In this document: piece by piece, positions 1 to 64,000 of the stretch
Layout of the letters: the number at the start of each line of letters is the position of its first letter
Position numbering within the stretch: the first letter of the stretch is position 1
Origin: Roseospira navarrensis
Lineage (GTDB): Bacteria > Pseudomonadota > Alphaproteobacteria > Rhodospirillales > Rhodospirillaceae
Length of the DNA stretch: 64,000 nucleotides
NCBI RefSeq assembly: GCF_009601025.1
Contig: NZ_WIVE01000001.1
Coordinates: 124,001-188,000 of the forward strand
Direction of reading: 5' to 3'
Translations under genes and position numbers: made by a program
Notes under the pieces: generated by a model
Told to the model about the DNA's origin: nothing
Database searches by the model: none
What the model saw: only the letters and a program-made list of their open reading frames with translations

Positions 1-890
1 GACTGGTGAATGTGCATGGACGAGCCCGGCTGGCCTTCCAGCGGCTTGGCCATGAAGGTGGCGTAGACCTTGTGGGTCAGGGCCGCCTGCCGCACCGTGC
101 GTTTGAACAGGAACACCTGATCGGCCAGCGCCAGCGGGTCGCCGTGATTGAAGTTGATCTCCATCTGCGCCGCACCGCTTTCATGGTGCAGCGTGTCCAC
201 ATCCAGGCCCTGGGCCTCGCAATGGTCGTAGATGTCCTCGAACAGGGGGTCGAATTCGTTGACGGCGTCGATGCCGTAGGCCTGCCGTCCCGTCTCCGCC
301 CGGCCGGACCGGCCCATGGGCGGCTCCAGCGGGTAGTCCGGATCGTCGTTCATCTTGACCAGAAAGAACTCCAGTTCCGGCGCCACGACGGGGTGCCAGT
401 CCCGCTCGGCGTACAACGACAGCACGCGCTTCAGCACGTGGCGCGGGGCGGCCTCGACGTTCGCGCCCGAGCGATAGACGCAGTCCGCGATCACCTGCGC
501 CGTCGGCTCGTCGTACCAGGGCACCATGCGCACCGTCGCCGGGTCCGGCACCAGGAACATGTCGCGGTCCTCGATGTCGATGGGGTCGTCCTCGGGATAG
601 CCGCCGGTGACGGTCTGGATGAACACGGACTCGGGCAGCCGCAGGCCCCGATCCGTCAGGCTGGTCAGGAACTTGCGCGCCGGCAGGATCTTGCCGCGCG
701 GGATGCCCGACAGGTCGGCCACCATGCATTCCACCTCGGTGATGCCGCGTTGGCGGACCCACTGCTCCAACTCGGCCAGGGTGGCCGGCTGGGTCCGCGC
801 CTCGCCCGAGACGGGGGCGGGCGCCGCCTCGCGGGTGACGGGCGCGGCGGCCTGGGGCGTGGTGTCGGGGGGCGAGGACCTGGGGGGCAC
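1..890 (-). CDS. Glutamine synthetase family protein (gamma-glutamylpolyamine synthetase-like), 3' end outside window
   Basis: This is the 5' part of a type I glutamine-synthetase-fold ligase, an ATP-dependent enzyme that joins glutamate to ammonia or an amine. Reading leftward, the beta-grasp N-terminus carries EVECMVADLSGIPRGK, then APELEFFLVKM with the active-site acidic cluster, HHESGAAQMEINFNHGDPL, and at the truncated edge GSSMHIHQ with the catalytic histidine. The AQMEINF/GDPLALADQ form is usual in PuuA-like glutamine synthetases rather than GlnA; that subfamily call is inference. The start is uncertain. I chose a GTG at 890, which follows a GCAGGAAAG purine run and leaves a roughly 30-residue Pro/Ala-rich extension before the conserved LAELEQWVRQRGI helix. 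A PuuB-like oxidase lies in the same window at 18522, but far away. Confidence 0.85.
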   Translation of the reverse strand, partial: MPPRSSPPDTTPQAAAPVTREAAPAPVSGEARTQPATLAELEQWVRQRGITEVECMVADLSGIPRGKILPARKFLTSLTDRGLRLPESVFIQTVTGGYPEDDPIDIEDRDMFLVPDPATVRMVPWYDEPTAQVIADCVYRSGANVEAAPRHVLKRVLSLYAERDWHPVVAPELEFFLVKMNDDPDYPLEPPMGRSGRAETGRQAYGIDAVNEFDPLFEDIYDHCEAQGLDVDTLHHESGAAQMEINFNHGDPLALADQVFLFKRTVRQAALTHKVYATFMAKPLEGQPGSSMHIHQ

Positions 891-1222
891 GGGGGCATCT
901 TTCCTGCTGCGGCGGGGCCGTCCAGTGTACCGGCTCGCGGTGAGCGGGCAAGTGACGCCGGGGCCGGTCCGTCACGGGGCTGTGGCCGGGCTGTCGCGCG
1001 CTGGCGGCTGATCTGACCCCGCGCCAATGCGTTTCGCCGAAGCCGCCCCACCCGTTAGACTGGGATCCGGATGGTTGATCGGCCAGGACCGACGGCCGGG
1101 GCGGGCTTGCCAGGGTGCGCCCGCTTGGGCACGATCCACGGCGCCTGGCCCGATGATCCGGTTCCCTCCGTCCCGGATCCGGACTGTCCGGCGCGTGACC
1201 AGACCAGAAGGGAACCCTTTCC
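891..1222. other. 332-bp divergent intergenic region
   Basis: This spacer lies between the divergent glutamine-synthetase-like gene and the UspA gene. It must hold the promoters for both, but no convincing -35/-10 pair stands out. A GGATCCGGA-type partial palindrome occurs around 1061-1070 and again near 1175. The UspA gene has an AGAAGGGA ribosome-binding site just before 1223. No small coding sequence was recognised. Confidence 0.5.
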
Positions 1223-2062
1223 ATGGCACTCCAGGATATTCTCGTCCACCTTGACAGGTCCCATCATTGCCAGGCTCGGGCAGAGGCCGCCGCGCGTCTC
1301 GCGGCTCGGCATGGGGCCCGCCTGACGGGACTGTTCGTCCGCACCACCCCGCACGTGCCGCAGTTCGTGATGTCCCAGCTCGGGCCCGAGGTGGCCCAGG
1401 CGCAGCGGCGCTTCGCCGACGAGGCCTCCGCCAAGGCGCGGGCCATGTTCGACAAGGCGGTGGCCGGGGTCGATGTGACCTCGGAGTTCCGGGACCCGAC
1501 CGGAGAGCTGCTGGACACGCTGGTGCTGCACGCCCGCTACAGCGATCTGGTCATTGTCGGCCAGTACGACCGCCACGACGACGACATGGCCGACGAGCGC
1601 GAGGCCGCCGACAGCGTCATCATGGATTCCGGCCGGCCCGTGCTGGTGATCCCCTACGCCGGCGCGTTCCCGGTGATCGGCGAGACGGTCATGGTGGCCT
1701 GGAACGCCAGCCGCGAGGCCACCCGCGCCGTGGCCGATGCGCTGCCCATCCTGCAGGCCGCGAAAACGGTGCATGTGCTGGCCGTCAATCCGCGCCACAA
1801 CGGCGTCAACGGGCACGGGGACGTGCCCAGCGCCGACATCTGCGCCCACCTGTCCCGGCATGGGGTCAACGCGATCGCCGAGCACGTCGTCGCGCACGAT
1901 ACCGACACGGGCAACACGCTGCTGTCGCGGGCCAGCGATGCCGGGGCCGACCTGATCGTGATGGGCGCCTATGGCCGCTCGCGGCTGCGCGAGCTGGTGC
2001 TGGGCGGGGCCACCTGGAACATCCTGCATCACATGACGGTGCCGGTGCTGATGGGGCATTGA
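1223..2062 (+). CDS. Universal stress protein, two tandem UspA domains
   Basis: A 279-residue cytoplasmic protein built of two UspA (adenine nucleotide alpha hydrolase-like) domains, at about residues 1-145 and 150-279. The second domain ends in IVMGAYGRSRLRELVLGGAT, which fits the G-x2-G-x9-G nucleotide-binding signature. At the same place the first domain has IVGQYDRHDDD and lacks it, so probably only the C-terminal domain binds ATP. This two-domain form is typical of alphaproteobacterial stress and persistence proteins. The ATG is supported by AGAAGGGA about 9 bp upstream. It is monocistronic, followed by a palindromic repeat and then a convergent gene. The specific role cannot be read from sequence. 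Confidence 0.93.
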   Translation: MALQDILVHLDRSHHCQARAEAAARLAARHGARLTGLFVRTTPHVPQFVMSQLGPEVAQAQRRFADEASAKARAMFDKAVAGVDVTSEFRDPTGELLDTLVLHARYSDLVIVGQYDRHDDDMADEREAADSVIMDSGRPVLVIPYAGAFPVIGETVMVAWNASREATRAVADALPILQAAKTVHVLAVNPRHNGVNGHGDVPSADICAHLSRHGVNAIAEHVVAHDTDTGNTLLSRASDAGADLIVMGAYGRSRLRELVLGGATWNILHHMTVPVLMGH

Positions 2063-2069
2063 TACCCAA

Positions 2070-2195
2070 CGGCCTCTGGCGATGACCGTTGGAGTCCCTG
2101 GCCGGCCCTCTCCCCCACCCGGCCACCCAACGTGCGTATCCTGTGGGGGGCCGGGTGGGGAGAGGGCCGGTGCCGAGACAGCGGATGAGTCACAC
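2070..2195. repeat. 126-bp palindromic intergenic repeat, copy 1 (second copy at 15553-15676)
   Basis: An intergenic element with two long arms, GGCCGGCCCTCTCCCC (from about 2100) and its complement GGGGAGAGGGCCGG (to about 2171). Together with the inner ACCCGGCC/GGCCGGGT they form a roughly 22-bp stem. The whole block recurs at 15553-15676: both copies begin CGGCCTCTG, contain GTTGGAGTCC, and end GCGGATGAGTCACAC. It sits between the convergent UspA and methyltransferase genes, where it may also act as a terminator. Confidence 0.85.
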
Positions 2196-2213
2196 TCTTC
2201 CGCTGTCTCGGCT

Positions 2214-2783
2214 CTAAGCCTGTGTCGCCGGCAGGCTCTCCGGCACCCGATAGACCAGGATCGTGGTGCCGAAGGCATCGCCCACGGGATGGCGCGCGAC
2301 CGGGGTCCAGTCCCCCAGACCGAAGGTGTTGGAGACGACGACGCATCCGTGCGGGGCCTCCGCGCGCAGGCGCGCGGCCAACCGGGCCATGGCGTCCCGG
2401 TGCAGGTAGCACACGATCAGCCCGGCCCGCGACAGATCCACCCGGTGCAGGTCGGCGCGCCGGGCCTCCAGATTGCCCGCCCGGCCGGCCAGCGCCCGCA
2501 GCCGGGAAACCGCCCAGGGAATCGGCGAGAGTTCCACCGCCACCACGCGCCGGTCGGGGTAGCGCGCCGCCAGATCGAGCGCCAGACCGCCCCAGGCGCT
2601 GCCCAGCTCCAGGATCTCGCCCTCCACGCGGTCGGGCAGGGCGGCCAGCAGCGCACGGCGGGCCCGGGGCGCGGATGGCCAGGGCGGCGCGCCAAGGCGC
2701 ACGGTGTACAGCACCACCAGCGCCACCGCGAGCGCGGCCGCCGTCAGCACCGCCAGTCCGCCCGGTCCCACATCCGCCGCCAT
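2214..2783 (-). CDS. Membrane-anchored class I SAM-dependent methyltransferase-like protein
   Basis: A 189-residue protein. An N-terminal hydrophobic segment (about residues 8-25, GLAVLTAAALAVALVVLY) is followed by a Rossmann-type methyltransferase core. Motif I is EILELGSAWGGLALDLA (about residues 53-69) and an acidic post-I residue occurs in VVAVELSPIP, as expected for S-adenosylmethionine binding. The substrate is unknown. It has no fused partner and lies downstream of the PAS protein on the same strand with 26 bp between them, so the two may be co-transcribed. I chose the ATG at 2783, preceded by GGGACGGG, because the open frame upstream does not look coding. Confidence 0.75.
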   Translation of the reverse strand: MAADVGPGGLAVLTAAALAVALVVLYTVRLGAPPWPSAPRARRALLAALPDRVEGEILELGSAWGGLALDLAARYPDRRVVAVELSPIPWAVSRLRALAGRAGNLEARRADLHRVDLSRAGLIVCYLHRDAMARLAARLRAEAPHGCVVVSNTFGLGDWTPVARHPVGDAFGTTILVYRVPESLPATQA

Positions 2784-2809
2784 CGTCGCCCGTCCCGTGC
2801 CGTCGTGCC

Positions 2810-3349
2810 CTATCCGGCCCGGTTCTGCCACACAAAGGCGTCGTGGCCCAGGATGCAGGTGACGGCGCCATCCGCGCCGGCCAGGGGCAGGCGCAGCCAG
2901 TGCATGGTGATATAGGGCTTGCCGATCCCGGCCAGGGAGTCCATCCCCCGATGCGGCTGGCCGTGGCCGGCGACCCAGGACAGCGGGTCCAGCCAACTGC
3001 GGACCAGGGCAAGCGGTATGGCTTCGGTCACGGTCCTGCGGCCGATCTCGCGGCCCAGGATCTCGGCATGCTGGTTGCCCGCGTACCGGATGCGGAAACG
3101 CGGCGGGGCTCCGGGGGCGCCGGGCTCCACCCCGAACAGGATGGCTCCGGGGATCGCCGCCGGCGGCAGGTCCGGCAGGTCGAAGGCGTCGCGCCGGGGC
3201 ATGGCGGCGGCGCCGCGCCGCGCCTCCCAGAACCGGAACAGGCTGGCTTGTTGCCGCAGCGCGACCGGGCCGGTGGCGTGGCCGACCGTGTCGTGCTGCG
3301 TCTCGGGCCCCGTGTCGTCCACCGGGGCCCGGTCCAGGATTTCCACCAT
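2810..3349 (-). CDS. PAS-domain protein (PAS_5-like, alphaproteobacterial)
   Basis: A 179-residue soluble protein with one PAS-like fold. It shows the pattern FRFWEARRGAAAMPRRDAF followed by DLPDLPPAAIPGAILFGVE and FRIRYAGNQHAEILGREIG, which is common in small stand-alone alphaproteobacterial PAS_5 proteins that begin with a loop of the form L..YW...R.G..+P.R..+DP. It carries no kinase, GGDEF or HTH partner and is probably a sensory or regulatory module of unknown ligand. Two ATGs are possible. The one at 3349 is preferred because GGGAGG lies 9 bp upstream of it, whereas that same motif abuts the ATG at 3358. Confidence 0.75.
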   Translation of the reverse strand: MVEILDRAPVDDTGPETQHDTVGHATGPVALRQQASLFRFWEARRGAAAMPRRDAFDLPDLPPAAIPGAILFGVEPGAPGAPPRFRIRYAGNQHAEILGREIGRRTVTEAIPLALVRSWLDPLSWVAGHGQPHRGMDSLAGIGKPYITMHWLRLPLAGADGAVTCILGHDAFVWQNRAG

Positions 3350-3501
3350 GGCTACCATCCTCCCGAAGAGGGTCGGCCCGCCTGAATGGCTAGGTCCTGC
3401 CCACTGTAGACCGGGGGATGTGGTTTATAAAGCCTCCAATGCGCGAAAGCGGGCCCGGGGGGGGGCGGGCCGGAGGCCGCCCGGACGACCCCGGCGTCGG
3501 G

Positions 3502-4671
3502 TCAGCCCGGGGCCGCGCCGGCCCAGCGGTCGAGTTCCACCAGCGCGTCCGGGTCCACCACCATGGCGTCCACGTGCAAGGCGTCCTCCATCGAGATCGC
3601 GCGGCCCTCGATCACCATTTCCGATGCGAACGGGGCCGCCAGCGCGGCCATCAGGCCGTCCAGATCCGTCGTCCCGGCATCGGGCATCAGCGCGCCGAAC
3701 GTCTCGTCCCCGACCCATGACAGCGTGCTTCCCGCTGGCAGCGCCGCCGCCAGCCGGGCCGTGGCTTCCGAGAACAGGGCCTCGCCGCCGGCCGCGCCCA
3801 GATGCTCGGCGATCCCCGCGAGGCCATCCAGGCGGGCCAGGACCAGCAGCGGCGTCTCGCCGCCCGCCAGCGCCGCGCGGGCCGTTGCAGCCAGAGTCGC
3901 GGCGGGAGTCAGGTGGGACAGACCCGCGACCGGATCGTGGCCGAAGGGACCCGGCGCGGTGCGGTCCGGCGCGTCAGGCGTTGCCGGGTGGTCGGGCACG
4001 GCTGGCGGTTCGGGGGCCGGCGCGGGCGCGGGCTCGGGCTCCGGTTGCGGCTCGGGGTCCGCCTCCGGCTCCGGCTCCGGCTCCGCATCCGGCGCGGCCG
4101 CCCGGGCCGGGGCGCCGGGCACCGTCCGGCTGAGGGTCACCATCGCCGACGGCGCCAGCGCCACCGCGATCAGGGAGACGGCGAGGGCCGCCGGGGTGCT
4201 CCAACTCACCAGCAGGGCCACGACCATCCCGCACAGGCGGGCGATCTGGGCCAGGGTTTCCGTCGCGCGCCCGGTCCGGTCGAAGGCCAGCAACAGCGCC
4301 TGCGCCCCGATGACGCCCAGCGCCAGCGGATTCCAGGCCACCAGCGGCAGGGCCACCGCCAGCAGCAGGGCCAGCGCGCCGAGTCGCGCGGTCCCGGCCT
4401 GCACCGATCCGTACAGCCCCACGGACACGGTCAGGGCCAGCACGCCGATCCCCGCCAGCCCCGGCGGCGTCCACAACAGGCCCGGCGGCGGCAGCATCAT
4501 GCGGTCGAGCGGCGGCGGCAGCATGCCCATCAGGCCACCGCCCCCGAAGGCGCCGGCCAGGGCGGCCACCGCCTCGCCCAGCATGTCGATCAGGACAAGC
4601 CCCGCCAGCAGCACCAGCAGGGACATCACCGCCCCGGCGATCCGGGCGCCACCCTGACGCGGGCCGCTCAT
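3502..4671 (-). CDS. Multispanning membrane protein with degenerate, truncated GGDEF domain
   Basis: A 389-residue protein. The N-terminal half (about residues 10-200) has five to six hydrophobic segments. A linker rich in Pro-Glu and Pro-Ala dipeptides (about 210-250) follows. The C-terminal block of about 120 residues resembles a diguanylate cyclase fold: LLVLARLDGLAGIAEHLG, then a site reading VGDET (320-324) where active enzymes have GGDEF. Because the first Gly and the Phe are replaced and the domain is short, catalysis is unlikely; a signalling or c-di-GMP/GTP-binding role is inference. The ATG at 4671 is taken as start. It is divergent from an adenylate cyclase gene 222 bp away, which suggests shared regulation. 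Confidence 0.7.
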   Translation of the reverse strand: MSGPRQGGARIAGAVMSLLVLLAGLVLIDMLGEAVAALAGAFGGGGLMGMLPPPLDRMMLPPPGLLWTPPGLAGIGVLALTVSVGLYGSVQAGTARLGALALLLAVALPLVAWNPLALGVIGAQALLLAFDRTGRATETLAQIARLCGMVVALLVSWSTPAALAVSLIAVALAPSAMVTLSRTVPGAPARAAAPDAEPEPEPEADPEPQPEPEPAPAPAPEPPAVPDHPATPDAPDRTAPGPFGHDPVAGLSHLTPAATLAATARAALAGGETPLLVLARLDGLAGIAEHLGAAGGEALFSEATARLAAALPAGSTLSWVGDETFGALMPDAGTTDLDGLMAALAAPFASEMVIEGRAISMEDALHVDAMVVDPDALVELDRWAGAAPG

Positions 4672-4893
4672 GGCCGGTCCCGGCGCGGCGCGCCGGCTCC
4701 CTCTCCCTCTCCCGAAAGCTCTGGTCCTGCCATGGTAAACACCCCCATACTCGTGCTCTGGATCGGGTCCACTCTGGTTCCGGCGGCCTGCGGTGATGGC
4801 CGCCCACGGGGGTCTTACCGCATCACCCGGTCCGGGGGGAGCCCTCATCCGAAATCGGGAGATCCCGCGCCGCGCCGAAGGGGAGGACTCCGC

Positions 4894-6231
4894 GTGTCCG
4901 GTCGCCGAACCCTCAGCCGCTTCGTTCTGGGCGCGCGCGCCGAAGACCGCCTGCCCGCGCGGGTGCGCGCCACCGTCGAGGCCCAGCAGCGCCAGAGCGA
5001 GATCCTGATCGGCTGGGTTCAGCTCAGCGTGGTGGGGCTGTTCGGGGCGCTCTACCTGATCGCGCCCAAGACCTCGGGCAGCACGGCCTTCATGCCGGTC
5101 CCCTATGCGCTGGGCGGCTATCTGGCGTTTACCCTGGTGCGGCTGATCCTGGCCTACCGGGACCGGCTGGGCCCGGTGCTGCTGTTCGCCTCGGTCATTA
5201 TCGACATGAGCCTTCTCATGGGGCTGATCTGGACCTTCCATGTCCAGTACGAGCAGTCGGCGCCGTTCTACCTGAAGGCGCCCACGCTGCTCTATGTCTT
5301 CATCTTCATCGCCCTGCGCGCGCTGCGGTTCCAGTCGGTCTATGTCGTCACGGCCGGGGTGACGGCGGCGCTGGGGTGGGCGGGCCTGCTGGCCTATGCG
5401 CTCGTCACGGAACTGCGCATGGGCGATCCCATGATTACCCGCGACTACGTGGCCTACATGACCTCCAACACCGTGCTGGTGGGGGCGGAGGTGGACAAGA
5501 TCGTGTCCATCCTGACCGTCACCGGCATCCTGGCCATTGCCCTGGTGCGGGGGCGGCGGCTGCTGGAACGGGCGGTGGTGGACAGCATGACGGCCGCAGA
5601 CCTGTCGCGCTTCGTCGCCCCCGAGGTGGCGCACCGCATCGCCAGCGCCGGCGAGGGCCTGCGCGCCGGCGACGGAGAGGTGCGCGAGGGCACCATCCTG
5701 TTCACCGACATCGAGGGGTTCGCGACCCTGAGCGAGCAGGTGGACCCGGCGGCCCTGATGGCCATCCTCAACGACTATTTCGGGGCCGTGAACGCCATCG
5801 CCGAGGCCAACGGCGGGGTCATCGTGCAGTTCAACGGCGATGCCCTGCTGGTCAGCTTCGGCGGCGAGGCCTGCCCGGATCACGCCCGCCGGGCCGTGGA
5901 AACGGCGCGGGCCATCGTGCGCGATCTGCCCGGGCGTCCGTTCGGCCCCGGTGGCCATCGCATCCGCACCCGCTGCGGCATCAACACCGGACAGGTGATC
6001 CTGGGCGCGGTGGGCGCGGCCAACCGGCTGATCTTCACCGCCCACGGCGACGAGGTGAACCTGGCCGCCCGCCTGGAGCAGTTCAACAAGGACCATGGGA
6101 CGTACATCCTGATGAGCGAGGCCACCGTGCGCCACGCCGACGCCGAAGGCGAGGTGGAGCCCGCCGGCGAGATCACCGTGCGTGGCCGCCAGGCCCCGAC
6201 CCGCGTCTTCGTGATGCGGGTGGTCGGGTGA
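4894..6231 (+). CDS. Membrane-bound class III adenylate/guanylate cyclase
   Basis: A 445-residue protein with six predicted transmembrane segments between residues about 37 and 220, then a class III cyclase catalytic domain (about 260-440). The two metal-binding aspartates are visible in ILFTDIEGF (D272) and FNGDALLVSF (D316). The transition-state Asn/Arg pair is in VNLAARLE (N389, R393). The domain is complete, so cyclic nucleotide production is likely; ATP versus GTP specificity is not certain. The six-helix plus single catalytic domain plan matches bacterial half-mammalian-type cyclases that work as homodimers. Start: a GTG at 4894 with GGGAGGA 7 bp upstream; the open frame continues far upstream but antisense to the GGDEF-like gene. 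Confidence 0.88.
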   Translation: MSGRRTLSRFVLGARAEDRLPARVRATVEAQQRQSEILIGWVQLSVVGLFGALYLIAPKTSGSTAFMPVPYALGGYLAFTLVRLILAYRDRLGPVLLFASVIIDMSLLMGLIWTFHVQYEQSAPFYLKAPTLLYVFIFIALRALRFQSVYVVTAGVTAALGWAGLLAYALVTELRMGDPMITRDYVAYMTSNTVLVGAEVDKIVSILTVTGILAIALVRGRRLLERAVVDSMTAADLSRFVAPEVAHRIASAGEGLRAGDGEVREGTILFTDIEGFATLSEQVDPAALMAILNDYFGAVNAIAEANGGVIVQFNGDALLVSFGGEACPDHARRAVETARAIVRDLPGRPFGPGGHRIRTRCGINTGQVILGAVGAANRLIFTAHGDEVNLAARLEQFNKDHGTYILMSEATVRHADAEGEVEPAGEITVRGRQAPTRVFVMRVVG

Positions 6232-6327
6232 GGGGGGGCTCTTGAGGATTGTCATCGCGCCAAGGCCGACCATGTGGGTAGGACATGGCGGAGCCGTTCC
6301 CCCATCGACCCATCAGGAGACCGCCCC

Positions 6328-6825
6328 ATGCGTTCCATGACCCGCCGCCTGACCGCCCTTGCGCCGTTCGCTCTGGCCGCCGCCCTGATCGTCGCGCCGG
6401 CCGCGCCCTCGCTGGCCGACGCCCACGGCGAGACCGACGGCCTCGTGCGCCTGCAGAGCCCCCATTCCGTCGAGGAGACCATCGCCCGCCTGAAGGCCGC
6501 CGTCGAGGCCAAGGGCATCCGCGTGTTCGCCGACATTCCGCACACCGCCAACGCCGCCGCCATGGATCTGGAGATGCCGCCGGTGCATCTGCTGATCTTC
6601 GGCAGCCCGAAGATCGGCGCGCCCCTGATGAGCGCCGCGCCCAGCATCGGCATCGACCTGCCGATCAAGGCGCTGGCGTGGCAGGATGCGGACGGGCAGG
6701 TCTGGCTGGCCTACAACGATCCGGCCTATCTGGCCGATCGCCACGGCCTGGACGCCGACATGAAGCCGTTCCAGGGCATGGCCAAGGCGCTGTCCGGCTT
6801 CACCGCCCAGGCGGTCAAGGAATAG
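6328..6825 (+). CDS. Secreted DUF302-domain protein
   Basis: A 165-residue protein with a cleavable signal peptide (MRSMTRRLTALAPFALAAAL, cleavage near the ALADAHG segment at about residue 31) followed by one DUF302 domain. That domain shows the family's usual SVEETIARLKAAVEAKGIRVFADIPHT, then VHLLIFGSPKIGAPLM and the C-terminal WLAYNDPAYLADRHGL. DUF302 proteins are usually periplasmic and of unknown function. The ATG at 6328 is supported by CAGGAGA 8 bp upstream. The gene stands alone between the cyclase and the amino acid transporter; a hairpin at 6892-6933 may terminate it. Confidence 0.9.
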   Translation: MRSMTRRLTALAPFALAAALIVAPAAPSLADAHGETDGLVRLQSPHSVEETIARLKAAVEAKGIRVFADIPHTANAAAMDLEMPPVHLLIFGSPKIGAPLMSAAPSIGIDLPIKALAWQDADGQVWLAYNDPAYLADRHGLDADMKPFQGMAKALSGFTAQAVKE

Positions 6826-6891
6826 GCACGGCGGATTTGTGGCGGCGCCGTCTGCCTCCGTTATTGCCAGGAGGCCGCGCCGGACGCTATG

Positions 6892-6933
6892 ACTCGGATC
6901 AGGTGGGGCCGTGGCGCCCCGCCGTCCGAGTTG
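6892..6933. terminator. Strong hairpin between DUF302 gene and ABC ATPase gene
   Basis: Outer arms ACTCGGA (6892-6898) and TCCGAGT (6927-6933) enclose a second stem, GGTGGGGC pairing with GCCCCGCC. There is no T-tract. Its position 66 bp after the DUF302 stop suggests a transcription end or mRNA processing site. It also argues that the downstream ABC ATPase does not begin at the in-frame ATG at 6889. Confidence 0.45.
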
Positions 6934-6978
6934 GATCGCGGCCGGGGGGCGCCCACCTTGACACCCACAGCCAGTGCC

Positions 6979-7782
6979 ATGGAGGCCGAGGCGGATGCCG
7001 CATCGGCGGGGGCAGCCGATGCGGTCCTCGCGGTCGAGGACATCCACAAGCACTTCGGCCGGATCGAGGTGCTGCGCGGCATCTCGCTGACCGCGCACAC
7101 CGGCGACGTGATCGCCATTCTGGGCTCCAGCGGCTCCGGCAAGAGCACCTTCCTGCGCTGCCTGAACTTCCTGGAAACGCCCACCGCCGGCCGCATCCAC
7201 CTGCACGGCGAGGAGATCCGCACCCGCGCCGACCGCGCCGGCGCGCTGCGGCCGACCAGTCACCGCCAGCTCACCCGGCTGCGGGCGCGCGTCGGCATGG
7301 TGTTCCAGCAATTCAATCTGTGGCCGCACATGACCGTGCTGGCGAACCTGGTCGAGGCGCCGCGCCGCGTGCGCGGCATGCCCAGGGCCGAGGCGGTCGA
7401 GAAGGCCGAAGCCCTGTTGGAAAAGGTCGGGCTGGCCGACCGCCGCCACTACTACCCGGCCCACCTGTCCGGCGGCCAGCAGCAGCGCGCGGCCATCGCG
7501 CGCACCCTGGCCATGGACCCCGAGCTGATCCTGTTCGACGAGCCGACCTCGGCCCTGGACCCCGAGCTTGTGGGCGAGGTGCTGACGGTGATGGAATCCC
7601 TCGCCGCCGAGGGCCGCACCATGCTGATCGTCACGCACGAGATGGCCTTCGCCCGCGATGTGTCCACCCGCACCCTGTTCCTGCATGACGGGCGGGTGGA
7701 GGAGGAGGGGCCGCCCGACGACCTGTTCTCCAACCCCCGCTCCGAGCGTCTGCGCAAGTTCCTGTCCCGGCTCCTGACCTGA
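6979..7782 (+). CDS. Polar amino acid ABC transporter ATP-binding protein
   Basis: The ATPase of a HisP/GlnQ/ArtP-type importer, 267 residues from this start. Walker A is GSSGSGKST, the Q-loop is in [15 protein letters not shown], the signature is [15 protein letters not shown], Walker B is [14 protein letters not shown], and the switch His is in [10 protein letters not shown]. The closing FFSNP-like [15 protein letters not shown] is typical of this family. It heads a run of binding protein (7845) and two permeases (8983, 9684). The start is uncertain: an in-frame ATG at 6889 would add 30 residues without family similarity and would overlap a strong hairpin, so 6979 is preferred even though no good ribosome-binding site is visible. 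Confidence 0.92.
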
Positions 7783-7844
7783 CGGGCGCCGCCCGGCCGG
7801 AGCCACCCGAACCCCCGTTCCGAACCAGCCTGAAGAGGACTCCC

Positions 7845-8618
7845 ATGATCGGACTGCGTTCCACCGCCATCGCCCTGACCGCCACCATCTCTTTGGCCGC
7901 CGCCACCGCCGTGTCCGCCGGCGCCGCCTGGGCCCAGGACACCCTGCGCATCGGCACGGAGGGCGCCTACCCTCCGTTCAACATGGTCGATGCGGACGGC
8001 AACCTGCACGGCTTCGACATCGACATCGCCAACGCCCTGTGCGCCGAGATGGAGCGCGAGTGCACCTTCGTCATCCAGGACTGGGACGGCATCATTCCCG
8101 GCCTGCTGGCGGGCAAGTACGACGCCATCGTCGCCTCCATGTCGGTGACCGAGGAGCGCAAGCAGGCCGTCGACTTCACCAACAAGTACTGGACCAACAA
8201 GCTCCAGTTCGTCGCCCCCAAGGATGCCGAACTCGACATCTCGCCCGAGGGCATGGCCGGCAAGACCGTCGGCGCGCAGCGCGCCACCATCTCCGCCCAG
8301 TGGGTCGAGGAGAACCTGCCGGACGTCGAGATCAAGCTGTATGACACCCAGGAAAACGCCTACCTCGATCTGGCCTCCGGCCGCATCGACGCGATCATCG
8401 CGGACATGCTGGTGAATTATGAATGGCTGCAGTCCGAGGCGGGCGCCGACTTCGAGTTCAAGGGCGAGCCGGTGTTCGAGAACGACCTGATCGCCATCGC
8501 CCTGCGCAAGGGCAACGAAGATCTGGTGGCCGACTTCAATGCGGCGATCGACGCCATCGTCGAGGACGGCACCTACGCCGAGATCAACGCGAAGTACTTC
8601 CCGTTCAGCATCTATTGA
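7845..8618 (+). CDS. Periplasmic polar amino acid-binding protein (SBP_bac_3 family)
   Basis: A 257-residue solute-binding protein. It has a signal peptide (about residues 1-31, ending AGAAWAQ) and a mature start [21 protein letters not shown] that is standard for the lysine/arginine/ornithine/histidine-binding group. [14 protein letters not shown] and [21 protein letters not shown] are the family signatures; an Arg-binding the ligand carboxylate is expected in the ...VGAQRATI segment. It delivers an amino acid, probably basic, to the permeases at 8983 and 9684. AGAGGA precedes the ATG. A tandem pair of palindromic repeats lies directly downstream, between this gene and the permeases. Confidence 0.93.
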
Positions 8619-8687
8619 TCGGTCGAATGGGGTGCGCCGCGCGTCCGAACATGGCGCGCGGCGCAGCCGGACCGGCGGACGCCGTCT

Positions 8688-8780
8688 CCCGAGATCCTTC
8701 GCCGCCTTCGGCGGCTCGGGATGACGCATTCAGGTTCAGGGAGTCATCCTGAGGGAGTGAAACGACCGAAGGATCTCGGG
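8688..8780. repeat. REP-like palindromic repeat, copy A
   Basis: An element bounded by CCCGAGATCCTTCG and CGAAGGATCTCGGG, with inner CTCGGGATGAC paired against GTCATCCTGAGG. The related copies are at 8815-8908, 21664-21757 and, with an internal insertion, 25318-25467. The flank GACCGGCGGACGCCGTCT before it is nearly duplicated before copy B, so A and B arose as a tandem duplication. Confidence 0.9.
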
Positions 8781-8814
8781 CCGGGGTATCCAGCCGGATC
8801 GGCAGACGTTGTCT

Positions 8815-8908
8815 CCCGAGATCCTTCGCCGCCTTCGGCGGCTCAGGATGACGACCGTAAATTTAAGAGAGTCATCCTGAGCGCCCGAAGGGCGCGAAGG
8901 ATCTCGGG
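8815..8908. repeat. REP-like palindromic repeat, copy B
   Basis: The second unit of the tandem pair, starting CCCGAGATCCTTCGCCGCC and ending GCGAAGGATCTCGGG. It is flanked by GATCGGCAGACGTTGTCT, matching the flank of copy A with a few changes. It lies immediately before the first permease gene. Confidence 0.9.
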
Positions 8909-8982
8909 AAGTGGGGGCCCACGTTCTCCGTTTCACGGAACGGCAATCCCGGTTCAGCCCCCTGCATCATGACAAGGACCCC

Positions 8983-9687
8983 TTGCCCGTGCCCGATCTG
9001 AGCGGCTTTGAAGGCCAGTTGGCCCTGGGACTGTGGATGACGGTGCGGCTCGCGCTGTCGTCCCTGGTCATCGGGCTCGTGCTGGGGCTGGCCGGGGCGG
9101 CGGCCATGTCGGCGCCGGTGGCCCCGCTGCGCTGGATCGCGCACGCCTACACCACCATCATCCGGGGTATTCCGGAACTGCTGGTGGTGCTGCTGATCTA
9201 CTTCGGGGCCTCCGTGGCGCTGATGAAGCTGGCGGCGCCCTTCGGGTATACCGGCTACATCGAACTCAGCCCCTTCATCGCGGGCTCGGTAGCCCTGGGC
9301 CTGACCTTCGGCGGTTATGCGTCCGAGGTGTTCCGGGGCGCCTTCCAGGCCGTGCCGCCGGGGCAGGCGGAAGCGGCCGTCGCCCTGGGCATGAGCCGCA
9401 CCCACATCTTTTTCCGCATCACCCTGCCGCAGGCGTGGCGGCTGGCCCTGCCGGGGCTGGGCAACCTGTTCCTGGTGCTGATGAAGGACACGGCGCTGGT
9501 CTCCGTCATCGGGCTTGAGGAGCTGATGCGCAAGACCCAGTTCGCCGTCGGCGCCACCAAGGAGCCGTTCACCTTCTACCTCGCCGCCGCGCTGATCTAT
9601 CTGGGGCTGACCATCGTCTCGATGGGTCTGCTGGCCTGGATGGAGAAGCGCGCCAATCGCGGCCTCGGCCGGGCGACGGCGTCATGA
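8983..9687 (+). CDS. Polar amino acid ABC transporter permease (HisQ/ArtQ type)
   Basis: A 234-residue inner-membrane permease with five predicted helices and the EAA loop EVFRGAFQAVPPGQAEAAVALGM, the contact for the ATPase encoded at 6979. Further family features are TIIRGIPELLVVLLIYFG and LMKDTALVSVIGLEELMRKTQ. I chose a TTG start at 8983 because AAGGA lies 4-5 bp upstream and the protein then begins LPVPDLSGFEGQLALG. A longer in-frame start at 8911 would translate the tail of a palindromic repeat. The gene overlaps the next permease by four bases (ATGA). Confidence 0.9.
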   Translation: MPVPDLSGFEGQLALGLWMTVRLALSSLVIGLVLGLAGAAAMSAPVAPLRWIAHAYTTIIRGIPELLVVLLIYFGASVALMKLAAPFGYTGYIELSPFIAGSVALGLTFGGYASEVFRGAFQAVPPGQAEAAVALGMSRTHIFFRITLPQAWRLALPGLGNLFLVLMKDTALVSVIGLEELMRKTQFAVGATKEPFTFYLAAALIYLGLTIVSMGLLAWMEKRANRGLGRATAS

Positions 9688-10412
9688 ACGTCGAGGTGAT
9701 GATCGAGGCTCTGCCCAAGCTGCTGGAGGGCGCCTGGCTGAGCCTGCAGCTTCTGTTCATCTCGGGCTTTTTCGGGGTCCTGATTGCCGTCCCGCTGGCG
9801 ATTGCGCGGGCGTCGCAAAATACGGCCGTGAAGGCGCTGCCCTACGCCTACATCTTCTTCTTCCGGGGCACGCCGCTGCTGGTGCAGCTTTTCTTGGTGT
9901 ATTACGGCCTCGCCCAGTTCGCGTTCATCACGGAGAACCCGATTCTGTGGCCGATCCTGCGCGAGCCCTATTGGTGCGCGATCATCACCTTCAGCCTGCA
10001 CACCGGGGCCTATATCGCCGAGATCCTGCGCGGCGCCATCCAGGCCGTGCCCCACGGCGAGATCGAGGCCGCGCGCGCGCTGGGCATGCGGCGCTCGACC
10101 ACCATGGGCCGGATCGTGCTGCCGTGCGCGGCGCGCATCGCCCTGCCGGCCTACGGCAACGAGTTGATCCTGATGCTCAAGGGCAGCGCCCTGGCCAGCA
10201 CCATCACCCTGCTGGACCTGACCGGCATGGCCCGGACCATCATCGCGCGCAACTACATGCCGCTGGAAACCTTCCTGATGGCCGGCGTGATCTACATGAC
10301 GATCACGTTCGTGCTGGTGCGCGGCCTGCGCTTCATCGAGCACCGGACCAGCGCCCACATGCGCCCCCGCCCCACCGGCCCCGCCGAGGGCAACCCGGCG
10401 GCGGCGGAGTAG
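9684..10412 (+). CDS. Polar amino acid ABC transporter permease (HisM/ArtM type)
   Basis: A 242-residue partner permease, starting inside the stop of the preceding gene (ATGA), which implies translational coupling. It has the family's IFFFRGTPLLVQLFLVYYG, the EAA loop EILRGAIQAVPHGEIEAARALGM and LKGSALASTITLLDLTGMA. With the ATPase, the binding protein and the first permease it completes a polar amino acid importer. A long palindromic element begins five bases after its stop. Confidence 0.93.
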   Translation: MNVEVMIEALPKLLEGAWLSLQLLFISGFFGVLIAVPLAIARASQNTAVKALPYAYIFFFRGTPLLVQLFLVYYGLAQFAFITENPILWPILREPYWCAIITFSLHTGAYIAEILRGAIQAVPHGEIEAARALGMRRSTTMGRIVLPCAARIALPAYGNELILMLKGSALASTITLLDLTGMARTIIARNYMPLETFLMAGVIYMTITFVLVRGLRFIEHRTSAHMRPRPTGPAEGNPAAAE

Positions 10413-10416
10413 GGGG

Positions 10417-10552
10417 CGTAGGGCGGCTTCGCCCCGGCCGTTTCCCTCAGGGAAACGCGGCGGGGCAAGCCGCCGTCGGCGGCACAGTCTGCGGCGGATT
10501 GGCGCCGCTGCGTTTCCGGTCCGGAAACGAGCGGCGTCGAATCCGCCCTACG
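10417..10552. repeat. 136-bp imperfect palindrome with CGTAGGGCGG / CCGCCCTACG ends
   Basis: The outer arms CGTAGGGCGG (10417-10426) and CCGCCCTACG (10543-10552) are exact complements. Inside are further stems: CGTTTCC...GGAAACG in both halves and GGGGC..GCCCC. No second copy is seen in this window. It directly abuts the truncated hicA remnant, so it may mark the junction of the deletion or insertion that removed the 5' part of hicA. Confidence 0.75.
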
Positions 10553-10564
10553 GCTTTTGGTTAA

Positions 10565-10687
10565 TTTCGACGGGCAGTGGGCGCTTCTGGTCGTATCCTG
10601 CTCCATAAGCCGCACCCGGGGTCCATCGTAAAGCGCTATGTCATCAACGCCGTGACCCGGCTCCTGATCGAGGAGGGCCTGCTATGA
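10565..10687 (+). pseudogene. 5'-truncated HicA-type toxin remnant
   Basis: A 40-codon open frame between an in-frame TAA (10562) and a TGA overlapping the hicB start. It encodes RILLHKPHPGSIVKRYVI and NAVTRLLIEEGLL, which match the C-terminal half of HicA toxins that pair with this kind of HicB (GR..+LH+PHP......V..VR.+L...G). Full HicA proteins are about 80 residues, so the N-terminal half, including the GSH-type catalytic segment, is missing. The only possible internal start is a GTG at 10577. The TGA/ATG overlap with hicB is the normal operon junction. Non-function is inferred from the missing half. Confidence 0.6.
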
Positions 10688-11046
10688 CCGCCGGACTGGA
10701 TCACGACGGGCTGTCGTGCAAGGGCTATGTCGGCTCGCTCGCCTACAGCGCCGAGGACGGCGTGTTCCACGGCCGGCTGGAGTTCATCCGCGATCTGGTG
10801 ACGTATGAGGGCACGGATGCCGCGAGCCTGCGCGCGGCGTTCGAGGGCGCCGTGGACGACTATCTGGCCCTGTGCGCGGAGGAGGGACGGGCGCCGGACA
10901 CGCCCTTCAAGGGCAGCTTCAACGTCCGCCCCGGTCCGGACCTGCACCGGCGCGCCATGCTGGCGGCGCGGCGCAAGGGGATCAGCCTCAACGTGCTGGT
11001 GCGGGACGCGCTCCGCGCCCATTTGGACCGTGAGGCCGACCGCTGA
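10684..11046 (+). CDS. hicB: HicB-family antitoxin
   Basis: A 120-residue protein. The N-terminal partial RNase H-like HicB fold reads YVGSLAYSAEDGVFHGRLEFI, then DAASLRAAFEGAVDDYLALCAEEG. The C-terminal ribbon-helix-helix (about residues 79-117) reads FKGSFNVRPGPDLHRRAML and ISLNVLVRDALRAHL. HicB normally neutralises HicA mRNA interferase and represses its own operon. Here hicA appears truncated, leaving HicB as an orphan antitoxin or free regulator. GAGGAGGG lies 8 bp before the ATG. It is convergent with ctaE (39 bp apart), with no obvious terminator between them. Confidence 0.88.
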   Translation: MTAGLDHDGLSCKGYVGSLAYSAEDGVFHGRLEFIRDLVTYEGTDAASLRAAFEGAVDDYLALCAEEGRAPDTPFKGSFNVRPGPDLHRRAMLAARRKGISLNVLVRDALRAHLDREADR

Positions 11047-11085
11047 GGGGGCTGACCGACCCGGCCCGCCTCAACGCGATCCCAT

Positions 11086-11898
11086 TCAAAGACTGACGTA
11101 GATATAGAACCAGCCGAACAGGAACAGCCAGACCACGTCCACGAAGTGCCAGTACCACTCGGCGGTTTGAAGCCCGAGGTGCTTCTCGGCGGTGAAGTGG
11201 CCCGACCGCGCCCGCATCAGGCAGACCAGCAGGAAGCACACGCCCACGAACACGTGGAAGCCGTGGAACCCGGTCGCCATGAAGAACACGGACGGATAGA
11301 TGCCGTCCGTGAACGAAAAGGCGGCGTGGCCGTATTCCGTCACCTGGAGCACCAGGAACAGCGCGCCGAGGGCGACCGTCAGCCACAGGCCGCGCACCAG
11401 CCGCCGGCGGTTGCCGGTCTCCAGGCCGCCCCGGCCCCACATCAGGGTCGCGCCGGAACTCACCAGGATCAGCGTGTTGACCAACGGCAGACCCCACGGG
11501 TCGAAGACGTGCAGGTCGGCGGGCGGCCAGGCCTCGACCACCGGGCTGAACAGAAAGGCGTTGTGGAAGTAGGCCCAGAAGAAGGCGACGAAGAACATCA
11601 CCTCGGAGATGATGAACAGCCCCATGCCGATGCGCAGGCCGCCCATCACCCGGCGGGTGTGGTTGGTGCCGGTGCGGGATTCGCGCACCACGTCCTGCCA
11701 CCACAGCGCCATGGTCAGCAGCACCAGGACCGCGCCGCCGATCATGATCCACGGCGCGCCGCCGTGCATGAGCTGGATGGCGCCGTAGGCCAGCACGAAG
11801 GCGCCGGCGGCGCCCAGCAGAGGCCAGGGGCTGGGGTCCACGATGTGGAACGGGTGGCCGCGTTTGTCGTGGGTGTCGGCGTCGGGTGTCGCGGTCAT
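11086..11898 (-). CDS. ctaE: Cytochrome c oxidase subunit III
   Basis: A 270-residue, seven-helix subunit III of aa3-type cytochrome c oxidase. Diagnostic segments are HPFHIVDPSPWPL, the glutamate-bearing MGLFIISEVMFFVAFFWAY, EAWPPADLHVFDPWGLPL, TEYGHAAFSFTDGIYPSVFF and the terminal EWYWHFVDVVWLFLFGWFY. The ATG at 11898 follows GGAGGAC closely; an upstream in-frame ATG would add 12 unlikely residues. It is the last gene of the minus-strand run ctaC-ctaD-ctaG-ctaE, 29 bp after ctaG. It stabilises the binuclear-centre subunit and may form an oxygen-access path (known for the family). Confidence 0.97.
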   Translation of the reverse strand: MTATPDADTHDKRGHPFHIVDPSPWPLLGAAGAFVLAYGAIQLMHGGAPWIMIGGAVLVLLTMALWWQDVVRESRTGTNHTRRVMGGLRIGMGLFIISEVMFFVAFFWAYFHNAFLFSPVVEAWPPADLHVFDPWGLPLVNTLILVSSGATLMWGRGGLETGNRRRLVRGLWLTVALGALFLVLQVTEYGHAAFSFTDGIYPSVFFMATGFHGFHVFVGVCFLLVCLMRARSGHFTAEKHLGLQTAEWYWHFVDVVWLFLFGWFYIYVSL

Positions 11899-11927
11899 GG
11901 GTCGTCCTCCGCGCGGATGGGCCGGGA

Positions 11928-15041
<3,114 letters not shown>

Positions 15042-15443
15042 CGGATATCCCCCTCTTGTCTTGGCCGCGCGCGACCGACGGACCGGATCACGTGCGGGTC
15101 ATTCCGTGGCCATCATGACCGCCGGACTATTATCCGACAAGACGACGGGGATATTTTTCGGGGCGGCGGTCCGCCATCGCATGGAAACCATCGCATCGCG
15201 CGCTTTTTATTTTGAGAAAAGCAGCCGAAACGCGCTTTCTCCGCGTCGACCCAGGGATACTCGGCGGCAAAATTATCCGTTGTTTTCATATGGATTTCGG
15301 ATCCTGCCCATTGGATGGGGACTCGAGCCCGAGTCGCCCACCCGTTCGAACAGGCCCGGATGCGGAGTCGGGTGGTCGTCCGCCCCAGCGCCGTGCTAGG
15401 GTACGCGCCTGTTTCGTGACGCCGCCGCACAGGAGGACCCACC
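15042..15443. other. 402-bp divergent spacer upstream of ctaC and the maturation genes
   Basis: The region between ctaC and the 33-codon gene is clearly less GC-rich than its neighbours between about 15125 and 15300, with runs such as GATATTTTTC, CTTTTTATTTTGAG and AAAATTATCC. It is therefore the likely promoter region for both transcription units. I found no certain -35/-10 pair and no tRNA despite a GTTCGAAC near 15343. No longer coding sequence is supported. Confidence 0.5.
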
Positions 15444-15545
15444 ATGACCCGTCCGAGCAACCGGACCCTCGCCCTGCTGCTGGTGGCGGCCGGCCTCTTC
15501 GCCTACCTGTCGATGGTGGGCAAGATCGTCGCGTTTGGCTTCTAA
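15444..15545 (+). CDS. 33-residue single-span membrane peptide in the oxidase-maturation cluster
   Basis: A very short gene with an exemplary ribosome-binding site: AGGAGG at 15431-15436, 7 bp before the ATG. The product starts MTRPSNRTLALLLVAAG and continues LFAYLSMVGKIVAFGF, giving a basic N-terminus followed by one hydrophobic helix. I do not recognise the family. Its place directly ahead of DUF420, ctaB and ctaA and opposite ctaC suggests a role in oxidase assembly; small single-span proteins are common near ctaB/ctaG in relatives. That role is inference from position. A 124-bp palindromic repeat separates it from the next gene. Confidence 0.6.
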   Translation: MTRPSNRTLALLLVAAGLFAYLSMVGKIVAFGF

Positions 15546-15552
15546 GTCCCGA

Positions 15553-15676
15553 CGGCCTCTGACGATGGCTGTTGGAGTCCGTGGCCGGCCCTCTCCCCCA
15601 CCCGGCCCCCAACGAGAGTATCCTATAGGTGGCCGGGTGGGGGAGGGCCGGTGCCGAAGAGGCGGATGAGTCACAC
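15553..15676. repeat. 124-bp palindromic intergenic repeat, copy 2 (first copy at 2070-2195)
   Basis: In the same orientation as the copy 13.5 kb upstream, it shares CGGCCTCTG at its start, GTTGGAGTCC, GGCCGGCCCTCTCCCCCACC, AGTATCCT and the terminal GCGGATGAGTCACAC. Loop sequences differ while the arms are kept, including paired changes, as expected for a folded element. It lies between the 33-residue peptide gene and the DUF420 gene. Confidence 0.85.
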
Positions 15677-15706
15677 GCATCCGCCATTCGTAAGAGAGCG
15701 CCCATC

Positions 15707-16147
15707 ATGGACACCGCCAGCATCCTGCCGCACGTCAACGCCGGGCTGAATGCCCTGGCCACGGCCTTACTGACGGCCGGACTGGTGTTCATCCGCGCCG
15801 GCCGGAAGGACGCGCACCGCGCCGCCATGATCGGCGCCGTGCTGGCCTCGGCGGCGTTTCTGGTGAGCTACCTCGTGTACCACTACACCGCGCCCATGCT
15901 GGCCTTCCCGCTGCACGGGCCGATCCGGCCGGTCTACTACACCCTCCTGACCGGGCACGTGATCCTGGCCATGGTGATCGTCCCCCTGGTGCCGATCACG
16001 CTGGTGCGGGCCCTGCGCGGCCGCTTCGATCGGCACCGGGCCATCGCCCGCTGGACCCTGCCGATCTGGCTGGTCGTCTCCGTCAGCGGGGTGCTGGTCT
16101 ACCTGATGCTCTACCAGCTCCCCGCCGTCTGGCCGGGGCCGGTCTGA
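15707..16147 (+). CDS. DUF420 (CtaM-like) membrane protein, oxidase maturation
   Basis: A 146-residue integral membrane protein with four helices. Conserved histidines occur near membrane boundaries: ASILPHVNAGLNALATALL, YLVYHYTAPMLAFPLHGPI, VYYTLLTGHVILAM and RHRAIARWTLPIWL. This pattern belongs to DUF420, the family of Staphylococcus CtaM, which is needed for haem A-type oxidase maturation. Here it precedes ctaB and ctaA, so the same job is likely. Start: ATG at 15707, just past the palindromic repeat; a longer frame from 15629 would translate the repeat itself. A 250-bp hairpin-rich spacer follows. Confidence 0.88.
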   Translation: MDTASILPHVNAGLNALATALLTAGLVFIRAGRKDAHRAAMIGAVLASAAFLVSYLVYHYTAPMLAFPLHGPIRPVYYTLLTGHVILAMVIVPLVPITLVRALRGRFDRHRAIARWTLPIWLVVSVSGVLVYLMLYQLPAVWPGPV

Positions 16148-16274
16148 TCCCACCCCTTCCCCCGGCAAAATACCACCCGAAAGGTTAGGGTTCTTTTCCC
16201 GACTTTTCCGGTGGAGTATTTTTGGACCGGCTCCGGACCAAAGCCGGCCGGTGCCTAAGCTAAACGATTACCGT

Positions 16275-16369
16275 CCGCCGAAAAGGTGAGCCTTTTCGGC
16301 GGCCGGCCCGACTGGGCCGGCGCCGCGAAGCGGCGGAGGCAATGAACCGGACGAGTCCGGTTCATTGCC
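16275..16369. repeat. Array of four consecutive hairpins upstream of ctaB
   Basis: Four perfect or near-perfect palindromes lie in a row: CCGCCGAAAAGG/CCTTTTCGGCGG (16275-16302), GCCGGCCC/GGGCCGGC just after it, CCGC/GCGG around 16322-16335, and GGCAATGAACCGGAC with its complement (16338-16369). The last is a 32-bp palindrome with a close copy at 39721-39752. They sit 28 bp before the ctaB start and could control mRNA end formation or be a composite repeat. Confidence 0.75.
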
Positions 16370-16397
16370 GAAAAGCATCAAAGGGAGGGGGACCGCC

Positions 16398-17270
16398 ATG
16401 ACGCTCGCCAACTATGTGGAGCTGTGCAAGGTCCGCATCGCCGTCATCATCGCGCTGACGGCGGTGATCGGCTATGCGGCCATGGCCGAGACGCTGGACG
16501 GCCCGACCCTGGCGGTTCTGACCCTGGTCATGGTGCTGGGCTCGGCCAGTTCGTCGGTGTTCAACCACGTCTGGGACCGGGACATCGACGCGCTGATGAA
16601 GCGCACCCGCCGTCGTCCCCTCGTGGACGCCAGCGCGGCCGACCGCCGCCGCGCCCTGATCTTCGCCGCCCTGCTGCTGACCGCCGGGGTGGGGCTGGCC
16701 GCCGTGGCGCTCAACTGGTTGGTGGCCGCGCATCTGTTCCTGGGGGCCTTCGTCTATGCCGTGGTCTACACGGTGTGGCTGAAGCGGCGCACGTGGTGGA
16801 ACATCGTCGTCGGTGGGGCCGCCGGCTCGTTCGCCGTGCTGGCTGGGGCGGCGGCCGTGGACCCGGGCCTGTGGGGGCTGCCGCTCTTGATGGCGGTGAT
16901 CCTGTTCCTGTGGACGCCGCCCCACTTCTGGGCGCTGGCGCTGCTGCTGAAGGACGACTACCGCGCCGCCAACATCCCCATGCTGCCGGCCGTGGTCGGC
17001 CCCCGCCGCTCCGCCGAGGCGATCCTTCTGAACGCCGCCCTGCTGGTGGGCGCGGCCCTGCTGCCCTGGATCCTGGGGGCCCTGGGCACGCTGTACGGCG
17101 TGGTCAGTCTGGCGTTCGGCCTGCGCTACCTGCTTGTGAACTGGCGCCTTCTTCAGGACCCCGAGGACCGCACCCGCGCCCGGCACAGCTTCTTCGGCTC
17201 CATGGTGTATCTGATGGGGGTGTTCCTGGCGGTGCTGCTGGACCGCCACCTGCCCGGGTTCTGGAACTGA
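16398..17270 (+). CDS. ctaB: Protohaem IX farnesyltransferase (haem O synthase)
   Basis: A 290-residue UbiA-superfamily prenyltransferase that adds a farnesyl group to haem B to make haem O. The two polyprenyl-diphosphate/Mg2+ motifs are visible: NHVWDRDIDALMKRTRRRPL (first Asp-rich motif) and KRRTWWNIVVGGAAGS with the following loop. FLWTPPHFWALALLLKDDY with YRAANIPMLP is diagnostic for CtaB/CyoE. Nine hydrophobic segments are expected. The ATG at 16398 follows AGGGAGGGG. ctaA begins 4 bp after its stop, so haem O is made and consumed by neighbouring gene products. Confidence 0.96.
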   Translation: MTLANYVELCKVRIAVIIALTAVIGYAAMAETLDGPTLAVLTLVMVLGSASSSVFNHVWDRDIDALMKRTRRRPLVDASAADRRRALIFAALLLTAGVGLAAVALNWLVAAHLFLGAFVYAVVYTVWLKRRTWWNIVVGGAAGSFAVLAGAAAVDPGLWGLPLLMAVILFLWTPPHFWALALLLKDDYRAANIPMLPAVVGPRRSAEAILLNAALLVGAALLPWILGALGTLYGVVSLAFGLRYLLVNWRLLQDPEDRTRARHSFFGSMVYLMGVFLAVLLDRHLPGFWN

Positions 17271-17274
17271 CGGC

Positions 17275-18375
17275 GTGACGGTCTCGGCCGCCCTGGGCGA
17301 CTCCAGGCGAAGCCGGCTGCGGTCGGGACCGCGCCCCCGCGCCGTCGGCCTGTGGCTGCTGGGCTGTGCCGGACTGGTGGGGGGCATGGTGCTGCTGGGC
17401 GGGCTGACCCGCCTGACCGAGTCCGGCCTGTCCATCGTGGACTGGCGGCCGGTCACCGGCCTGCTGCCGCCCCTGACCGAGGCCGAGTGGCAGGCCCGGT
17501 TCCTGGCCTATCAGGACTCGCCGCAGTTCCGGCAGGTCAACAGCGCGATGACCCTGGACGGGTTCAAGGGCATCTTCTGGCTGGAGTACCTGCACCGCCT
17601 GCTGGGGCGGCTGATCGGGCTTGCGTTCCTGTTGCCGCTGGTGTGGTTCTGGGTCCGGGGCACCATCCCCAAGGGCTACCATGCGAAGCTCGTCGGGCTG
17701 TTCGTGCTGGGCGGGCTGCAGGGCCTGATGGGCTGGCTGATGGTGCAGAGCGGCCTTGTGGACCGCCCCCACGTCAGTCACCTGCGGCTGGCTGCCCACA
17801 TGGGGCTGGCGGTGGTCATCCTCGCCGCCCTGCTGTGGGTGGCGCTGGACCTGCTGCGCGGTCCCCCGGAGAGCACCGAGGCGGCGCACCCGTCCCTGGC
17901 CGGCACGCGGCGGCTGGCGCGACTCGCGCTGGCCCTGACGGGGGTCACCATCCTGGCCGGGGCCCTGGTCGCCGGGCTGGATGCCGGCCTGAGCTTCAAC
18001 ACCTTTCCCCTGATGGCCGGGCAGTGGATTCCGGACGGCCTGGGTCACCTGGAGCCCTGGTGGCGCAACGCCCTGGACAATGTCATTGCCGTGCAGTGGC
18101 AACACCGCTGGCTCGCCATCGTGACCGTGGCCCTGGTTCTTGGGGTCGCGTGGCAGGGGCTGCGCACGCCGCTGCAGGGCGCCGACCGCTGGCCGTTCCG
18201 CCTGTTGCCGGTGGCCGCGCTGGGACAGGCGGCGCTGGGCGTCTCCACCCTGCTGCTGGCGGTGCCCATCCCCCTGGCCGTGGCCCACCAGGGCGGCGCG
18301 CTGGCAATCACCACACTCCTGGTGTGGGCGCTTCACGTGACGCGCGATGCTGCGGCGCACAAGCCGCATCGGTAG
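17275..18375 (+). CDS. ctaA: Haem A synthase (CtaA/Cox15, type 2)
   Basis: A 366-residue, eight-helix monooxygenase converting haem O to haem A for the aa3 oxidase. Conserved segments are GGLTRLTESGLSIVDWRPVTG, GIFWLEYLHRLLGRLIG (haem-ligand His), SHLRLAAHMGLAV, GLDAGLSFNTFPLM and VQWQHRWLAI, plus VAHQGGALA (second haem His). The N-terminal half lacks the paired cysteines of the short Bacillus type, matching the long alphaproteobacterial and mitochondrial type. Starts with GTG 4 bp after ctaB. The next gene is 146 bp downstream and functionally unrelated. Confidence 0.96.
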   Translation: MTVSAALGDSRRSRLRSGPRPRAVGLWLLGCAGLVGGMVLLGGLTRLTESGLSIVDWRPVTGLLPPLTEAEWQARFLAYQDSPQFRQVNSAMTLDGFKGIFWLEYLHRLLGRLIGLAFLLPLVWFWVRGTIPKGYHAKLVGLFVLGGLQGLMGWLMVQSGLVDRPHVSHLRLAAHMGLAVVILAALLWVALDLLRGPPESTEAAHPSLAGTRRLARLALALTGVTILAGALVAGLDAGLSFNTFPLMAGQWIPDGLGHLEPWWRNALDNVIAVQWQHRWLAIVTVALVLGVAWQGLRTPLQGADRWPFRLLPVAALGQAALGVSTLLLAVPIPLAVAHQGGALAITTLLVWALHVTRDAAAHKPHR

Positions 18376-18521
18376 GAGCCGCGCCCCCTGTTCCCGACTC
18401 CGTTCCCCACCCTTGGCGTCAGATTCCCCTTGCGGGATCGTTCCGGGCCTACAAAGCTTCCGGGGTCGGTCGTGCGCACACGTCCGAGTTCGCACCCTAT
18501 TTCCCCGGGAGCCTGCATCCA

Positions 18522-19826
18522 GTGACTGCGCGGACCCCTCATCCCCCCTCGCTCTGGGCGGCCGTCAGCCCGCCCACACCGGAGCGCCCGCCGCTGACCG
18601 GCGACGCCACGGCGGACGTGGCCATCGTCGGCGCCGGCTTCACCGGGCTGTCCACGGCGCTCGCCCTGGCCGCGCGCGGGGTCCGTCCGGTGGTGCTGGA
18701 GGCGGCGGCGGTGGGATGGGGCGGATCGGGGCGCAACAACGGGCAGGTGATCCCGGTGCTCTCCAAGGCCGAGCCCGACGAGCTGGAGGCCCGCTTCGGC
18801 GAGACCGGGGAACGCCTCGTGGCCCTGATCCGCGACAGTGCGAGCATCCTGTTCGATCTGGTGCGCGCCGAGGGCATCGAGGCCGAGGCCGAGCAGACCG
18901 GCTGGGTCCAGCCCGCCCACGCGCCGGACCGGGTGCGGGTCTCGGCGGCGCGGGTGGAGGCCTGGGCGAAGCGGGGCGCGCCCGCGCAAATGCTGGACCG
19001 GGAGGAAACCACTGCGCTGATGGGCTCCTCTTATTGGCACGGCGCCATGCTCAATCCCACCGGCGGGTCGATCAATCCGCTGAGGCTGGCGCAGGGCATG
19101 GCGGCGGCGGCGGAGCGCCACGGGGCCACCGTCCATGAGGACACGCCCGTCAGCCGCCTGGAGCGCGCGGGCGACGGCTGGCGGCTGGAAACCCCGACCG
19201 GCCGCCTGACGGCGCGCGCAGTGCTGCTGGCCACCAACGCCTATACCGATGCGCATGCGCCGGGGCTGGCCCGGCGGCTGGCCCGCACGGTGGTGCCCGT
19301 GCCGTCCTGGCAGATGGCGACCGAGCCCCTGCCGGACGCCGTGGCGAAGACCGTCACGCCCGGGCGTCACGCCGTCTCCGACACCCGGGGCGATCTGCAC
19401 TTTTTCCGCCTGGATGCCCGCAACCGGCTGGTCACGGGCGGCGCCCTGGTCACGAAAGTCAACGGAACCGAGCGGATCCGGCGGCTGGCGACGGCGCGGG
19501 TGGCCCGCATGTTCCCCCAGATCGGGCCGGTCGGGTTCACGCACATCTGGAACGGGGATATCGGCATCACCTGGGACCGCATGCCCCATGTCCACCGCCT
19601 CGGCCCCGGTCTGTGGACCTGGATCGGCTGCAACGGGCGCGGGGTGGCGCTGTCGGTGGCGCTCGGCCCGCAACTGGCCGCCGCCCTGCTGGGTGACCGC
19701 GAGGGCGCGGCCGCGCTGCCCGTGACCGACGTTCATCCCATCCCCGGCCATGCCCTCGGCCGGCGGCTGGCCACCCTCATGCTGCCGGTCTACCGCCGCC
19801 GCGACCGGCGGCCGCTGCCGGCCTGA
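18522..19826 (+). CDS. FAD-dependent amine/amino acid oxidase (DAO family, PuuB-like)
   Basis: A 434-residue flavoenzyme of the DAO fold. The N-terminal dinucleotide motif is DVAIVGAGFTGLSTALALA, with GWGGSGRNNGQVIPVLSKAE for FAD contacts and the C-terminal GWIGCNGRGVALSVALGPQL. This layout matches gamma-glutamylputrescine oxidase-type proteins (PuuB/OrdL), which oxidise secondary or primary amines with oxygen to an aldehyde. The real substrate is unknown. Starts with GTG at 18522 after a GGGAG motif. It lies ahead of an ATC-hydrolase-like gene (21 bp) and a Liv-type transporter, suggesting uptake and oxidation of one nitrogen compound; this link is inference. Confidence 0.85.
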   Translation: MTARTPHPPSLWAAVSPPTPERPPLTGDATADVAIVGAGFTGLSTALALAARGVRPVVLEAAAVGWGGSGRNNGQVIPVLSKAEPDELEARFGETGERLVALIRDSASILFDLVRAEGIEAEAEQTGWVQPAHAPDRVRVSAARVEAWAKRGAPAQMLDREETTALMGSSYWHGAMLNPTGGSINPLRLAQGMAAAAERHGATVHEDTPVSRLERAGDGWRLETPTGRLTARAVLLATNAYTDAHAPGLARRLARTVVPVPSWQMATEPLPDAVAKTVTPGRHAVSDTRGDLHFFRLDARNRLVTGGALVTKVNGTERIRRLATARVARMFPQIGPVGFTHIWNGDIGITWDRMPHVHRLGPGLWTWIGCNGRGVALSVALGPQLAAALLGDREGAAALPVTDVHPIPGHALGRRLATLMLPVYRRRDRRPLPA

Positions 19827-19847
19827 CCCCGTACCGGAGACGTCCCC

Positions 19848-20351
19848 ATGAGCGACACGCCCCCCGTCACCCCCACCGTCACATTGGACATGTTGAAGGC
19901 GGCCTTCGCCATGCGCGCCGAGGCCTATGCCCGGATGTACGACGTGCTGTCGGAGGAGTTCGGCCCCGAACGCGCCGTCGAGCTGATCGGCCGGGCCACC
20001 CGCCGCATGGGCGAGCAGATGGGCGAACGCTTCAAGGGCCTCGGCCCGGACGATCTGGCTGGGCTGAAGGATGCCTTCCTGGGCGGCATTCCGTGCGGCG
20101 AAGAGATGTTCGCCCCCGAGGTCCGCCGCTGCGACGACGAGATGCTGGAGATCAAGTTCCACCGCTGCCCCCTGAAGGACGTGTGGGTGGCCAACGGCCG
20201 CAGCGACACGGATGTGCGCGACCTGTGCCGCGCCGCCGGGGCCATCGACGGCGGCCTGTTCACCACCGCCGGGTTCACCTTCCTGGGCGAGACCTGGCGG
20301 CCCGGCGAGACCGGCTGCTGCCTGCTGCGGGTGGCCCCGGGCGGCGCGTGA
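19848..20351 (+). CDS. L-2-amino-thiazoline-4-carboxylic acid hydrolase-like protein
   Basis: A 167-residue soluble protein resembling the ATC hydrolase family (Pfam ATC_hydrolase), named for ring opening of 2-aminothiazoline-4-carboxylate to S-carbamoyl-cysteine. Visible family-like features are an N-terminal helical part (MRAEAYARMYDVLSEEFGPE) and a C-terminal part with spaced cysteines: IPCGEEMFAPEVRRCDDEML, FHRCPLKDVW, VRDLCRAAGAIDGGLF, ending in FTFLGETWRPGETGCCLLRV. Most members have untested substrates. It lies between the oxidase and the Liv-type binding protein, so it may act on the imported compound. The ATG follows CCGGAGACG. Confidence 0.6.
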   Translation: MSDTPPVTPTVTLDMLKAAFAMRAEAYARMYDVLSEEFGPERAVELIGRATRRMGEQMGERFKGLGPDDLAGLKDAFLGGIPCGEEMFAPEVRRCDDEMLEIKFHRCPLKDVWVANGRSDTDVRDLCRAAGAIDGGLFTTAGFTFLGETWRPGETGCCLLRVAPGGA

Positions 20352-20357
20352 CGCGCG

Positions 20358-20411
20358 GCCCCCGACCCCCGACCCACGACCCCCGACCCCAGACCCCCGA
20401 CCACGACACCA
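20358..20411. repeat. Short degenerate CCCCCGA tandem repeat
   Basis: About seven imperfect copies of a (C)CCCCGAC/CCCACGAC-type unit run between the ATC-hydrolase-like stop and the binding-protein ribosome-binding site. Such a low-complexity tract may vary in length between strains by slippage. It is too far from the start codon to shift the reading frame and could only alter spacing in the leader. Confidence 0.6.
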
Positions 20412-20438
20412 GACATCACAGGGACGGAGAGACACACC

Positions 20439-21578
20439 ATGACGAGCGTGACGGGAATCACCCGCAGAACCGCCCTCGGCCTCGCCCTGGGCACCGGCCT
20501 CGTGATCGGCGGCGCCGCCGGCGCCTGGGCGCAGGAGGACCCGGTCGTCATCGGCTATCAACTGCCGCTGACCGGCAACACCGCGCAGTACGGCCAGGAC
20601 TTCAAGACCGCCGCCGAGATCGCGCTGGAGGACTTCAACGCCTCCGGCCGCCTGCCGGTGCCGGTGGAGATCATCTTCGAGGACTCCCGCTCCGACGCCA
20701 AGGAGGGGGTCAACATCGCCCGCAAGTTCGTGGACAACGACGACATCGTGGCCGTCCTGGGCGACTTCACCTCGACCGTGTCCATGGCCGCCGCCCAGGT
20801 CTACAAGCAGGCCGGCATGCCGCAGCTCAGCCAGACGGCGTCGCATCCGGACTACGCCAGGATCTCCCCCTACCAGTTCCGCAACATCACCACCCAGGCC
20901 CAGGAAGGCGAGGTCAACGCCAACTGGCTGTGGGAGCGCGGCTTCCGCAAGGTCGCGGTGATCGCCGAGCAGACCGACTGGGGCCAGGCGGTGGTGCAGG
21001 GCTTCACCGCGCCGTTCGAAGAAATGGGCGGCGAGATCGTCTATTCCGAGTTCTTCAACCGGGGCCTGCCGGACTTCCGCTCGATCATCACCAAGATCCA
21101 GCGGGCCGAGCCGGACGCCATTTACACCGGCCTGTTCTACGAGGACGGCGCGCAGTTCCTGAAGCAGATGGAACAGCTCGGCGCGGACATCCCGGTGCAT
21201 TCCACCTCGGCCGCCTACAACCAGAAGCTGGTCGAGCTGGCCGGTCCGGCGGCCGATGACCTGTACCTGACGGCCACCTTCCTGCCCACCAGCGAGGGCG
21301 AGCACGTCCAGGAGTTCGTTGCCGCCTGGAAGGCCGCCCGGGACGGCCAGGAGCCCGGTCAGTTCCCGGCGCAGGCCTATGACGCGGTGAACATCATGCT
21401 CGACGCCGTGGTGCGCGCGTGGCCGGACGTGACCCGCGAGTCCATGCGCGAGGCGCTGGCGGCGACCGAGGACTTCCCGGGGGTGACCGGCGTGACCTCG
21501 TTCGACGAGGACGGCGAGCCCGAAAAGCAGATGACCCGCGCCCGCATCGTGGACGGCGTGTTTGTGGAAGTGCAGTAA
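20439..21578 (+). CDS. Branched-chain amino acid-type ABC transporter substrate-binding protein
   Basis: A 379-residue periplasmic type I binding protein (LivK/Peripla_BP_6). The signal peptide contains ITRRTALGLALG, which resembles a Tat signal, and ends at GAWAQ (about residue 32). The mature start EDPVVIGYQLPLTGNTAQYGQD, the AVLGDFTSTVSMAAAQVY loop and the FRNITTQ and DWGQAVVQGF segments are family features. The ligand may be a branched-chain amino acid, amide or related nitrogen compound; sequence alone does not tell. It is followed by a GC hairpin and a REP-like repeat before livH. Confidence 0.92.
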   Translation: MTSVTGITRRTALGLALGTGLVIGGAAGAWAQEDPVVIGYQLPLTGNTAQYGQDFKTAAEIALEDFNASGRLPVPVEIIFEDSRSDAKEGVNIARKFVDNDDIVAVLGDFTSTVSMAAAQVYKQAGMPQLSQTASHPDYARISPYQFRNITTQAQEGEVNANWLWERGFRKVAVIAEQTDWGQAVVQGFTAPFEEMGGEIVYSEFFNRGLPDFRSIITKIQRAEPDAIYTGLFYEDGAQFLKQMEQLGADIPVHSTSAAYNQKLVELAGPAADDLYLTATFLPTSEGEHVQEFVAAWKAARDGQEPGQFPAQAYDAVNIMLDAVVRAWPDVTRESMREALAATEDFPGVTGVTSFDEDGEPEKQMTRARIVDGVFVEVQ

Positions 21579-21607
21579 CGAGGCCAAGGAACGCGGCCAA
21601 GGAACGC

Positions 21608-21637
21608 GGGACGCGGCCGCAGGCGCGGCCGCGTCCC
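21608..21637. terminator. GC-rich hairpin after the Liv binding-protein gene
   Basis: A 13-bp perfect stem, GGGACGCGGCCGC (21608-21620) against GCGGCCGCGTCCC (21625-21637), with an AGGC loop. It begins 30 bp after the stop codon. It lacks a T-run, so it may act as a 3'-end protector or partial terminator rather than a full intrinsic terminator. Confidence 0.6.
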
Positions 21638-21663
21638 GGTGCCGCCGCCGTCAGAGCGTGCCT

Positions 21664-21757
21664 CCCGAGATCCCTCGGCGCGCTTTGCGCGCTCGGGATG
21701 ACGAATAAAAATAGAGGATGTCATCCTGACGGAGCGAAGCGACGGACGGATCTCGGG
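21664..21757. repeat. REP-like palindromic repeat, copy C
   Basis: Same family as 8688-8780: it starts CCCGAGATCCCTCGG and ends CGGACGGATCTCGGG, with CTCGGGATGAC and GTCATCCTGACGGAGC inside. The central loop ATAAAAATAG is A/T-rich, as in copies B and D. It lies between the Liv binding-protein gene and livH. Confidence 0.9.
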
Positions 21758-21830
21758 CAGGAGTCTCCGACCGTTTGCAATTGACCCCGTCACCCTGGTT
21801 TCCCTTCAGCGTCTCTGGACCCAACCGCCC

Positions 21831-22742
21831 ATGGATCCCTATTACGTTCAGCAATTGGCCATCGGGCTGTCGCTCGGCATGATCTACGCCCTGATGGCGA
21901 TCGGCTTCACGCTGATCTTCGGCGTGCTCAACGTGGTCAACTTCGCCCACGGCGAGGTCTATTCCATCGGCGCGTTCGCCGGTCTGCTGCTGATAACCGC
22001 CTTCGGGCCGCCGCTGCTGGCGGTGTTCCTGTTGGTGCTGGCGGTGGGCGCGGCGACGGGCTTCGGGCTGGAGCGGCTGGCCTTCCGCCCGTTCCGGCGC
22101 TTCTCCGACGAGGCCTCGCTGAAGTCGCGGGCCATGCGCGAAGCGACGCTGATGTCCTCGCTGGCGCTATCCATCTTCACCCGCGAGGCCATGGAGCTGG
22201 TGTTCGGCTCCGAGTTCCAGACCGTGCCCCTGGATTACCTCATCAACGAGCCGATCGCCCTGGGGCCGGTGACCATCGTGACCGGCGACATCATCATCTT
22301 CGTCGCCGCCGCCGTCATGCTGGGCGGGCTGCAGTATCTGCTGACCCGCACCGCGACCGGACGGGCGATCCGGGCGGTGTCGAACAATCCGCTCGGCGCG
22401 AAGTACGTGGGCATCAACACCAACCGCACCATCGTTCTGACCTTCGTCATCGGCTCCATGATGGGCGCGCTGGCGGGCATCATGGTGGGGCTGTACTACG
22501 GGGCCATCTTCCCGGCCATGGGGTTCACCCCCGCCGTCAAGGCGTTCGTGGCCATGGTGATGGGCGGGCTGTCCTCGATCCCGGGGGCGGTGATCTGTGC
22601 CCTCATCATCGGCGTGTCCGAGAGTCTGGCCACCACCTTCGTTTCGTCCGTGTGGGCCGACATGGTGGCCTACAGTTTCCTTCTGCTCACCCTGGTGCTG
22701 TTCCCCCAGGGCCTGTTCGGAAAGGGCCGCGACCGTGTCTGA
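21831..22742 (+). CDS. livH: Branched-chain amino acid-type ABC permease LivH
   Basis: A 303-residue permease with about eight helices. Starts MDPYYVQQLAIGLSLGMIYA and contains FTLIFGVLNVVNFAHGEVYS, the conserved LivH N-terminal signature. The region KYVGINTNRTIVLTFVIGSM and the cytoplasmic loop AFVAMVMGGLSSIPGAVICA match LivH contacts with the ATPases. It overlaps livM by eight bases. It works with LivM, LivG and LivF encoded immediately downstream and the binding protein at 20439. Confidence 0.95.
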   Translation: MDPYYVQQLAIGLSLGMIYALMAIGFTLIFGVLNVVNFAHGEVYSIGAFAGLLLITAFGPPLLAVFLLVLAVGAATGFGLERLAFRPFRRFSDEASLKSRAMREATLMSSLALSIFTREAMELVFGSEFQTVPLDYLINEPIALGPVTIVTGDIIIFVAAAVMLGGLQYLLTRTATGRAIRAVSNNPLGAKYVGINTNRTIVLTFVIGSMMGALAGIMVGLYYGAIFPAMGFTPAVKAFVAMVMGGLSSIPGAVICALIIGVSESLATTFVSSVWADMVAYSFLLLTLVLFPQGLFGKGRDRV

Positions 22743-23784
22743 GACCGACACCGTGACCGATCGCCCGGCGTCCGCCCCGAAGGCCCGCGCCCGGGCGAGG
22801 CTGCTGCAGGGCGGCATCCTGCTGCTGCTGTTCGCGCTGCTGCCGGCGGTGCTGGTGTGGTTCGACCGCGGCTACTTCTATCAATTGGCCATGCTGGCGC
22901 TGATCTTCGTGCTGCTGGCCGGCTCGCTGCATCTGGTGACGGGCGTCGCCGGGCTGCTGCACCTGGGGCACGCGGCGTTCTATGGGGTGGGGGCCTATAT
23001 CGCCGGACTGCTGGCGGCGGACCACGGCATCGGCTTCACCATCGGGCTGCCGCTGGCCGGTCTGGGGGCGGCCGCCATCGCCTTTCTGGTGGCGCTGCCC
23101 ACCATGCGGCTGGTGAGCATCTATTTCGCCGTGGCGACCCTGGCCATCGGGCAAATGCTGTTCCTGGTCATGCAGAACTGGGTGGCGGTCACCAAGGGAC
23201 CCAACGGCGTGATCCTGTTCGGCGGCATCGACCTGTTCGGCCTGGAGATCGGCTCGCGCCTGGGGATCTATTACGTGGTGGCGGTGGTGGTGGCGGTGTC
23301 CATCTGGGTGATCCACCGCCTGACGGACTCCTATTACGGCAACGCCCTGCGCAGCCTGCGCGAGGACGACCAGTGCGCCGGGGCCATGGGGCTGGACACC
23401 GTGCGCCTGAAGATGGAGGCATTCACCATCGCCTCGTTCTTCGCCGGCATCGCCGGGGCGCTGTGGGCCTATACGACCGGCTACATCTCGCCGGTGGACT
23501 TCGACTTTTTCGAATCCATCCTGATCCTGGCCATGGTGGTCGTGGGCGGCCTGGGCAGCCTGCCCGGGGCCATCCTGGGGGCGCTGCTGCTGATCCTGCT
23601 GCCGGAGGTGCTGCGCGACGTGGGCGATGTGCGCAACATGCTGGTCGGTCTGGTCATGTTCCTGTCCATCCTGTTCCTGCCCAAGGGCCTGTTCGGCGAG
23701 GTGCCGGCGCTGGCCCTGATGCGCCGCCACTTCGACGCGGCGTGGCCGGGCGCGGGCGAGCGGCGGGTGGGGTGGCGCGGATGA
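22735..23784 (+). CDS. livM: Branched-chain amino acid-type ABC permease LivM
   Basis: A 349-residue second permease. The GTG at 22735 starts eight bases before the livH stop, giving a soluble N-terminus VSETDTVTDRPASAPKARAR before the first helix. Conserved LivM segments are GVAGLLHLGHAAFYGVGAYI, RLVSIYFAVATLAIGQMLF, SLREDDQCAGAMGLDTVRLK (cytoplasmic ATPase-contact loop) and AMVVVGGLGSLPGAILGALL. The stop overlaps the livG start (ATGA), so the four membrane and ATPase genes form one coupled unit. Confidence 0.94.
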   Translation: MSETDTVTDRPASAPKARARARLLQGGILLLLFALLPAVLVWFDRGYFYQLAMLALIFVLLAGSLHLVTGVAGLLHLGHAAFYGVGAYIAGLLAADHGIGFTIGLPLAGLGAAAIAFLVALPTMRLVSIYFAVATLAIGQMLFLVMQNWVAVTKGPNGVILFGGIDLFGLEIGSRLGIYYVVAVVVAVSIWVIHRLTDSYYGNALRSLREDDQCAGAMGLDTVRLKMEAFTIASFFAGIAGALWAYTTGYISPVDFDFFESILILAMVVVGGLGSLPGAILGALLLILLPEVLRDVGDVRNMLVGLVMFLSILFLPKGLFGEVPALALMRRHFDAAWPGAGERRVGWRG

Positions 23785-24539
23785 CGGCGGCGCTGCTGGA
23801 GATCGAGGAGGCCACCCGCCGCTTCGGCGGGCTGGTGGCGGTCAACGAGGTCTCGACCCACGTGGCGGAGGGCGAGCTGGTCGGCCTGATCGGCCCCAAC
23901 GGGGCCGGCAAGACCACGCTGTTCAACCTGATCTCGGGCTTCACGCCGCTGACCAGCGGCCGGGTGCGCTATCGGGGGCGGGACATCACCGGCCTGAAAT
24001 CGCACCAGATCGGCCGCCTTGGCATCGCCCGCACGTTCCAGAACCTGCGCGTGTTCCCCAACATGAGCGTGTTCGACAACGTCTCGGTGGGGGCGACGGG
24101 CGCGGTCGGGCTGCCGTTCTTCCGGGCCGTGGCCGGCGGGCGGCGGCGGTCCGACGCGATCTCGCGGCGCAGTCTGGCGGCGCTGGAGCGGGTCGGGCTG
24201 GTCGCCCAGGCCGACGATCTGGCCGCCAACCTGGCCTACGGCAAGCGCAAGTACCTGGAGATCGCTCGCGCGCTCGCCATGCACCCCGACCTGTTGATTC
24301 TGGACGAGCCGGCGGCGGGCCTGAACGAGTCCGAGACCGCCGAACTGGCCGCCTTCATCCGCTCGCTCCGGGACGAGGGCCTGACCGTCATGCTGGTCGA
24401 GCACGACATGGCCCTGGTCATGAGCATCTGCGAGCGGGTGGTGGTGCTGGCCTCGGGCCAGAAGATCGCCGACGCCCCGCCCGACGCCGTGCGCCGCGAT
24501 CCGGCCGTGCTGGAAGCCTATCTGGGAGTGGACGAATGA
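23781..24539 (+). CDS. livG: Branched-chain amino acid-type ABC ATPase LivG
   Basis: A 252-residue ATPase. Walker A GPNGAGKTT, Q-loop RTFQNLRVFPNMSV, signature LAYGKRKYLEIARAL (the Y/K-for-S/Q form usual in LivG), Walker B LLILDEPAAGLN and switch His in MLVEHDMALV. ATG at 23781 overlaps the livM stop. Its own stop overlaps the livF start. Confidence 0.95.
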   Translation: MTAALLEIEEATRRFGGLVAVNEVSTHVAEGELVGLIGPNGAGKTTLFNLISGFTPLTSGRVRYRGRDITGLKSHQIGRLGIARTFQNLRVFPNMSVFDNVSVGATGAVGLPFFRAVAGGRRRSDAISRRSLAALERVGLVAQADDLAANLAYGKRKYLEIARALAMHPDLLILDEPAAGLNESETAELAAFIRSLRDEGLTVMLVEHDMALVMSICERVVVLASGQKIADAPPDAVRRDPAVLEAYLGVDE

Positions 24540-25249
24540 CACCGATCCTGGAGATCGATGGCGTCGGCCTGCGCATCGGCGTCCAGGACATCCTGCGCGA
24601 TGTCTCCCTTCGCCTGCCCCAGGGCGGCATCGTTGCCATCCTGGGGTCGAACGGGGTGGGCAAGACCAGCCTGATGCGCACCATTTCCGGGGTCTATCAG
24701 GCCACGTCCGGGGCCATCCGGCACCAGGGCGAGGACATCACCCGCCTGCAAAGCCACGAGATCGTCGCGCGCGGCATCCTGCAGGCGCCGGAGGGGCGGC
24801 AGATCTTCTCCAACATGACGGTGCGCGAGAACCTGGTGATCGGCGGCGGGCCGCACGGGCTGGCGGAGCTGGACCACGTGGTCTCGCTGTTTCCCGCCCT
24901 GGGGGAGCGCCTGTCGCAGGGCGCGGGCTCGCTGTCGGGCGGGGAACAGCAGATGCTCTGCATCGGCCGGGCGCTGATGCGCAAGCCCTCGGTGCTGCTG
25001 CTGGACGAGCCGTCGCTGGGGCTGGCGCCCAAGCTGGTGCGGTTCATCTTCGACCTGATCGAGCGCATCCGCTCGGAGGGCTATTCCGTGCTGATCGTGG
25101 AGCAGAACGCCAAGGCCGCGCTCAGGGTGGCCGACACGGCCTCGGTCATCGAGGGCGGGCGGATCGTGATCGAGGGGCCGGCGCGCGACCTGGCGGACGA
25201 CCCGCGCATCGCCGAAGCCTACCTCGGCGGTCACGTGCATGTTCCGTGA
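24536..25249 (+). CDS. livF: Branched-chain amino acid-type ABC ATPase LivF
   Basis: A 237-residue partner ATPase. Walker A GSNGVGKTS, Q-loop LQAPEGRQIFSNMTVRENL, signature LSGGEQQMLCIGRAL, Walker B VLLLDEPSLGLAPKLV and the LivF-type IVEQNAKAALRVAD. It starts within the livG stop codon (ATGA). It is the last gene of the transporter; a REP-like repeat and the atp promoter follow. Confidence 0.95.
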   Translation: MTPILEIDGVGLRIGVQDILRDVSLRLPQGGIVAILGSNGVGKTSLMRTISGVYQATSGAIRHQGEDITRLQSHEIVARGILQAPEGRQIFSNMTVRENLVIGGGPHGLAELDHVVSLFPALGERLSQGAGSLSGGEQQMLCIGRALMRKPSVLLLDEPSLGLAPKLVRFIFDLIERIRSEGYSVLIVEQNAKAALRVADTASVIEGGRIVIEGPARDLADDPRIAEAYLGGHVHVP

Positions 25250-25317
25250 TCCCGTCCGCGCGCGGCGGCCAGGGCTCGGAATCCAGATGACAAGGGTGTC
25301 ATGGTTCGTGCCTCATC

Positions 25318-25467
25318 ACGAGATTCCTCGCGCCTTTAGGGTGCTCAGGATGCCAATATCTATTAAAAGTGCGTCATCCTGAGGGAGCCCCCGCGACCAT
25401 CGGTCCGATGGTCGCGCTCCTTTGCGGCGATGCGAAGCGTCGCCGGGGGCGATCGAAGGATCTCGGG
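25318..25467. repeat. REP-like palindromic repeat, copy D, with a nested hairpin insertion
   Basis: It keeps the CGAGATTCCTCG start, GCTCAGGATG, GTCATCCTGAGGGAGC and the terminal CGAAGGATCTCGGG of the other copies. Its right half is enlarged by an extra hairpin, GCGACCATCGG/CCGATGGTCGC (about 25391-25413), and a GGCGATGC/GCGTCGCC stem. It sits in the 395-bp region between livF and atpI; apart from this element and the promoter nothing else was recognised there. Confidence 0.8.
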
Positions 25468-25541
25468 ATGTGGGTTCGACCCCAACGGCGTCACAGAACG
25501 GTAATCCGGGTTCGGAGCCCGGCGCGCGGCGGTGGGCATGC

Positions 25542-25570
25542 TTGACAGGATTTTGCCTGCTCTCTATGGT
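25542..25570 (+). promoter_or_regulatory. Near-consensus sigma-70 promoter of the F0 ATP synthase operon
   Basis: A perfect -35 hexamer TTGACA (25542-25547), a 17-bp spacer, and a -10 hexamer TATGGT (25565-25570, four of six matching TATAAT). Transcription would start near 25577, about 68 bp before the atpI GTG. It is the best vegetative promoter in the window, fitting a strongly expressed operon. Confidence 0.75.
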
Positions 25571-25644
25571 GCCCGCGCTTCCGGCCCCGCCGAGCGCCCG
25601 CGCGGCGTGGCGAGGGTTGGTTTTTTTTGCCAGGGGCGGTTTCG

Positions 25645-26049
25645 GTGACCGACGACCGCGAACAACGCCAGGCCCTGAACGACCTTGAGGCGCGTATTCG
25701 CGCGGCCCGGGGTCCGAAGGCGGCGGGTGCCAGGGGCTCCGGCGCTGACGAGGATGCCGAGGCCGACGACGGCCCCGGGCGCGGGGCCGGCATCGGGCTC
25801 GGCATGCGGATCGGCGTCGAGATGGTCGCGACCCTGGCCGTCGGCGGCGGGATCGGGTACATGCTCGACCTCTGGGCGGGCACCGCGCCGCTGCTGATGG
25901 TGGTGTTTCTGTTCCTTGGCGGAGCCGCCGGGGTCAGCAACGTCTACCGGGTGGTGAAGGGGCTCGACGAGGGCGTTGGCCTGGGCCGCGCGATCGAGGC
26001 GAAGAAGCGCCAGGACGCGACCCGCGACGATGGGTCCTCTGGCGCATGA
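25645..26049 (+). CDS. atpI: ATP synthase protein I (AtpI family)
   Basis: A 134-residue protein. A charged N-terminus (TDDREQRQALNDLEARIRAA) with an acidic linker is followed by two hydrophobic helices: IGVEMVATLAVGGGIGYMLD and LLMVVFLFLGGAAGVSNVYR. This matches the alphaproteobacterial AtpI form, an assembly factor or Mg2+-related helper for the c-ring that is not a structural subunit. GTG start at 25645, with GGGGCGG upstream. First gene of the F0 operon. Confidence 0.9.
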   Translation: MTDDREQRQALNDLEARIRAARGPKAAGARGSGADEDAEADDGPGRGAGIGLGMRIGVEMVATLAVGGGIGYMLDLWAGTAPLLMVVFLFLGGAAGVSNVYRVVKGLDEGVGLGRAIEAKKRQDATRDDGSSGA

Positions 26050-26120
26050 GGCCGGCCGGCCCGCGGTGTGTTCCGCGACGCCGGCCCGGAGTTGGACAGG
26101 ACGGATAGGGAAACAGCAAC

Positions 26121-26846
26121 GTGGCGAATCCGGTCGAACAGTTCCAGATCGAGCCGATCGTGCCCATCATCGTGGGACCCCTCGATCTGTCCTTCACCAA
26201 CTCGTCTCTGGCGATGGCCTTCGCCGTGGGCGCCTCGGCCCTGATCTTCTACGCCGGCACCCGGCGCCTGTCGCTGGTGCCCGGGCGGATGCAGTCCGTC
26301 GCCGAGATGATGTACGAATTCGTGGCCAACATGGTCCGGGACAATGTTGGCAAAGAGGGGATGAAGTACTTCCCCTTCATCTTTGCCCTGTTCCTGTTCG
26401 TGTTTTTCGGCAATATTCTGGGTATGGTACCCGGGAACTTCACGTTCACCTCGCACATCGCCGTGACCGGCGCGCTTGCGCTTGCGATCTTCATTGCGGT
26501 CACGATCATCGGCTTCATGCGCCACGGCCTCGGCTACCTGCGCATGTTCTTCCCGCGCGGGGCGCCGATCCTGACCGCCCCGATCCTGATCCCGATCGAG
26601 ATCATCTCCTATCTGTCGCGGCCCTTCAGCCTGTCGGTCCGACTGTTCGCCAACATGACGGTCGGTCACATCATGCTGAAGGTGCTGGCCGGGTTCGTGG
26701 TGGCGCTGGGCCTGGTCGGCGGTGTGGTGCCGCTGGTGGCCGTGATCGGGATCACCGTGCTGGAGTTCTTCATCGCCGCCCTGCAGGCCTATGTGTTCGT
26801 CATCCTGACCTGCATCTACCTCAACGACGCCATCCACATGCACTAG
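26121..26846 (+). CDS. atpB: F0F1 ATP synthase subunit a
   Basis: A 241-residue proton-channel subunit with the conserved helix LSRPFSLSVRLFANMTVGHI, which bears the essential Arg, and IAALQAYVFVILTCIYLND near the C-terminus. LVPGRMQSVAEMMYEFVANM is a usual N-terminal feature. Starts with GTG at 26121, 71 bp after atpI. With the c-ring it forms the proton half-channels in the inner membrane. Confidence 0.97.
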   Translation: MANPVEQFQIEPIVPIIVGPLDLSFTNSSLAMAFAVGASALIFYAGTRRLSLVPGRMQSVAEMMYEFVANMVRDNVGKEGMKYFPFIFALFLFVFFGNILGMVPGNFTFTSHIAVTGALALAIFIAVTIIGFMRHGLGYLRMFFPRGAPILTAPILIPIEIISYLSRPFSLSVRLFANMTVGHIMLKVLAGFVVALGLVGGVVPLVAVIGITVLEFFIAALQAYVFVILTCIYLNDAIHMH

Positions 26847-26940
26847 GCGCACGCCCGGGGCCGGGGCTGCCCGGCGCCGGGGGATGGCCGTGCGACCTCC
26901 GACTTACCTGATCCGCGTCAAACCAAGGGAACCTGGGAAC

Positions 26941-27165
26941 ATGGAAGCTGAAGCCGCGAAGATGATTGGTGCCGGTCTGGCCGCCATCGGCATGATTGGG
27001 TCCGGGATCGGTGTGGGTAACATCTGGTCCAGCCTGATCGCCACCGTGGGCCGCAACCCGGCCGCCAAGGCGAACGTCGAGCTGTACGGTTGGATCGGCT
27101 TCGCCGTGACCGAGGCCATCGCGCTGTTCGCCCTGGTGGTCGCGCTGATCGTCCTGTTCAGCTAG
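26941..27165 (+). CDS. atpE: F0F1 ATP synthase subunit c
   Basis: A 74-residue, two-helix proteolipid. Helix 1 has IGAGLAAIGMIGSGIGVGNI, the polar loop is GRNPAAK (37-43), and helix 2 has the proton-carrying Glu58 in GFAVTEAIALFAL. Length and Glu are typical of alphaproteobacterial c subunits; no Na+-binding pattern (Gln/Ser-Thr set) is seen, so it is an H+ enzyme. ATG at 26941 with AAGGGAAC upstream. A GC hairpin follows. Confidence 0.97.
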   Translation: MEAEAAKMIGAGLAAIGMIGSGIGVGNIWSSLIATVGRNPAAKANVELYGWIGFAVTEAIALFALVVALIVLFS

Positions 27166-27183
27166 GACCTGCGCCGGCGCGGA

Positions 27184-27205
27184 GGGGCGCCCCCCGGGGC
27201 GCCCC
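27184..27205. terminator. Hairpin between atpE and the b' gene
   Basis: GGGGCGCC against GGCGCCCC with a CCCGG-centred loop, 19 bp after the atpE stop and inside an unusually long 253-bp spacer for this operon. There is no T-tract. A partial terminator or 3'-end protector here would favour atpE transcript, useful for a subunit needed in about ten copies. This role is inference. Confidence 0.5.
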
Positions 27206-27418
27206 GGTCCCGCCGCCGTCCGTACCGCCTGCTGATCGAGGTCCGACCCCGGGCATCGCCCGCCGGGTTGGGGCTCGGGGACCGGACCGCCCTGCGCGCC
27301 GCACGCGACCGTGCCGTCGCCGTGGGCGGTTTTGCGCACCGGGTCCATCCGCGCGGACCGCCCCTTCTCGGGGCCCCGCCCGGAGTGAGGGACCCTCGAC
27401 CGACCGGAGTCCGTCAGG

Positions 27419-27910
27419 ATGCCGCAATTCGACCCATCCAGTTTCGCCTCCCAGATCTTCTGGCTGGCCGTTGCCTTCTTCGTCCTGTACCAGCTCGTCG
27501 TGAAGCTGGTCATGCCCGGCCTTGGCGGGGTGATGGAAAGCCGTCAGCGCACCATCGACGAGGATCTGGCTCGGGCCGCCGACCTGAAGGCCCGCACGGA
27601 CGCCGCCATCGAAAGCTATGAGGCCGCCCTCGCCGACGCGCGCGCCAAGGCGCAGGCCGTCCTGCGCGAGACCAACGAAGAGCTGGCCCGCGCCGCCGAC
27701 GCCCGCAACCGCGAGGTGTCGGACGCCCTGGCGCGGCGGATCGAGGACGGCGAGGCCCGCATTGCCGCCGCCCGTGCCGAGGCGCTGGAGGGTGTGCGCG
27801 ACGTGGCCGCCGACGTGGCCTCGGCCGTGACCGGCAAGCTCATGGGTGAGGCCGTGGACGAGACAGCCGCCCGCCAGTCCGTGGACGCCGTCATGCGGGA
27901 GGCCCGTTGA
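27419..27910 (+). CDS. atpX: F0F1 ATP synthase subunit b'
   Basis: A 163-residue peripheral-stalk subunit. One N-terminal transmembrane helix (QIFWLAVAFFVLYQLVVKLV) is followed by a long heptad-rich helix (about residues 40-150). The LGGVMESRQRTIDEDLARAA segment is characteristic of b/b' stalks. Split b and b' subunits are the rule in alphaproteobacteria and photosynthetic bacteria, where they form a heterodimer. The stop overlaps the atpF start. Confidence 0.93.
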   Translation: MPQFDPSSFASQIFWLAVAFFVLYQLVVKLVMPGLGGVMESRQRTIDEDLARAADLKARTDAAIESYEAALADARAKAQAVLRETNEELARAADARNREVSDALARRIEDGEARIAAARAEALEGVRDVAADVASAVTGKLMGEAVDETAARQSVDAVMREAR

Positions 27911-28458
27911 TGTTCCAAGCCATAGCCGCTGAAACCGCCGGGGCCGCCGGCGAGCACGCCGCCGCCGCCGGCGGATTCTTCAGCCATGCCGAAGCGTGGG
28001 TGCTGGTCGCCTTCGTGATCGTCGTCGGCTTCGTCGTCATCAAGGCGCGCAAGGGCGTGCTGGGAGCCATCGACGGTCGCGCCGATCGCATCCGCGGCAA
28101 GCTCGACGAGGCCCGTACCCTGCGCGAGCAGGCGCAGGCCCTGCTGGCCGAGTACGAGCACAAGCACAAGGAAGCGATGAAGACGGCCGACGAGATCGTC
28201 GATCACGCTCACGTCGAGGCCGAGCGCATGCGCAAGAAGGCCGCCGACGATCTGGAAACGGCGATCGCCCGCCGCGAGCGTCAGGCCGAGGATCGCATTG
28301 CTCAGGCCGAGGCCCAGGCCGTGCGCGAGGTCCGCGCCCAGATGGTGGACGTGGCTGTCGCCGCCGCCGAGCGCATCATCGCCGAGCGTCTGGACGACCG
28401 CCACCAGGGCGCCCTGGTGGATGCCGCCATCGACGATCTGCCCCGGCGCCTGCACTGA
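27910..28458 (+). CDS. atpF: F0F1 ATP synthase subunit b
   Basis: A 182-residue partner of b'. A membrane helix (EAWVLVAFVIVVGFVVIKA, about residues 28-46) is followed by a long charged coiled coil containing DGRADRIRGKLDEARTLREQ. The ATG at 27910 shares a base with the b' stop (TGATG). It is the last gene of the operon; F1 genes are not in the window, as expected for this group. Confidence 0.94.
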   Translation: MFQAIAAETAGAAGEHAAAAGGFFSHAEAWVLVAFVIVVGFVVIKARKGVLGAIDGRADRIRGKLDEARTLREQAQALLAEYEHKHKEAMKTADEIVDHAHVEAERMRKKAADDLETAIARRERQAEDRIAQAEAQAVREVRAQMVDVAVAAAERIIAERLDDRHQGALVDAAIDDLPRRLH

Positions 28459-28494
28459 CCGGCGGGTCCTGCCGCCGACAACGACGACCGAACA

Positions 28495-28522
28495 GGCCGG
28501 CGGATCCCTCCGCCGGCCTTTT
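28495..28522. terminator. Intrinsic terminator after atpF
   Basis: A perfect 10-bp stem, GGCCGGCGGA (28495-28504) and TCCGCCGGCC (28509-28518), with loop TCCC and a TTTT tail. It lies 37 bp after atpF and 21 bp before the end of the convergent dehydrogenase gene. Confidence 0.85.
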
Positions 28523-28542
28523 GGCGTGGGGTGGGGACGGGA

Positions 28543-30078
28543 TCACCCCGCCCGCACGGCCTCCGCCTCTCGGGTGGTCAGGGGCATGTCCAGCAGCACG
28601 CGGCGGCGCAGCCACGCACTCGGCCGGTAGCGCGGGTCGCCGTAGAAGGCCTGCATGCCCTCCAGCAGGCGCAACACCGTCTGCCGCCCCATGGCCTCGC
28701 CCAGGCTGAGCGGCCCGAGCGGATAGCCCAGCGCGATCTTGACCACCCGGTCCACATCGTCGGGGGCCGCGATGCGCTGCTGGGCGATCTCGCAGGCGAT
28801 GTTGGCGATGGTCGCCACCACGCGCGGCGCCACGAATCCCACGCTGTCGCTGATGACGCTGACCGGCCGTCCGGTCAGGGCCAGGGCGCGGCGCAGGCCG
28901 TCGCGGGCCTCCGGCGCGGTGACGGCGGTCAGCATCAGGGTCAGGCGGCCGTCCGCGAACAGGGCATCGACGGCGGCCGTGCGGGTCGGATCCAGGCCCT
29001 GGGCGACGGCGGCCGAGGTGGCGTCCGTGTCCACCGGCGTGACGAGGCACAGGCTCTCCGGTCCCGGGCGCGCGCCCCCGTCCAGGTGGACCCCGCCCGC
29101 CGCCAGCAGGTCGCGCACGGGCCGCGCCAGTGCGACCTCGGCGGGCGACAGCCAGACCGGCGGCACGGGGCCGTCGGGCACGGCCGGGTCCGGGGGTACG
29201 GCCTGGCGTCCCTCGGGGTAGGCATAGAACCCCCGGCCCGCCTTGCGCCCGTACAGCCCGGCGTCCACCCGTCGCCGCGCCATGGGGGCGGGACGCAGCC
29301 GGGGTTCGTCGAAGAACTGGCGGTAGACCTGCTCCATCACCGCGAACGAGATGTCGATGCCCGTCAGGTCGAACAGCTCGAACGGTCCCATGCGGAAGCC
29401 GGCGGCCTCGCGCAAAATGCGGTCGATGGTGACGGGATCGGCAATGCCCTCCTGCTGGACCCGCAGGCCCTCGGTATAGAACCCGCGTCCGGCGTGGTTG
29501 ACCAGGAACCCCGGCGAGTCGAGGCAGCGCACGGCGGTGTGGCCCACACCCTCGGCCACCCGGCACAGGGTGTCGATCACGGCCGGCTCGGTGCGCTCGC
29601 CCGCGACCACCTCCACCACCCTCTGCAAGGGCACCGGGTTGAAGAAGTGGAACCCGGCGACCCGGCCCGGCCGGCGGCAGCCGGCGGCGACCGCCGTGAC
29701 CGACAGCGACGACGTGTTGGTGGCCAGAATGCAGTCGTCCCGGACGATGCCTTCCAGCGCCTGGAACAGCGCCGTCTTGACCGCCATGTCCTCGCGCACG
29801 GCCTCGATCACCAGATCCGCGTCGGCCATGGCGGCCGGCCCGTCGCACACCACGACGCGGGCGGTCGTCGCCTCGGCCTCGGCGGCCGTCATGCGCCCCT
29901 TGGCGGCGGCGCGGCGCAGCATGTCGGCGACGAAGGCGCGGGCCGCCTCGGCCGCCGCCGGGTCCCGGTCGGTCAGGCGGACGGTGTGTCCGGCCTGGGC
30001 GAGCACCTGGGCGATGCCTCGGCCCATGACTCCGGCGCCCACGACGCCCACGGTGCGGATCGGCTGATGGTCAGGCAT
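28543..30078 (-). CDS. 3-hydroxyacyl-CoA dehydrogenase (PaaH-like, two C-terminal domains)
   Basis: A 511-residue NAD-dependent enzyme oxidising 3-hydroxyacyl-CoA. The Rossmann motif is VGVVGAGVMGRGIAQVLAQ. Catalytic-region segments NTSSLSVTAVAA, GFHFFNPVPLQRVVEVV and LDSPGFLVNHAGRGFYTEG follow. Two HCDH C-terminal domains are present (about residues 185-290 and 405-500), the second with SDSVGFVAPRVVATIANIAC. That double layout is typical of PaaH/3-hydroxybutyryl-CoA dehydrogenases of aromatic or fatty acid breakdown. It starts inside the end of the nitronate monooxygenase-like gene (8-bp overlap), so the two are co-transcribed. Confidence 0.92.
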   Translation of the reverse strand: MPDHQPIRTVGVVGAGVMGRGIAQVLAQAGHTVRLTDRDPAAAEAARAFVADMLRRAAAKGRMTAAEAEATTARVVVCDGPAAMADADLVIEAVREDMAVKTALFQALEGIVRDDCILATNTSSLSVTAVAAGCRRPGRVAGFHFFNPVPLQRVVEVVAGERTEPAVIDTLCRVAEGVGHTAVRCLDSPGFLVNHAGRGFYTEGLRVQQEGIADPVTIDRILREAAGFRMGPFELFDLTGIDISFAVMEQVYRQFFDEPRLRPAPMARRRVDAGLYGRKAGRGFYAYPEGRQAVPPDPAVPDGPVPPVWLSPAEVALARPVRDLLAAGGVHLDGGARPGPESLCLVTPVDTDATSAAVAQGLDPTRTAAVDALFADGRLTLMLTAVTAPEARDGLRRALALTGRPVSVISDSVGFVAPRVVATIANIACEIAQQRIAAPDDVDRVVKIALGYPLGPLSLGEAMGRQTVLRLLEGMQAFYGDPRYRPSAWLRRRVLLDMPLTTREAEAVRAG

Positions 30079-31117
30079 GGCGGTTCGGCGCCTCCGTCTT
30101 TCGGGTCGGGTGCGGGTGGAGGGTGAGGGTGCCCAGGGTCTCCAGGGCGGCCGCCGCCTCCGTCAAAAGGCGGTCATAGATCGCTGCCACCGGCTCGACC
30201 CGGTCGGCGAAGGCCACCGCCGGGCCCATGGACAGCAGGCCCTGGTCCGCATCGCCGGTCTGGTAGGCCTGTTTCTGGAGCCCACCTTCCACCAGCGGGC
30301 GATAGGCCGCGAAGTCGGTTTCGCCGGTGGCCTCCAGGTCGGCCACGGCGCGCGCGGTGGCGTTGTCCAGCACCCGCATGGCGGCCGGGTGCCCGGCCAG
30401 CACCAGCCGTGAGGCCTGCGCGTCCGCCTCGACCATGCGGCGCTTGATGGCGGGATCGGTCTGCAACTCCTCGGCCACCAGCATGCGCGTGCCCAGCACC
30501 ACGCCGGCCGCGCCCATGGCCAGGGCGGCCACGATCTGCGCGCCGGTGCCGATACCGCCGCCGACGAGCACGGGCACCGGCAGGGCGCGGGCGGCCAGCA
30601 AGGGGGTCTGCACCATGGTGCCCAGCGGGCGCGGACCGGGATGACCGCCGCATTCGGCGCCCACCACGGTGACGGCGTCCACGCCGTCCCGGGCGGCGCG
30701 CTCGGCGTGGCGGATGGCGGCCACCTTGTGGAGCACGGTGCAGCCGCCCTCGCGCAGCGCCGGCAGCAGGGCGGTGGGGCTCAGGCCGGAGGTCTCGACC
30801 ACCCGCACGCCCTCCTCGACCAGCACGCGGACGTACGCGGGCATCAGGGCGTTGGCTTCGGGCCGGTGCGACAGGTGCAGGTTCACGCCGAAGGGCGCGC
30901 CCGCCGCCAGGTCCCGGCAGGCCTGAATCTCGGCGCGGAAGGCGCCCAGGTCGGGGAAGGTGCGCGCGGTCAGGAAGCCGATGCCGCCGGCCCGGCCCAC
31001 GGCGGCCACATAGGGGGCGGTGGACAGCCACATGAGCCCGCCGCACAGGATGGGATGACGGATCCCCAGCAGGCGGGTGACGGCGGTTTCGAACAGAGGC
31101 GCGGTGTGGCGGGCCAT
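30071..31117 (-). CDS. Nitronate monooxygenase / 2-nitropropane dioxygenase family FMN protein
   Basis: A 348-residue TIM-barrel flavoprotein. TRLLGIRHPILCGGLMWLST, GVNLHLS, the AECGGHPG catalytic-His-bearing loop, and the FMN phosphate site VGGGIGTGAQIVAALAMGA with VVLGTR are all present. Family members oxidise alkyl nitronates; several relatives are enoyl reductase-like or have unknown substrates. Pairing with a hydroxyacyl-CoA dehydrogenase argues for an acyl-CoA-related role, which is inference. No purine-rich ribosome-binding site precedes its ATG (CCCCTCCCCCGATG), so initiation is unusual. Divergent from the acyl-CoA ligase at 31278. Confidence 0.88.
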   Translation of the reverse strand: MARHTAPLFETAVTRLLGIRHPILCGGLMWLSTAPYVAAVGRAGGIGFLTARTFPDLGAFRAEIQACRDLAAGAPFGVNLHLSHRPEANALMPAYVRVLVEEGVRVVETSGLSPTALLPALREGGCTVLHKVAAIRHAERAARDGVDAVTVVGAECGGHPGPRPLGTMVQTPLLAARALPVPVLVGGGIGTGAQIVAALAMGAAGVVLGTRMLVAEELQTDPAIKRRMVEADAQASRLVLAGHPAAMRVLDNATARAVADLEATGETDFAAYRPLVEGGLQKQAYQTGDADQGLLSMGPAVAFADRVEPVAAIYDRLLTEAAAALETLGTLTLHPHPTRKTEAPNRHA

Positions 31118-31277
31118 CGGGGGAGGGGTCCTGCGCGGCGGGTGTGCGTCCCCTCATACCGGCCCGGGACCGGAAAGGGAACCGGCCTTTCCCGCCGCCG
31201 GGCTTTGCTCTATCAGGAGGGACACATGATGGGACACATCACGGGGCAAACACCGACCCAGGGAGGACCGACGCGCC

Positions 31278-32930
31278 ATGCCCAGAACGCCGGACAAGTA
31301 CGAAACCCACCTCGACAAGACCGCCGCCAACCATGTGCCGCTGACCCCGCTGCAGTTTCTGGAGCGCGCGGCCCTGGCCTATCCGGACAAGACCTCGCTG
31401 ATCCACGGCGCGCGCCGCTACACCTGGGCCGAGACCTACGCCCGGGCGCGCCGGCTGGCCTCGGCGCTGGCGAAGCGGGGCATCGGCAAGGGCTCGACCG
31501 TCGCGGTGATGGGCTCCAACACGCCCGAGCTGTATGAGGCCCATTTCGGCGTGCCCATGATCGGCGCCGTGCTGAACGCGCTGAACGTGCGCCTGAACGC
31601 CGACGAGATCGCCTTCATTCTCGATCACGGCGAGGCCGAGATCCTGGTGACGGACCGCGAGTTCTCGGCCACCGTCAAGAGCGCCCTGGCCAAGCTGGAT
31701 CACACGATTCCGGTGATCGACATCGACGACCCGGAGGCCGACGGCGCGGGCGACCTGCTGGGCGAGACGACCTATGAGGACCTGCTGACCGAGGGCGATC
31801 CAGACTTCGCCTGGACCTGGCCGGGGGACGAGTGGGATGCGATCTCGCTGAACTACACCTCGGGCACCACGGGCAACCCGAAGGGTGTGGTCTACCACCA
31901 CCGGGGCGCGTACCTGAACGGGATCGGCAACATCGTCACCTGGACCATGCCGCACGAGTCGGTCTATCTGTGGACCCTGCCCATGTTCCACTGCAACGGG
32001 TGGTGCTTCCCGTGGACCATGGCGGCCCTGGCGGGCACCAGCGTGTGCTGCCGCAAGGTCAGCGCCAAGGCCATCTATGATGGGATCGCCGAGCATGGCG
32101 TCACCCACTTCTGCGGCGCGCCCATCGTGTTGGGCTTCGTTATCAACGCCACGGAGGCCGAGAAGCGGCCGTTCGACCACACGGTCAAGGTCATGACCGC
32201 CGCAGCCCCGCCGCCGGCCTCGGTGCTGGCGCGCATGCAGGCGGAAGGCTTCCATGTGACCCACACGTATGGACTCACCGAGGTCTACGGCCCCGCCACC
32301 GTTTGTGCGTGGCACAGCGAGTGGGACGACTTGGACATGGAGGAACAGGCCCGCCTGAAGTCCCGCCAGGGGGTGCGCTACGTGGTCGAGGACGGGTTGA
32401 TGGTCGGCCATCCGGAGACGATGGAGCCGGTCCCCCGCGACGGCGAGACCATCGGCGAGGTGTTCTTCCGCGGCAACATCACCATGCGGGGGTATCTGAA
32501 GAACCCCGACGCCACCGACACGGCGCTGGCCGGCGGCTGGTTCCACTCCGGTGACCTGGGGGTGGTGCATCCGGATGGCTACATCCAGCTCAAGGACCGC
32601 TCCAAGGACATCATCATCTCGGGCGGCGAGAACATCTCCTCCATCGAGGTGGAGGGCGTGCTGTACAAGCACCCCGACGTGGTGTCCTGCGGCGTGGTCG
32701 CCAAGCCGGACGAGAAGTGGGGCGAAACCCCGGTGGCGGTGGTGGAGCTGCGCGACGGCGCGACCGTGACCGAGGCCGAGTTGATTGCCTTCTGCCGCGA
32801 CAATCTGGCGCACTACAAGTGCCCGCGCACCGTGATCTTCGACGAACTGCCCAAGACCTCCACCGGCAAGATCCAGAAGTTCCGCCTGCGGGAGCACGTC
32901 CGGCGCCTGATCGAGGATGGCGGCGCTTGA
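31278..32930 (+). CDS. AMP-dependent acyl-CoA synthetase (medium-chain/DmdB-like)
   Basis: A 550-residue ANL-superfamily ligase making acyl-CoA from acid, ATP and CoA. ATP-binding motif LNYTSGTTGNPKGVVYHH, A4-A5 region THTYGLTEVYGPATVCAWHS, A8 hinge DIIISGGENISSIEVE and the catalytic lysine in KTSTGKIQKFRL. The TLPMFHCNGWCFPW segment is usual in the group containing DmdB (methylmercaptopropionate-CoA ligase) and medium-chain ligases. The exact acid is not predictable. GGGAGGACC precedes the ATG by 9 bp. Its stop overlaps the MFS gene start. Confidence 0.92.
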   Translation: MPRTPDKYETHLDKTAANHVPLTPLQFLERAALAYPDKTSLIHGARRYTWAETYARARRLASALAKRGIGKGSTVAVMGSNTPELYEAHFGVPMIGAVLNALNVRLNADEIAFILDHGEAEILVTDREFSATVKSALAKLDHTIPVIDIDDPEADGAGDLLGETTYEDLLTEGDPDFAWTWPGDEWDAISLNYTSGTTGNPKGVVYHHRGAYLNGIGNIVTWTMPHESVYLWTLPMFHCNGWCFPWTMAALAGTSVCCRKVSAKAIYDGIAEHGVTHFCGAPIVLGFVINATEAEKRPFDHTVKVMTAAAPPPASVLARMQAEGFHVTHTYGLTEVYGPATVCAWHSEWDDLDMEEQARLKSRQGVRYVVEDGLMVGHPETMEPVPRDGETIGEVFFRGNITMRGYLKNPDATDTALAGGWFHSGDLGVVHPDGYIQLKDRSKDIIISGGENISSIEVEGVLYKHPDVVSCGVVAKPDEKWGETPVAVVELRDGATVTEAELIAFCRDNLAHYKCPRTVIFDELPKTSTGKIQKFRLREHVRRLIEDGGA

Positions 32931-34168
32931 CCCAGTCTCCCGACGACCGCGCCGGCCGTCTGGCCGTCCGCACCACCCTGTTGTGCGCGGCCGGGCTGAC
33001 CGTGATGGCGGGGGCGACCATCTCGCCCTCGCTGCCGGCGCTGTATGACCACTTCGCCGACGTGCCGGGCGTGGATGTGCTCTCGCGGCTGGTGCTGACC
33101 CTGCCGGCGCTGTTCATCGCCATCTGCTCGCCGGTGGCGGGACTCATCGTGGACCGCCTGGGCCGCAAGCCGGTGATCGTGACCGGCGCGGTGCTGTACG
33201 TGCTGGGCGGCACCACGGGCCTGTACGTGGACAGCCTGATGGCGCTGCTGGCGGGCCGCGCGCTGCTGGGCATCGCGGTGGCCTGCGTCATGACCACCAC
33301 CATCACGCTGATCGGCGACTATTACCGGGGCGAACGCCGGAACCGCATGATGGGCAGCATGTCCGCCTTCATGTCCTGGGGTGGGGTGGTGTTCGTGCTG
33401 CTGGGCGGCGCGGTGGCCGAACTGCACTGGCGGGGTCCGTTCGGGGTCTACCTGATGGCGCTGGCGCTGCTGCCCGCGCTGGTGCTGGTGCTGTGGGAGC
33501 CGGACCGGCGCAAGGGTCCGCCCGCCGCCGAGGGGGACCCGGACGGCCCGCCGGTCGAGGGCCCGTCCGACGGGCCGGCGCGGGCCAACTGGGCGCTGAT
33601 CGCGCTGGTCTACTTCGCCGGCTTCATGCTGAACGTGTCGTTCTACATGGTGCCCACGCAGGCGCCGTTCCTGCTGCGCGAGATGGGCGTGGTCGCGCCG
33701 GTGATTGCGGGGGTGGCCATCGCCGCCATGAACGTGGCCGGCGGCGTGGGCTCCATGCAGTACCGCCACGTCCGTGCGCGGGTCTCCGCGCCGGCGGTGT
33801 TCGGCCTGTCGTTCGGGCTGATCGCCGTGGGGTTCCTGGGCGTGTGGGGCGCGGGCGGCCAGATCACGTTCATGATCGCCTTGCTGTTCACCGGGCTGGG
33901 GGTGGGTCTGACCTTCCCCAACATCACCAACTGGCTGATGGGCCTGGCCCCGCCCCATCTGCGCGGCCGGCTGGTGGGCGGCACGACCACGAGCATCTTC
34001 CTGGGCCAGTTCGTCTCGCCCGTGGTCAGCCAGCCCATGGTGAGCGCGCTGGGGCAGGCGGGCGCGTTCGGGGCCATGGCCGGGATCGTGACCGTGGTCA
34101 GCCTGCTGTTCTGGCTCCTGGCCCTTCGCGAGGCCCGCCCCAAGGCGGCGGTGGCGCCGGGACGCTGA
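32927..34168 (+). CDS. Major facilitator superfamily transporter
   Basis: A 413-residue, 12-helix carrier with the loop 2-3 motif GLIVDRLGRKPVIVTGAVL and an intracellular middle loop rich in Pro/Gly/Asp (about residues 190-215). Start is TTG at 32927, sharing TTGA with the ligase stop and preceded by GAGG; the open frame upstream is antisense noise within the ligase gene. Coupling to the acyl-CoA ligase suggests uptake of the acid that the ligase activates, or export of a related compound; this is inference. Confidence 0.88.
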   Translation: MTQSPDDRAGRLAVRTTLLCAAGLTVMAGATISPSLPALYDHFADVPGVDVLSRLVLTLPALFIAICSPVAGLIVDRLGRKPVIVTGAVLYVLGGTTGLYVDSLMALLAGRALLGIAVACVMTTTITLIGDYYRGERRNRMMGSMSAFMSWGGVVFVLLGGAVAELHWRGPFGVYLMALALLPALVLVLWEPDRRKGPPAAEGDPDGPPVEGPSDGPARANWALIALVYFAGFMLNVSFYMVPTQAPFLLREMGVVAPVIAGVAIAAMNVAGGVGSMQYRHVRARVSAPAVFGLSFGLIAVGFLGVWGAGGQITFMIALLFTGLGVGLTFPNITNWLMGLAPPHLRGRLVGGTTTSIFLGQFVSPVVSQPMVSALGQAGAFGAMAGIVTVVSLLFWLLALREARPKAAVAPGR

Positions 34169-34243
34169 AACAGGGTCCTCACGGACAATCGGGGTCGGAT
34201 GGATTGTGGACCGTGGCGGTCACCCCAGACAACCCCTCCCCAA

Positions 34244-34334
34244 CCCTCCCCATTCCATGGGGAGGGAGTCCGGCCGGCTCCTTGGTGGACCGGGACTCCT
34301 CCCCCATTCATGGGGGAGGTCGGGAGGGGGGCTT
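34244..34334. repeat. CTCCCC/GGGGAG double-hairpin repeat, copy 1
   Basis: Two perfect stems, CCCTCCCCAT/ATGGGGAGGG (34244-34266) and CCTCCCCCAT/ATGGGGGAGG (34298-34319), are joined by GGGAGTCCGG and followed by TCGGGAGGGG. The reverse complement recurs at 61833-61951, sharing CCTCCCGACCTCCCCC and CCGGACTCCC. It lies downstream of the MFS gene. Confidence 0.8.
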
Positions 34335-34356
34335 ACGGGAGCAGCGAGACCCGAGG

Positions 34357-34439
34357 CCGGGCGGGAGTTGCACTCCCGCCCGGACCGTTCATCCCTATCG
34401 CAATGACAAACGGTCCGGACGGGGCTGCAAGCCCCGTCC
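34357..34439. repeat. Three consecutive perfect hairpins
   Basis: CCGGGCGGGAGT/ACTCCCGCCCGG (34357-34383), GGACCGTT/AACGGTCC (34382-34416) and GGACGGGGCT/AGCCCCGTCC (34417-34439) follow one another almost without gap. They probably end both convergent transcripts (MFS and hydroxyacid dehydrogenase). With the preceding repeat they fill most of this 410-bp spacer; nothing coding was seen in it. Confidence 0.75.
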
Positions 34440-34578
34440 GGCACATTCGTCGGTCCGTGGCACGCGTCGAGATGTGTGACTCTAATCGCCTTGCCAGTGG
34501 AGGGCGTTCGGTCTGCACCCGACGAAACGTCCCGTGAAGCCCCATTGCCCCGGAATTCCGTGATGACCCCGTTTTTTC

Positions 34579-35550
34579 CTACACCACCCGGTCGCCCGGG
34601 GCCCCGCCGCGCAGCAGCACGGCGTCCAGGTTGTCGAGCGCCCGGAAACCCATGGCGTTGCGGGTCTCGATGGTGGCACTGCCCAGGTGCGGCAGCAGGA
34701 AGGTGTTGGGCAGGTCGCGGTAGCCCGGGTGCACGTTGGGCTCGCCGGTGAACACGTCCAGGCCGGCGGCGGCGAGCTGGCCGCTCTTCAGCGCCGCGAT
34801 CACCGCTTCGTCGTCCACCACCGTGCCGCGCGCGGTGTTGACCAGCACCGCGCCCCGGGGCAGCAGCGCCAGCCGCTCGGCATTCATCATGCGGGTGGTC
34901 TCGGGTGTCGCCGGGCAGTGCAGGCTGAGAACGTCGCAGTGCGGCAGCAGGTCCTCGATGGTCGGGTGGAACACCGCGTCGCCGGCCAGGTCCACCGGGA
35001 GTTCCTTGCTGTCCTGGTAGTGGATGGCCATGTCGAAGGCCCGCGCCCGCTTGGCGACGGCGCGGCCGATGCGGCCCATGCCCACGATGCCCAGACGCTT
35101 GCCGGTGACCTGGACACCCATCATCTGGGTGGGCGCCCAGCCGATCCACTCGCCCGTGCGCATCATGGCCTCGCCCTCGCCGGCGCGGCGGGCGGCCCCG
35201 AGCAGGCAGAGCATGGCGATGTCGGCGGTGGCGTCGGTCAGCACGTCGGGCGTGTTGGTGACGATCAGGCCGCGCGCCCGGGCGGCCTCCAGGTCGATGT
35301 GATCGAACCCGACGGAGAAGGTGGCGATGACCTTCACGGACTCGGGCAACGCGGCGATGACCTCGGCCGAAACCGCGTTGCCGGGCGCCACCAGTAGGCC
35401 GTCGGCGCCGGCGGCGTGGCCCACAAGCGCCTCGCCCCCCAGCGGCGGGGCATCGACCGGAGCCACGCGCGCGTCATAGTCCCGGGCGGCCCGGGCCTCC
35501 ACCGCTTCCGGGAGCGTGCGCGCCAGCGCCAGCACGGGTTTCGCGGCCAT
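34579..35550 (-). CDS. D-2-hydroxyacid dehydrogenase (glyoxylate/hydroxypyruvate reductase-like)
   Basis: A 323-residue NAD(P)-dependent dehydrogenase. NAD site LGIVGMGRIGRAVAKRA, substrate-carboxylate loop FSVGFDHIDLEAA, catalytic Arg in LVNTARGTVVDD, Glu in LDVFTGEPNVHP and His in FLLPHLGSATIETR. The order and spacing match GyaR/GhrB-type reductases of glyoxylate and hydroxypyruvate. Only the segment from the ATG at 35550 is real; the frame stays open far upstream by chance. GGAGGATATC is the ribosome-binding region. Divergent from a beta-hydroxyacid dehydrogenase gene 90 bp away, which suggests a common regulator. Confidence 0.92.
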   Translation of the reverse strand: MAAKPVLALARTLPEAVEARAARDYDARVAPVDAPPLGGEALVGHAAGADGLLVAPGNAVSAEVIAALPESVKVIATFSVGFDHIDLEAARARGLIVTNTPDVLTDATADIAMLCLLGAARRAGEGEAMMRTGEWIGWAPTQMMGVQVTGKRLGIVGMGRIGRAVAKRARAFDMAIHYQDSKELPVDLAGDAVFHPTIEDLLPHCDVLSLHCPATPETTRMMNAERLALLPRGAVLVNTARGTVVDDEAVIAALKSGQLAAAGLDVFTGEPNVHPGYRDLPNTFLLPHLGSATIETRNAMGFRALDNLDAVLLRGGAPGDRVV

Positions 35551-35640
35551 GATATCCTCCTTATAGTCTCGGACATTCGCAGGCCCATCATGCGCGCCAT
35601 GGGGCCCGGCGCAAGACAGATCGAAAACGGGGAGGCACGG

Positions 35641-36564
35641 ATGGCACAGGCCGCGCACGATATCATCGAGGTGGCGCCGGGACGCACCCAGGTCGGGTTC
35701 GTCGGCGTGGGGATCATGGGCCGCAGCATGGCCGAACACCTGCGGGCCGCCGGCTATCCGCTGCACGTGTTCACCCGCACCCGGGCGAAGGCCGCGCCCC
35801 TGGAAGAGGCCGGGGCGACCTGGCATGACTCGCCCGCCGCGCTGGCCGCCGCCTGTGATGTGGTCATCACCATGGTGGGCTATCCGGCGGACGTGGAAGC
35901 CGTCTACTTCGGCGAGGACGGCGCGGCCGAGACCGGCATCCTCGCCCATCTGAAGCCGGGTGCGGTTGCCATCGACATGACCACGTCGTCGCCCAGCATC
36001 GCCCAGCGCATCGCCGAGGCCGCCCGCGCGCGCGACGCCTGGGCGCTGGACGCGCCGGTGTCGGGTGGCGATGTGGGGGCGAAGAACGCCACCCTCTCGA
36101 TCATGGTGGGCGGCGACCGGACGGCGTTCGACGCCGTCAAGCCGCTGTTCGACCTGTTGGGCAAGAGCATCGCCCTGCTGGGCCCGGCCGGGGCCGGGCA
36201 GCATACCAAGATGGTCAACCAGACCGTCATCGCCGGCACCATCGTCGGCGTGGCCGAGGGTCTGGCCTACGGCAAGGCGGCGGGGCTCGATCTCGCCCAG
36301 GTGCTGGACGTGATCGGCGGCGGCGCGGCCGGCGGCTTCCAGCTCAACGTGCTGGGCAAGCGCATGGTGGAGGGCGACTTCGCCCCCGGCTTCTATGTGC
36401 ATCACTTCATCAAGGACATGGGCATCGCCGGCGCCGAGGCCGAACGCATGCACCTGGACCTGGAGGTGCTGACCCTGGCCCGCGCCCTGTTCGAGCGCTT
36501 CGCCGCCGAGGGCGGCCGCGAGGACGGCACCCAGGGGATTTACAGGATGATCGCCCGGGACTGA
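35641..36564 (+). CDS. Beta-hydroxyacid dehydrogenase (tartronate semialdehyde reductase-like)
   Basis: A 307-residue member of the 3-hydroxyisobutyrate dehydrogenase/GarR family. Rossmann motif VGFVGVGIMGRSMAEHL, substrate loop DAPVSGGDVGAKNATLSIMV, catalytic Lys in GAGQHTKMVNQTVIAG, and the C-terminal DFAPGFYVHHFIKDMGIA. Its pairing with a divergent glyoxylate reductase fits C2/C3 hydroxyacid metabolism, but 3-hydroxyisobutyrate-like substrates cannot be excluded. ATG at 35641 after GGGGAGG. Confidence 0.88.
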   Translation: MAQAAHDIIEVAPGRTQVGFVGVGIMGRSMAEHLRAAGYPLHVFTRTRAKAAPLEEAGATWHDSPAALAAACDVVITMVGYPADVEAVYFGEDGAAETGILAHLKPGAVAIDMTTSSPSIAQRIAEAARARDAWALDAPVSGGDVGAKNATLSIMVGGDRTAFDAVKPLFDLLGKSIALLGPAGAGQHTKMVNQTVIAGTIVGVAEGLAYGKAAGLDLAQVLDVIGGGAAGGFQLNVLGKRMVEGDFAPGFYVHHFIKDMGIAGAEAERMHLDLEVLTLARALFERFAAEGGREDGTQGIYRMIARD

Positions 36565-36621
36565 CGGCCCTTTGCCGTTCTGTCCGGACTCCATGCCCAG
36601 CCCTATCCGGAGACCTGATCC

Positions 36622-37329
36622 ATGGACATCAGCGGGGAACACCGCATTCCGGCGCCCAGGCCGACCGTCTGGGCCGCCCTGAACGATGCCGAGACCCTGA
36701 AGCACTGCATCGACGGCTGTGAAAGCCTGGAGTGGGTCTCGGACACCGAACTGGCCGCCAAGCTGAAGGCCAAGGTGGGGCCGGTGTCGGCCCGGTTCAC
36801 CGGCACCGTGACCCTGTCGGAGATCAACCCGCCCGAGAGCTACGTGATCTCCGGCCAGGGGCAGGGCGGCGCGGCCGGCTTCGTCAAGGGCAGCGCCACC
36901 GTGACCCTGGCCGAGGACGGGCCGGACGCGACCGTCATGACCTACACGGCCCATGCCACCGTGGGCGGCAAGCTCGCCAGCGTGGGCGGGCGGCTGGTCA
37001 AGGGCGTGGCGAGCAAGACGGCGGACGACTTCTTCCGCGCGTTCTCGCAGCGGGTCGGCGGCGTGCCCGAGGCCGAAGCCGAAGAGGCGGCCGAGACCGT
37101 GCCCGCGCCGGAGGCGGTCGCGCCCGTGCCCGACGTGGACGAAACACCGGCCGGCGAGGCGGTCCCGCTGAGCCCCGCCGGACGGTCCCTGCCGCCCGCG
37201 CGCGTGCCGAAGCTGACCACGCCGCCGCCCGTGCTGCTGCGCCTGACCGGCGGCGGGCTCGTTCGCGTCCTGGCCTGGGGCGCGCTGGCCCTGGCCATTC
37301 TGGGGGGCGCCATCGCCTGGGTCTCCTGA
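36622..37329 (+). CDS. CoxG-like SRPBCC protein with C-terminal membrane anchor
   Basis: A 235-residue protein. Residues 1-150 form a START/SRPBCC domain of the carbon monoxide dehydrogenase subunit G type (MDISGEHRIPAPRPTVWAAL, then GPVSARFTGTVTLSEINPPESY). A Pro/Ala/Glu-rich linker (about 150-210) leads to one terminal helix (VLAWGALALAILGGAIAWVS). CoxG recruits the molybdenum CO dehydrogenase to the membrane, but no coxMSL genes are here, so it may serve another hydroxylase or have another role. No clear operon partner; the acyl-CoA dehydrogenase starts 129 bp downstream. Confidence 0.85.
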   Translation: MDISGEHRIPAPRPTVWAALNDAETLKHCIDGCESLEWVSDTELAAKLKAKVGPVSARFTGTVTLSEINPPESYVISGQGQGGAAGFVKGSATVTLAEDGPDATVMTYTAHATVGGKLASVGGRLVKGVASKTADDFFRAFSQRVGGVPEAEAEEAAETVPAPEAVAPVPDVDETPAGEAVPLSPAGRSLPPARVPKLTTPPPVLLRLTGGGLVRVLAWGALALAILGGAIAWVS

Positions 37330-37458
37330 CCGCCCCGTCGTTCCATACGGCAGCGTACAAAATGCCCTTTTCCCCGCCGGGTGGCGTCGGTATGATCCCG
37401 CCAACAGTGCCGACGGCCGGGCATCATCGGCCGAGACCCAGGGAGAGGGGATGTCATC

Positions 37459-38598
37459 ATGGATTTCCGTCTGAGCGAGGAGCAGGTTCAGTTCCAGGAC
37501 GTCGCGCGGGCCTTTGCGACCGATGTCATGGCCCCGCATGCCGCACAGTGGGATGCCGAGAAGATCTTCCCCGAGGACACGCTGCGGCAGGCGGCTGAGC
37601 TGGGCTTTGCCGCCATCTACACCCGCGACGACGTGGGCGGCTCGGGGCTGGGCCGGATGGACGCGGCGGTGATTTTCGAGGAACTGGCCACCGCCTGCCC
37701 CTCGACCGCCGCCTATCTGACCATCCACAACATGGTCTGCTGGATGATCGACCGCTTCGGCTCGGACGAGCAGCGGACCCGCTTCCTGCCCCGCCTGTGT
37801 TCCATGGAGCTGTTCGCGAGCTACTGCCTGACCGAACCCGGGGCGGGCTCCGACGCGGCTTCGCTCAAGACACGGGCTGACAAGGACGGCGACAGCTATG
37901 TGCTGACCGGCGAGAAGGCGTTCATCTCCGGCGGTGGGCGCTCCGACGTCTACGTGGTCATGGCCCGCACCGGCGAGCCCGGCCCCAAGGGCATCTCGGC
38001 CTTCATCGTCGAGAAGGGCACGCCCGGCCTGTCCTTCGGCAAGCAGGAGCACAAGATGGGCTGGAACAGCCAGCCCACCTCGGCCGTGGTGTTCGACGGC
38101 TGCCGGGTGCCGATCCAGAACCGCCTGGGGGCGGAAGGCGACGGCTTCCGCTTCGCCATGATGGGTCTGGACGGCGGGCGCATCAACATCGGAGCGTGCT
38201 CGCTGGGCGGGGCGCGCGCCGCCATGGAGGCCGCCATCTCCTACATCATCGAGCGCAAGCAGTTCGGCCGCCTCATTGCCGACTTCCAGGCGAGCCAGTT
38301 CAAGCTGGCCGACATGGCGACGCAGATGGAGGCGGCGCGGCTGCTGCTGCACAAGGCCGCGTGGGCGCTCGACGCCGGCGATCCGCAGGCCACCCAACTG
38401 TGCGCCATGGCCAAGCGGCTGGCGACGGACACCGGCTTTTCCGTGTGCGACGAAGCGTTGCAACTGCACGGCGGGTACGGCTACATCCGGGAATATCCCG
38501 TCGAGCGGCTGCTGCGGGACCTGCGAGTGCATCGCATCCTGGAGGGCACCAACGAGATCATGCGGGTCATCATCGCCCGCCGCCTGCTGGCGGAGTGA
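37459..38598 (+). CDS. Acyl-CoA dehydrogenase, probably isobutyryl-CoA dehydrogenase
   Basis: A 379-residue FAD enzyme. N-terminal [21 protein letters not shown] contacts [39 protein letters not shown], and the C-terminal [19 protein letters not shown] with the catalytic Glu in [18 protein letters not shown]. The [17 protein letters not shown] segment resembles isobutyryl-CoA dehydrogenase (ACAD8). Neighbours (3-hydroxyisobutyryl-CoA hydrolase, two 3-hydroxyisobutyrate dehydrogenases) make the valine step isobutyryl-CoA to methacrylyl-CoA the best assignment. An enoyl-CoA hydratase for the next step is not obvious nearby. Confidence 0.92.
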
Positions 38599-38635
38599 GG
38601 GACGGGGTGACGCCGCGACCAGGCGGAGAGACCGC

Positions 38636-39712
38636 ATGAGCGAACCGGAAATCCTGTTCGGGGTCGAACGCGGCCTTGGGCGCATTCTGCTCAACCGACC
38701 GCGCGCCCTGAACGCGCTGACGCTGAGCAAAATCCGCGAGATGGACCGCACCCTGCGGGCCTGGGCGGCCGATCCGGCCGTCAAGGCGGTGGTGGTGGAG
38801 GGCGCCGGCGACCGGGCGTTCTGCGCCGGCGGCGACATCCGTGCGCTGTCCGACGCCGCCAGGGCCGGCGACGACGCCACCATCCGGGGCTTTTTCCGCG
38901 AGGAATACACCCTCAACCGGCTCATCAAGAGCTATCCCAAGCCGTACCTCGCCTTTCTGAACGGCATCACCATGGGGGGCGGCGTGGGCATCTCGGTCCA
39001 CGGCAGCCACCGCATCGTGACCGAGAACACCGTCTTTGCCATGCCGGAGACCGGGATCGGCCTGTTCCCCGACGTGGGCGGCACCTTCGTGCTGCCGCGC
39101 TGTCCGGGCGCGGTGGGCACCTGGATCGGCCTCACGGGCTCCCGGTTGAAGGCGGCGGACTGCCTGCACGCGGGCATCGCCACCCATGTCCTGCCGGCGG
39201 GCCGTCTGGGCGAGGTGGAGGATGCGCTGCGCGCCGCGCTGGCCCCGGCGGAGGGACCGGAGCGGGTCTGGCAGGCGATCACCGACGTGCTGGATGTGTT
39301 CCACGAGGAGCCCGACGCGGCGCCCCTGGAGGCGATGCGCGCCGACATCGACCGCGCGTTCGCGGGCGAGACCGTGGAAGACATCCTGGCCGCGCTCGAC
39401 GCCATGGGCGAGGATTGGGGCGCGGACACGGCGGCGGTGCTGCGCGGGAAGTCGCCCACCTCGCTGAAGGTGACGCTGCGTCAGCTCCGCCTGGGGGCGC
39501 ACCTGGACTTCGACCGGGCCATGCAGGTGGAATATCGGCTGGCCTGCCGCTTCCTGCGGCGACCGGACTTCGTCGAGGGGGTGCGGGCCACCATCCTGGA
39601 GAAGGACAACGCGCCGCGCTGGACGCCGGAGACCCTGGCGGCCGTGGACGAGGAGACCGTGGCCGCGTTCTTCGATCCGCTGGACGACGGCGACGAACTG
39701 AAGCTGGATTGA
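38636..39712 (+). CDS. 3-hydroxyisobutyryl-CoA hydrolase (enoyl-CoA hydratase/isomerase family)
   Basis: A 358-residue crotonase-fold hydrolase. The oxyanion hole is in AFCAGGDIRAL and GITMGGGVGISVHG, catalytic Glu/Asp in MPETGIGLFPDVGGTFVLPR, and the long C-terminal extension with SPTSLKVTLRQLRLG and YRLACRFLRRPDFVEGVRA is specific to HIBCH rather than true hydratases. It frees 3-hydroxyisobutyrate, the substrate of MmsB encoded just downstream. ATG at 38636 after GGAGAG; 37 bp from the acyl-CoA dehydrogenase. Confidence 0.92.
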   Translation: MSEPEILFGVERGLGRILLNRPRALNALTLSKIREMDRTLRAWAADPAVKAVVVEGAGDRAFCAGGDIRALSDAARAGDDATIRGFFREEYTLNRLIKSYPKPYLAFLNGITMGGGVGISVHGSHRIVTENTVFAMPETGIGLFPDVGGTFVLPRCPGAVGTWIGLTGSRLKAADCLHAGIATHVLPAGRLGEVEDALRAALAPAEGPERVWQAITDVLDVFHEEPDAAPLEAMRADIDRAFAGETVEDILAALDAMGEDWGADTAAVLRGKSPTSLKVTLRQLRLGAHLDFDRAMQVEYRLACRFLRRPDFVEGVRATILEKDNAPRWTPETLAAVDEETVAAFFDPLDDGDELKLD

Positions 39713-39720
39713 CTTGGATC

Positions 39721-39752
39721 GGCGATGAACCGGGCTCGTCCGCTTCATCGCC
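39721..39752. repeat. 32-bp palindrome (relative of 16338-16369)
   Basis: GGCGATGAACCGG with its complement CCGCTTCATCGCC around a CTCGT centre. Aligned with 16338-16369, about 26 of 32 bases agree and both keep pairing. It begins 9 bp after the hydrolase stop, between two genes of the valine run. Confidence 0.7.
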
Positions 39753-39820
39753 TCCACCTCGGCCACGGACTGCAACGGTCATCGCTAGATGCCGTTGTGC
39801 AAAAACAAACGGGGAGGACT

Positions 39821-40729
39821 ATGACCATGGCGACGATCGGATTCATCGGCCTGGGCAACATGGGCGGGCCCATGCTGGCCAATCTGACCAAGGCCGGGCA
39901 CACGGTGCGGGCGTTCGACCTGTCGGCGGACGCGCTGGCCCGCGCCGAGGGCGCCGGGGCCAGCCGCGCGGCGAGCGCGACCGAGGCCGCCGCCGGGGCC
40001 GACGTGATCGTGAGCATGCTGCCCGCCGGCCAGCACGTGCGCGGCGTCTATATGGGCGAGGGGGCCGAGGGCGGCGGCGTGATCGCGGCGGCGCGGTCGG
40101 GGGCGCTGCTGATCGACTGCTCGACCATTGACGTGGACAGCGCCCGCGCGGTCGGCGCGGCCGCCGCCGAGGCCGGCCTGCTGATGGTGGACGCGCCGGT
40201 TTCCGGCGGCGTGGGCGCGGCCGAGGCCGGCAGCCTGACCTTCATGGTCGGCGGCCCGGACGATGCGGTGACCGCGGCCCGGCCGATCCTGGAGCAGATG
40301 GGCAAGGCCGTCATCCACACCGGCGGTCCCGGCACCGGCCAGGCGGCCAAGATCTGCAACAACATGATGCTCGGCATCCAGATGCTGTCGGTGGCTGAGG
40401 CCTTCATGCTGGCCAAGCGGCTGGGGCTCGATGCCCAGAAGCTGTTCGATGTCAGTTCCAAGGCATCGGGCCAGTGCTGGTCCCTGACCACCTATTGCCC
40501 GGTGCCGGGGCCGGTGCCCACCAGTCCGGCGAACCGGGACTACACACCCGGGTTCTCGGCGGCGATGATGCTGAAGGATCTGAAGCTCGCCCAGGATGCC
40601 GCCGCCACCAGCGGGGCGGCGACGCCCATGGGCGCGGCCGCCGAGGGGCTGTACGCCCTGTTCTGCAACCAGGGCCACGGCGGCACGGACTTCTCGGGCA
40701 TCATCCGCATGATCGACGGCCAGGCGTGA
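39821..40729 (+). CDS. mmsB: 3-hydroxyisobutyrate dehydrogenase, first tandem copy
   Basis: A 302-residue NAD-dependent enzyme oxidising 3-hydroxyisobutyrate to methylmalonate semialdehyde. Rossmann motif IGFIGLGNMGGPMLANLTKA, substrate loop DAPVSGGVGAAEAGSLTFMV, catalytic Lys in GTGQAAKICNNMMLGIQM and the MmsB-specific ASGQCWSLTTYCPVPGPVPT. GGGGAGG lies 5 bp before the ATG at 39821; a second in-frame ATG at 39827 is possible. Followed after 7 bp by a close paralogue. Confidence 0.95.
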   Translation: MTMATIGFIGLGNMGGPMLANLTKAGHTVRAFDLSADALARAEGAGASRAASATEAAAGADVIVSMLPAGQHVRGVYMGEGAEGGGVIAAARSGALLIDCSTIDVDSARAVGAAAAEAGLLMVDAPVSGGVGAAEAGSLTFMVGGPDDAVTAARPILEQMGKAVIHTGGPGTGQAAKICNNMMLGIQMLSVAEAFMLAKRLGLDAQKLFDVSSKASGQCWSLTTYCPVPGPVPTSPANRDYTPGFSAAMMLKDLKLAQDAAATSGAATPMGAAAEGLYALFCNQGHGGTDFSGIIRMIDGQA

Positions 40730-40736
40730 CCGGCTC

Positions 40737-41642
40737 ATGACTCGCACGATCGCTTTCATCGGCCTGGGCAACATGGGCGGCCCCATGGCCGCCAATCTGC
40801 TGAAGGCGGGCCACCGGGTCCGGGGCTTCGATCTGGATGCGGCGGCGGTGGACCGGGCCGTTGCGGCCGGGGCCGTGGCGGCGGGCTCCGCCGCCGAGGC
40901 CGTGGACGGCGCCGGGGTGGTCCTCACCATGCTGCCCATGGGGCGGCACGTGCGGGCGGTGCTCGCGGGCGAGGAGGGCGGCGATCCCGGGCTGTTCGCC
41001 GTCGCCGCGCCGGGCACGCTGTTCGTGGACTGCTCCACCATCGACGTGGAGACCGCCCGCGCCATGGCCGAGGCGGCGCACGCGGCGGGGCACCGCATGC
41101 TGGACGCGCCGGTGTCGGGGGGCGTGCCGGGGGCGGAGGCGGCCACGCTGGCCTTCATGGTGGGGGGTGCGGCCGAGACCTTCGCCGAGGCCGAACCCCT
41201 GCTGGCCTGCATGGGCCGGACCATCGTGCACACCGGGCCCGCCGGCACCGGGCAGGCCGCGAAGATCTGCAACAACATGATGGCCGGCATCCAGATGCTG
41301 GGCGTGTCGGAGGCCTTTACTCTGGCCGAACGCCTGGGACTGGACACGGCCAGGCTGTTCGAGGTGGCCTCGCAGGCGTCGGGACAATGCTGGTCGGTGA
41401 CGGCCTATTGCCCCGTGCCGGGACTGGTCCCCACCGCCCCGTCGAGTCGCGGCTATACGGGCGGGTTTGCCTCCGCCCTCATGCTGAAGGATCTCAAACT
41501 GGCCCAGCAGGCGGCCGCCACCGGCGAGGCTGCCACGCCCATGGGCGCGCTGGCCGAGGCGCTGTATGCCCTGTTCTGCGCCCAGGGGCACGGCGATGTG
41601 GACTTTTCCGGCGTGATCCGGATGCTGGCGGCGCGCGGGTAG
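40737..41642 (+). CDS. mmsB: 3-hydroxyisobutyrate dehydrogenase, second tandem copy
   Basis: A 301-residue paralogue of the preceding gene with every family motif kept: IAFIGLGNMGGPMAANLLKA, DAPVSGGVPGAEAATLAFMV, GTGQAAKICNNMMAGIQMLG and ASGQCWSVTAYCPVPGLVPT. The two proteins are alike over their whole length but clearly diverged, more so in surface segments. So this is an old tandem duplication, or paired enzymes with different hydroxyacid preference. The methylmalonate semialdehyde dehydrogenase (mmsA) is not in the window. Confidence 0.93.
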   Translation: MTRTIAFIGLGNMGGPMAANLLKAGHRVRGFDLDAAAVDRAVAAGAVAAGSAAEAVDGAGVVLTMLPMGRHVRAVLAGEEGGDPGLFAVAAPGTLFVDCSTIDVETARAMAEAAHAAGHRMLDAPVSGGVPGAEAATLAFMVGGAAETFAEAEPLLACMGRTIVHTGPAGTGQAAKICNNMMAGIQMLGVSEAFTLAERLGLDTARLFEVASQASGQCWSVTAYCPVPGLVPTAPSSRGYTGGFASALMLKDLKLAQQAAATGEAATPMGALAEALYALFCAQGHGDVDFSGVIRMLAARG

Positions 41643-41691
41643 ACGGGCGGGGCCCCGATCGCCCGGCCCGAGACCGGGAAGAGGACACGTG

Positions 41692-41898
41692 ATGGCGCGC
41701 CACCAGGACCCGCAGCCGGACACCGTGCTGTTCGAGTTCGTCTATCAGGGGGCCTTCGTGCGGGTCTCGGCCATCGACCCGCAGACCAACACCGAGGTCC
41801 GCATGGTGGGCGATCCGAACCTGTCGCGGGAGTCCCTGAAGGCCGCCGCGTTGCGCAAGCTGATCTGGGTCATGCGGCGGGACGGCAAGCTGCGGTGA
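41692..41898 (+). CDS. Small conserved protein (DUF6898-like)
   Basis: A 68-residue cytoplasmic protein: DTVLFEFVYQGAFVRVSAID, then TNTEVRMVGDPNLSRESLKA and LRKLIWVMRRDGKL. The E+V..G..++V.A+D..T.TEV pattern is like the short Rhodospirillales family I recall as DUF6898; the name is from memory and not certain. ATG at 41692 with GAGGAC 5 bp before; a GTG three bases upstream is an alternative. Convergent with mucR. Confidence 0.7.
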   Translation: MARHQDPQPDTVLFEFVYQGAFVRVSAIDPQTNTEVRMVGDPNLSRESLKAAALRKLIWVMRRDGKLR

Positions 41899-41903
41899 TC
41901 CCG

Positions 41904-41934
41904 GCCGGCGAAAAGGGGGGGCCTTTTCGCCGGC
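41904..41934. terminator. Bidirectional terminator between the small protein gene and mucR
   Basis: GCCGGCGAAAAGG (41904-41916) and CCTTTTCGCCGGC (41922-41934) form a 13-bp stem whose A and T runs provide a T-tract on each strand. It lies exactly between two convergent stops (41898 and 41944). Confidence 0.8.
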
Positions 41935-41943
41935 TCGCGGGCG

Positions 41944-42372
41944 CTATTCCGTGCCGCCGGCCTTGCGGCCCAGGCCGATCTTCTTGGCGAACTCCGAGCG
42001 CTGGGCGGCGTAGTTCGGCGCCACCATCGGATAGTCCGCCGGCAGGCCCCACTTGGCGCGGTACTCGTCCGGGGTCATGTTGTAGTTGGTGCGCAGGTGG
42101 CGCTTGAGCATCTTCAGATGCTTGCCGTCCTCCAGGCACACGATATAGTCGGGCGTGATCGACTTCCGCACCGGCACGGCCGGCTTCTGGGCCTCGGCCT
42201 TCACCTCGGGCTGTTCCTGCCCCAACCCCATGAGAGAGGTGTAGACGGTCTGGATCAGTTCCGGGATCTGCCCGGCCGGCAGCGGATTGTTGCCGACGTA
42301 CGCCGTGACGATACTGACCGCCAGGCGGAGGATGTCTTCGCGCGGCAAAGCGGTCGCGGTCTCTTCCGTCAT
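41944..42372 (-). CDS. mucR: MucR/Ros family transcriptional regulator
   Basis: A 142-residue Ros/MucR zinc-finger protein. The N-terminal oligomerisation part reads EDILRLAVSIVTAYVGNNPL. The C-terminal domain contains the family's Cys-x-x-Asp-type finger start YIVCLEDGKHLKMLKRHLRT and the invariant NMTPDEYRAKWGLPADYPMV. MucR proteins are H-NS-like silencers that bind AT-rich DNA and commonly repress their own gene. ATG at 42372 is used; a longer frame from 42408 adds 12 residues. Upstream lies an 831-bp gene-free stretch with the most AT-rich part close to the start. Confidence 0.94.
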   Translation of the reverse strand: MTEETATALPREDILRLAVSIVTAYVGNNPLPAGQIPELIQTVYTSLMGLGQEQPEVKAEAQKPAVPVRKSITPDYIVCLEDGKHLKMLKRHLRTNYNMTPDEYRAKWGLPADYPMVAPNYAAQRSEFAKKIGLGRKAGGTE

Positions 42373-43203
42373 GCTTGTTTCTCTTCTCTCGTGCATAGAA
42401 TGGAACACCCCGGGACGGAGGGTTCGTCCGTACAGGGGACGACACCGTCGTCGTCGGTTCCGAAAGTCTGATGGCGCTTTGCGTCGGTCCGTGTCACCGG
42501 CGCCTATCAGTATTTCGTACTACACTAACCCGGTTCGCACAATAATCAATATGAAATCTTATGGCCGGACATCCACCCCGCCGGCGAATTCCATGCCCCC
42601 GATTTTGCAATGTAAGGCGGCTTCCGCCCGGTCATGGGCTATTCAGGTCATGCCGTCCGTCTATCATCATCGGGTCTAGGGTGACCATCCGACTAGGCTG
42701 ACGGCCTCGACTTTCCGGCCGGACGGCATAGCCAGTCCCCACCACCCTACATGTTTTGATGCTAATGACTCGACCGAGGTGACTTGCGAAGCAACTGTGC
42801 CGATCGGGCGCAGTTTCGCCGTTCTGTTCGGGGCTCGCCCGCCTGCTTCGGGAAAGAACGGATGCAGTCATCGGGAGAGTCCGCCCCCGACTTGCACAAT
42901 GTTGGGTGGGCTTTGGTTGACCCTCGCGGCGGTCTTTTCGCGCCGGCGCGGCGCGGACGAGGAACCCGGGGCCGCGGTCCCCGTTCCGCCATCCCGTGTG
43001 GGGCCTTGGTAAATCACGGCGAGATGTGGTAGCACACGGGACCTTGCACGATGACAGCCGGGCCGCTCCGGCCGCCCCGGGGGCGGTTCGGGCCGGTCCG
43101 CGCCGGTCCCGGCGTGCGTGCCACGGGTCGCGACACCACCTGCCGGAACACTCAATGCGTGCTCTGTTGCGCGCCGAAGGACCCGACCAAGCGGGAGACG
43201 CCT
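42373..43203. other. 831-bp gene-free divergent region between mucR and rpiB
   Basis: The longest non-coding stretch in the window. Around 42510-42560 it is AT-rich for this genome (AGTATTTCGTACTACACTAA, then ACAATAATCAATATGAAATC), a plausible MucR autoregulatory site. The part near rpiB (42900-43050) is GC-rich with no convincing promoter. No ORF in it has family similarity; the open frames over 42632-43200 are shadows or chance. No riboswitch-like structure was recognised. Confidence 0.5.
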
Positions 43204-43650
43204 GTGTCCGACGTGATTGCCCTGGCCTCCGATCATGGGGCCATCGACCTGAGAACCCAGGTGCGTGACCATCTGGCCGCGCGCGGACTGGAGACCCTGG
43301 ACCTGGGCACGCACGGGCCGGAGTCCGTGGACTATCCCGACTTCGCCGCCGTGCTGGCCGAGGCTCTCCGGGACGGCCGCGCCGCGCGCGGCATCCTGCT
43401 GTGCGGCACCGGCATCGGCATCTCCATCGCCGCCAACCGCTACCCCTTCCTTCGCGCCGCCCTGGTCCACGACGTGACGAGCGCGCGCCTGTGCCGCGAG
43501 CACAACGACGCCAACGTGCTGGTGCTGGGCGGCCGCACCACTGGGCCGGAGGTGGCGCGCGACTGCGTGGACACCTTCCTGGACACCGCGTTCGAAGGCG
43601 GCCGCCACGCCCGCCGCGTCGAGAAACTGGGCACCCCGCCCGCGCTGTGA
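43204..43650 (+). CDS. rpiB: Ribose 5-phosphate isomerase B
   Basis: A 148-residue RpiB/LacAB-family isomerase interconverting ribose 5-phosphate and ribulose 5-phosphate. [26 protein letters not shown], the anion-hole and catalytic Cys loop [19 protein letters not shown], and [15 protein letters not shown] are family signatures. Starts with GTG at 43204 after GGGAG; the open frame back to 43051 has no similarity. Its product feeds pentose phosphates, including ribulose 5-phosphate used by RibB encoded downstream. 67 bp before glyA. Confidence 0.92.
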
Positions 43651-43717
43651 GGCCCACGGCCTCCCCCATATCGCGCCCCGCAGCCGGGGCGACCCCGTAA
43701 CAAAGGACTGCCAGCCG

Positions 43718-45013
43718 ATGGATTCCATTGCGACCGACCTTGACGCCTTCTTCTCGGCCGGCCTCGCCGATGCCGATCCCGACCTGTACCGGGCCGCGCG
43801 CCGGGAACTGGGTCGCCAGCAGGATCAGATCGAACTGATCGCGTCGGAGAACATCGTTTCCCGCGCCGTGCTGGAGGCCGCCGGCACGGTCCTGACCAAC
43901 AAGTACGCCGAGGGCTACCCCGGTCGCCGCTACTACGGCGGCTGCGAGTTCGTGGACGAGGCCGAGGCTCTGGCCATCGACCGCGCCAAGGCCCTGTTCG
44001 ACTGTTCGTTCGCGAACGTGCAGCCCCATTCGGGCGCGCAGGCCAACGGCGCGGTCATGCTGGCCCTGTGCAAGCCGGGCGACACCATCCTGGGCATGTC
44101 GCTGGCCGCCGGCGGCCACCTGACCCACGGCGCCGCCCCGGCGCTGTCCGGCAAGTGGTTCAACGCCGTCCAGTACGGCGTGCGCAAGCAGGACGGCCGC
44201 ATCGACTTCGACGAGGTCGCGGCCCTGGCCAAGGAACACAAGCCGAAGCTCATCATCGCCGGCGGCTCGGCCTACCCGCGCGAGATCGACTTCAAGGCCT
44301 TCCGCGAGATCGCCGACTCGGTGGGCGCCTACCTGATGGTGGACATGGCCCACTTCGCCGGGCTGGTCGCCGCCAAGGTGCATCCCAGCCCGCTGCCCTA
44401 CGCCGACGTGGTCACGACCACCACCCACAAGACCCTGCGCGGCCCGCGCGGCGGCATGATCCTCAGCAACGACGCGGCGCTGGGCAAGAAGATCAATTCG
44501 GCCGTCTTCCCCGGCCTGCAGGGCGGCCCCCTGATGCACATCATCGCCGCCAAGGCGGTGGCCTTCGGCGAGGCGCTGAAGCCGTCCTTCGCCGCCTACG
44601 CCCAGCAGGTCAAGGACAACGCCCGCGTTCTCGGCGAGACCCTGGTGGCCGGCGGTCTGGATCTGGTGTCCGGCGGCACCGACACGCATGTGGTGCTGGT
44701 GGATCTGCGGCCGAAGGGCCTGACCGGCAACATCGCCGAGACCGCGCTGGAGCGCGCCGGCATGACCTGCAACAAGAACGGCATTCCGTTCGATCCGGAA
44801 AAGCCCATGGTGACTTCGGGCGTGCGGCTGGGCTCGCCGGCGGCGACCACGCGCGGCTTCGGCACCGAGGAATTCCGTCAGGTCGGCGAGATGATCGCCG
44901 AAGTGCTGGACGGCCTCGCCGCCAACCGCGAAGACAACAGCGCGGTCGAAACCGCCGTGCGCAAGCGCGTGGGCGCCCTGTGCGCCCGCTTCCCCATCTA
45001 TCAGGGGCTGTAG
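43718..45013 (+). CDS. glyA: Serine hydroxymethyltransferase
   Basis: A 431-residue PLP enzyme converting serine and tetrahydrofolate to glycine and 5,10-methylene-tetrahydrofolate. [40 protein letters not shown], the PLP lysine in [18 protein letters not shown], and [19 protein letters not shown] are all present and full length. ATG at 43718 after an AAAGGA motif. nrdR starts 3 bp after its stop, a common glyA-nrdR-rib arrangement in this class. Confidence 0.97.
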
Positions 45014-45016
45014 GCC

Positions 45017-45475
45017 ATGCGGTGTCCGTTCTGCGGCAACATGGACACGCAGGTGAAGGACTCACGGCCCACGGAGGACGGCGCCGCCATTCGGCGCCGT
45101 CGCTTCTGTCCGGGCTGTCAGTCGCGCTTCACCACCTTCGAGCGCGTCCAACTGCGCGACCTGGTGATCGTGAAGAAGAACGGCCAGCGCGCGCCCTTCG
45201 ACCGCGACAAGCTGGCGCGGTCCATCCAGATCGCCTGCCGCAAGCGGCCCATCGACAGCGACCGCATCGAGCGCATGGTCAACGCCATTCAGCGGCGGCT
45301 TGAAAGCTCGGGCGAGACCGAGATTCCGTCCCACACGGTGGGCGAGATGGTCATGGACGCGCTGTCCACCCTTGATCCGGTCGCCTATGTGCGGTTCGCG
45401 TCGGTGTACCGGAACTTCCGCGAGGCCAAGGACTTCGAGAACTTCGTGGAGAAGCTGGGCGGGGACGAGCCCTGA
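45017..45475 (+). CDS. nrdR: Transcriptional repressor NrdR
   Basis: A 152-residue regulator of ribonucleotide reductase genes. The zinc ribbon uses C3, C6, C31 and C34 (MRCPFCG...[14 protein letters not shown]), followed by an ATP-cone (about residues 49-139) with [20 protein letters not shown] that senses ATP/dATP. Full length. ATG 3 bp after the glyA stop; 36 bp before ribD. Confidence 0.96.
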
Positions 45476-45511
45476 GCGGCCGCCGCCCGCCGGAGGGGCC
45501 CGGACGCCGCC

Positions 45512-46672
45512 ATGGATCGTGACGACACCGCGCACATGACGGCCGCGCTGGCGCTGGCGGGGCGCGGGCTCGGGCGCGTCTGGCCCAACCCGGCGGTGGG
45601 CTGCGTTCTGGCGCGGGATGGGCGCGTGGTCGGGCGCGGCTGGACCCGGCCGGGCGGGCGCCCTCATGCCGAGACCGAGGCGCTGCGCCGCGCGGGCGAG
45701 ACCGCGCGCGGGGCCACCGCCTATGTCACCCTGGAGCCCTGTTCCCATCATGGCAAGACCCCGCCCTGCGCCGACGCGCTGATCGCCGCCGGCGTCGCGC
45801 GCGTGGTCGCGGCCCTGCGCGATCCCGATCCCCGGGTGAGCGGGCGCGGGCTGGCGCGTCTCGCGGACGCCGGGGTGACGGTGGAGACCCTGCCCCCTGA
45901 CCATCCGGCCGCACAGAGGGCGGCGGAGATCAACGCCGGGTTCCTGCTGCGCGTGACCCAGGGCCGCCCGCTGGTGACCGTCAAGGCCGCCGCCACGCTG
46001 GATGGCCGCATCGCCACCGCCTCGGGCGAGAGCCGCTGGATCACCGGGCCCGCCGCGCGGGCGCGGGGGCACCGCCTGCGCGCCGAGCACGATGCCATCG
46101 CGGTCGGCATCGGCACGGTGCGGGCGGACGATCCCCTGCTGGACTGCCGCCTGCCGGGCCTGGAGGATCGCTCCCCCGTGCGGGTGGTGTTCGACAGCCG
46201 TCTTGCGCTGTCTCCGGACAGCCGCCTCGCGGGCCGCACGGACCGGGCGCCGGTCTGGGTGCTGTGCACGGAACCGGCCTCCGCCGATCGGCGCGCCGCG
46301 CTGGAGTCGCGCGGGGTGCGCGTGCTGCCGGTGACGGCGGACGGCGACGGCCGGGTTGAGATCGGCGCGGCCCTGGCGGCGCTCGGGTCGGCCGGGATCA
46401 CCCGCCTGCTGGTGGAGGGCGGCGGACAACTCATCGGCGCCCTGCTGGCGGCCCGGCGGGTGGATCGGCTGGCCTGGTTCGTGGCGCCGAAACTGCTGGG
46501 CGAGGCCGCGCGACCCGTCGTGGCGGGGTTCGGGGTTGACCGGCTGGCCGATTGCGCCAATTTTGCGCCCCTGGACCGGGGTGCTGCCGGCCCGGACCTC
46601 CTGTGGACCCTGCGCCGGGTTCCGGACCCGGGCGCGGATGGCCCCGACGGTCCCCCGGTTCCCGAGTCATGA
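45512..46672 (+). CDS. ribD: Bifunctional riboflavin biosynthesis deaminase/reductase RibD
   Basis: A 386-residue fusion for the second and third riboflavin steps. The N-terminal deaminase zinc site is in GGRPHAETEAL and EPCSHHGKTPPCADAL (about residues 50-90). The C-terminal reductase domain (about 150-370) has VTVKAAATLDGRIAT, SRWITGPAARARGHRLRAEH and LLVEGGGQLIGALLAA. Both active sites look intact. No FMN riboswitch precedes it, consistent with co-transcription from glyA/nrdR. ribE follows after 15 bp. Confidence 0.95.
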   Translation: MDRDDTAHMTAALALAGRGLGRVWPNPAVGCVLARDGRVVGRGWTRPGGRPHAETEALRRAGETARGATAYVTLEPCSHHGKTPPCADALIAAGVARVVAALRDPDPRVSGRGLARLADAGVTVETLPPDHPAAQRAAEINAGFLLRVTQGRPLVTVKAAATLDGRIATASGESRWITGPAARARGHRLRAEHDAIAVGIGTVRADDPLLDCRLPGLEDRSPVRVVFDSRLALSPDSRLAGRTDRAPVWVLCTEPASADRRAALESRGVRVLPVTADGDGRVEIGAALAALGSAGITRLLVEGGGQLIGALLAARRVDRLAWFVAPKLLGEAARPVVAGFGVDRLADCANFAPLDRGAAGPDLLWTLRRVPDPGADGPDGPPVPES

Positions 46673-46687
46673 AGGCATATCACGTCC

Positions 46688-47278
46688 ATGTTTACCGGCA
46701 TCATCACCGACCTGGGGCGGGTGCGCCGCCTGGAGCAGACGGGCGACACCCGCATCGAGATCCAGACCGCCTATGACACGGCGGGCATCGACCTGGGCGC
46801 GTCCATCGCCTGCAACGGCTGCTGCCTGACGGTGATCGAGACCGGCCCGGACTGGTTCGCCGTCCAGGCCTCGGCGGAGACCCTGTCCAAGACCACCCTG
46901 GGCCGCTGGACCGAAGGCACGCCCGTCAACCTGGAACGCGCCCTGGCGCTGGGCGCCGAGCTGGGGGGGCATATCGTCTCCGGCCATGTGGACGGCCTCG
47001 CCACGGTGGTGGAGCGCCGGCCCGAGGGCGAGTCCACCCGCTTCGTGTTCCAGGTGCCGGAGGCCCTGAAGGGCTATGTGGCCGGCAAGGGGTCGGTGGC
47101 GCTCGACGGCGTGTCCCTGACCGTCAACGAGGTGGATGACCGCCACTTCGGGGTCAACATCATCCCGCACACGGCCGACGTGACCACCTTCGGCACGCTC
47201 ACGCCGGGCGATGCGGTGAATTTCGAAATCGACATGCTGGCGCGGTACGTCGCGCGCCTTCTGGAGACGCGGGAGTGA
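46688..47278 (+). CDS. ribE: Riboflavin synthase alpha subunit
   Basis: A 196-residue enzyme dismutating two 6,7-dimethyl-8-ribityllumazines into riboflavin. Two lumazine-binding repeats are seen: MFTGIITDLGRVRRLEQTGD with IACNGCCLTVIE, and GHIVSGHVDGLATVVERR with SVALDGVSLTVNEV. Length and the MFTGI start are canonical. Its TGA overlaps the ribBA GTG. Confidence 0.96.
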   Translation: MFTGIITDLGRVRRLEQTGDTRIEIQTAYDTAGIDLGASIACNGCCLTVIETGPDWFAVQASAETLSKTTLGRWTEGTPVNLERALALGAELGGHIVSGHVDGLATVVERRPEGESTRFVFQVPEALKGYVAGKGSVALDGVSLTVNEVDDRHFGVNIIPHTADVTTFGTLTPGDAVNFEIDMLARYVARLLETRE

Positions 47279-48441
47279 GCGGCGTGAAGACCACCGAGGG
47301 CGTCGAGACGACCCACGTGAACTATCGCGACTTCCTGGCGGCGCCCGAGGAGATCCTGGAGGATGCCCGCAACGGGCGCATGTTCATCCTGGTGGACGAC
47401 GAGGACCGGGAGAACGAGGGCGATCTGGTCATCCCGGCCCAGATGGCGACTCCGGATGCGATCAACTTCATGGCCCGGTTCGGGCGCGGCCTGATCTGTC
47501 TGGCCATGACCGAGGAGCGCTGCCGCACCCTCGGCCTGCCGCTGATGCCGCAGCAGAACAGCAGCCGCCACGGCACCGCCTTCACCTACTCCATCGAGGC
47601 CAAGGAGGGGGTGACCACCGGCATTTCGGCGTCCGACCGGGCGCACACCATCGCCGTGGCCATCGACCCGTCCAAGGGCAAGGAGGACATCGCCACCCCC
47701 GGCCATGTGTTCCCGCTGATGGCGCGCGAAGGCGGCGTGCTGGTCCGCGCCGGTCACACCGAGGCCGCCGTGGATGTCTCGCGCCTCGCCGGGCTGATCC
47801 CCGCCGGCGTGATCTGCGAGATCATGAACGACGACGGCTCCATGGCGCGCATGCCCGATCTGGTGGCCTTCGCCCAGCATCACGGGTTGAAGGTGGGCAC
47901 CATCGCCGACCTGATCGCCTACCGCCGCCGCACCGAGCGCATCGTCCGGCGCGAGATCGAGACCGAGCTGCACTCCCAGTACGGCGGCGACTGGCGCATG
48001 GTGGTCTACGTCAACACCGTGGCCTATGCCGAACACCTTGCGCTCGTAAAGGGCCGGGTGGAGGCCGAGACGCCCACCCTGGTGCGCGTGCATGCCCTGA
48101 ATGTGCTGGATGACCTGTTGCACGATGCCGAGAGCGGCAAGGGCGAGATCCTGCACGAGGCCATGGAGACCATCGGCCGCGCCGGTCACGGCGTCATCGT
48201 GCTGATCCGCGAGCCGCACCAGACCGCGCTGTCCGGGCGGGTGCGCGCCCGCCTGGAGGGTCGCGCCGACGACGGCCGGCTGGTGGACTATGGCGTGGGC
48301 GCCCAGATCCTGCTGGATCTCGGAGTGCGGGACATGATCCTGTTGTCCAACAGTCACCGCAACATCATCGCCCTGGACGGCTACGGCCTGCGCGTTGTCG
48401 AGCAGCGCCCGATCCCCGACGTGGAGGACCCCGCATCATGA
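47275..48441 (+). CDS. ribB: DHBP synthase with degenerate GTP cyclohydrolase II domain (RibBX-like)
   Basis: A 388-residue protein. The N-terminal DHBP synthase domain (about 18-215) is intact: [12 protein letters not shown] (41-52), [19 protein letters not shown] and [18 protein letters not shown], making the 4-carbon precursor from ribulose 5-phosphate. The C-terminal half is related to GTP cyclohydrolase II, but the zinc site RVHSEC...CDC is replaced by [14 protein letters not shown] (from R271) with no cysteines. The catalytic QEGRNIG-type loop reads [11 protein letters not shown]. That half is therefore probably inactive, so another RibA is needed elsewhere. Starts with GTG at 47275; stop overlaps ribH. 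Confidence 0.92.
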
Positions 48442-48899
48442 GCATGGCGGACGACCGGCGCATCCTGATCGTCGAGGCCCGGTTCTACGAGGACATCACC
48501 GACCAACTCGTGCGCGGCTGTGTCCAGGAGTTGACCGCCAGCGGCTTCGGCTACAAGCGCATCATCGTGCCGGGGGTGCTGGAGATTCCGGCCGTGGTGC
48601 GCTATGCCGTGCGGGCGATGGAACTGCGGGCGACCGACCACCGCTATTCCGGCTATGTGGTGCTGGGCTGCGCCATCAAGGGCGAGACCGACCATTACGA
48701 GCACGTCTGCACCGAGGCCATGAGCGGGATCAGCCGGCTGGTGCTGGATTACTCGCTGGCGATGGGCAACGGCATCCTGACCTGTCCGACGCGCCAGTTG
48801 GCCTTGGACCGGGCGCGGCCGGACGGCAAGAACCTGGGCGGCAAGGCGGCCCGCGCCTGCCTGCGCATGATCGAGATCAAGCGGGAACTGGGGTTGTGA
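48438..48899 (+). CDS. ribH: 6,7-dimethyl-8-ribityllumazine synthase
   Basis: A 153-residue lumazine synthase. Substrate-binding PGVLEIPAVVRYAV, the VVLGCAIKGETDHYEHVC loop with the catalytic His, and GNGILTCPTRQLALDRA are visible. It condenses the RibB product with the pyrimidine made by RibA/RibD. It starts in the ribBA stop (ATGA). nusB follows after 55 bp. Confidence 0.95.
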   Translation: MSMADDRRILIVEARFYEDITDQLVRGCVQELTASGFGYKRIIVPGVLEIPAVVRYAVRAMELRATDHRYSGYVVLGCAIKGETDHYEHVCTEAMSGISRLVLDYSLAMGNGILTCPTRQLALDRARPDGKNLGGKAARACLRMIEIKRELGL

Positions 48900-48954
48900 C
48901 GACACCGACGCCGCGCGGCCGGCGTCGCGACCCCCGACAGGGACGACCGAAACC

Positions 48955-49464
48955 ATGACCACGAGTGCCCGGCGTCGCAGTGCCGCCCGGCTGGCCGCCG
49001 TTCAGGCCGTCTACGCCACGGCGATCACCGGGGCGCGCATCCAGGATGTGCTGAAGGATGTGCTGGAAGGCCGCCTGGGGGGCGAGGCCCTGGCCGACAT
49101 CCCGGACCCGGAAGGGCTGTTCGAGCCGCGCGAGGAAGCAACCCCGCTCGCCCCCGCCGATTCCCTCATGCTGACCAGCCTGGGGCGCGGCACGGTGGCC
49201 GAAGCCGCGCGCCTGGACGAGATCATCGACGGGTCGCTGTCCGGGGACTGGAGCGGCGCCCGGCTGGAGATGCTGGTGCGGTCCATCCTGCGCGTGGCGG
49301 TGTACGAACTGACGGGCATGCCCGACGTGCCGCCGCGCGTGACCATCACGGAATACGTGGATCTGGCCGGTGCGTTCTATGACGGGCCGGAGGTCAAGCT
49401 GGTCAACGCCGTGCTGGACCGCATCGCCCGGCAGGTTCACCCCGAGGCCTTCGCGCCCCGCTGA
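48955..49464 (+). CDS. nusB: Transcription antitermination factor NusB
   Basis: A 169-residue all-helical RNA-binding factor for rRNA antitermination. RRSAARLAAVQAVYA at the N-terminus and MLVRSILRVAVYELTGMPDV, VTITEYVDLAGAFYDGPEVK and LVNAVLDRIARQV at the C-terminus are standard. The ribH-nusB-thiL linkage is conserved across alphaproteobacteria. Confidence 0.94.
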   Translation: MTTSARRRSAARLAAVQAVYATAITGARIQDVLKDVLEGRLGGEALADIPDPEGLFEPREEATPLAPADSLMLTSLGRGTVAEAARLDEIIDGSLSGDWSGARLEMLVRSILRVAVYELTGMPDVPPRVTITEYVDLAGAFYDGPEVKLVNAVLDRIARQVHPEAFAPR

Positions 49465-49492
49465 GCGGCCGGCGGCCCGGAAGGGAAGGCGC

Positions 49493-50479
49493 ATGCCCCG
49501 ACGCGGTGAATTCGATCTCATTGCCGACCTGTTCGCGCCCCTGGCCCGCCGCTGCCCGGCGGCGCTGGGCCTGACGGACGACGCCGCCGTGCTGCCGCCG
49601 CCCGAGGGTGGGCAGGGCACCGTGGTCAGCGCCGACATGCTGGTGGGCGGGGTGCATTTCCGTCTTGAAGATCCGCCGGATCTGATTGCCCGCAAGGCGG
49701 TGCGGGTGAACGTCTCCGACATGGCCGCCATGGGGGCGGCGCCGGTGGGCGTGATCCTGACCCTCGCCCTGTCGTCGAACCAGGATGATGCCTGGATCGA
49801 GGGCTTCGTGCGGGGCCTGGATGCCGACCTGTCCACCTTCGGCCTGGGGCTGCTGGGCGGGGATACGGTGTCCACGCCGGGCCCGGTGACGATCTCCGTC
49901 ACCATCCTGGGGCAGACGCCGCCGGGGGCCCATCTGACGCGGGGCGGCGGTCGGGCGGGGGACGACCTGTGGGTCTCCGGGACCGTCGGCGATGCGGCGC
50001 TGGGGCTGAAGGTGCTGGACGGGGCGCTGCGCCCCGCCGATCCCGATCATGCCCGCAGGCTGGCCGACCGCTACCACCTGCCGCGCCCCCGGGTGGCGCT
50101 GGGGATGGCGCTGCGCGGGGTGGCGACGGCGGCCCTGGACATCTCGGACGGACTGGTCGGTGATCTGGGTCACCTGTGCGCGGCCAGCGGGACCGGGGCG
50201 CGGATCGAGGCGGCGGCGGTGCCGCTGTCCGAGGCCGCGCGGGCCAGCCTGGACGCGGACCCGGCGCTGCGGGACTCGGTCCTGGGCGGCGGGGACGATT
50301 ACGAACTGTTGTTCGCGGTCCCGCCCGAGCGTGGCGATGCGGTCGAGGCCGCCGCTCGCGAGGCGGGCGTGTCCGTGGCCCGCATCGGCCGGCTGGAGGC
50401 CGCGCCCGGCATCCGGATCGTGGACGCGGCCGGCACCCCGGTGACGCTCGACCGGCCGGGCTGGCGGCATGCCTGGTAA
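49493..50479 (+). CDS. thiL: Thiamine-monophosphate kinase
   Basis: A 328-residue ThiL making thiamine diphosphate. GEFDLIADLFAPLARR, LTDDAAVLPP, ADMLVGGVHFR, VRVNVSDMAAMGAAPVGVIL, LGGDTVSTPGPVTISVTILG and DISDGLVGDLGHLC form the PurM-like ATP and Mg2+ site. ATG at 49493 after AAGGGAAGG; upstream frame within nusB is spurious. 30 bp before the FliL-like gene. Confidence 0.95.
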   Translation: MPRRGEFDLIADLFAPLARRCPAALGLTDDAAVLPPPEGGQGTVVSADMLVGGVHFRLEDPPDLIARKAVRVNVSDMAAMGAAPVGVILTLALSSNQDDAWIEGFVRGLDADLSTFGLGLLGGDTVSTPGPVTISVTILGQTPPGAHLTRGGGRAGDDLWVSGTVGDAALGLKVLDGALRPADPDHARRLADRYHLPRPRVALGMALRGVATAALDISDGLVGDLGHLCAASGTGARIEAAAVPLSEAARASLDADPALRDSVLGGGDDYELLFAVPPERGDAVEAAAREAGVSVARIGRLEAAPGIRIVDAAGTPVTLDRPGWRHAW

Positions 50480-50509
50480 AACCCCCGGTGCGACCCTCAA
50501 GGGAGGAGC

Positions 50510-51013
50510 ATGGTGAAACGTCTGCTGATCGGTGTCGTGGTTCTGCTGCTGCTGGGCGGGTCCTTCGTCGGGCTGACCGTGATGGGGGTCGTGCCCGATG
50601 TGGCCGGCCTCAAGCCCATGCTGGGGCTGGCCGATCCGGCCGCCGGGGAGGGTTCGGAGGCGGCCCAGGCGCCGCCGCCGCCGCCGCCCCCGGACTACGG
50701 CCCGGACCCCGTGTTCATGCGGCTGCCGCAGTTCGCCATTCCGGTGATCGCCGAGGGACAGGCGGGCCGGCATCTCAACCTGAGCCTTCGGTTGCACGTG
50801 GACCCCGACTCGCGGGCGGACGTGACCCGCGCCATCCCCCGCCTGACGGACGTGATCCTGACCGGACTGGTCCAGAAGATGCCGGAGCTGATCCCCGCGC
50901 CGGGGCGACTCGACCTTCCGGCGATGAAAGCGGTGCTCAACGGGCAGGTCACGCGGGCGATGGGAGATGGCCCGGTTCATGACGTGCTGATTGATGGTGC
51001 ATATATCCGCTAG
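50510..51013 (+). CDS. FliL-like membrane-anchored protein
   Basis: A 167-residue protein. One N-terminal helix ([20 protein letters not shown]), a proline-rich spacer with seven prolines in a row (about residues 58-64), then a domain with [40 protein letters not shown] and [14 protein letters not shown]. The strand-helix pattern resembles the periplasmic domain of flagellar FliL, which associates with the stator. No flagellar genes are near, so this is a guess from sequence shape. AGGGAGGAGC precedes the ATG directly. Likely co-transcribed with thiL. Confidence 0.6.
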
Positions 51014-51020
51014 GGTTATT

Positions 51021-51061
51021 CCCGTTCGGCTCGGAATTCGGGTCGGACCGACCCGAACGGG
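51021..51061. terminator. Hairpin after the FliL-like gene
   Basis: CCCGTTCGGCTCGG (51021-51034) pairs with CCGACCCGAACGGG (51048-51061) with one mismatch. It begins 7 bp after the stop codon and probably ends the glyA-to-FliL-like transcript before hppA. Confidence 0.65.
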
Positions 51062-51243
51062 CGGGTCTTGCGTTGCCTGTGGGCGGGTCTTCTGGCAGGC
51101 TCGCTGCCCTCAAAAACGAAAAATGCGGGGGATACCCCTGTCCAGGACGGGATGTTAACGGCGACCGGGTCGATCGAGGCCACACGGTGGAGACTCGCGA
51201 CCATGACGGTCGGTTAATCCTTAAGCGAAGGGCGCAATCCAAG

Positions 51244-53364
<2,121 letters not shown>

Positions 53365-53413
53365 TTCCGACCCGCCCTGTCCCGCCGCGGCGGAACAGGG
53401 CAGGGACCTTCAG

Positions 53414-53448
53414 CCGGGCGGGAGAGCACCTCTCCCGCCCGGTTTTTT
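53414..53448 (+). terminator. Intrinsic terminator after hppA
   Basis: A 12-bp perfect stem, CCGGGCGGGAGA (53414-53425) and TCTCCCGCCCGG (53431-53442), with loop GCACC followed by TTTTTT. The best rho-independent terminator in the window, 50 bp after the hppA stop and before the convergent Dcu gene. Confidence 0.92.
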
Positions 53449-53500
53449 ATGGATCACCGGGACCGAGCCCGGTCGGGGCCGAGATCCCCGGCGATCCGGA

Positions 53501-54832
53501 TCAGAGCAGGACGCTGGCCAGCAGCAGGCCCACGCTCACCGAAACCCAGGTGCAGATCAGGCCCGGCAGCATGAAGCTGTGGTTCAGCAGGAACCGCCCG
53601 ATCCGGGTCGTGCCCGTGCGGTCGAAGTTCACTGTCGCCAGATCACTGGGGTAGTTCGGGATGAAGTAGTAGGCGTAGACGGACGGATAGATGCCGATCA
53701 GCGTGGCCGGGGCCACGCCCAGCTGGAAGGCCAGGGGACCGAGCATCCGCGCCGTCGCCGCCTGGCTGTTCACGATGATCGACACCAGGAAGAACGCGAA
53801 GGCGAACATCCACTGATTGTCGCGCACCATGCCCTCGATCGCGGGCCGGATGGTGTCCAGGTTGTTGGTCACGAAGGTATCGGCCAGCCAGGCGATACCG
53901 AAGATGGCCACAACGGCCGACATGCCGGCGCGGAACACGGGGCCGGCCACCATGGTCTTGGCCTGAACCCCGCAGGCGAGCACGATGGCCGCCGCCGTCG
54001 CCAGCAGCGCCATCTGGATCATGTCGCCCATGCCGACGGGCTTGCCGGTCTCGGGATCGGCCACCGGCCGCAACTCCGGGACCATGCCCAGCACCACGAT
54101 GCAGGCCAAACCGGCAAGGAAAATGCCGACCGCCCGCTTGGCGGAGGCCGGCAGTTGCCGGTCCAGCAGTGAGCTGTCCGCGCCTTCCATCTCGGCGCGC
54201 AGTGTGGGGTCCGCCAGCCGGCGCTGGTACTCCGGGTCCCGCTCCAGCTCCTTGCCGACGAAGCTTTGCACCGTCGCCGCTGTCAGCAGCCCGACGAGGG
54301 TGGCCAGGATGGTGACCATCAGCACGTCGCCCAGGGTGTAAGGCACGCCCCGGGTTTCGAATTCGGTCACCAGCCAGACCACGGCCGCGGACAGCGGGCT
54401 GGCGGTGATGCCCAGCTGCGAAGCGACGGAGGCCGCCGCCAGCGGGCGTTCCGGCCGGATCCCGGTCTTGCGGGCCACGTCCGCGATGATCGGCTGCACC
54501 ACATAGACGGTATGGCCCGTGCCGACGCACAGGGTCATCGTGTAGGTGACCAGTGGGCCCAGGAATGTGACCGCCTTGGGGAACTGGCGCAGCAGGCGTT
54601 CGGACAGCTGCACCAGCCATTCCATGCCGCGCGCCGCCTCCAGCGCCGAGGCTGCCGTGACCGCGGCCAGAATGATGAGCATGACCGAGATCGGCGGGTC
54701 GCCGGGCACGAGCCCGAATCCGAAGCACAGGATGACGACGCCGACGCCGCCCGTGATGCCCATGCCGAGCCCGCCGATGCGGGCGCCCACGTACAGGGCA
54801 AGCAGTGTGATCGCGAGCTGAATCCAGATCAT
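53501..54832 (-). CDS. Anaerobic C4-dicarboxylate transporter, DcuA/DcuB family
   Basis: A 443-residue, multi-helix carrier. GGLGMGITGGVGVVILCFGF, YTMTLCVGTGHTVYVVQPII, ERPLAAASVASQLGITASPL and IPNYPSDLATVNFDRTGTTR are typical of the Dcu family, which exchanges fumarate, malate or aspartate for succinate. Such carriers support fumarate respiration or aspartate uptake. It is the only gene of its transcript and is divergent from the SulP gene (303 bp apart); GAAGAGGGG lies before the ATG. Confidence 0.92.
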   Translation of the reverse strand: MIWIQLAITLLALYVGARIGGLGMGITGGVGVVILCFGFGLVPGDPPISVMLIILAAVTAASALEAARGMEWLVQLSERLLRQFPKAVTFLGPLVTYTMTLCVGTGHTVYVVQPIIADVARKTGIRPERPLAAASVASQLGITASPLSAAVVWLVTEFETRGVPYTLGDVLMVTILATLVGLLTAATVQSFVGKELERDPEYQRRLADPTLRAEMEGADSSLLDRQLPASAKRAVGIFLAGLACIVVLGMVPELRPVADPETGKPVGMGDMIQMALLATAAAIVLACGVQAKTMVAGPVFRAGMSAVVAIFGIAWLADTFVTNNLDTIRPAIEGMVRDNQWMFAFAFFLVSIIVNSQAATARMLGPLAFQLGVAPATLIGIYPSVYAYYFIPNYPSDLATVNFDRTGTTRIGRFLLNHSFMLPGLICTWVSVSVGLLLASVLL

Positions 54833-55135
54833 GACGCCGTCCCCTCTTCAGGCGTAAAGGTCTGCCCTCCCGGTCCCGGGATGGTGCGGTCGTGTCTGTC
54901 GTGAGCGCAGCGCCAGCGAGGCTACCGCGCAGGCTTGGTCGTCCGCCCCGGGGCCATTGGCGTATCCGTTTCCTGGGCGGTTCGAAAAGTGTCCGGGTGA
55001 AACGGGCCCGCGTCAAGGCGGGCCCCGGCGAGGGATGCCGTGCGCGCGGATTCGCGGTTCCGGTTCCGTTGCCCCCAAGGGGCGTGGGGGTCTATGGTTT
55101 CGGGCTCCCTCCCGCCCGATGGAAGTCCCGCAAGG
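54833..55135. other. 303-bp divergent region between the Dcu and SulP genes
   Basis: Must contain both promoters. No -35/-10 pair, palindromic operator or small gene could be supported. Short open frames here read only chance sequence. Confidence 0.4.
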
Positions 55136-56875
55136 ATGTCGACCCCGTCCCGCCGATCCTCTGCCGCCGCGTCCGATCCGGACCGCAGCCTGTCCGTCCT
55201 GTTCACGCCCAAGCTGGTCACCGTGCTGCGCGAGGGCTATGGCCTGCGCGAACTGCGCGCCGACGCGGTGGCGGGACTGACCGTGGCCGTGGTGGCGCTG
55301 CCGCTGTCCATGGCCATCGCCATCGCCTCGGGCGTGTCGCCCGACCGGGGCCTGTATGCGGCCATCGTGGGCGGGTTCATCGTCTCGCTGATCGGCGGCA
55401 GCCGGTTCCAGATCGGCGGCCCGGCCGGCGCGTTCATCGTGCTGGTTGCCGCCACGGTCGCCGAGCACGGCGTGGACGGCATGCTGCTGGCCACCATGAT
55501 GGCCGGCGGGATTCTCATGGTGATGGGGCTGCTGCGCCTGGGCAGCTACATCCAGTTCATTCCCTATCCGGTGACCGTGGGCTTCACCGCCGGCATCGCC
55601 GTCATCATCTTCGCGAGCCAGATCAAGGACCTGTTGGGGCTCAGCCTGCACGCGCCCGAGCCCGGCCCCCTGTTCGCCAAGATCCCGGTGCTGTGGCACA
55701 GCCTGCCGACGGTCACCCCGGCGGCGGTGGCGGTGGCGGTGGGGACCATCGCGGTGATCGTGGGCGTCAAGCGCCTGCGGCCGGGCTGGCCCAACCTGCT
55801 CATCGCCGTGGTGTTGGCGGCCGTGGCGACCGCCGTCGCCGACCTGCCGGTGGCGACCATCGGCAGCCACTTCGGCGGCATTCCCCAGGGGCTGCCGCTG
55901 CCCGGCCTTCCCGAGGTCGGTTGGGACAAGGCCGCCGCCGTGCTGCCCAACGCCGTCGCCTTCGCCCTGCTGGGGGCCATCGAGTCCCTGCTGTCCGCGG
56001 TGGTGGCGGACGGTATGACCGGGCGTCGGCACCGCTCCAACTGCGAGCTGATGGCCCAGGGGACAGCCAACATCGGCGCCGCCCTGTTCGGTGGCCTGTG
56101 CGTGACCGGGGCCATCGCCCGCACCGCCACCAACATCCGCGCCGGGGCGCACGGCCCGGTGGCCGGCATGATCCACGCCCTGGCACTGCTGGTGTTCGTG
56201 CTGGTGGCCGCCCCGCTGGCGGCCTTCATCCCGCTGGCGGCGCTGGCCGGGGTGCTGACCATCATCGCCTGGAACATGGTGGAGAAGGAGGCCGCCTGGA
56301 CCCTGCTTCGGGCCAGCCGGGGCGATGCGGCGGTGCTGCTGGTCACATTCCTGCTGACCATCTTCCGCGACCTGACCGAGGCCATCGTCGTGGGGTTCGC
56401 GCTGGGCGCGCTGCTGTTCATCCACCGCATGTCGCGGGCGGTCTCGGTCGAGGCCCACGTGCCGCTGGTGGGCGAGGACCGCCCCGACGGCCACCCGGCC
56501 GAGCGCACGCCCTATCGGCCGCGTGAGGGCACCGACCCGAGCATCATGGTGTACCGCATCAGTGGCGCGTTCTTCTTCGGGGCGGTGGCGACGGTGAGTT
56601 CCGTGCTGGACCGCATCGCCGCCGCGCATCGGGTGCTGGTGCTGGACTTCTCGGCGGTGCCGTTCATCGACTCGTCGGCGGCGAACACCATCCACGGGCT
56701 GGCGCGCAAGGCGCAGCGCAACGGCGTGGCGGTGTATCTGGCGGGGGCGTCCCCGGGCGTGCGCCGCGACCTGCTGACCCACGGCGTGCGCCAGCCGCTG
56801 GTGCACTGGTCGCCGTCGGTGGAGGAGGCGCTGGCCCGTCTCCACGCGGAGGGGGACAGGACGACGGAGGGCTAG
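55136..56875 (+). CDS. SulP family anion transporter with STAS domain
   Basis: A 579-residue SLC26/SulP carrier. The transport domain (about residues 30-425) has GLTVAVVALPLSMAIAIASG, GGSRFQIGGPAGAFIVLVAA and GLCVTGAIARTATNIRAGAH. The cytoplasmic STAS domain (about 455-570) contains LVLDFSAVPFIDSSAANTIH with the conserved serine. Relatives move sulfate, bicarbonate or dicarboxylates; the anion here is not predictable. Starts at the ATG at 55136; convergent with iorB, the two ending 4 bp overlapped (56872-56875). Confidence 0.92.
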   Translation: MSTPSRRSSAAASDPDRSLSVLFTPKLVTVLREGYGLRELRADAVAGLTVAVVALPLSMAIAIASGVSPDRGLYAAIVGGFIVSLIGGSRFQIGGPAGAFIVLVAATVAEHGVDGMLLATMMAGGILMVMGLLRLGSYIQFIPYPVTVGFTAGIAVIIFASQIKDLLGLSLHAPEPGPLFAKIPVLWHSLPTVTPAAVAVAVGTIAVIVGVKRLRPGWPNLLIAVVLAAVATAVADLPVATIGSHFGGIPQGLPLPGLPEVGWDKAAAVLPNAVAFALLGAIESLLSAVVADGMTGRRHRSNCELMAQGTANIGAALFGGLCVTGAIARTATNIRAGAHGPVAGMIHALALLVFVLVAAPLAAFIPLAALAGVLTIIAWNMVEKEAAWTLLRASRGDAAVLLVTFLLTIFRDLTEAIVVGFALGALLFIHRMSRAVSVEAHVPLVGEDRPDGHPAERTPYRPREGTDPSIMVYRISGAFFFGAVATVSSVLDRIAAAHRVLVLDFSAVPFIDSSAANTIHGLARKAQRNGVAVYLAGASPGVRRDLLTHGVRQPLVHWSPSVEEALARLHAEGDRTTEG

Positions 56876-57516
56876 ACGGCCTCGGCCGGGGCGGGGTCGG
56901 CCGCGTCCGAGACGGCGGCGCGGCCGGCGTCGAAGGCTTGGCCGTTCAGGTCCGCCAGCGCCGGTTTGCGCGCCCGGAAGACGTCCACCACCAGCGACCG
57001 CAGGGCCTCGGCGGACAGCGGCAGCAGGTCCGAGACCGCGCCCAGCATTACCGTGTTGATGAGCCGCACCGTGCCCAACTCGTTGGCGATGGCGCGGGCA
57101 TCCAGGGTGCGTACGGAGACACCGTTGGGCGCGGCCTTGGCCCGCAGGGCGCCGATCGGGTCGTCCGGGTACTGGAACAGGCCCTGATGCACCACCGGCG
57201 GCTTGACCCGCAGGGCGTTGGCCACGATCTGCCCGCCCGGCCGCACCTGACCGACCCAGCGCAGGGACTCGGCGGCCTCGAACCCGATCAGCACGTCGGC
57301 CTCGCCGTCCGGGATGGCGGGGGCCAGCACGCGCGGCCCGAAGCGCAGGTGCGAGGTCACCACCCCGCCGCGCTGCGCCATGCCGGCAACCTCGGTCTTC
57401 TTGGCGTCATGGCCGGCGGCGATGGCCGCGCGGGCCAGCAGTTCGGCGGCGGTGAGCACGCCCTGGCCGCCGATGCCGCACAGCAGGACGTTGGTGACGC
57501 GATCCGTGGTGGTCAT
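56872..57516 (-). CDS. iorB: Indolepyruvate:ferredoxin oxidoreductase beta subunit
   Basis: A 214-residue gamma-domain subunit of the 2-oxoacid:acceptor oxidoreductase family. NVLLCGIGGQGVLTAAELLA, KTEVAGMAQRGGVVTSHLRF and DVLIGFEAAESLRW are characteristic. With IorA it converts arylpyruvates (from aromatic amino acid transamination) to aryl-acetyl-CoA, reducing ferredoxin. ATG 4 bp after the iorA stop, so the two are co-expressed. Confidence 0.95.
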   Translation of the reverse strand: MTTTDRVTNVLLCGIGGQGVLTAAELLARAAIAAGHDAKKTEVAGMAQRGGVVTSHLRFGPRVLAPAIPDGEADVLIGFEAAESLRWVGQVRPGGQIVANALRVKPPVVHQGLFQYPDDPIGALRAKAAPNGVSVRTLDARAIANELGTVRLINTVMLGAVSDLLPLSAEALRSLVVDVFRARKPALADLNGQAFDAGRAAVSDAADPAPAEAV

Positions 57517-57520
57517 GGCC

Positions 57521-59407
57521 TCAGACCCTTTCCAGGCGCGGATGATCGGCCGGGTTCAGCGGCACGATGGCGTTGGGCGCGCAGGTCTCCACGCAGGCGT
57601 TGCAGCCGGTGCAGAAGGCGCTGTCGATGCGGGCGAAGGCCAGCTCCCTGGTCTTGCCGCTGTTCGTCGTGGCGGTCTCGCGTCGGCTGACCTCGATGGC
57701 GGGGCAGCCGATGGTGATGCAGCCGCCGCAGCCGGTGCAGTCCTCCTCGACGACCTTCAGGGCCGGGTGCGGCACGTGGCGGTCGGTCAGGACGCAGGGC
57801 TGATTGGTGATGATGACCGAGACTTCGGGCACCTGCACCTCGGTGCGGATCACCTTGAACAGGTCGGGCAGGGCGTAGGGGTCCACGGTGTGGACGCGCT
57901 CCGGCTTCACGCCCATGGCCTGGACCAGCGCGACATAGTCCACGCGCGGCGCGTCCTCGCCGTGGATGCCGAAGCCGGTGCCCGGGTGCTCCTGGCCGCC
58001 GGTCATGGCGACGGTACGGTTGTCCAGCAGCATCACGGTGACGTTGGCGCGGTTGTAGACCAGGTTCAGCAGCCCCTGCATGCCCATGTGCAGGAAGGTG
58101 GAATCCCCGATGACCGCGACCACGCCCTTCTTTTCGTCCTCGCCCGCCTTGGCGGCCGCAAGGCCGTGGGCCATGGTGATGGACGCGCCCATGCAGGTAC
58201 ACGTGTCCATGGCCTGCCAGGGATGGCCGGCCCCCAGGGTGTAGCAGCCGATATCGCCGGCGATCAGCACGGCGCGCCGCAGCTTGGAGAGGCAGTAGAA
58301 CGGGCTGAGGTGCGGGCACCCCGGGCACATGGTCGGCGGGCGCGGGAACACGTCCGGGTCAGGCCCGGAGATCACACCCGGCGAGGCGGGCCCGGCATCG
58401 GCCGCGGCCTCGCCGTTCAGGCGGGCGATGGCGCTCCGCAGCACGCTGACGGACAGTTCGCCGTGACGGGGCAGCACGTCCTTGCCCATCACGTCGAGGC
58501 CGGCGGCCTTCAGATCGTGCTCGACCAGGGGTTCCGTTTCCTCGACCACCAGCACGCGGTCCACGCCGGAGGCGAAGGCGCGGATGCGCTCCATCGGCAG
58601 CGGCCAGGTCTGGCCCAGCTTCAGGATGGGCACGTCGGGCAGGGCCTCGCGCGCCGACAGGGCGGCCGGGCCGCTGGCGATCAGGCCGAGCGCGCGGTCG
58701 GCGCCGTCCAGGACCGTGGTCAGCGGGGTGGCGTCGGACTCCGCCGACAGCGCGGCGTCGCGCGCGTCCTGGCGGGGAAGCATGGCCTTGGCGTTGCTGG
58801 GCAGCATGACCCAGCGCCGGGCGTCGCGGATGAAGCCCTTGTGGTCGGGGGTCAGGCGCTCGCCCACCTCGACCACCGCCTTGACGTGGCAGACCCGCGT
58901 GGTCATGCGCAGGATGACCGGGCAGGAAAACTGCTCGGACAGCGCATAGGCGGCCAGGGTGAAGGTGTAGGCTTCCTGGGCATCCGCCGGCTCCAGGATC
59001 GGCAGGTGGGCGAAGCGGCCCCAATAGCGGCTGTCCTGCTCGTTCTGGCTGGAGGACAGGCCCACGTCGTCGGCGATGGCGATGACCAGCCCGGCGTTGA
59101 CGCCCGCCAGCGCCTGGCTCATCAGCGCGTCGGCGGCCACGTTCATGCCCACGTGCTTCATGGCGCAGAACGACCGCGCGCCGGCCAGCGAGGCGCCGAT
59201 GGCGACCTCCAGCGAGACCTTCTCGTTGACGCCCCACTGCGCGTCCAGGTCCGGGTAGCGGGCCAGAGTCTCCAGGATTTCCGTGGAGGGCGTGCCGGGG
59301 TACGCGCTGGCCACCTTGACGCCGGCTTCCCAGACGGCGCGGGCGACGGCCTCGTTGCCGGACAGCAGCGCGCGGCTGCCGGCCTGGATCTCGGTCAGGG
59401 CATTCAT
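57521..59407 (-). CDS. iorA: Indolepyruvate:ferredoxin oxidoreductase alpha subunit
   Basis: A 628-residue fused TPP-dependent subunit. Order: pyrimidine-binding domain (SGNEAVARAVWEAGVKVASA, YPGTPSTEILE), a middle transketolase-C-like domain, PP-binding domain with CPGCPHLSPFYCLSKLRRA, and GDIGCYTLG and IGDSTFLHMGMQGL for TPP/Mg2+. The C-terminal 2[4Fe-4S] ferredoxin domain reads CTGCGGCITIGCP and FCTGCNACVETCAPNAI. All motifs are intact. Expected to work in anaerobic or low-oxygen aromatic amino acid catabolism. ATG at 59407 after GGGGGAGG. Divergent from a GntR regulator with a palindrome between. Confidence 0.95.
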   Translation of the reverse strand: MNALTEIQAGSRALLSGNEAVARAVWEAGVKVASAYPGTPSTEILETLARYPDLDAQWGVNEKVSLEVAIGASLAGARSFCAMKHVGMNVAADALMSQALAGVNAGLVIAIADDVGLSSSQNEQDSRYWGRFAHLPILEPADAQEAYTFTLAAYALSEQFSCPVILRMTTRVCHVKAVVEVGERLTPDHKGFIRDARRWVMLPSNAKAMLPRQDARDAALSAESDATPLTTVLDGADRALGLIASGPAALSAREALPDVPILKLGQTWPLPMERIRAFASGVDRVLVVEETEPLVEHDLKAAGLDVMGKDVLPRHGELSVSVLRSAIARLNGEAAADAGPASPGVISGPDPDVFPRPPTMCPGCPHLSPFYCLSKLRRAVLIAGDIGCYTLGAGHPWQAMDTCTCMGASITMAHGLAAAKAGEDEKKGVVAVIGDSTFLHMGMQGLLNLVYNRANVTVMLLDNRTVAMTGGQEHPGTGFGIHGEDAPRVDYVALVQAMGVKPERVHTVDPYALPDLFKVIRTEVQVPEVSVIITNQPCVLTDRHVPHPALKVVEEDCTGCGGCITIGCPAIEVSRRETATTNSGKTRELAFARIDSAFCTGCNACVETCAPNAIVPLNPADHPRLERV

Positions 59408-59798
59408 GATTGGACGGCCTCCCCCAGCAAGCGCCTCGACCGCCTGAGTCTTGTTGGTGTCGGGCCGGGCGGACACGGTGTGGCGGCCCGCGCCGATCGG
59501 GGCCGCCTGTTGATCCGTCGAGGCTTTACCGTGCGGACCCTGGAGCGTCAAGCGATACAAACGGCCCTGTGTTTCCTTGTCTTTCCGTCAGGGTCGGCCC
59601 CGGGATTGCGGGCGGACCTGGATCGGCCAAGGTCCACTTTTCTTGACTCCATGTCAGACATAATGTACTCAATGTCTTAACTGGCGCGGGGTTTTTGCCG
59701 TCAGGGCGGCCGGACGGTGTGGCCGCAGGCGGTGCCTCGCCGGTCGGCCCGTTCGTGGGCCCGGACCGCATGGCCGGGCCGGAGGGAAAGTCGGACCC
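59408..59798. other. 391-bp divergent region between iorA and the GntR gene
   Basis: It contains an AT-rich part (about 59640-59690) carrying the palindrome at 59651-59661 and related half-sites; the rest is GC-rich and empty. No small gene could be supported, although several open frames cross it. Confidence 0.5.
59651..59661. promoter_or_regulatory. Possible GntR/FadR-type operator
   Basis: ATGTCAGACAT is a perfect 11-bp palindrome (ATGTC-A-GACAT). It is followed by TAATGT and, at 59671, AATGTCTT, which repeats the half-site. It fits the general FadR-subfamily operator shape N-T-G-T-NNN-A-C-A-N. Lying between iorA and a FadR-type regulator, it could serve either direction. This is inferred from position and symmetry only. 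Confidence 0.5.
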
Positions 59799-60653
59799 AT
59801 GTCCCGTTCGGTTCCGATGCAGAAGGTTGCCGCTCTCGCGCCCCTCGCCCGGGCGCGCGGCGCCGGGCGCGACCAGGGCAGCCGGGTGGCCGAGCGTCTC
59901 GCCCGCGACCTGTTTTCCGGAACCTATCCGCCGGGCAGCCTGCTGCCGCGCGAGGTGGATCTGGCCGAAACCTTCCAGGTCAGCCGCGCCAGCGTGCGCG
60001 CCGGCCTGCAGAGTCTGGCCGCGCTGGGCATCATCAGCCGTCATGCCGGGCAGGGCACCGTGGTGCGGGAATACGGCGACTGGTCCATCCTGGACCCGGT
60101 GGTGACCCGCTGGATGGCGGACTACGCCGGCCCCAACCCCGAAATCCTGCGTCAGATCTTCGAGTTCCGCCGCGTCACCGAGCCGTTCATTTCGGCCCAG
60201 GCGGCCGAGCGCGCCAATGCGCGCGACCTCGCCGAGATCGAGGACGGGTTTCTGGGGATGGAACGCGCCCTGGCCGAGACCCGCATGGACGCGGAGTTGC
60301 CGGAGGCGTTCTCGGAAAGCGACGTGGCCTTTCACGCCGCCATCTATCGCGCCACGCACAATCTGGTCTGGTCGCAGCTCTCTCATATCCTGCGGCCGAC
60401 CATCCTGATCGTCATTCGAAAGACCAACAACACGGCGGACGAACTGCGCGACAGCCTGGAGCGCCACCACCGCCTGATGGAATGCATCCGCCTGCGCCAG
60501 CCTCAGGCCGCCTTTGATGCGGCGGTCCACGTCATGGCCCGGACCGGCCAGGACCTGGGCCTGGAGACCGGCGGCGCGCCGGCGGACATCGCCCTGCTCG
60601 CCCGGCCGTGGGCGTGCCCGGTCCCCGGCCCGAACGACGGGTCGGCGGCGTGA
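59799..60653 (+). CDS. GntR family regulator, FadR subfamily
   Basis: A 284-residue regulator. The winged helix (about residues 30-95) contains GSLLPREVDLAETFQVSRAS, VRAGLQSLAALGIISRHAGQ and GTVV. The effector domain (FCD, about 115-270) has DVAFHAAIYRATHNLVWSQL and RHHRLMECIRLRQPQAAFDA with probable metal-binding His residues. The junction EYGDWSILDPVVTRWM is like the W..LDP..L.W of FadR-type repressors of sugar-acid catabolism. It sits just ahead of a TRAP transporter (77 bp), which it probably controls; the ligand is unknown. The ATG at 59817 is a shorter alternative start. Confidence 0.88.
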   Translation: MSRSVPMQKVAALAPLARARGAGRDQGSRVAERLARDLFSGTYPPGSLLPREVDLAETFQVSRASVRAGLQSLAALGIISRHAGQGTVVREYGDWSILDPVVTRWMADYAGPNPEILRQIFEFRRVTEPFISAQAAERANARDLAEIEDGFLGMERALAETRMDAELPEAFSESDVAFHAAIYRATHNLVWSQLSHILRPTILIVIRKTNNTADELRDSLERHHRLMECIRLRQPQAAFDAAVHVMARTGQDLGLETGGAPADIALLARPWACPVPGPNDGSAA

Positions 60654-60730
60654 AACCCGGACTGAGGGACCACCGTTCGGCGGTGCGTCCCGGGGTCCGG
60701 CCAAGTGAACCATAATCTTGGGAGGACAAG

Positions 60731-61765
60731 ATGACCCTGCGATCCGTGCCCCCGCTCCTGAAAGGCGCCGCTGGCGCTTTTGTGGGCGTCGCGATGATGG
60801 CCGCGCCGGCCCTGGCGGCGGACTACGAGTGGACGTTCCAGACCTCGGAAACGGCGGGCGAGCCGCAGTTCAAGATCAAGCAGCAGTGGGCCGAGACCAT
60901 CAACACGATGTCCGACGGGCGCATCAAGATCGAGATCCTGCCGACCGGCGCCGTCGTGCCGCACAACCAGACCCTGGACGCCGTGGGCAGCGGCATTCTT
61001 CAGGGCCACCTGACCGACCCCAGCTACTTCTCGGGCCTGAACCCGGCGTTCTCCATGCTGGGCAACCTGGTGGGCGCCTGGGGCGACCCGCTGGAGTTCC
61101 TGGAGTACATGCAGTACGGCGGCGGCGAAGAGCTCTACAACGAGCTGGTCAACCCGTACAACGTGCACCTGATCGGCGCGGCGGCGACCGGCCTGGAGGC
61201 GTTCGTCTCCAAGAAGCCGATCCGCTCCGTCGAGGACCTGCAGGGCCTGAAGCTGCGCGCGCCCGAAGGCATGGTCTACGACATCTTCTCCAAGGCGGGC
61301 GCCACGCCGGTGAACCTGCCCGGCTCCGAGGTCTACACCGGCCTTGAGAAGGGCGTGATCGACGCCGCCGACTACACCGTGTTCTCGACCAACCACAGCC
61401 AGGGTCTGCACAGCTTCGCGCAGTACCCCAGCTATCCGGGTTTCCACTCGCTGCCCATGGTCGCCGTGTCCATGAACAAGGAGATCTGGGACGAGCTCCC
61501 GGACGACCTGAAGCAGATCATGGCAACCGCCACGGACGCCCTGGCCTATGACCTGGTGTTCAAGCTGAAGGCCCGTGACCTGGAGGCCGTCGCCGAGGCG
61601 CGCGCCGATCCGGAGATCGAGATCATCGACCTGCCGGCCGAGGAGCGGAAGAAGTTCCGCGCCATCGCCCAGCAGGAGTGGGCCAACTGGGCCGAGCGCA
61701 ACGAACTGACCCAGAAGGTCTATGACTCGGTCGTGGACTTCCTGAAGACCCGCAACCTGCTCTGA
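60731..61765 (+). CDS. TRAP transporter substrate-binding protein (DctP family)
   Basis: A 344-residue periplasmic binding protein. Signal peptide about residues 1-29 (ending PALAAD). ETAGEPQFKIKQQWAETINT, LPTGAVVPHNQTLDAVGSGI and the ligand-carboxylate Arg in LKLRAPEGMVYDIFSKAGAT are family features. DctP-type proteins bind C4-dicarboxylates, sugar acids or other organic acids; this one is not assignable. GGGAGGACAAG lies just before the ATG. A palindromic repeat separates it from the permease genes. Confidence 0.92.
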   Translation: MTLRSVPPLLKGAAGAFVGVAMMAAPALAADYEWTFQTSETAGEPQFKIKQQWAETINTMSDGRIKIEILPTGAVVPHNQTLDAVGSGILQGHLTDPSYFSGLNPAFSMLGNLVGAWGDPLEFLEYMQYGGGEELYNELVNPYNVHLIGAAATGLEAFVSKKPIRSVEDLQGLKLRAPEGMVYDIFSKAGATPVNLPGSEVYTGLEKGVIDAADYTVFSTNHSQGLHSFAQYPSYPGFHSLPMVAVSMNKEIWDELPDDLKQIMATATDALAYDLVFKLKARDLEAVAEARADPEIEIIDLPAEERKKFRAIAQQEWANWAERNELTQKVYDSVVDFLKTRNLL

Positions 61766-61832
61766 TCCTTACCCCCCGCTGATTGGGTCTCCGTCGGATG
61801 GTCGGTCCGGCGTGGTCTCGGGGGACGCCACC

Positions 61833-61951
61833 CGGACTCCCTCCCCTGGCAAGGGGAGGGCAGGGGAGGGGCAAGAGCGGCTGTCCGCACCGGCCGCCTT
61901 GCGTGCCGCTTCCGCCCCCTCCCGACCTCCCCCCTGCCGGGGGGAGGAGTT
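61833..61951. repeat. CTCCCC/GGGGAG double-hairpin repeat, copy 2 (inverted relative to 34244-34334)
   Basis: Two stems, CCCTCCCCT/AGGGGAGGG (61839-61860) and CCTCCCCCC/GGGGGGAGG (61926-61947). It shares CCTCCCGACCTCCCCC and CCGGACTCCC with the reverse complement of the 34-kb copy, while the middle differs. It lies in the 352-bp gap between the TRAP binding-protein and small-permease genes; the remainder of that gap shows nothing else. Confidence 0.8.
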
Positions 61952-62117
61952 CGGTCGCGCCATCCGGACCGGACCCGGTCATCCCTCAGGGACATCCCCG
62001 GGGACAGGCTTGCCATGACGGCGGTCCCTCGCCGCCGAGCCCCCAGTCGTCGCCATGACGGTCCGGCGCAGGACCGCCCGGTCTCGCTCATTTTCTCGCC
62101 CCTGGAGGGGTCCGGTC

Positions 62118-62726
62118 ATGACCGATCCGATCCGCCCGCCGTTTCCGCCCGAGCGCATTCCGACCACGCCCGAACCGGACCCCCGCAAGGCCGCCCAGGG
62201 CATCATCCGCACCCCGCTCGACCGCGCCATCGCCAAGGCCGCCAACGGCGTCGCCTGGCTGGTGTTCATCGCCATGACGATCAGCGTGTTCGAGGTCGTC
62301 ATGCGCTATGTGTTCCATTCCCCCACCTCGTGGGTGCATGAGAGCACGGTCATGCTGATCGCCGCCCTGTTCGCGCTGGGCGGGCCGGTGGCGCTGGCCC
62401 GCGACAAGCACATCCGCGTGCGCGTGATCTATGACGCGGTGCCGCCGCACGTGCGGCGCTGGCTGGATGTGTTCAACAACGCCGTGATCCTGGTGTTCTG
62501 CATCGGCATGACCTATGCCGCGTGGCAACTGTTCTTCCGCGCCACCCACGATCCGAGCGGCGTCATCAGCCTGGAGCGCTCCGGCACGTCCTGGAATCCG
62601 CCGTTTCCGGCCTTCACCAAGGGCTTCATCCTGTTCGCCGTCGGCCTGATGGCGGTTCAGTCGGCCCTGCACCTGATCCAGAGCCTGCGCGGCCGCGTCG
62701 GCGCGCGTGATGGGGAGGAGCAGTGA
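62118..62726 (+). CDS. TRAP transporter small permease (DctQ family)
   Basis: A 202-residue, four-helix DctQ. A polar, proline-rich N-terminus (MTDPIRPPFPPERIPTTPEP) precedes VAWLVFIAMTISVFEVVMRY, the diagnostic TSWVHESTVMLIAALFALGG and ARDKHIRVRVIYDAVPPHVR. ATG at 62118 after GGAGGGG. dctM starts one base after its stop. Together with the protein at 60731 they import an organic acid using the Na+ or H+ gradient. Confidence 0.92.
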   Translation: MTDPIRPPFPPERIPTTPEPDPRKAAQGIIRTPLDRAIAKAANGVAWLVFIAMTISVFEVVMRYVFHSPTSWVHESTVMLIAALFALGGPVALARDKHIRVRVIYDAVPPHVRRWLDVFNNAVILVFCIGMTYAAWQLFFRATHDPSGVISLERSGTSWNPPFPAFTKGFILFAVGLMAVQSALHLIQSLRGRVGARDGEEQ

Positions 62727-62727
62727 C

Positions 62728-64000
62728 ATGGGCGGTCTCGGCATGAACGAAATGGGCATCGAGCTTGGCACCTACATCCTGGTGGGCAGCATCTTTCTTC
62801 TGCTGCTGACCGGGCTGCCGCTCGCCTTCACCACCGGCATGGTGGCGCTGGTCTTCACCTTCGGCTGGTTCGGACCGAACGCCCTGCCGCTGGTGACCAG
62901 CCGCGTCTTCGGCTTCATCACGGAATACTCTCTGGTGGCGGTGCCGATGTTCGTCTTCATGGCGTCGCTGCTGGACCGCTCCGGCATCGCCAAGGACTTG
63001 TTCAACGGCATGCGCGTGCTGGCCGGGCGGGTGCCCGGCGGGGTGGCCGTGCAGACGCTGGTGGTGGCCTTCTTCCTGGCCGCCATGTCCGGGATCATCG
63101 GCGGCGAGATCGTGCTGCTGGGCCTGCTGGCGCTGCCGCAGATGCTGCGCCTGGGCTACAACAAGCACCTGTCCATCGGCGTGGTCTGCGCCGGCGGCTC
63201 GCTGGGCACCATGATGCCGCCCTCGATCGTGCTCATCATCTACGGGCTGATCGCCAGCGTCTCCATCGCCGACCTGTTCACCGCCGCCATTACCCCGGCC
63301 GTGATCCTAATGCTGTGCTACATGGCCTATGTGCTGTCGCGCTGCTTCTGGGATCCGTCGATGGGACCGCCCATGCCGGAGGAAGAGGCGAACATGCCCT
63401 GGCGCGACAAGCTGCGGGAGATGCGCCACATCATCCTGCCGGCGATTGTCGCGTTCATGGTGCTGGGCTCGATCTACGGCGGCGTGGCCTCGGTCACCGA
63501 GGCGGCGGCCATGGGTGTGTCCGGCGTGCTGATCGGCATCATGATCCGGCGCGAATTCTCGCTGACGCTGATGCAGCAGGCCGTCACCCAGACCATCAAC
63601 ACCTGCGGCATGATCATCTGGATCGGCGTCGGCGCGGCCACGCTGGTGGGTGTGTACAACCTGATGGGCGGCAACCGCTTCGTCTCCGGCACCATCCTGG
63701 GCCTGGACATGGCGCCGGTGTTCATCCTGATGGTGATGATGCTGATCCTGCTGATCCTGGGCCTGTTCCTGGACTGGATCGGCATCGCCATGCTGTGCCT
63801 GCCGATCTTCGTGCCCATCGTTCAGCAGCTCGGCTATGACCCGATCTGGTTCGGCATCCTGTTCGCGGTGAACATGCAGGTCTCGTTCCTGTCGCCGCCG
63901 TTCGGACCCGCCGCCTTCTATCTGAAGGGTGTGGCGCCGCCGGATATCTCGCTCAGCGACATCTATCGCGCGGTGCTGCCGTTCATCGCGATTCAGATCG
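62728..64000 (+). CDS. TRAP transporter large permease (DctM family), 3' end outside window
   Basis: About 424 residues of the main transport subunit, with the frame open at the window edge. GTYILVGSIFLLLLTGLPLA, GYNKHLSIGVVCAGGSLGTM, MPPSIVLIIYGLIASVSIAD, GVASVTEAAAMGVSGVLIGI and LFLDWIGIAMLCLPIFVPIV are DctM signatures of the inverted-repeat IT fold. ATG at 62728 with GGGAGGAG upstream. Only the last few dozen residues appear to be missing. Confidence 0.93.
   Translation, partial: MGGLGMNEMGIELGTYILVGSIFLLLLTGLPLAFTTGMVALVFTFGWFGPNALPLVTSRVFGFITEYSLVAVPMFVFMASLLDRSGIAKDLFNGMRVLAGRVPGGVAVQTLVVAFFLAAMSGIIGGEIVLLGLLALPQMLRLGYNKHLSIGVVCAGGSLGTMMPPSIVLIIYGLIASVSIADLFTAAITPAVILMLCYMAYVLSRCFWDPSMGPPMPEEEANMPWRDKLREMRHIILPAIVAFMVLGSIYGGVASVTEAAAMGVSGVLIGIMIRREFSLTLMQQAVTQTINTCGMIIWIGVGAATLVGVYNLMGGNRFVSGTILGLDMAPVFILMVMMLILLILGLFLDWIGIAMLCLPIFVPIVQQLGYDPIWFGILFAVNMQVSFLSPPFGPAAFYLKGVAPPDISLSDIYRAVLPFIAIQI

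What the first reader, a model, noticed from the sequence alone, without database searches (positions are those of the whole stretch)
18522..25249. Amine oxidase, ATC-hydrolase-like enzyme and Liv-type importer as a possible uptake-and-breakdown unit
A PuuB-like flavin oxidase and an ATC-hydrolase-family protein directly precede the binding protein and permeases of a LivKHMGF transporter. Liv-type systems often carry non-amino acid nitrogen compounds. Together they could import and degrade a thiazoline, cyclic amide or secondary amine. No functional link is proven by sequence.
Basis: inference. Interest (0 to 1): 0.5.

Follow-up and report, generated by a model that had tools for sequence, protein, structure and literature searches.

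The report
Possible thiazolidine import-and-breakdown gene unit
Seven adjacent bacterial genes, for an oxidase, a thiazoline-hydrolase-family protein and an importer, recur together in distantly related bacteria and probably bring in and dismantle ring-shaped cysteine derivatives, a possible way to turn aldehyde-damaged cysteine into food.

Summary
Window 18522-25249 holds a DAO-family FAD oxidase (OX), a PF14196 "ATC hydrolase" (ATC1) and a complete Liv-type importer. Relatives often add a second, canonical PF14196 gene (ATC2) and an M20 aminoacylase; in the window's genome that pair lies on another contig. Some clusters add a Cds1-like L-cysteine desulfhydrase or a desulfurase-like enzyme. 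The oxidase keeps its PF14196 partner while the importer varies (Liv or Dpp type). M20 genes near OX are of aminoacylase type (16 of 24 OX loci; the rest show none); near PF14196 without OX, eight loci have the carbamoylase type expected for classical aminothiazoline breakdown and five the aminoacylase type. Best reading, inferred: import of thiazolidine-4-carboxylates (cysteine-aldehyde adducts), oxidation to a thiazoline, ring opening to N-acylcysteine, release of cysteine. The binding protein lacks an acidic residue of three solved amino-acid-binding relatives, arguing against leucine/isoleucine/valine. ATC1's own role is unresolved. New variant of a known kind; no activity has been measured.

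The parts
18522..19826 (+). OX: DAO-family FAD oxidase, distantly AmaA (L-pipecolate oxidase)-like
   Evidence: PF01266 218.4 bits; NF050086 264.4 bits, below cut-off 600; invariant columns with Stappia begin at residue 10, which supports the GTG start at 18522, though my gene caller preferred 18618
19848..20351 (+). ATC1: divergent PF14196 protein with three Cys (107, 127, 157) shared with canonical members
   Evidence: PF14196 44.6 bits, cut-off 28.1; invariant columns; separate clade; model of V4R/TRAPP-like fold
20439..21578 (+). SBP: Liv-type (Peripla_BP_6) substrate-binding protein
   Evidence: PF13458 222.8 bits; nearest solved structure by sequence 3hut_A, E 2.6e-91
21660..21775 (.). 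dispersed intergenic repeat between SBP and LivH
   Evidence: 57 matches in the window's genome, the window copy and some overlapping opposite-strand matches included
21831..22742 (+). LivH-type permease
   Evidence: PF02653 146.1 bits
22735..23784 (+). LivM-type permease
   Evidence: PF02653 130.2 bits (given with a longer N-terminus from 22597); start chosen by gene caller
23781..24539 (+). LivG-type ATPase
   Evidence: ABC_tran 112.6 and BCA_ABC_TP_C 39.7 bits
24536..25249 (+). LivF-type ATPase
   Evidence: ABC_tran 108.9 bits

Best explanation
The seven genes are the import and first-step half of a catabolic pathway for thiazolidine-4-carboxylates, the ring adducts that cysteine forms with aldehydes (thioproline from formaldehyde is the simplest). 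The Liv-type transporter imports the compound. OX, a cyclic-secondary-amine oxidase, oxidises the ring N-C2 bond to a thiazoline. A PF14196 hydrolase opens the thiazoline to N-acylcysteine. An M20 aminoacylase (beside ATC2 on another contig of this genome) releases cysteine. In some relatives an adjacent desulfhydrase or desulfurase-like enzyme then degrades the cysteine. Shown: gene content, recurrence, and which M20 type goes with OX. Inferred: substrate, reaction order, every enzyme activity, and whether ATC1, ATC2 or both do the ring opening.
For: Conserved clustering in Stappia, same-family genomes and Azospirillum. In a tree of 36 OX-like proteins all 24 PF14196-linked OX fall on one side of a branch (support 69; 98 when Roseomonas L201 is included), and the window OX sits in a 9-row clade (99) with Stappia (Liv) and Agrobacterium, Ochrobactrum, Sagittula and Pseudosulfitobacter (Dpp). 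An M20 aminoacylase is in the fetched locus of 16 of these 24, a carbamoylase-type M20 in 0 of 24; type confirmed by NCBIfam (TIGR01891) for L012, L014, L049, L050, L174, L175. Near PF14196 without OX the carbamoylase type (TIGR01879) is found in three plasmid loci (L171 in pieces, L172, L173) and in five loci of other classes from a later independent draw. Cds1-like L-cysteine desulfhydrase (562 and 536 bits, cut-off 600) and desulfurase-like class-V enzymes beside OX clusters of five genera; Rid and Lrp genes in Azospirillum p4 clusters. [quoted passage not shown] The SBP lacks an Asp present in three solved relatives.
Against: No activity was measured. Cysteine-degrading PLP genes are absent from all 10 OX loci of the order and class samples; the 9 of 11 with them are Stappia and plasmid loci. 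The M20 contrast is not clean: 5 loci with PF14196 but no OX have the aminoacylase type, two of them cut by contig ends, among them ATC2 plus M20 in the window's genome (L048) and in its genus (G032, L056). The order and class samples held no carbamoylase-type M20 at all. One of six OX hits inspected from the plasmid list, Roseomonas L201, has OX without PF14196 or M20. L143 has OX and ATC1 but no M20. In another genus ATC1 sits with a Dpp importer and, in L238, a DAO and a glutamine-synthetase-like gene, so ATC1 is not tied to this chemistry alone. The OX structure model failed.
Confidence: 0.5

Rival explanations
1. The unit takes up and breaks down 2-aminothiazoline-4-carboxylate (the classical ATC route) or another ready-made thiazoline, and OX handles a side product or a second substrate.
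For: PF14196 is named for this activity; 4 of 5 classical-looking clusters in other classes (PF14196 plus carbamoylase-type M20) also carry a Liv-type binding protein.
Against: M20 genes found in OX loci are of the aminoacylase type in 16 of 16, and the classical route as described needs no oxidase (PMC10821248, passages).
Confidence: 0.18
2. The unit degrades another cyclic secondary amine or N-heterocycle that is not derived from cysteine (pipecolate- or proline-like); PF14196 opens the cyclic imine or amide formed by OX.
For: Best curated match of OX is L-pipecolate oxidase; PF14196 has a ligand-binding type of fold that could accept other rings; no cysteine-degrading gene in the 10 sampled OX loci.
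Against: Cysteine desulfhydrase-like or desulfurase-like genes sit near the OX clusters of five genera.
Confidence: 0.21
3. A PuuB-like polyamine or gamma-glutamyl-amine oxidation unit.
For: DAO family; one genus has ATC1 near a DAO and a glutamine-synthetase-like gene (L238).
Against: No glutamine-synthetase-like gene among the seven genes; PF14196 and an aminoacylase have no role in that pathway as I recall it.
Confidence: 0.06
4. An ordinary branched-chain amino acid importer that happens to lie next to two unrelated enzymes.
For: Liv-type components.
Against: The grouping recurs with rearrangements in several orders; scores fall below all Liv model cut-offs.
Confidence: 0.05

Closest known systems
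Classical ATC-to-cysteine pathway of Pseudomonas (ATC hydrolase, then N- or S-carbamoylcysteine to cysteine; PMC10821248, passages)
   Same: PF14196 hydrolase and an M20 amidohydrolase, ending in cysteine
   Different: Here an FAD oxidase is present and the M20 enzyme is of the aminoacylase type; in the window ATC2 and M20 lie away from the importer
Thioproline (thiazolidine-4-carboxylate) conversion to N-formylcysteine in E. coli and mitochondria (works cited in PMC9814826; their titles name proline dehydrogenase and pyrroline-5-carboxylate reductase)
   Same: Proposed substrate type and N-acylcysteine intermediate
   Different: There proline enzymes are credited; here a separate DAO oxidase, a ring-hydrolase family and an importer are clustered
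L-pipecolate oxidase AmaA
   Same: DAO family; nearest curated NCBIfam model
   Different: 264 bits against a cut-off of 600
LivKHMGF / HAAT importers
   Same: Five-part architecture
   Different: Below every Liv and Urt model cut-off; Asp of three solved relatives replaced by Ser
PDB 3hut, 'putative branched-chain amino acid ABC transporter' binding protein
   Same: 347 of 348 aligned residues identical to the binding protein of the OX/ATC2/M20 cluster in genome G037 (L049)
   Different: I could not inspect its ligand; that it is a structural-genomics entry from Rhodospirillum rubrum is recalled

Membership tests
PF14196 ATC hydrolase family (ATC1) | score over the curated cut-off | tested here: met
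   44.6 bits against 28.1
PF14196 ATC hydrolase family (ATC1) | three conserved Cys of the family | tested here: met
   C107, C127, C157 invariant across 5 ATC1 and 4 ATC2 rows; a cluster of three conserved Cys is described for the domain in PMC5847659 (passages)
PF14196 ATC hydrolase family (ATC1) | grouping with the canonical members of the samples | tested here: not met
   ATC1 rows form one side of a branch, 35 of 118 rows, support 100, length 2.69 (quick tree)
PF14196 ATC hydrolase family (ATC1) | thiazoline hydrolase activity | not testable with these tools
   needs assay
L-pipecolate oxidase AmaA (NF050086) | score over the curated cut-off | tested here: not met
   264.4 against 600
PuuB putrescine pathway | gamma-glutamyl synthetase partner in the unit | tested here: not met
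   none among the seven genes; the rest of the genome was not searched for it
LivKHMGF | binding protein, two PF02653 permeases, two ABC ATPases | tested here: met
LivKHMGF | Liv model cut-offs | tested here: not met
   SBP 125/477, H 182/379, M 204/366, G 254/362, F 219/441
LivKHMGF | measured branched-chain amino acid specificity | not testable with these tools
   needs ligand assay
Urea Urt importer | Urt model cut-offs | tested here: not met
   UrtA 62/493, UrtB 142/250, UrtC 107/296, UrtD 210/304, UrtE 201/286
Classical ATC pathway | carbamoylase-type M20 (TIGR01879) near PF14196 | tested here: not met
   carbamoylase type in 0 of 24 OX loci, window included; seven M20 proteins checked by NCBIfam, including the window genome's own (L048), are TIGR01891 type

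The most novel reading that the evidence does not exclude
A dedicated, laterally mobile bacterial pathway that salvages cysteine-aldehyde adducts: import of thiazolidine-4-carboxylates, oxidation to thiazolines by a distinct DAO subfamily, ring opening by PF14196 enzymes, and deacylation to cysteine, turning a product of aldehyde stress into sulfur, nitrogen and carbon.
Probability: 0.46. Interest if true: 0.75.

Novelty: new variant of a known kind. Interest (0 to 1): 0.58.

Why it matters
Thioproline forms spontaneously from cysteine and formaldehyde (PMC9814826, passages) and is described as a driver of formaldehyde toxicity in E. coli, though not in Methylobacterium extorquens (PMC13131673, passages). 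A dedicated importer and enzyme set would show that bacteria use such adducts as food or detoxify them. It would give a function to a distinct oxidase subfamily, to PF14196 proteins whose name rests on family membership, and to a 'branched-chain amino acid' binding protein of known structure.

Tried and rejected
One search covered the wrong Pfam accession (DUF1638) in the own genome and says nothing about this finding. The OX structure prediction failed (mean pLDDT 41.7) and was not used. The ATC1 model is moderate (pLDDT 71.2, pTM 0.69, nine rows): Foldseek gave no match at E <= 0.001 (best 1.2e-3, TRAPP subunit 3); VIA-align gave Z 11.8 to TRAPP Bet3-TPC6B, 9.5 to the MopR sensor and 5.8 to H-NOX. 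I use it only as support for the V4R/HNOB kinship already published (PMC5847659, passages). In one search one of eight proteins (L054:8477) that I took for a possible M20 was a transporter.

An empty-site test for lateral gain was inconclusive: downstream of the ctaA-like gene the two other genus members that have it (G034, G032) carry different genes from the window and from each other. I expected carbamoylase-type M20 beside many PF14196 genes without OX; in the order and class samples none had it, and it appeared only in plasmids and in the phylum draw. A cysteine desulfhydrase close to the cluster type was not found in the window's genus (best 31 percent identity in six genomes). Literature searches for a dedicated cluster or pathway showed none; some searches listed only 40 of 513, 25 of 128 and 20 of 1,857 papers, only open-licence papers are held, and the primary ATC gene paper PMC127550 is not held. 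The search for 3HUT with Rhodospirillum rubrum found no paper.

After the one check of this report I corrected counts and wording and ran (window scanned for M20 genes: none of either type).
Full report
Observation. Window 18522-25249 codes on the + strand for seven genes in one run: a DAO-family FAD oxidase (OX), a 167-aa PF14196 protein (ATC1), a Liv-type binding protein (SBP), two PF02653 permeases and two ABC ATPases. Gaps are short or overlapping, except 252 bp between SBP and LivH, which holds a repeat with 57 matches in this genome. Upstream lie genes that I recognise by eye as heme/cytochrome oxidase assembly genes, and downstream ATP synthase genes (translations; no family call was made on them).

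The unit is conserved. ATC1 has a match in 7 of 73 family genomes, the window's own included, and in no other of the 6 genus genomes. In the six other family genomes with a match, OX, ATC1 and SBP are adjacent, with OX divergent; in the four where the fetched DNA continues (G038, G027, G028, G023) LivHMGF follow. The nearest relatives are not in the family: four Stappia genomes carry OX-ATC1-SBP-LivHMGF in the window's order, at 66-69 percent identity for ATC1 and 79-80 for LivH, against 41-47 and 69-72 in the family genomes. With the absence from five genus members this suggests lateral gain; a clean empty site was not shown.

Missing members. In Stappia and in the four family genomes above, LivF is followed (in G038 after two other genes) by a second, canonical PF14196 gene (ATC2; 127.2 and 135.9 bits in the two scanned) and, in the family genomes, by an M20 amidohydrolase. 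In the window's genome an ATC2-M20 pair lies on contig C122 at 18705-20422 (L048). In Stappia, M20 relatives of 51-52 percent identity lie elsewhere in the genome. Azospirillum plasmids hold all parts: Az39 p2 has M20, OX, ATC1, SBP, LivHMGF, ATC2; Az39 p4 and A. lipoferum 4B p4 have Lrp, Rid, a cysteine-synthase-fold enzyme, ATC1, SBP, LivHMGF, ATC2, M20, OX.

OX and PF14196 are the core and the importer varies. In genera g7 and g12 of the family and in one genome of family f22 the same OX-ATC2-M20 trio goes with a Dpp-type importer (L050, L051, L151, L052). Of the 20 listed plasmid relatives of OX (1,187 records matched) I inspected six that I had not yet seen: Agrobacterium, Sagittula, Pseudosulfitobacter and Ochrobactrum have Dpp-OX-PF14196-M20 and A. 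lipoferum the Liv form; Roseomonas is the exception, with OX but neither PF14196 nor M20. In a quick tree of 36 OX-like proteins the 24 linked to PF14196 lie on one side of a branch (support 69; 98 with the Roseomonas protein inside). The window OX belongs to a 9-row clade (99) that joins Stappia (Liv) with the four Dpp-type plasmid clusters; OX-like paralogues of the window's genus fall outside.

Samples and counts. From PF14196 searches of 297 order and 385 class genomes (27 and 56 with a match) I took 96 loci; five weak class matches were not fetched and the window's own unit was left out. 89 of 96 had a PF14196 call with my profiles. OX (300 bits or more within 8 kb) was in 10, an M20 aminoacylase in 8 of those 10 and in 5 of the 79 without OX (Fisher p 7e-7). 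Of those 5, two (L150, L154) are cut by a contig end. The profiles were partly trained on these loci and the loci are related, so the p-value is a guide only. ATC1-type loci had a Liv-type gene in 11 of 24, other loci in 3 of 65 (p 1.5e-5, same caveats). Over all 24 unit OX loci an M20 aminoacylase is in the fetched DNA in 16: 13 (recounted) and L200, L202, L203. It is missing in the window and the four Stappia loci (found elsewhere in those genomes), in two contig-cut loci (L013, L016) and in L143. A carbamoylase-type M20 is in 0 of the 24.

A prediction that was tested. In one search I noted that if OX makes a thiazoline that opens to an N-acylcysteine, OX clusters should have aminoacylase-type M20 and clusters without OX the carbamoylase type. 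It was not fully blind: five M20 proteins had already been typed (L048, L012, L014, L049, L050; all TIGR01891), and the plasmid records' product names had been seen. After it, one search gave TIGR01891 for L174 and L175 (all seven: 347-359 bits, cut-off 154) and TIGR01879 for L172 and L173, which have no OX (463 and 389 bits, cut-off 204). The later phylum draw was independent: 398 genomes, 30 with PF14196; 27 loci fetched, three had been fetched before, one weak match was left out; 18 of 27 had a PF14196 call. The five loci with an M20 directly beside PF14196 (L214, L215, L217, L218, L222) all had the carbamoylase type, none had OX, and all five genomes are of other classes; three were confirmed by NCBIfam at 385-432 bits. 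Four of the five have a Liv-type binding protein. Against a clean rule: L048, L056 and L147 have PF14196 and aminoacylase-type M20 without OX (L150 and L154 too, cut by contig ends); the order and class samples held no carbamoylase-type M20; in the phylum draw weaker OX-like genes lie near PF14196 without M20 (L223 355, L238 278, L237 271, L221 72 bits), and L226 has an M20 (448 bits) but no PF14196 call.

Cysteine end. The cysteine-synthase-fold enzymes of Agrobacterium and Azospirillum p4 match L-cysteine desulfhydrase Cds1 best by far (562 and 536 bits, cut-off 600); the class-V enzymes of Sagittula and Stappia match cysteine-desulfurase families well below cut-off. Such genes are near PF14196 in 9 of 11 Stappia and plasmid OX loci (7 of 8; L200 and L203 but not L202; in L009 about 5.5 kb from OX), in 0 of 10 sampled OX loci and in 1 of 79 without OX (L122). 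This support is therefore confined to some lineages.

Binding protein. The best solved relative is 3hut. The binding protein of the SBP-ATC2-M20 cluster with divergent OX in G037 (L049) matches 3hut at 347 of 348 aligned residues (read off; cluster), so a structure of a cluster protein already exists. In 3td9, 4gnr and 3ip5, three of the four other relatives printed, an Asp (GDG) stands where the window has Ser257; the fourth (4mlc) has gaps there. Across 10 PF14196-linked binding proteins the residue is Ser in nine and Thr in one (L132). That this acidic position holds the alpha-ammonium of amino acids is recalled, not tested. Its loss fits a ligand without a primary ammonium group.

ATC1. 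It shares three Cys with ATC2 but forms a deep separate clade. Its model resembles the TRAPP/V4R fold, in line with published similarity of PF14196 to V4R and HNOB domains (PMC5847659, passages). It occurs with other Liv-type importers (L132, L133, L135, L137, L159) and, in 7 of 7 species of one genus in the phylum draw, beside a Dpp importer; in L238 also with DeoR, a DAO and a glutamine-synthetase-like gene. It could be a second ring hydrolase or a ligand-binding accessory of the importer; I cannot decide.

Mechanism and literature. Shown: genes, linkage, family types. Inferred: thiazolidine-4-carboxylate import; oxidation at N-C2 by OX (compare pipecolate oxidase, which acts on a cyclic secondary amine; recalled); ring opening by PF14196 to N-acylcysteine; deacylation by M20; in some lineages cysteine breakdown. 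[quoted passage not shown] Conversion of ATC to cysteine through N- or S-carbamoylcysteine is described in PMC10821248 (passages). My searches showed no paper on this gene cluster, but three of the lists were capped and most subscription papers are not held.

Verdict. I file it as a new variant of a known kind (thiazoline-to-cysteine breakdown) with an added oxidase and aminoacylase, and a substrate still to be proven.

Noticed in passing
window 21660-21775: Dispersed intergenic repeat between SBP and LivH; 57 matches in the genome, most of the stronger ones about 95-117 bases at 78-88 percent identity.
   Followed up: partly
window 20352-20420: Short C-rich tandem-like stretch (repeated CCCCGACC-like words) between ATC1 and SBP.
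   Followed up: no
L214, L215, L218, L222: Classical-looking ATC clusters in other classes (PF14196 plus carbamoylase-type M20) also carry Liv-type binding proteins, 4 of 5, so Liv importers may often carry thiazoline or thiazolidine acids.
   Followed up: partly
L230, L233, L234, L235, L237, L238, L239: In one alphaproteobacterial genus ATC1-type genes sit beside a Dpp-type importer in 7 of 7 species with a match; L238 also has DeoR, a DAO oxidase, a glutamine-synthetase-like gene and an M24 peptidase nearby.
   Followed up: partly
L122: Distant PF14196 gene near a Cds1-like cysteine desulfhydrase (531.5 bits) and a very divergent DAO: possibly an independent assembly of a similar pathway.
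   Followed up: partly
L201: Roseomonas OX relative without PF14196 or M20, beside hydantoinase/oxoprolinase A and B and an ABC importer.
   Followed up: no
L174, L175, L200, L202: A glyoxalase-like VOC gene recurs upstream of the Dpp-type OX clusters (4 of 4), with an Lrp-family gene annotated beside it in three (L202 is unannotated and gave no Lrp call); role unknown.
   Followed up: no
window 17275-18375: The gene upstream of OX (ctaA by eye) had a match in only 3 of 6 genomes of the genus, one of the three misses being an 88 percent complete genome.
   Followed up: no
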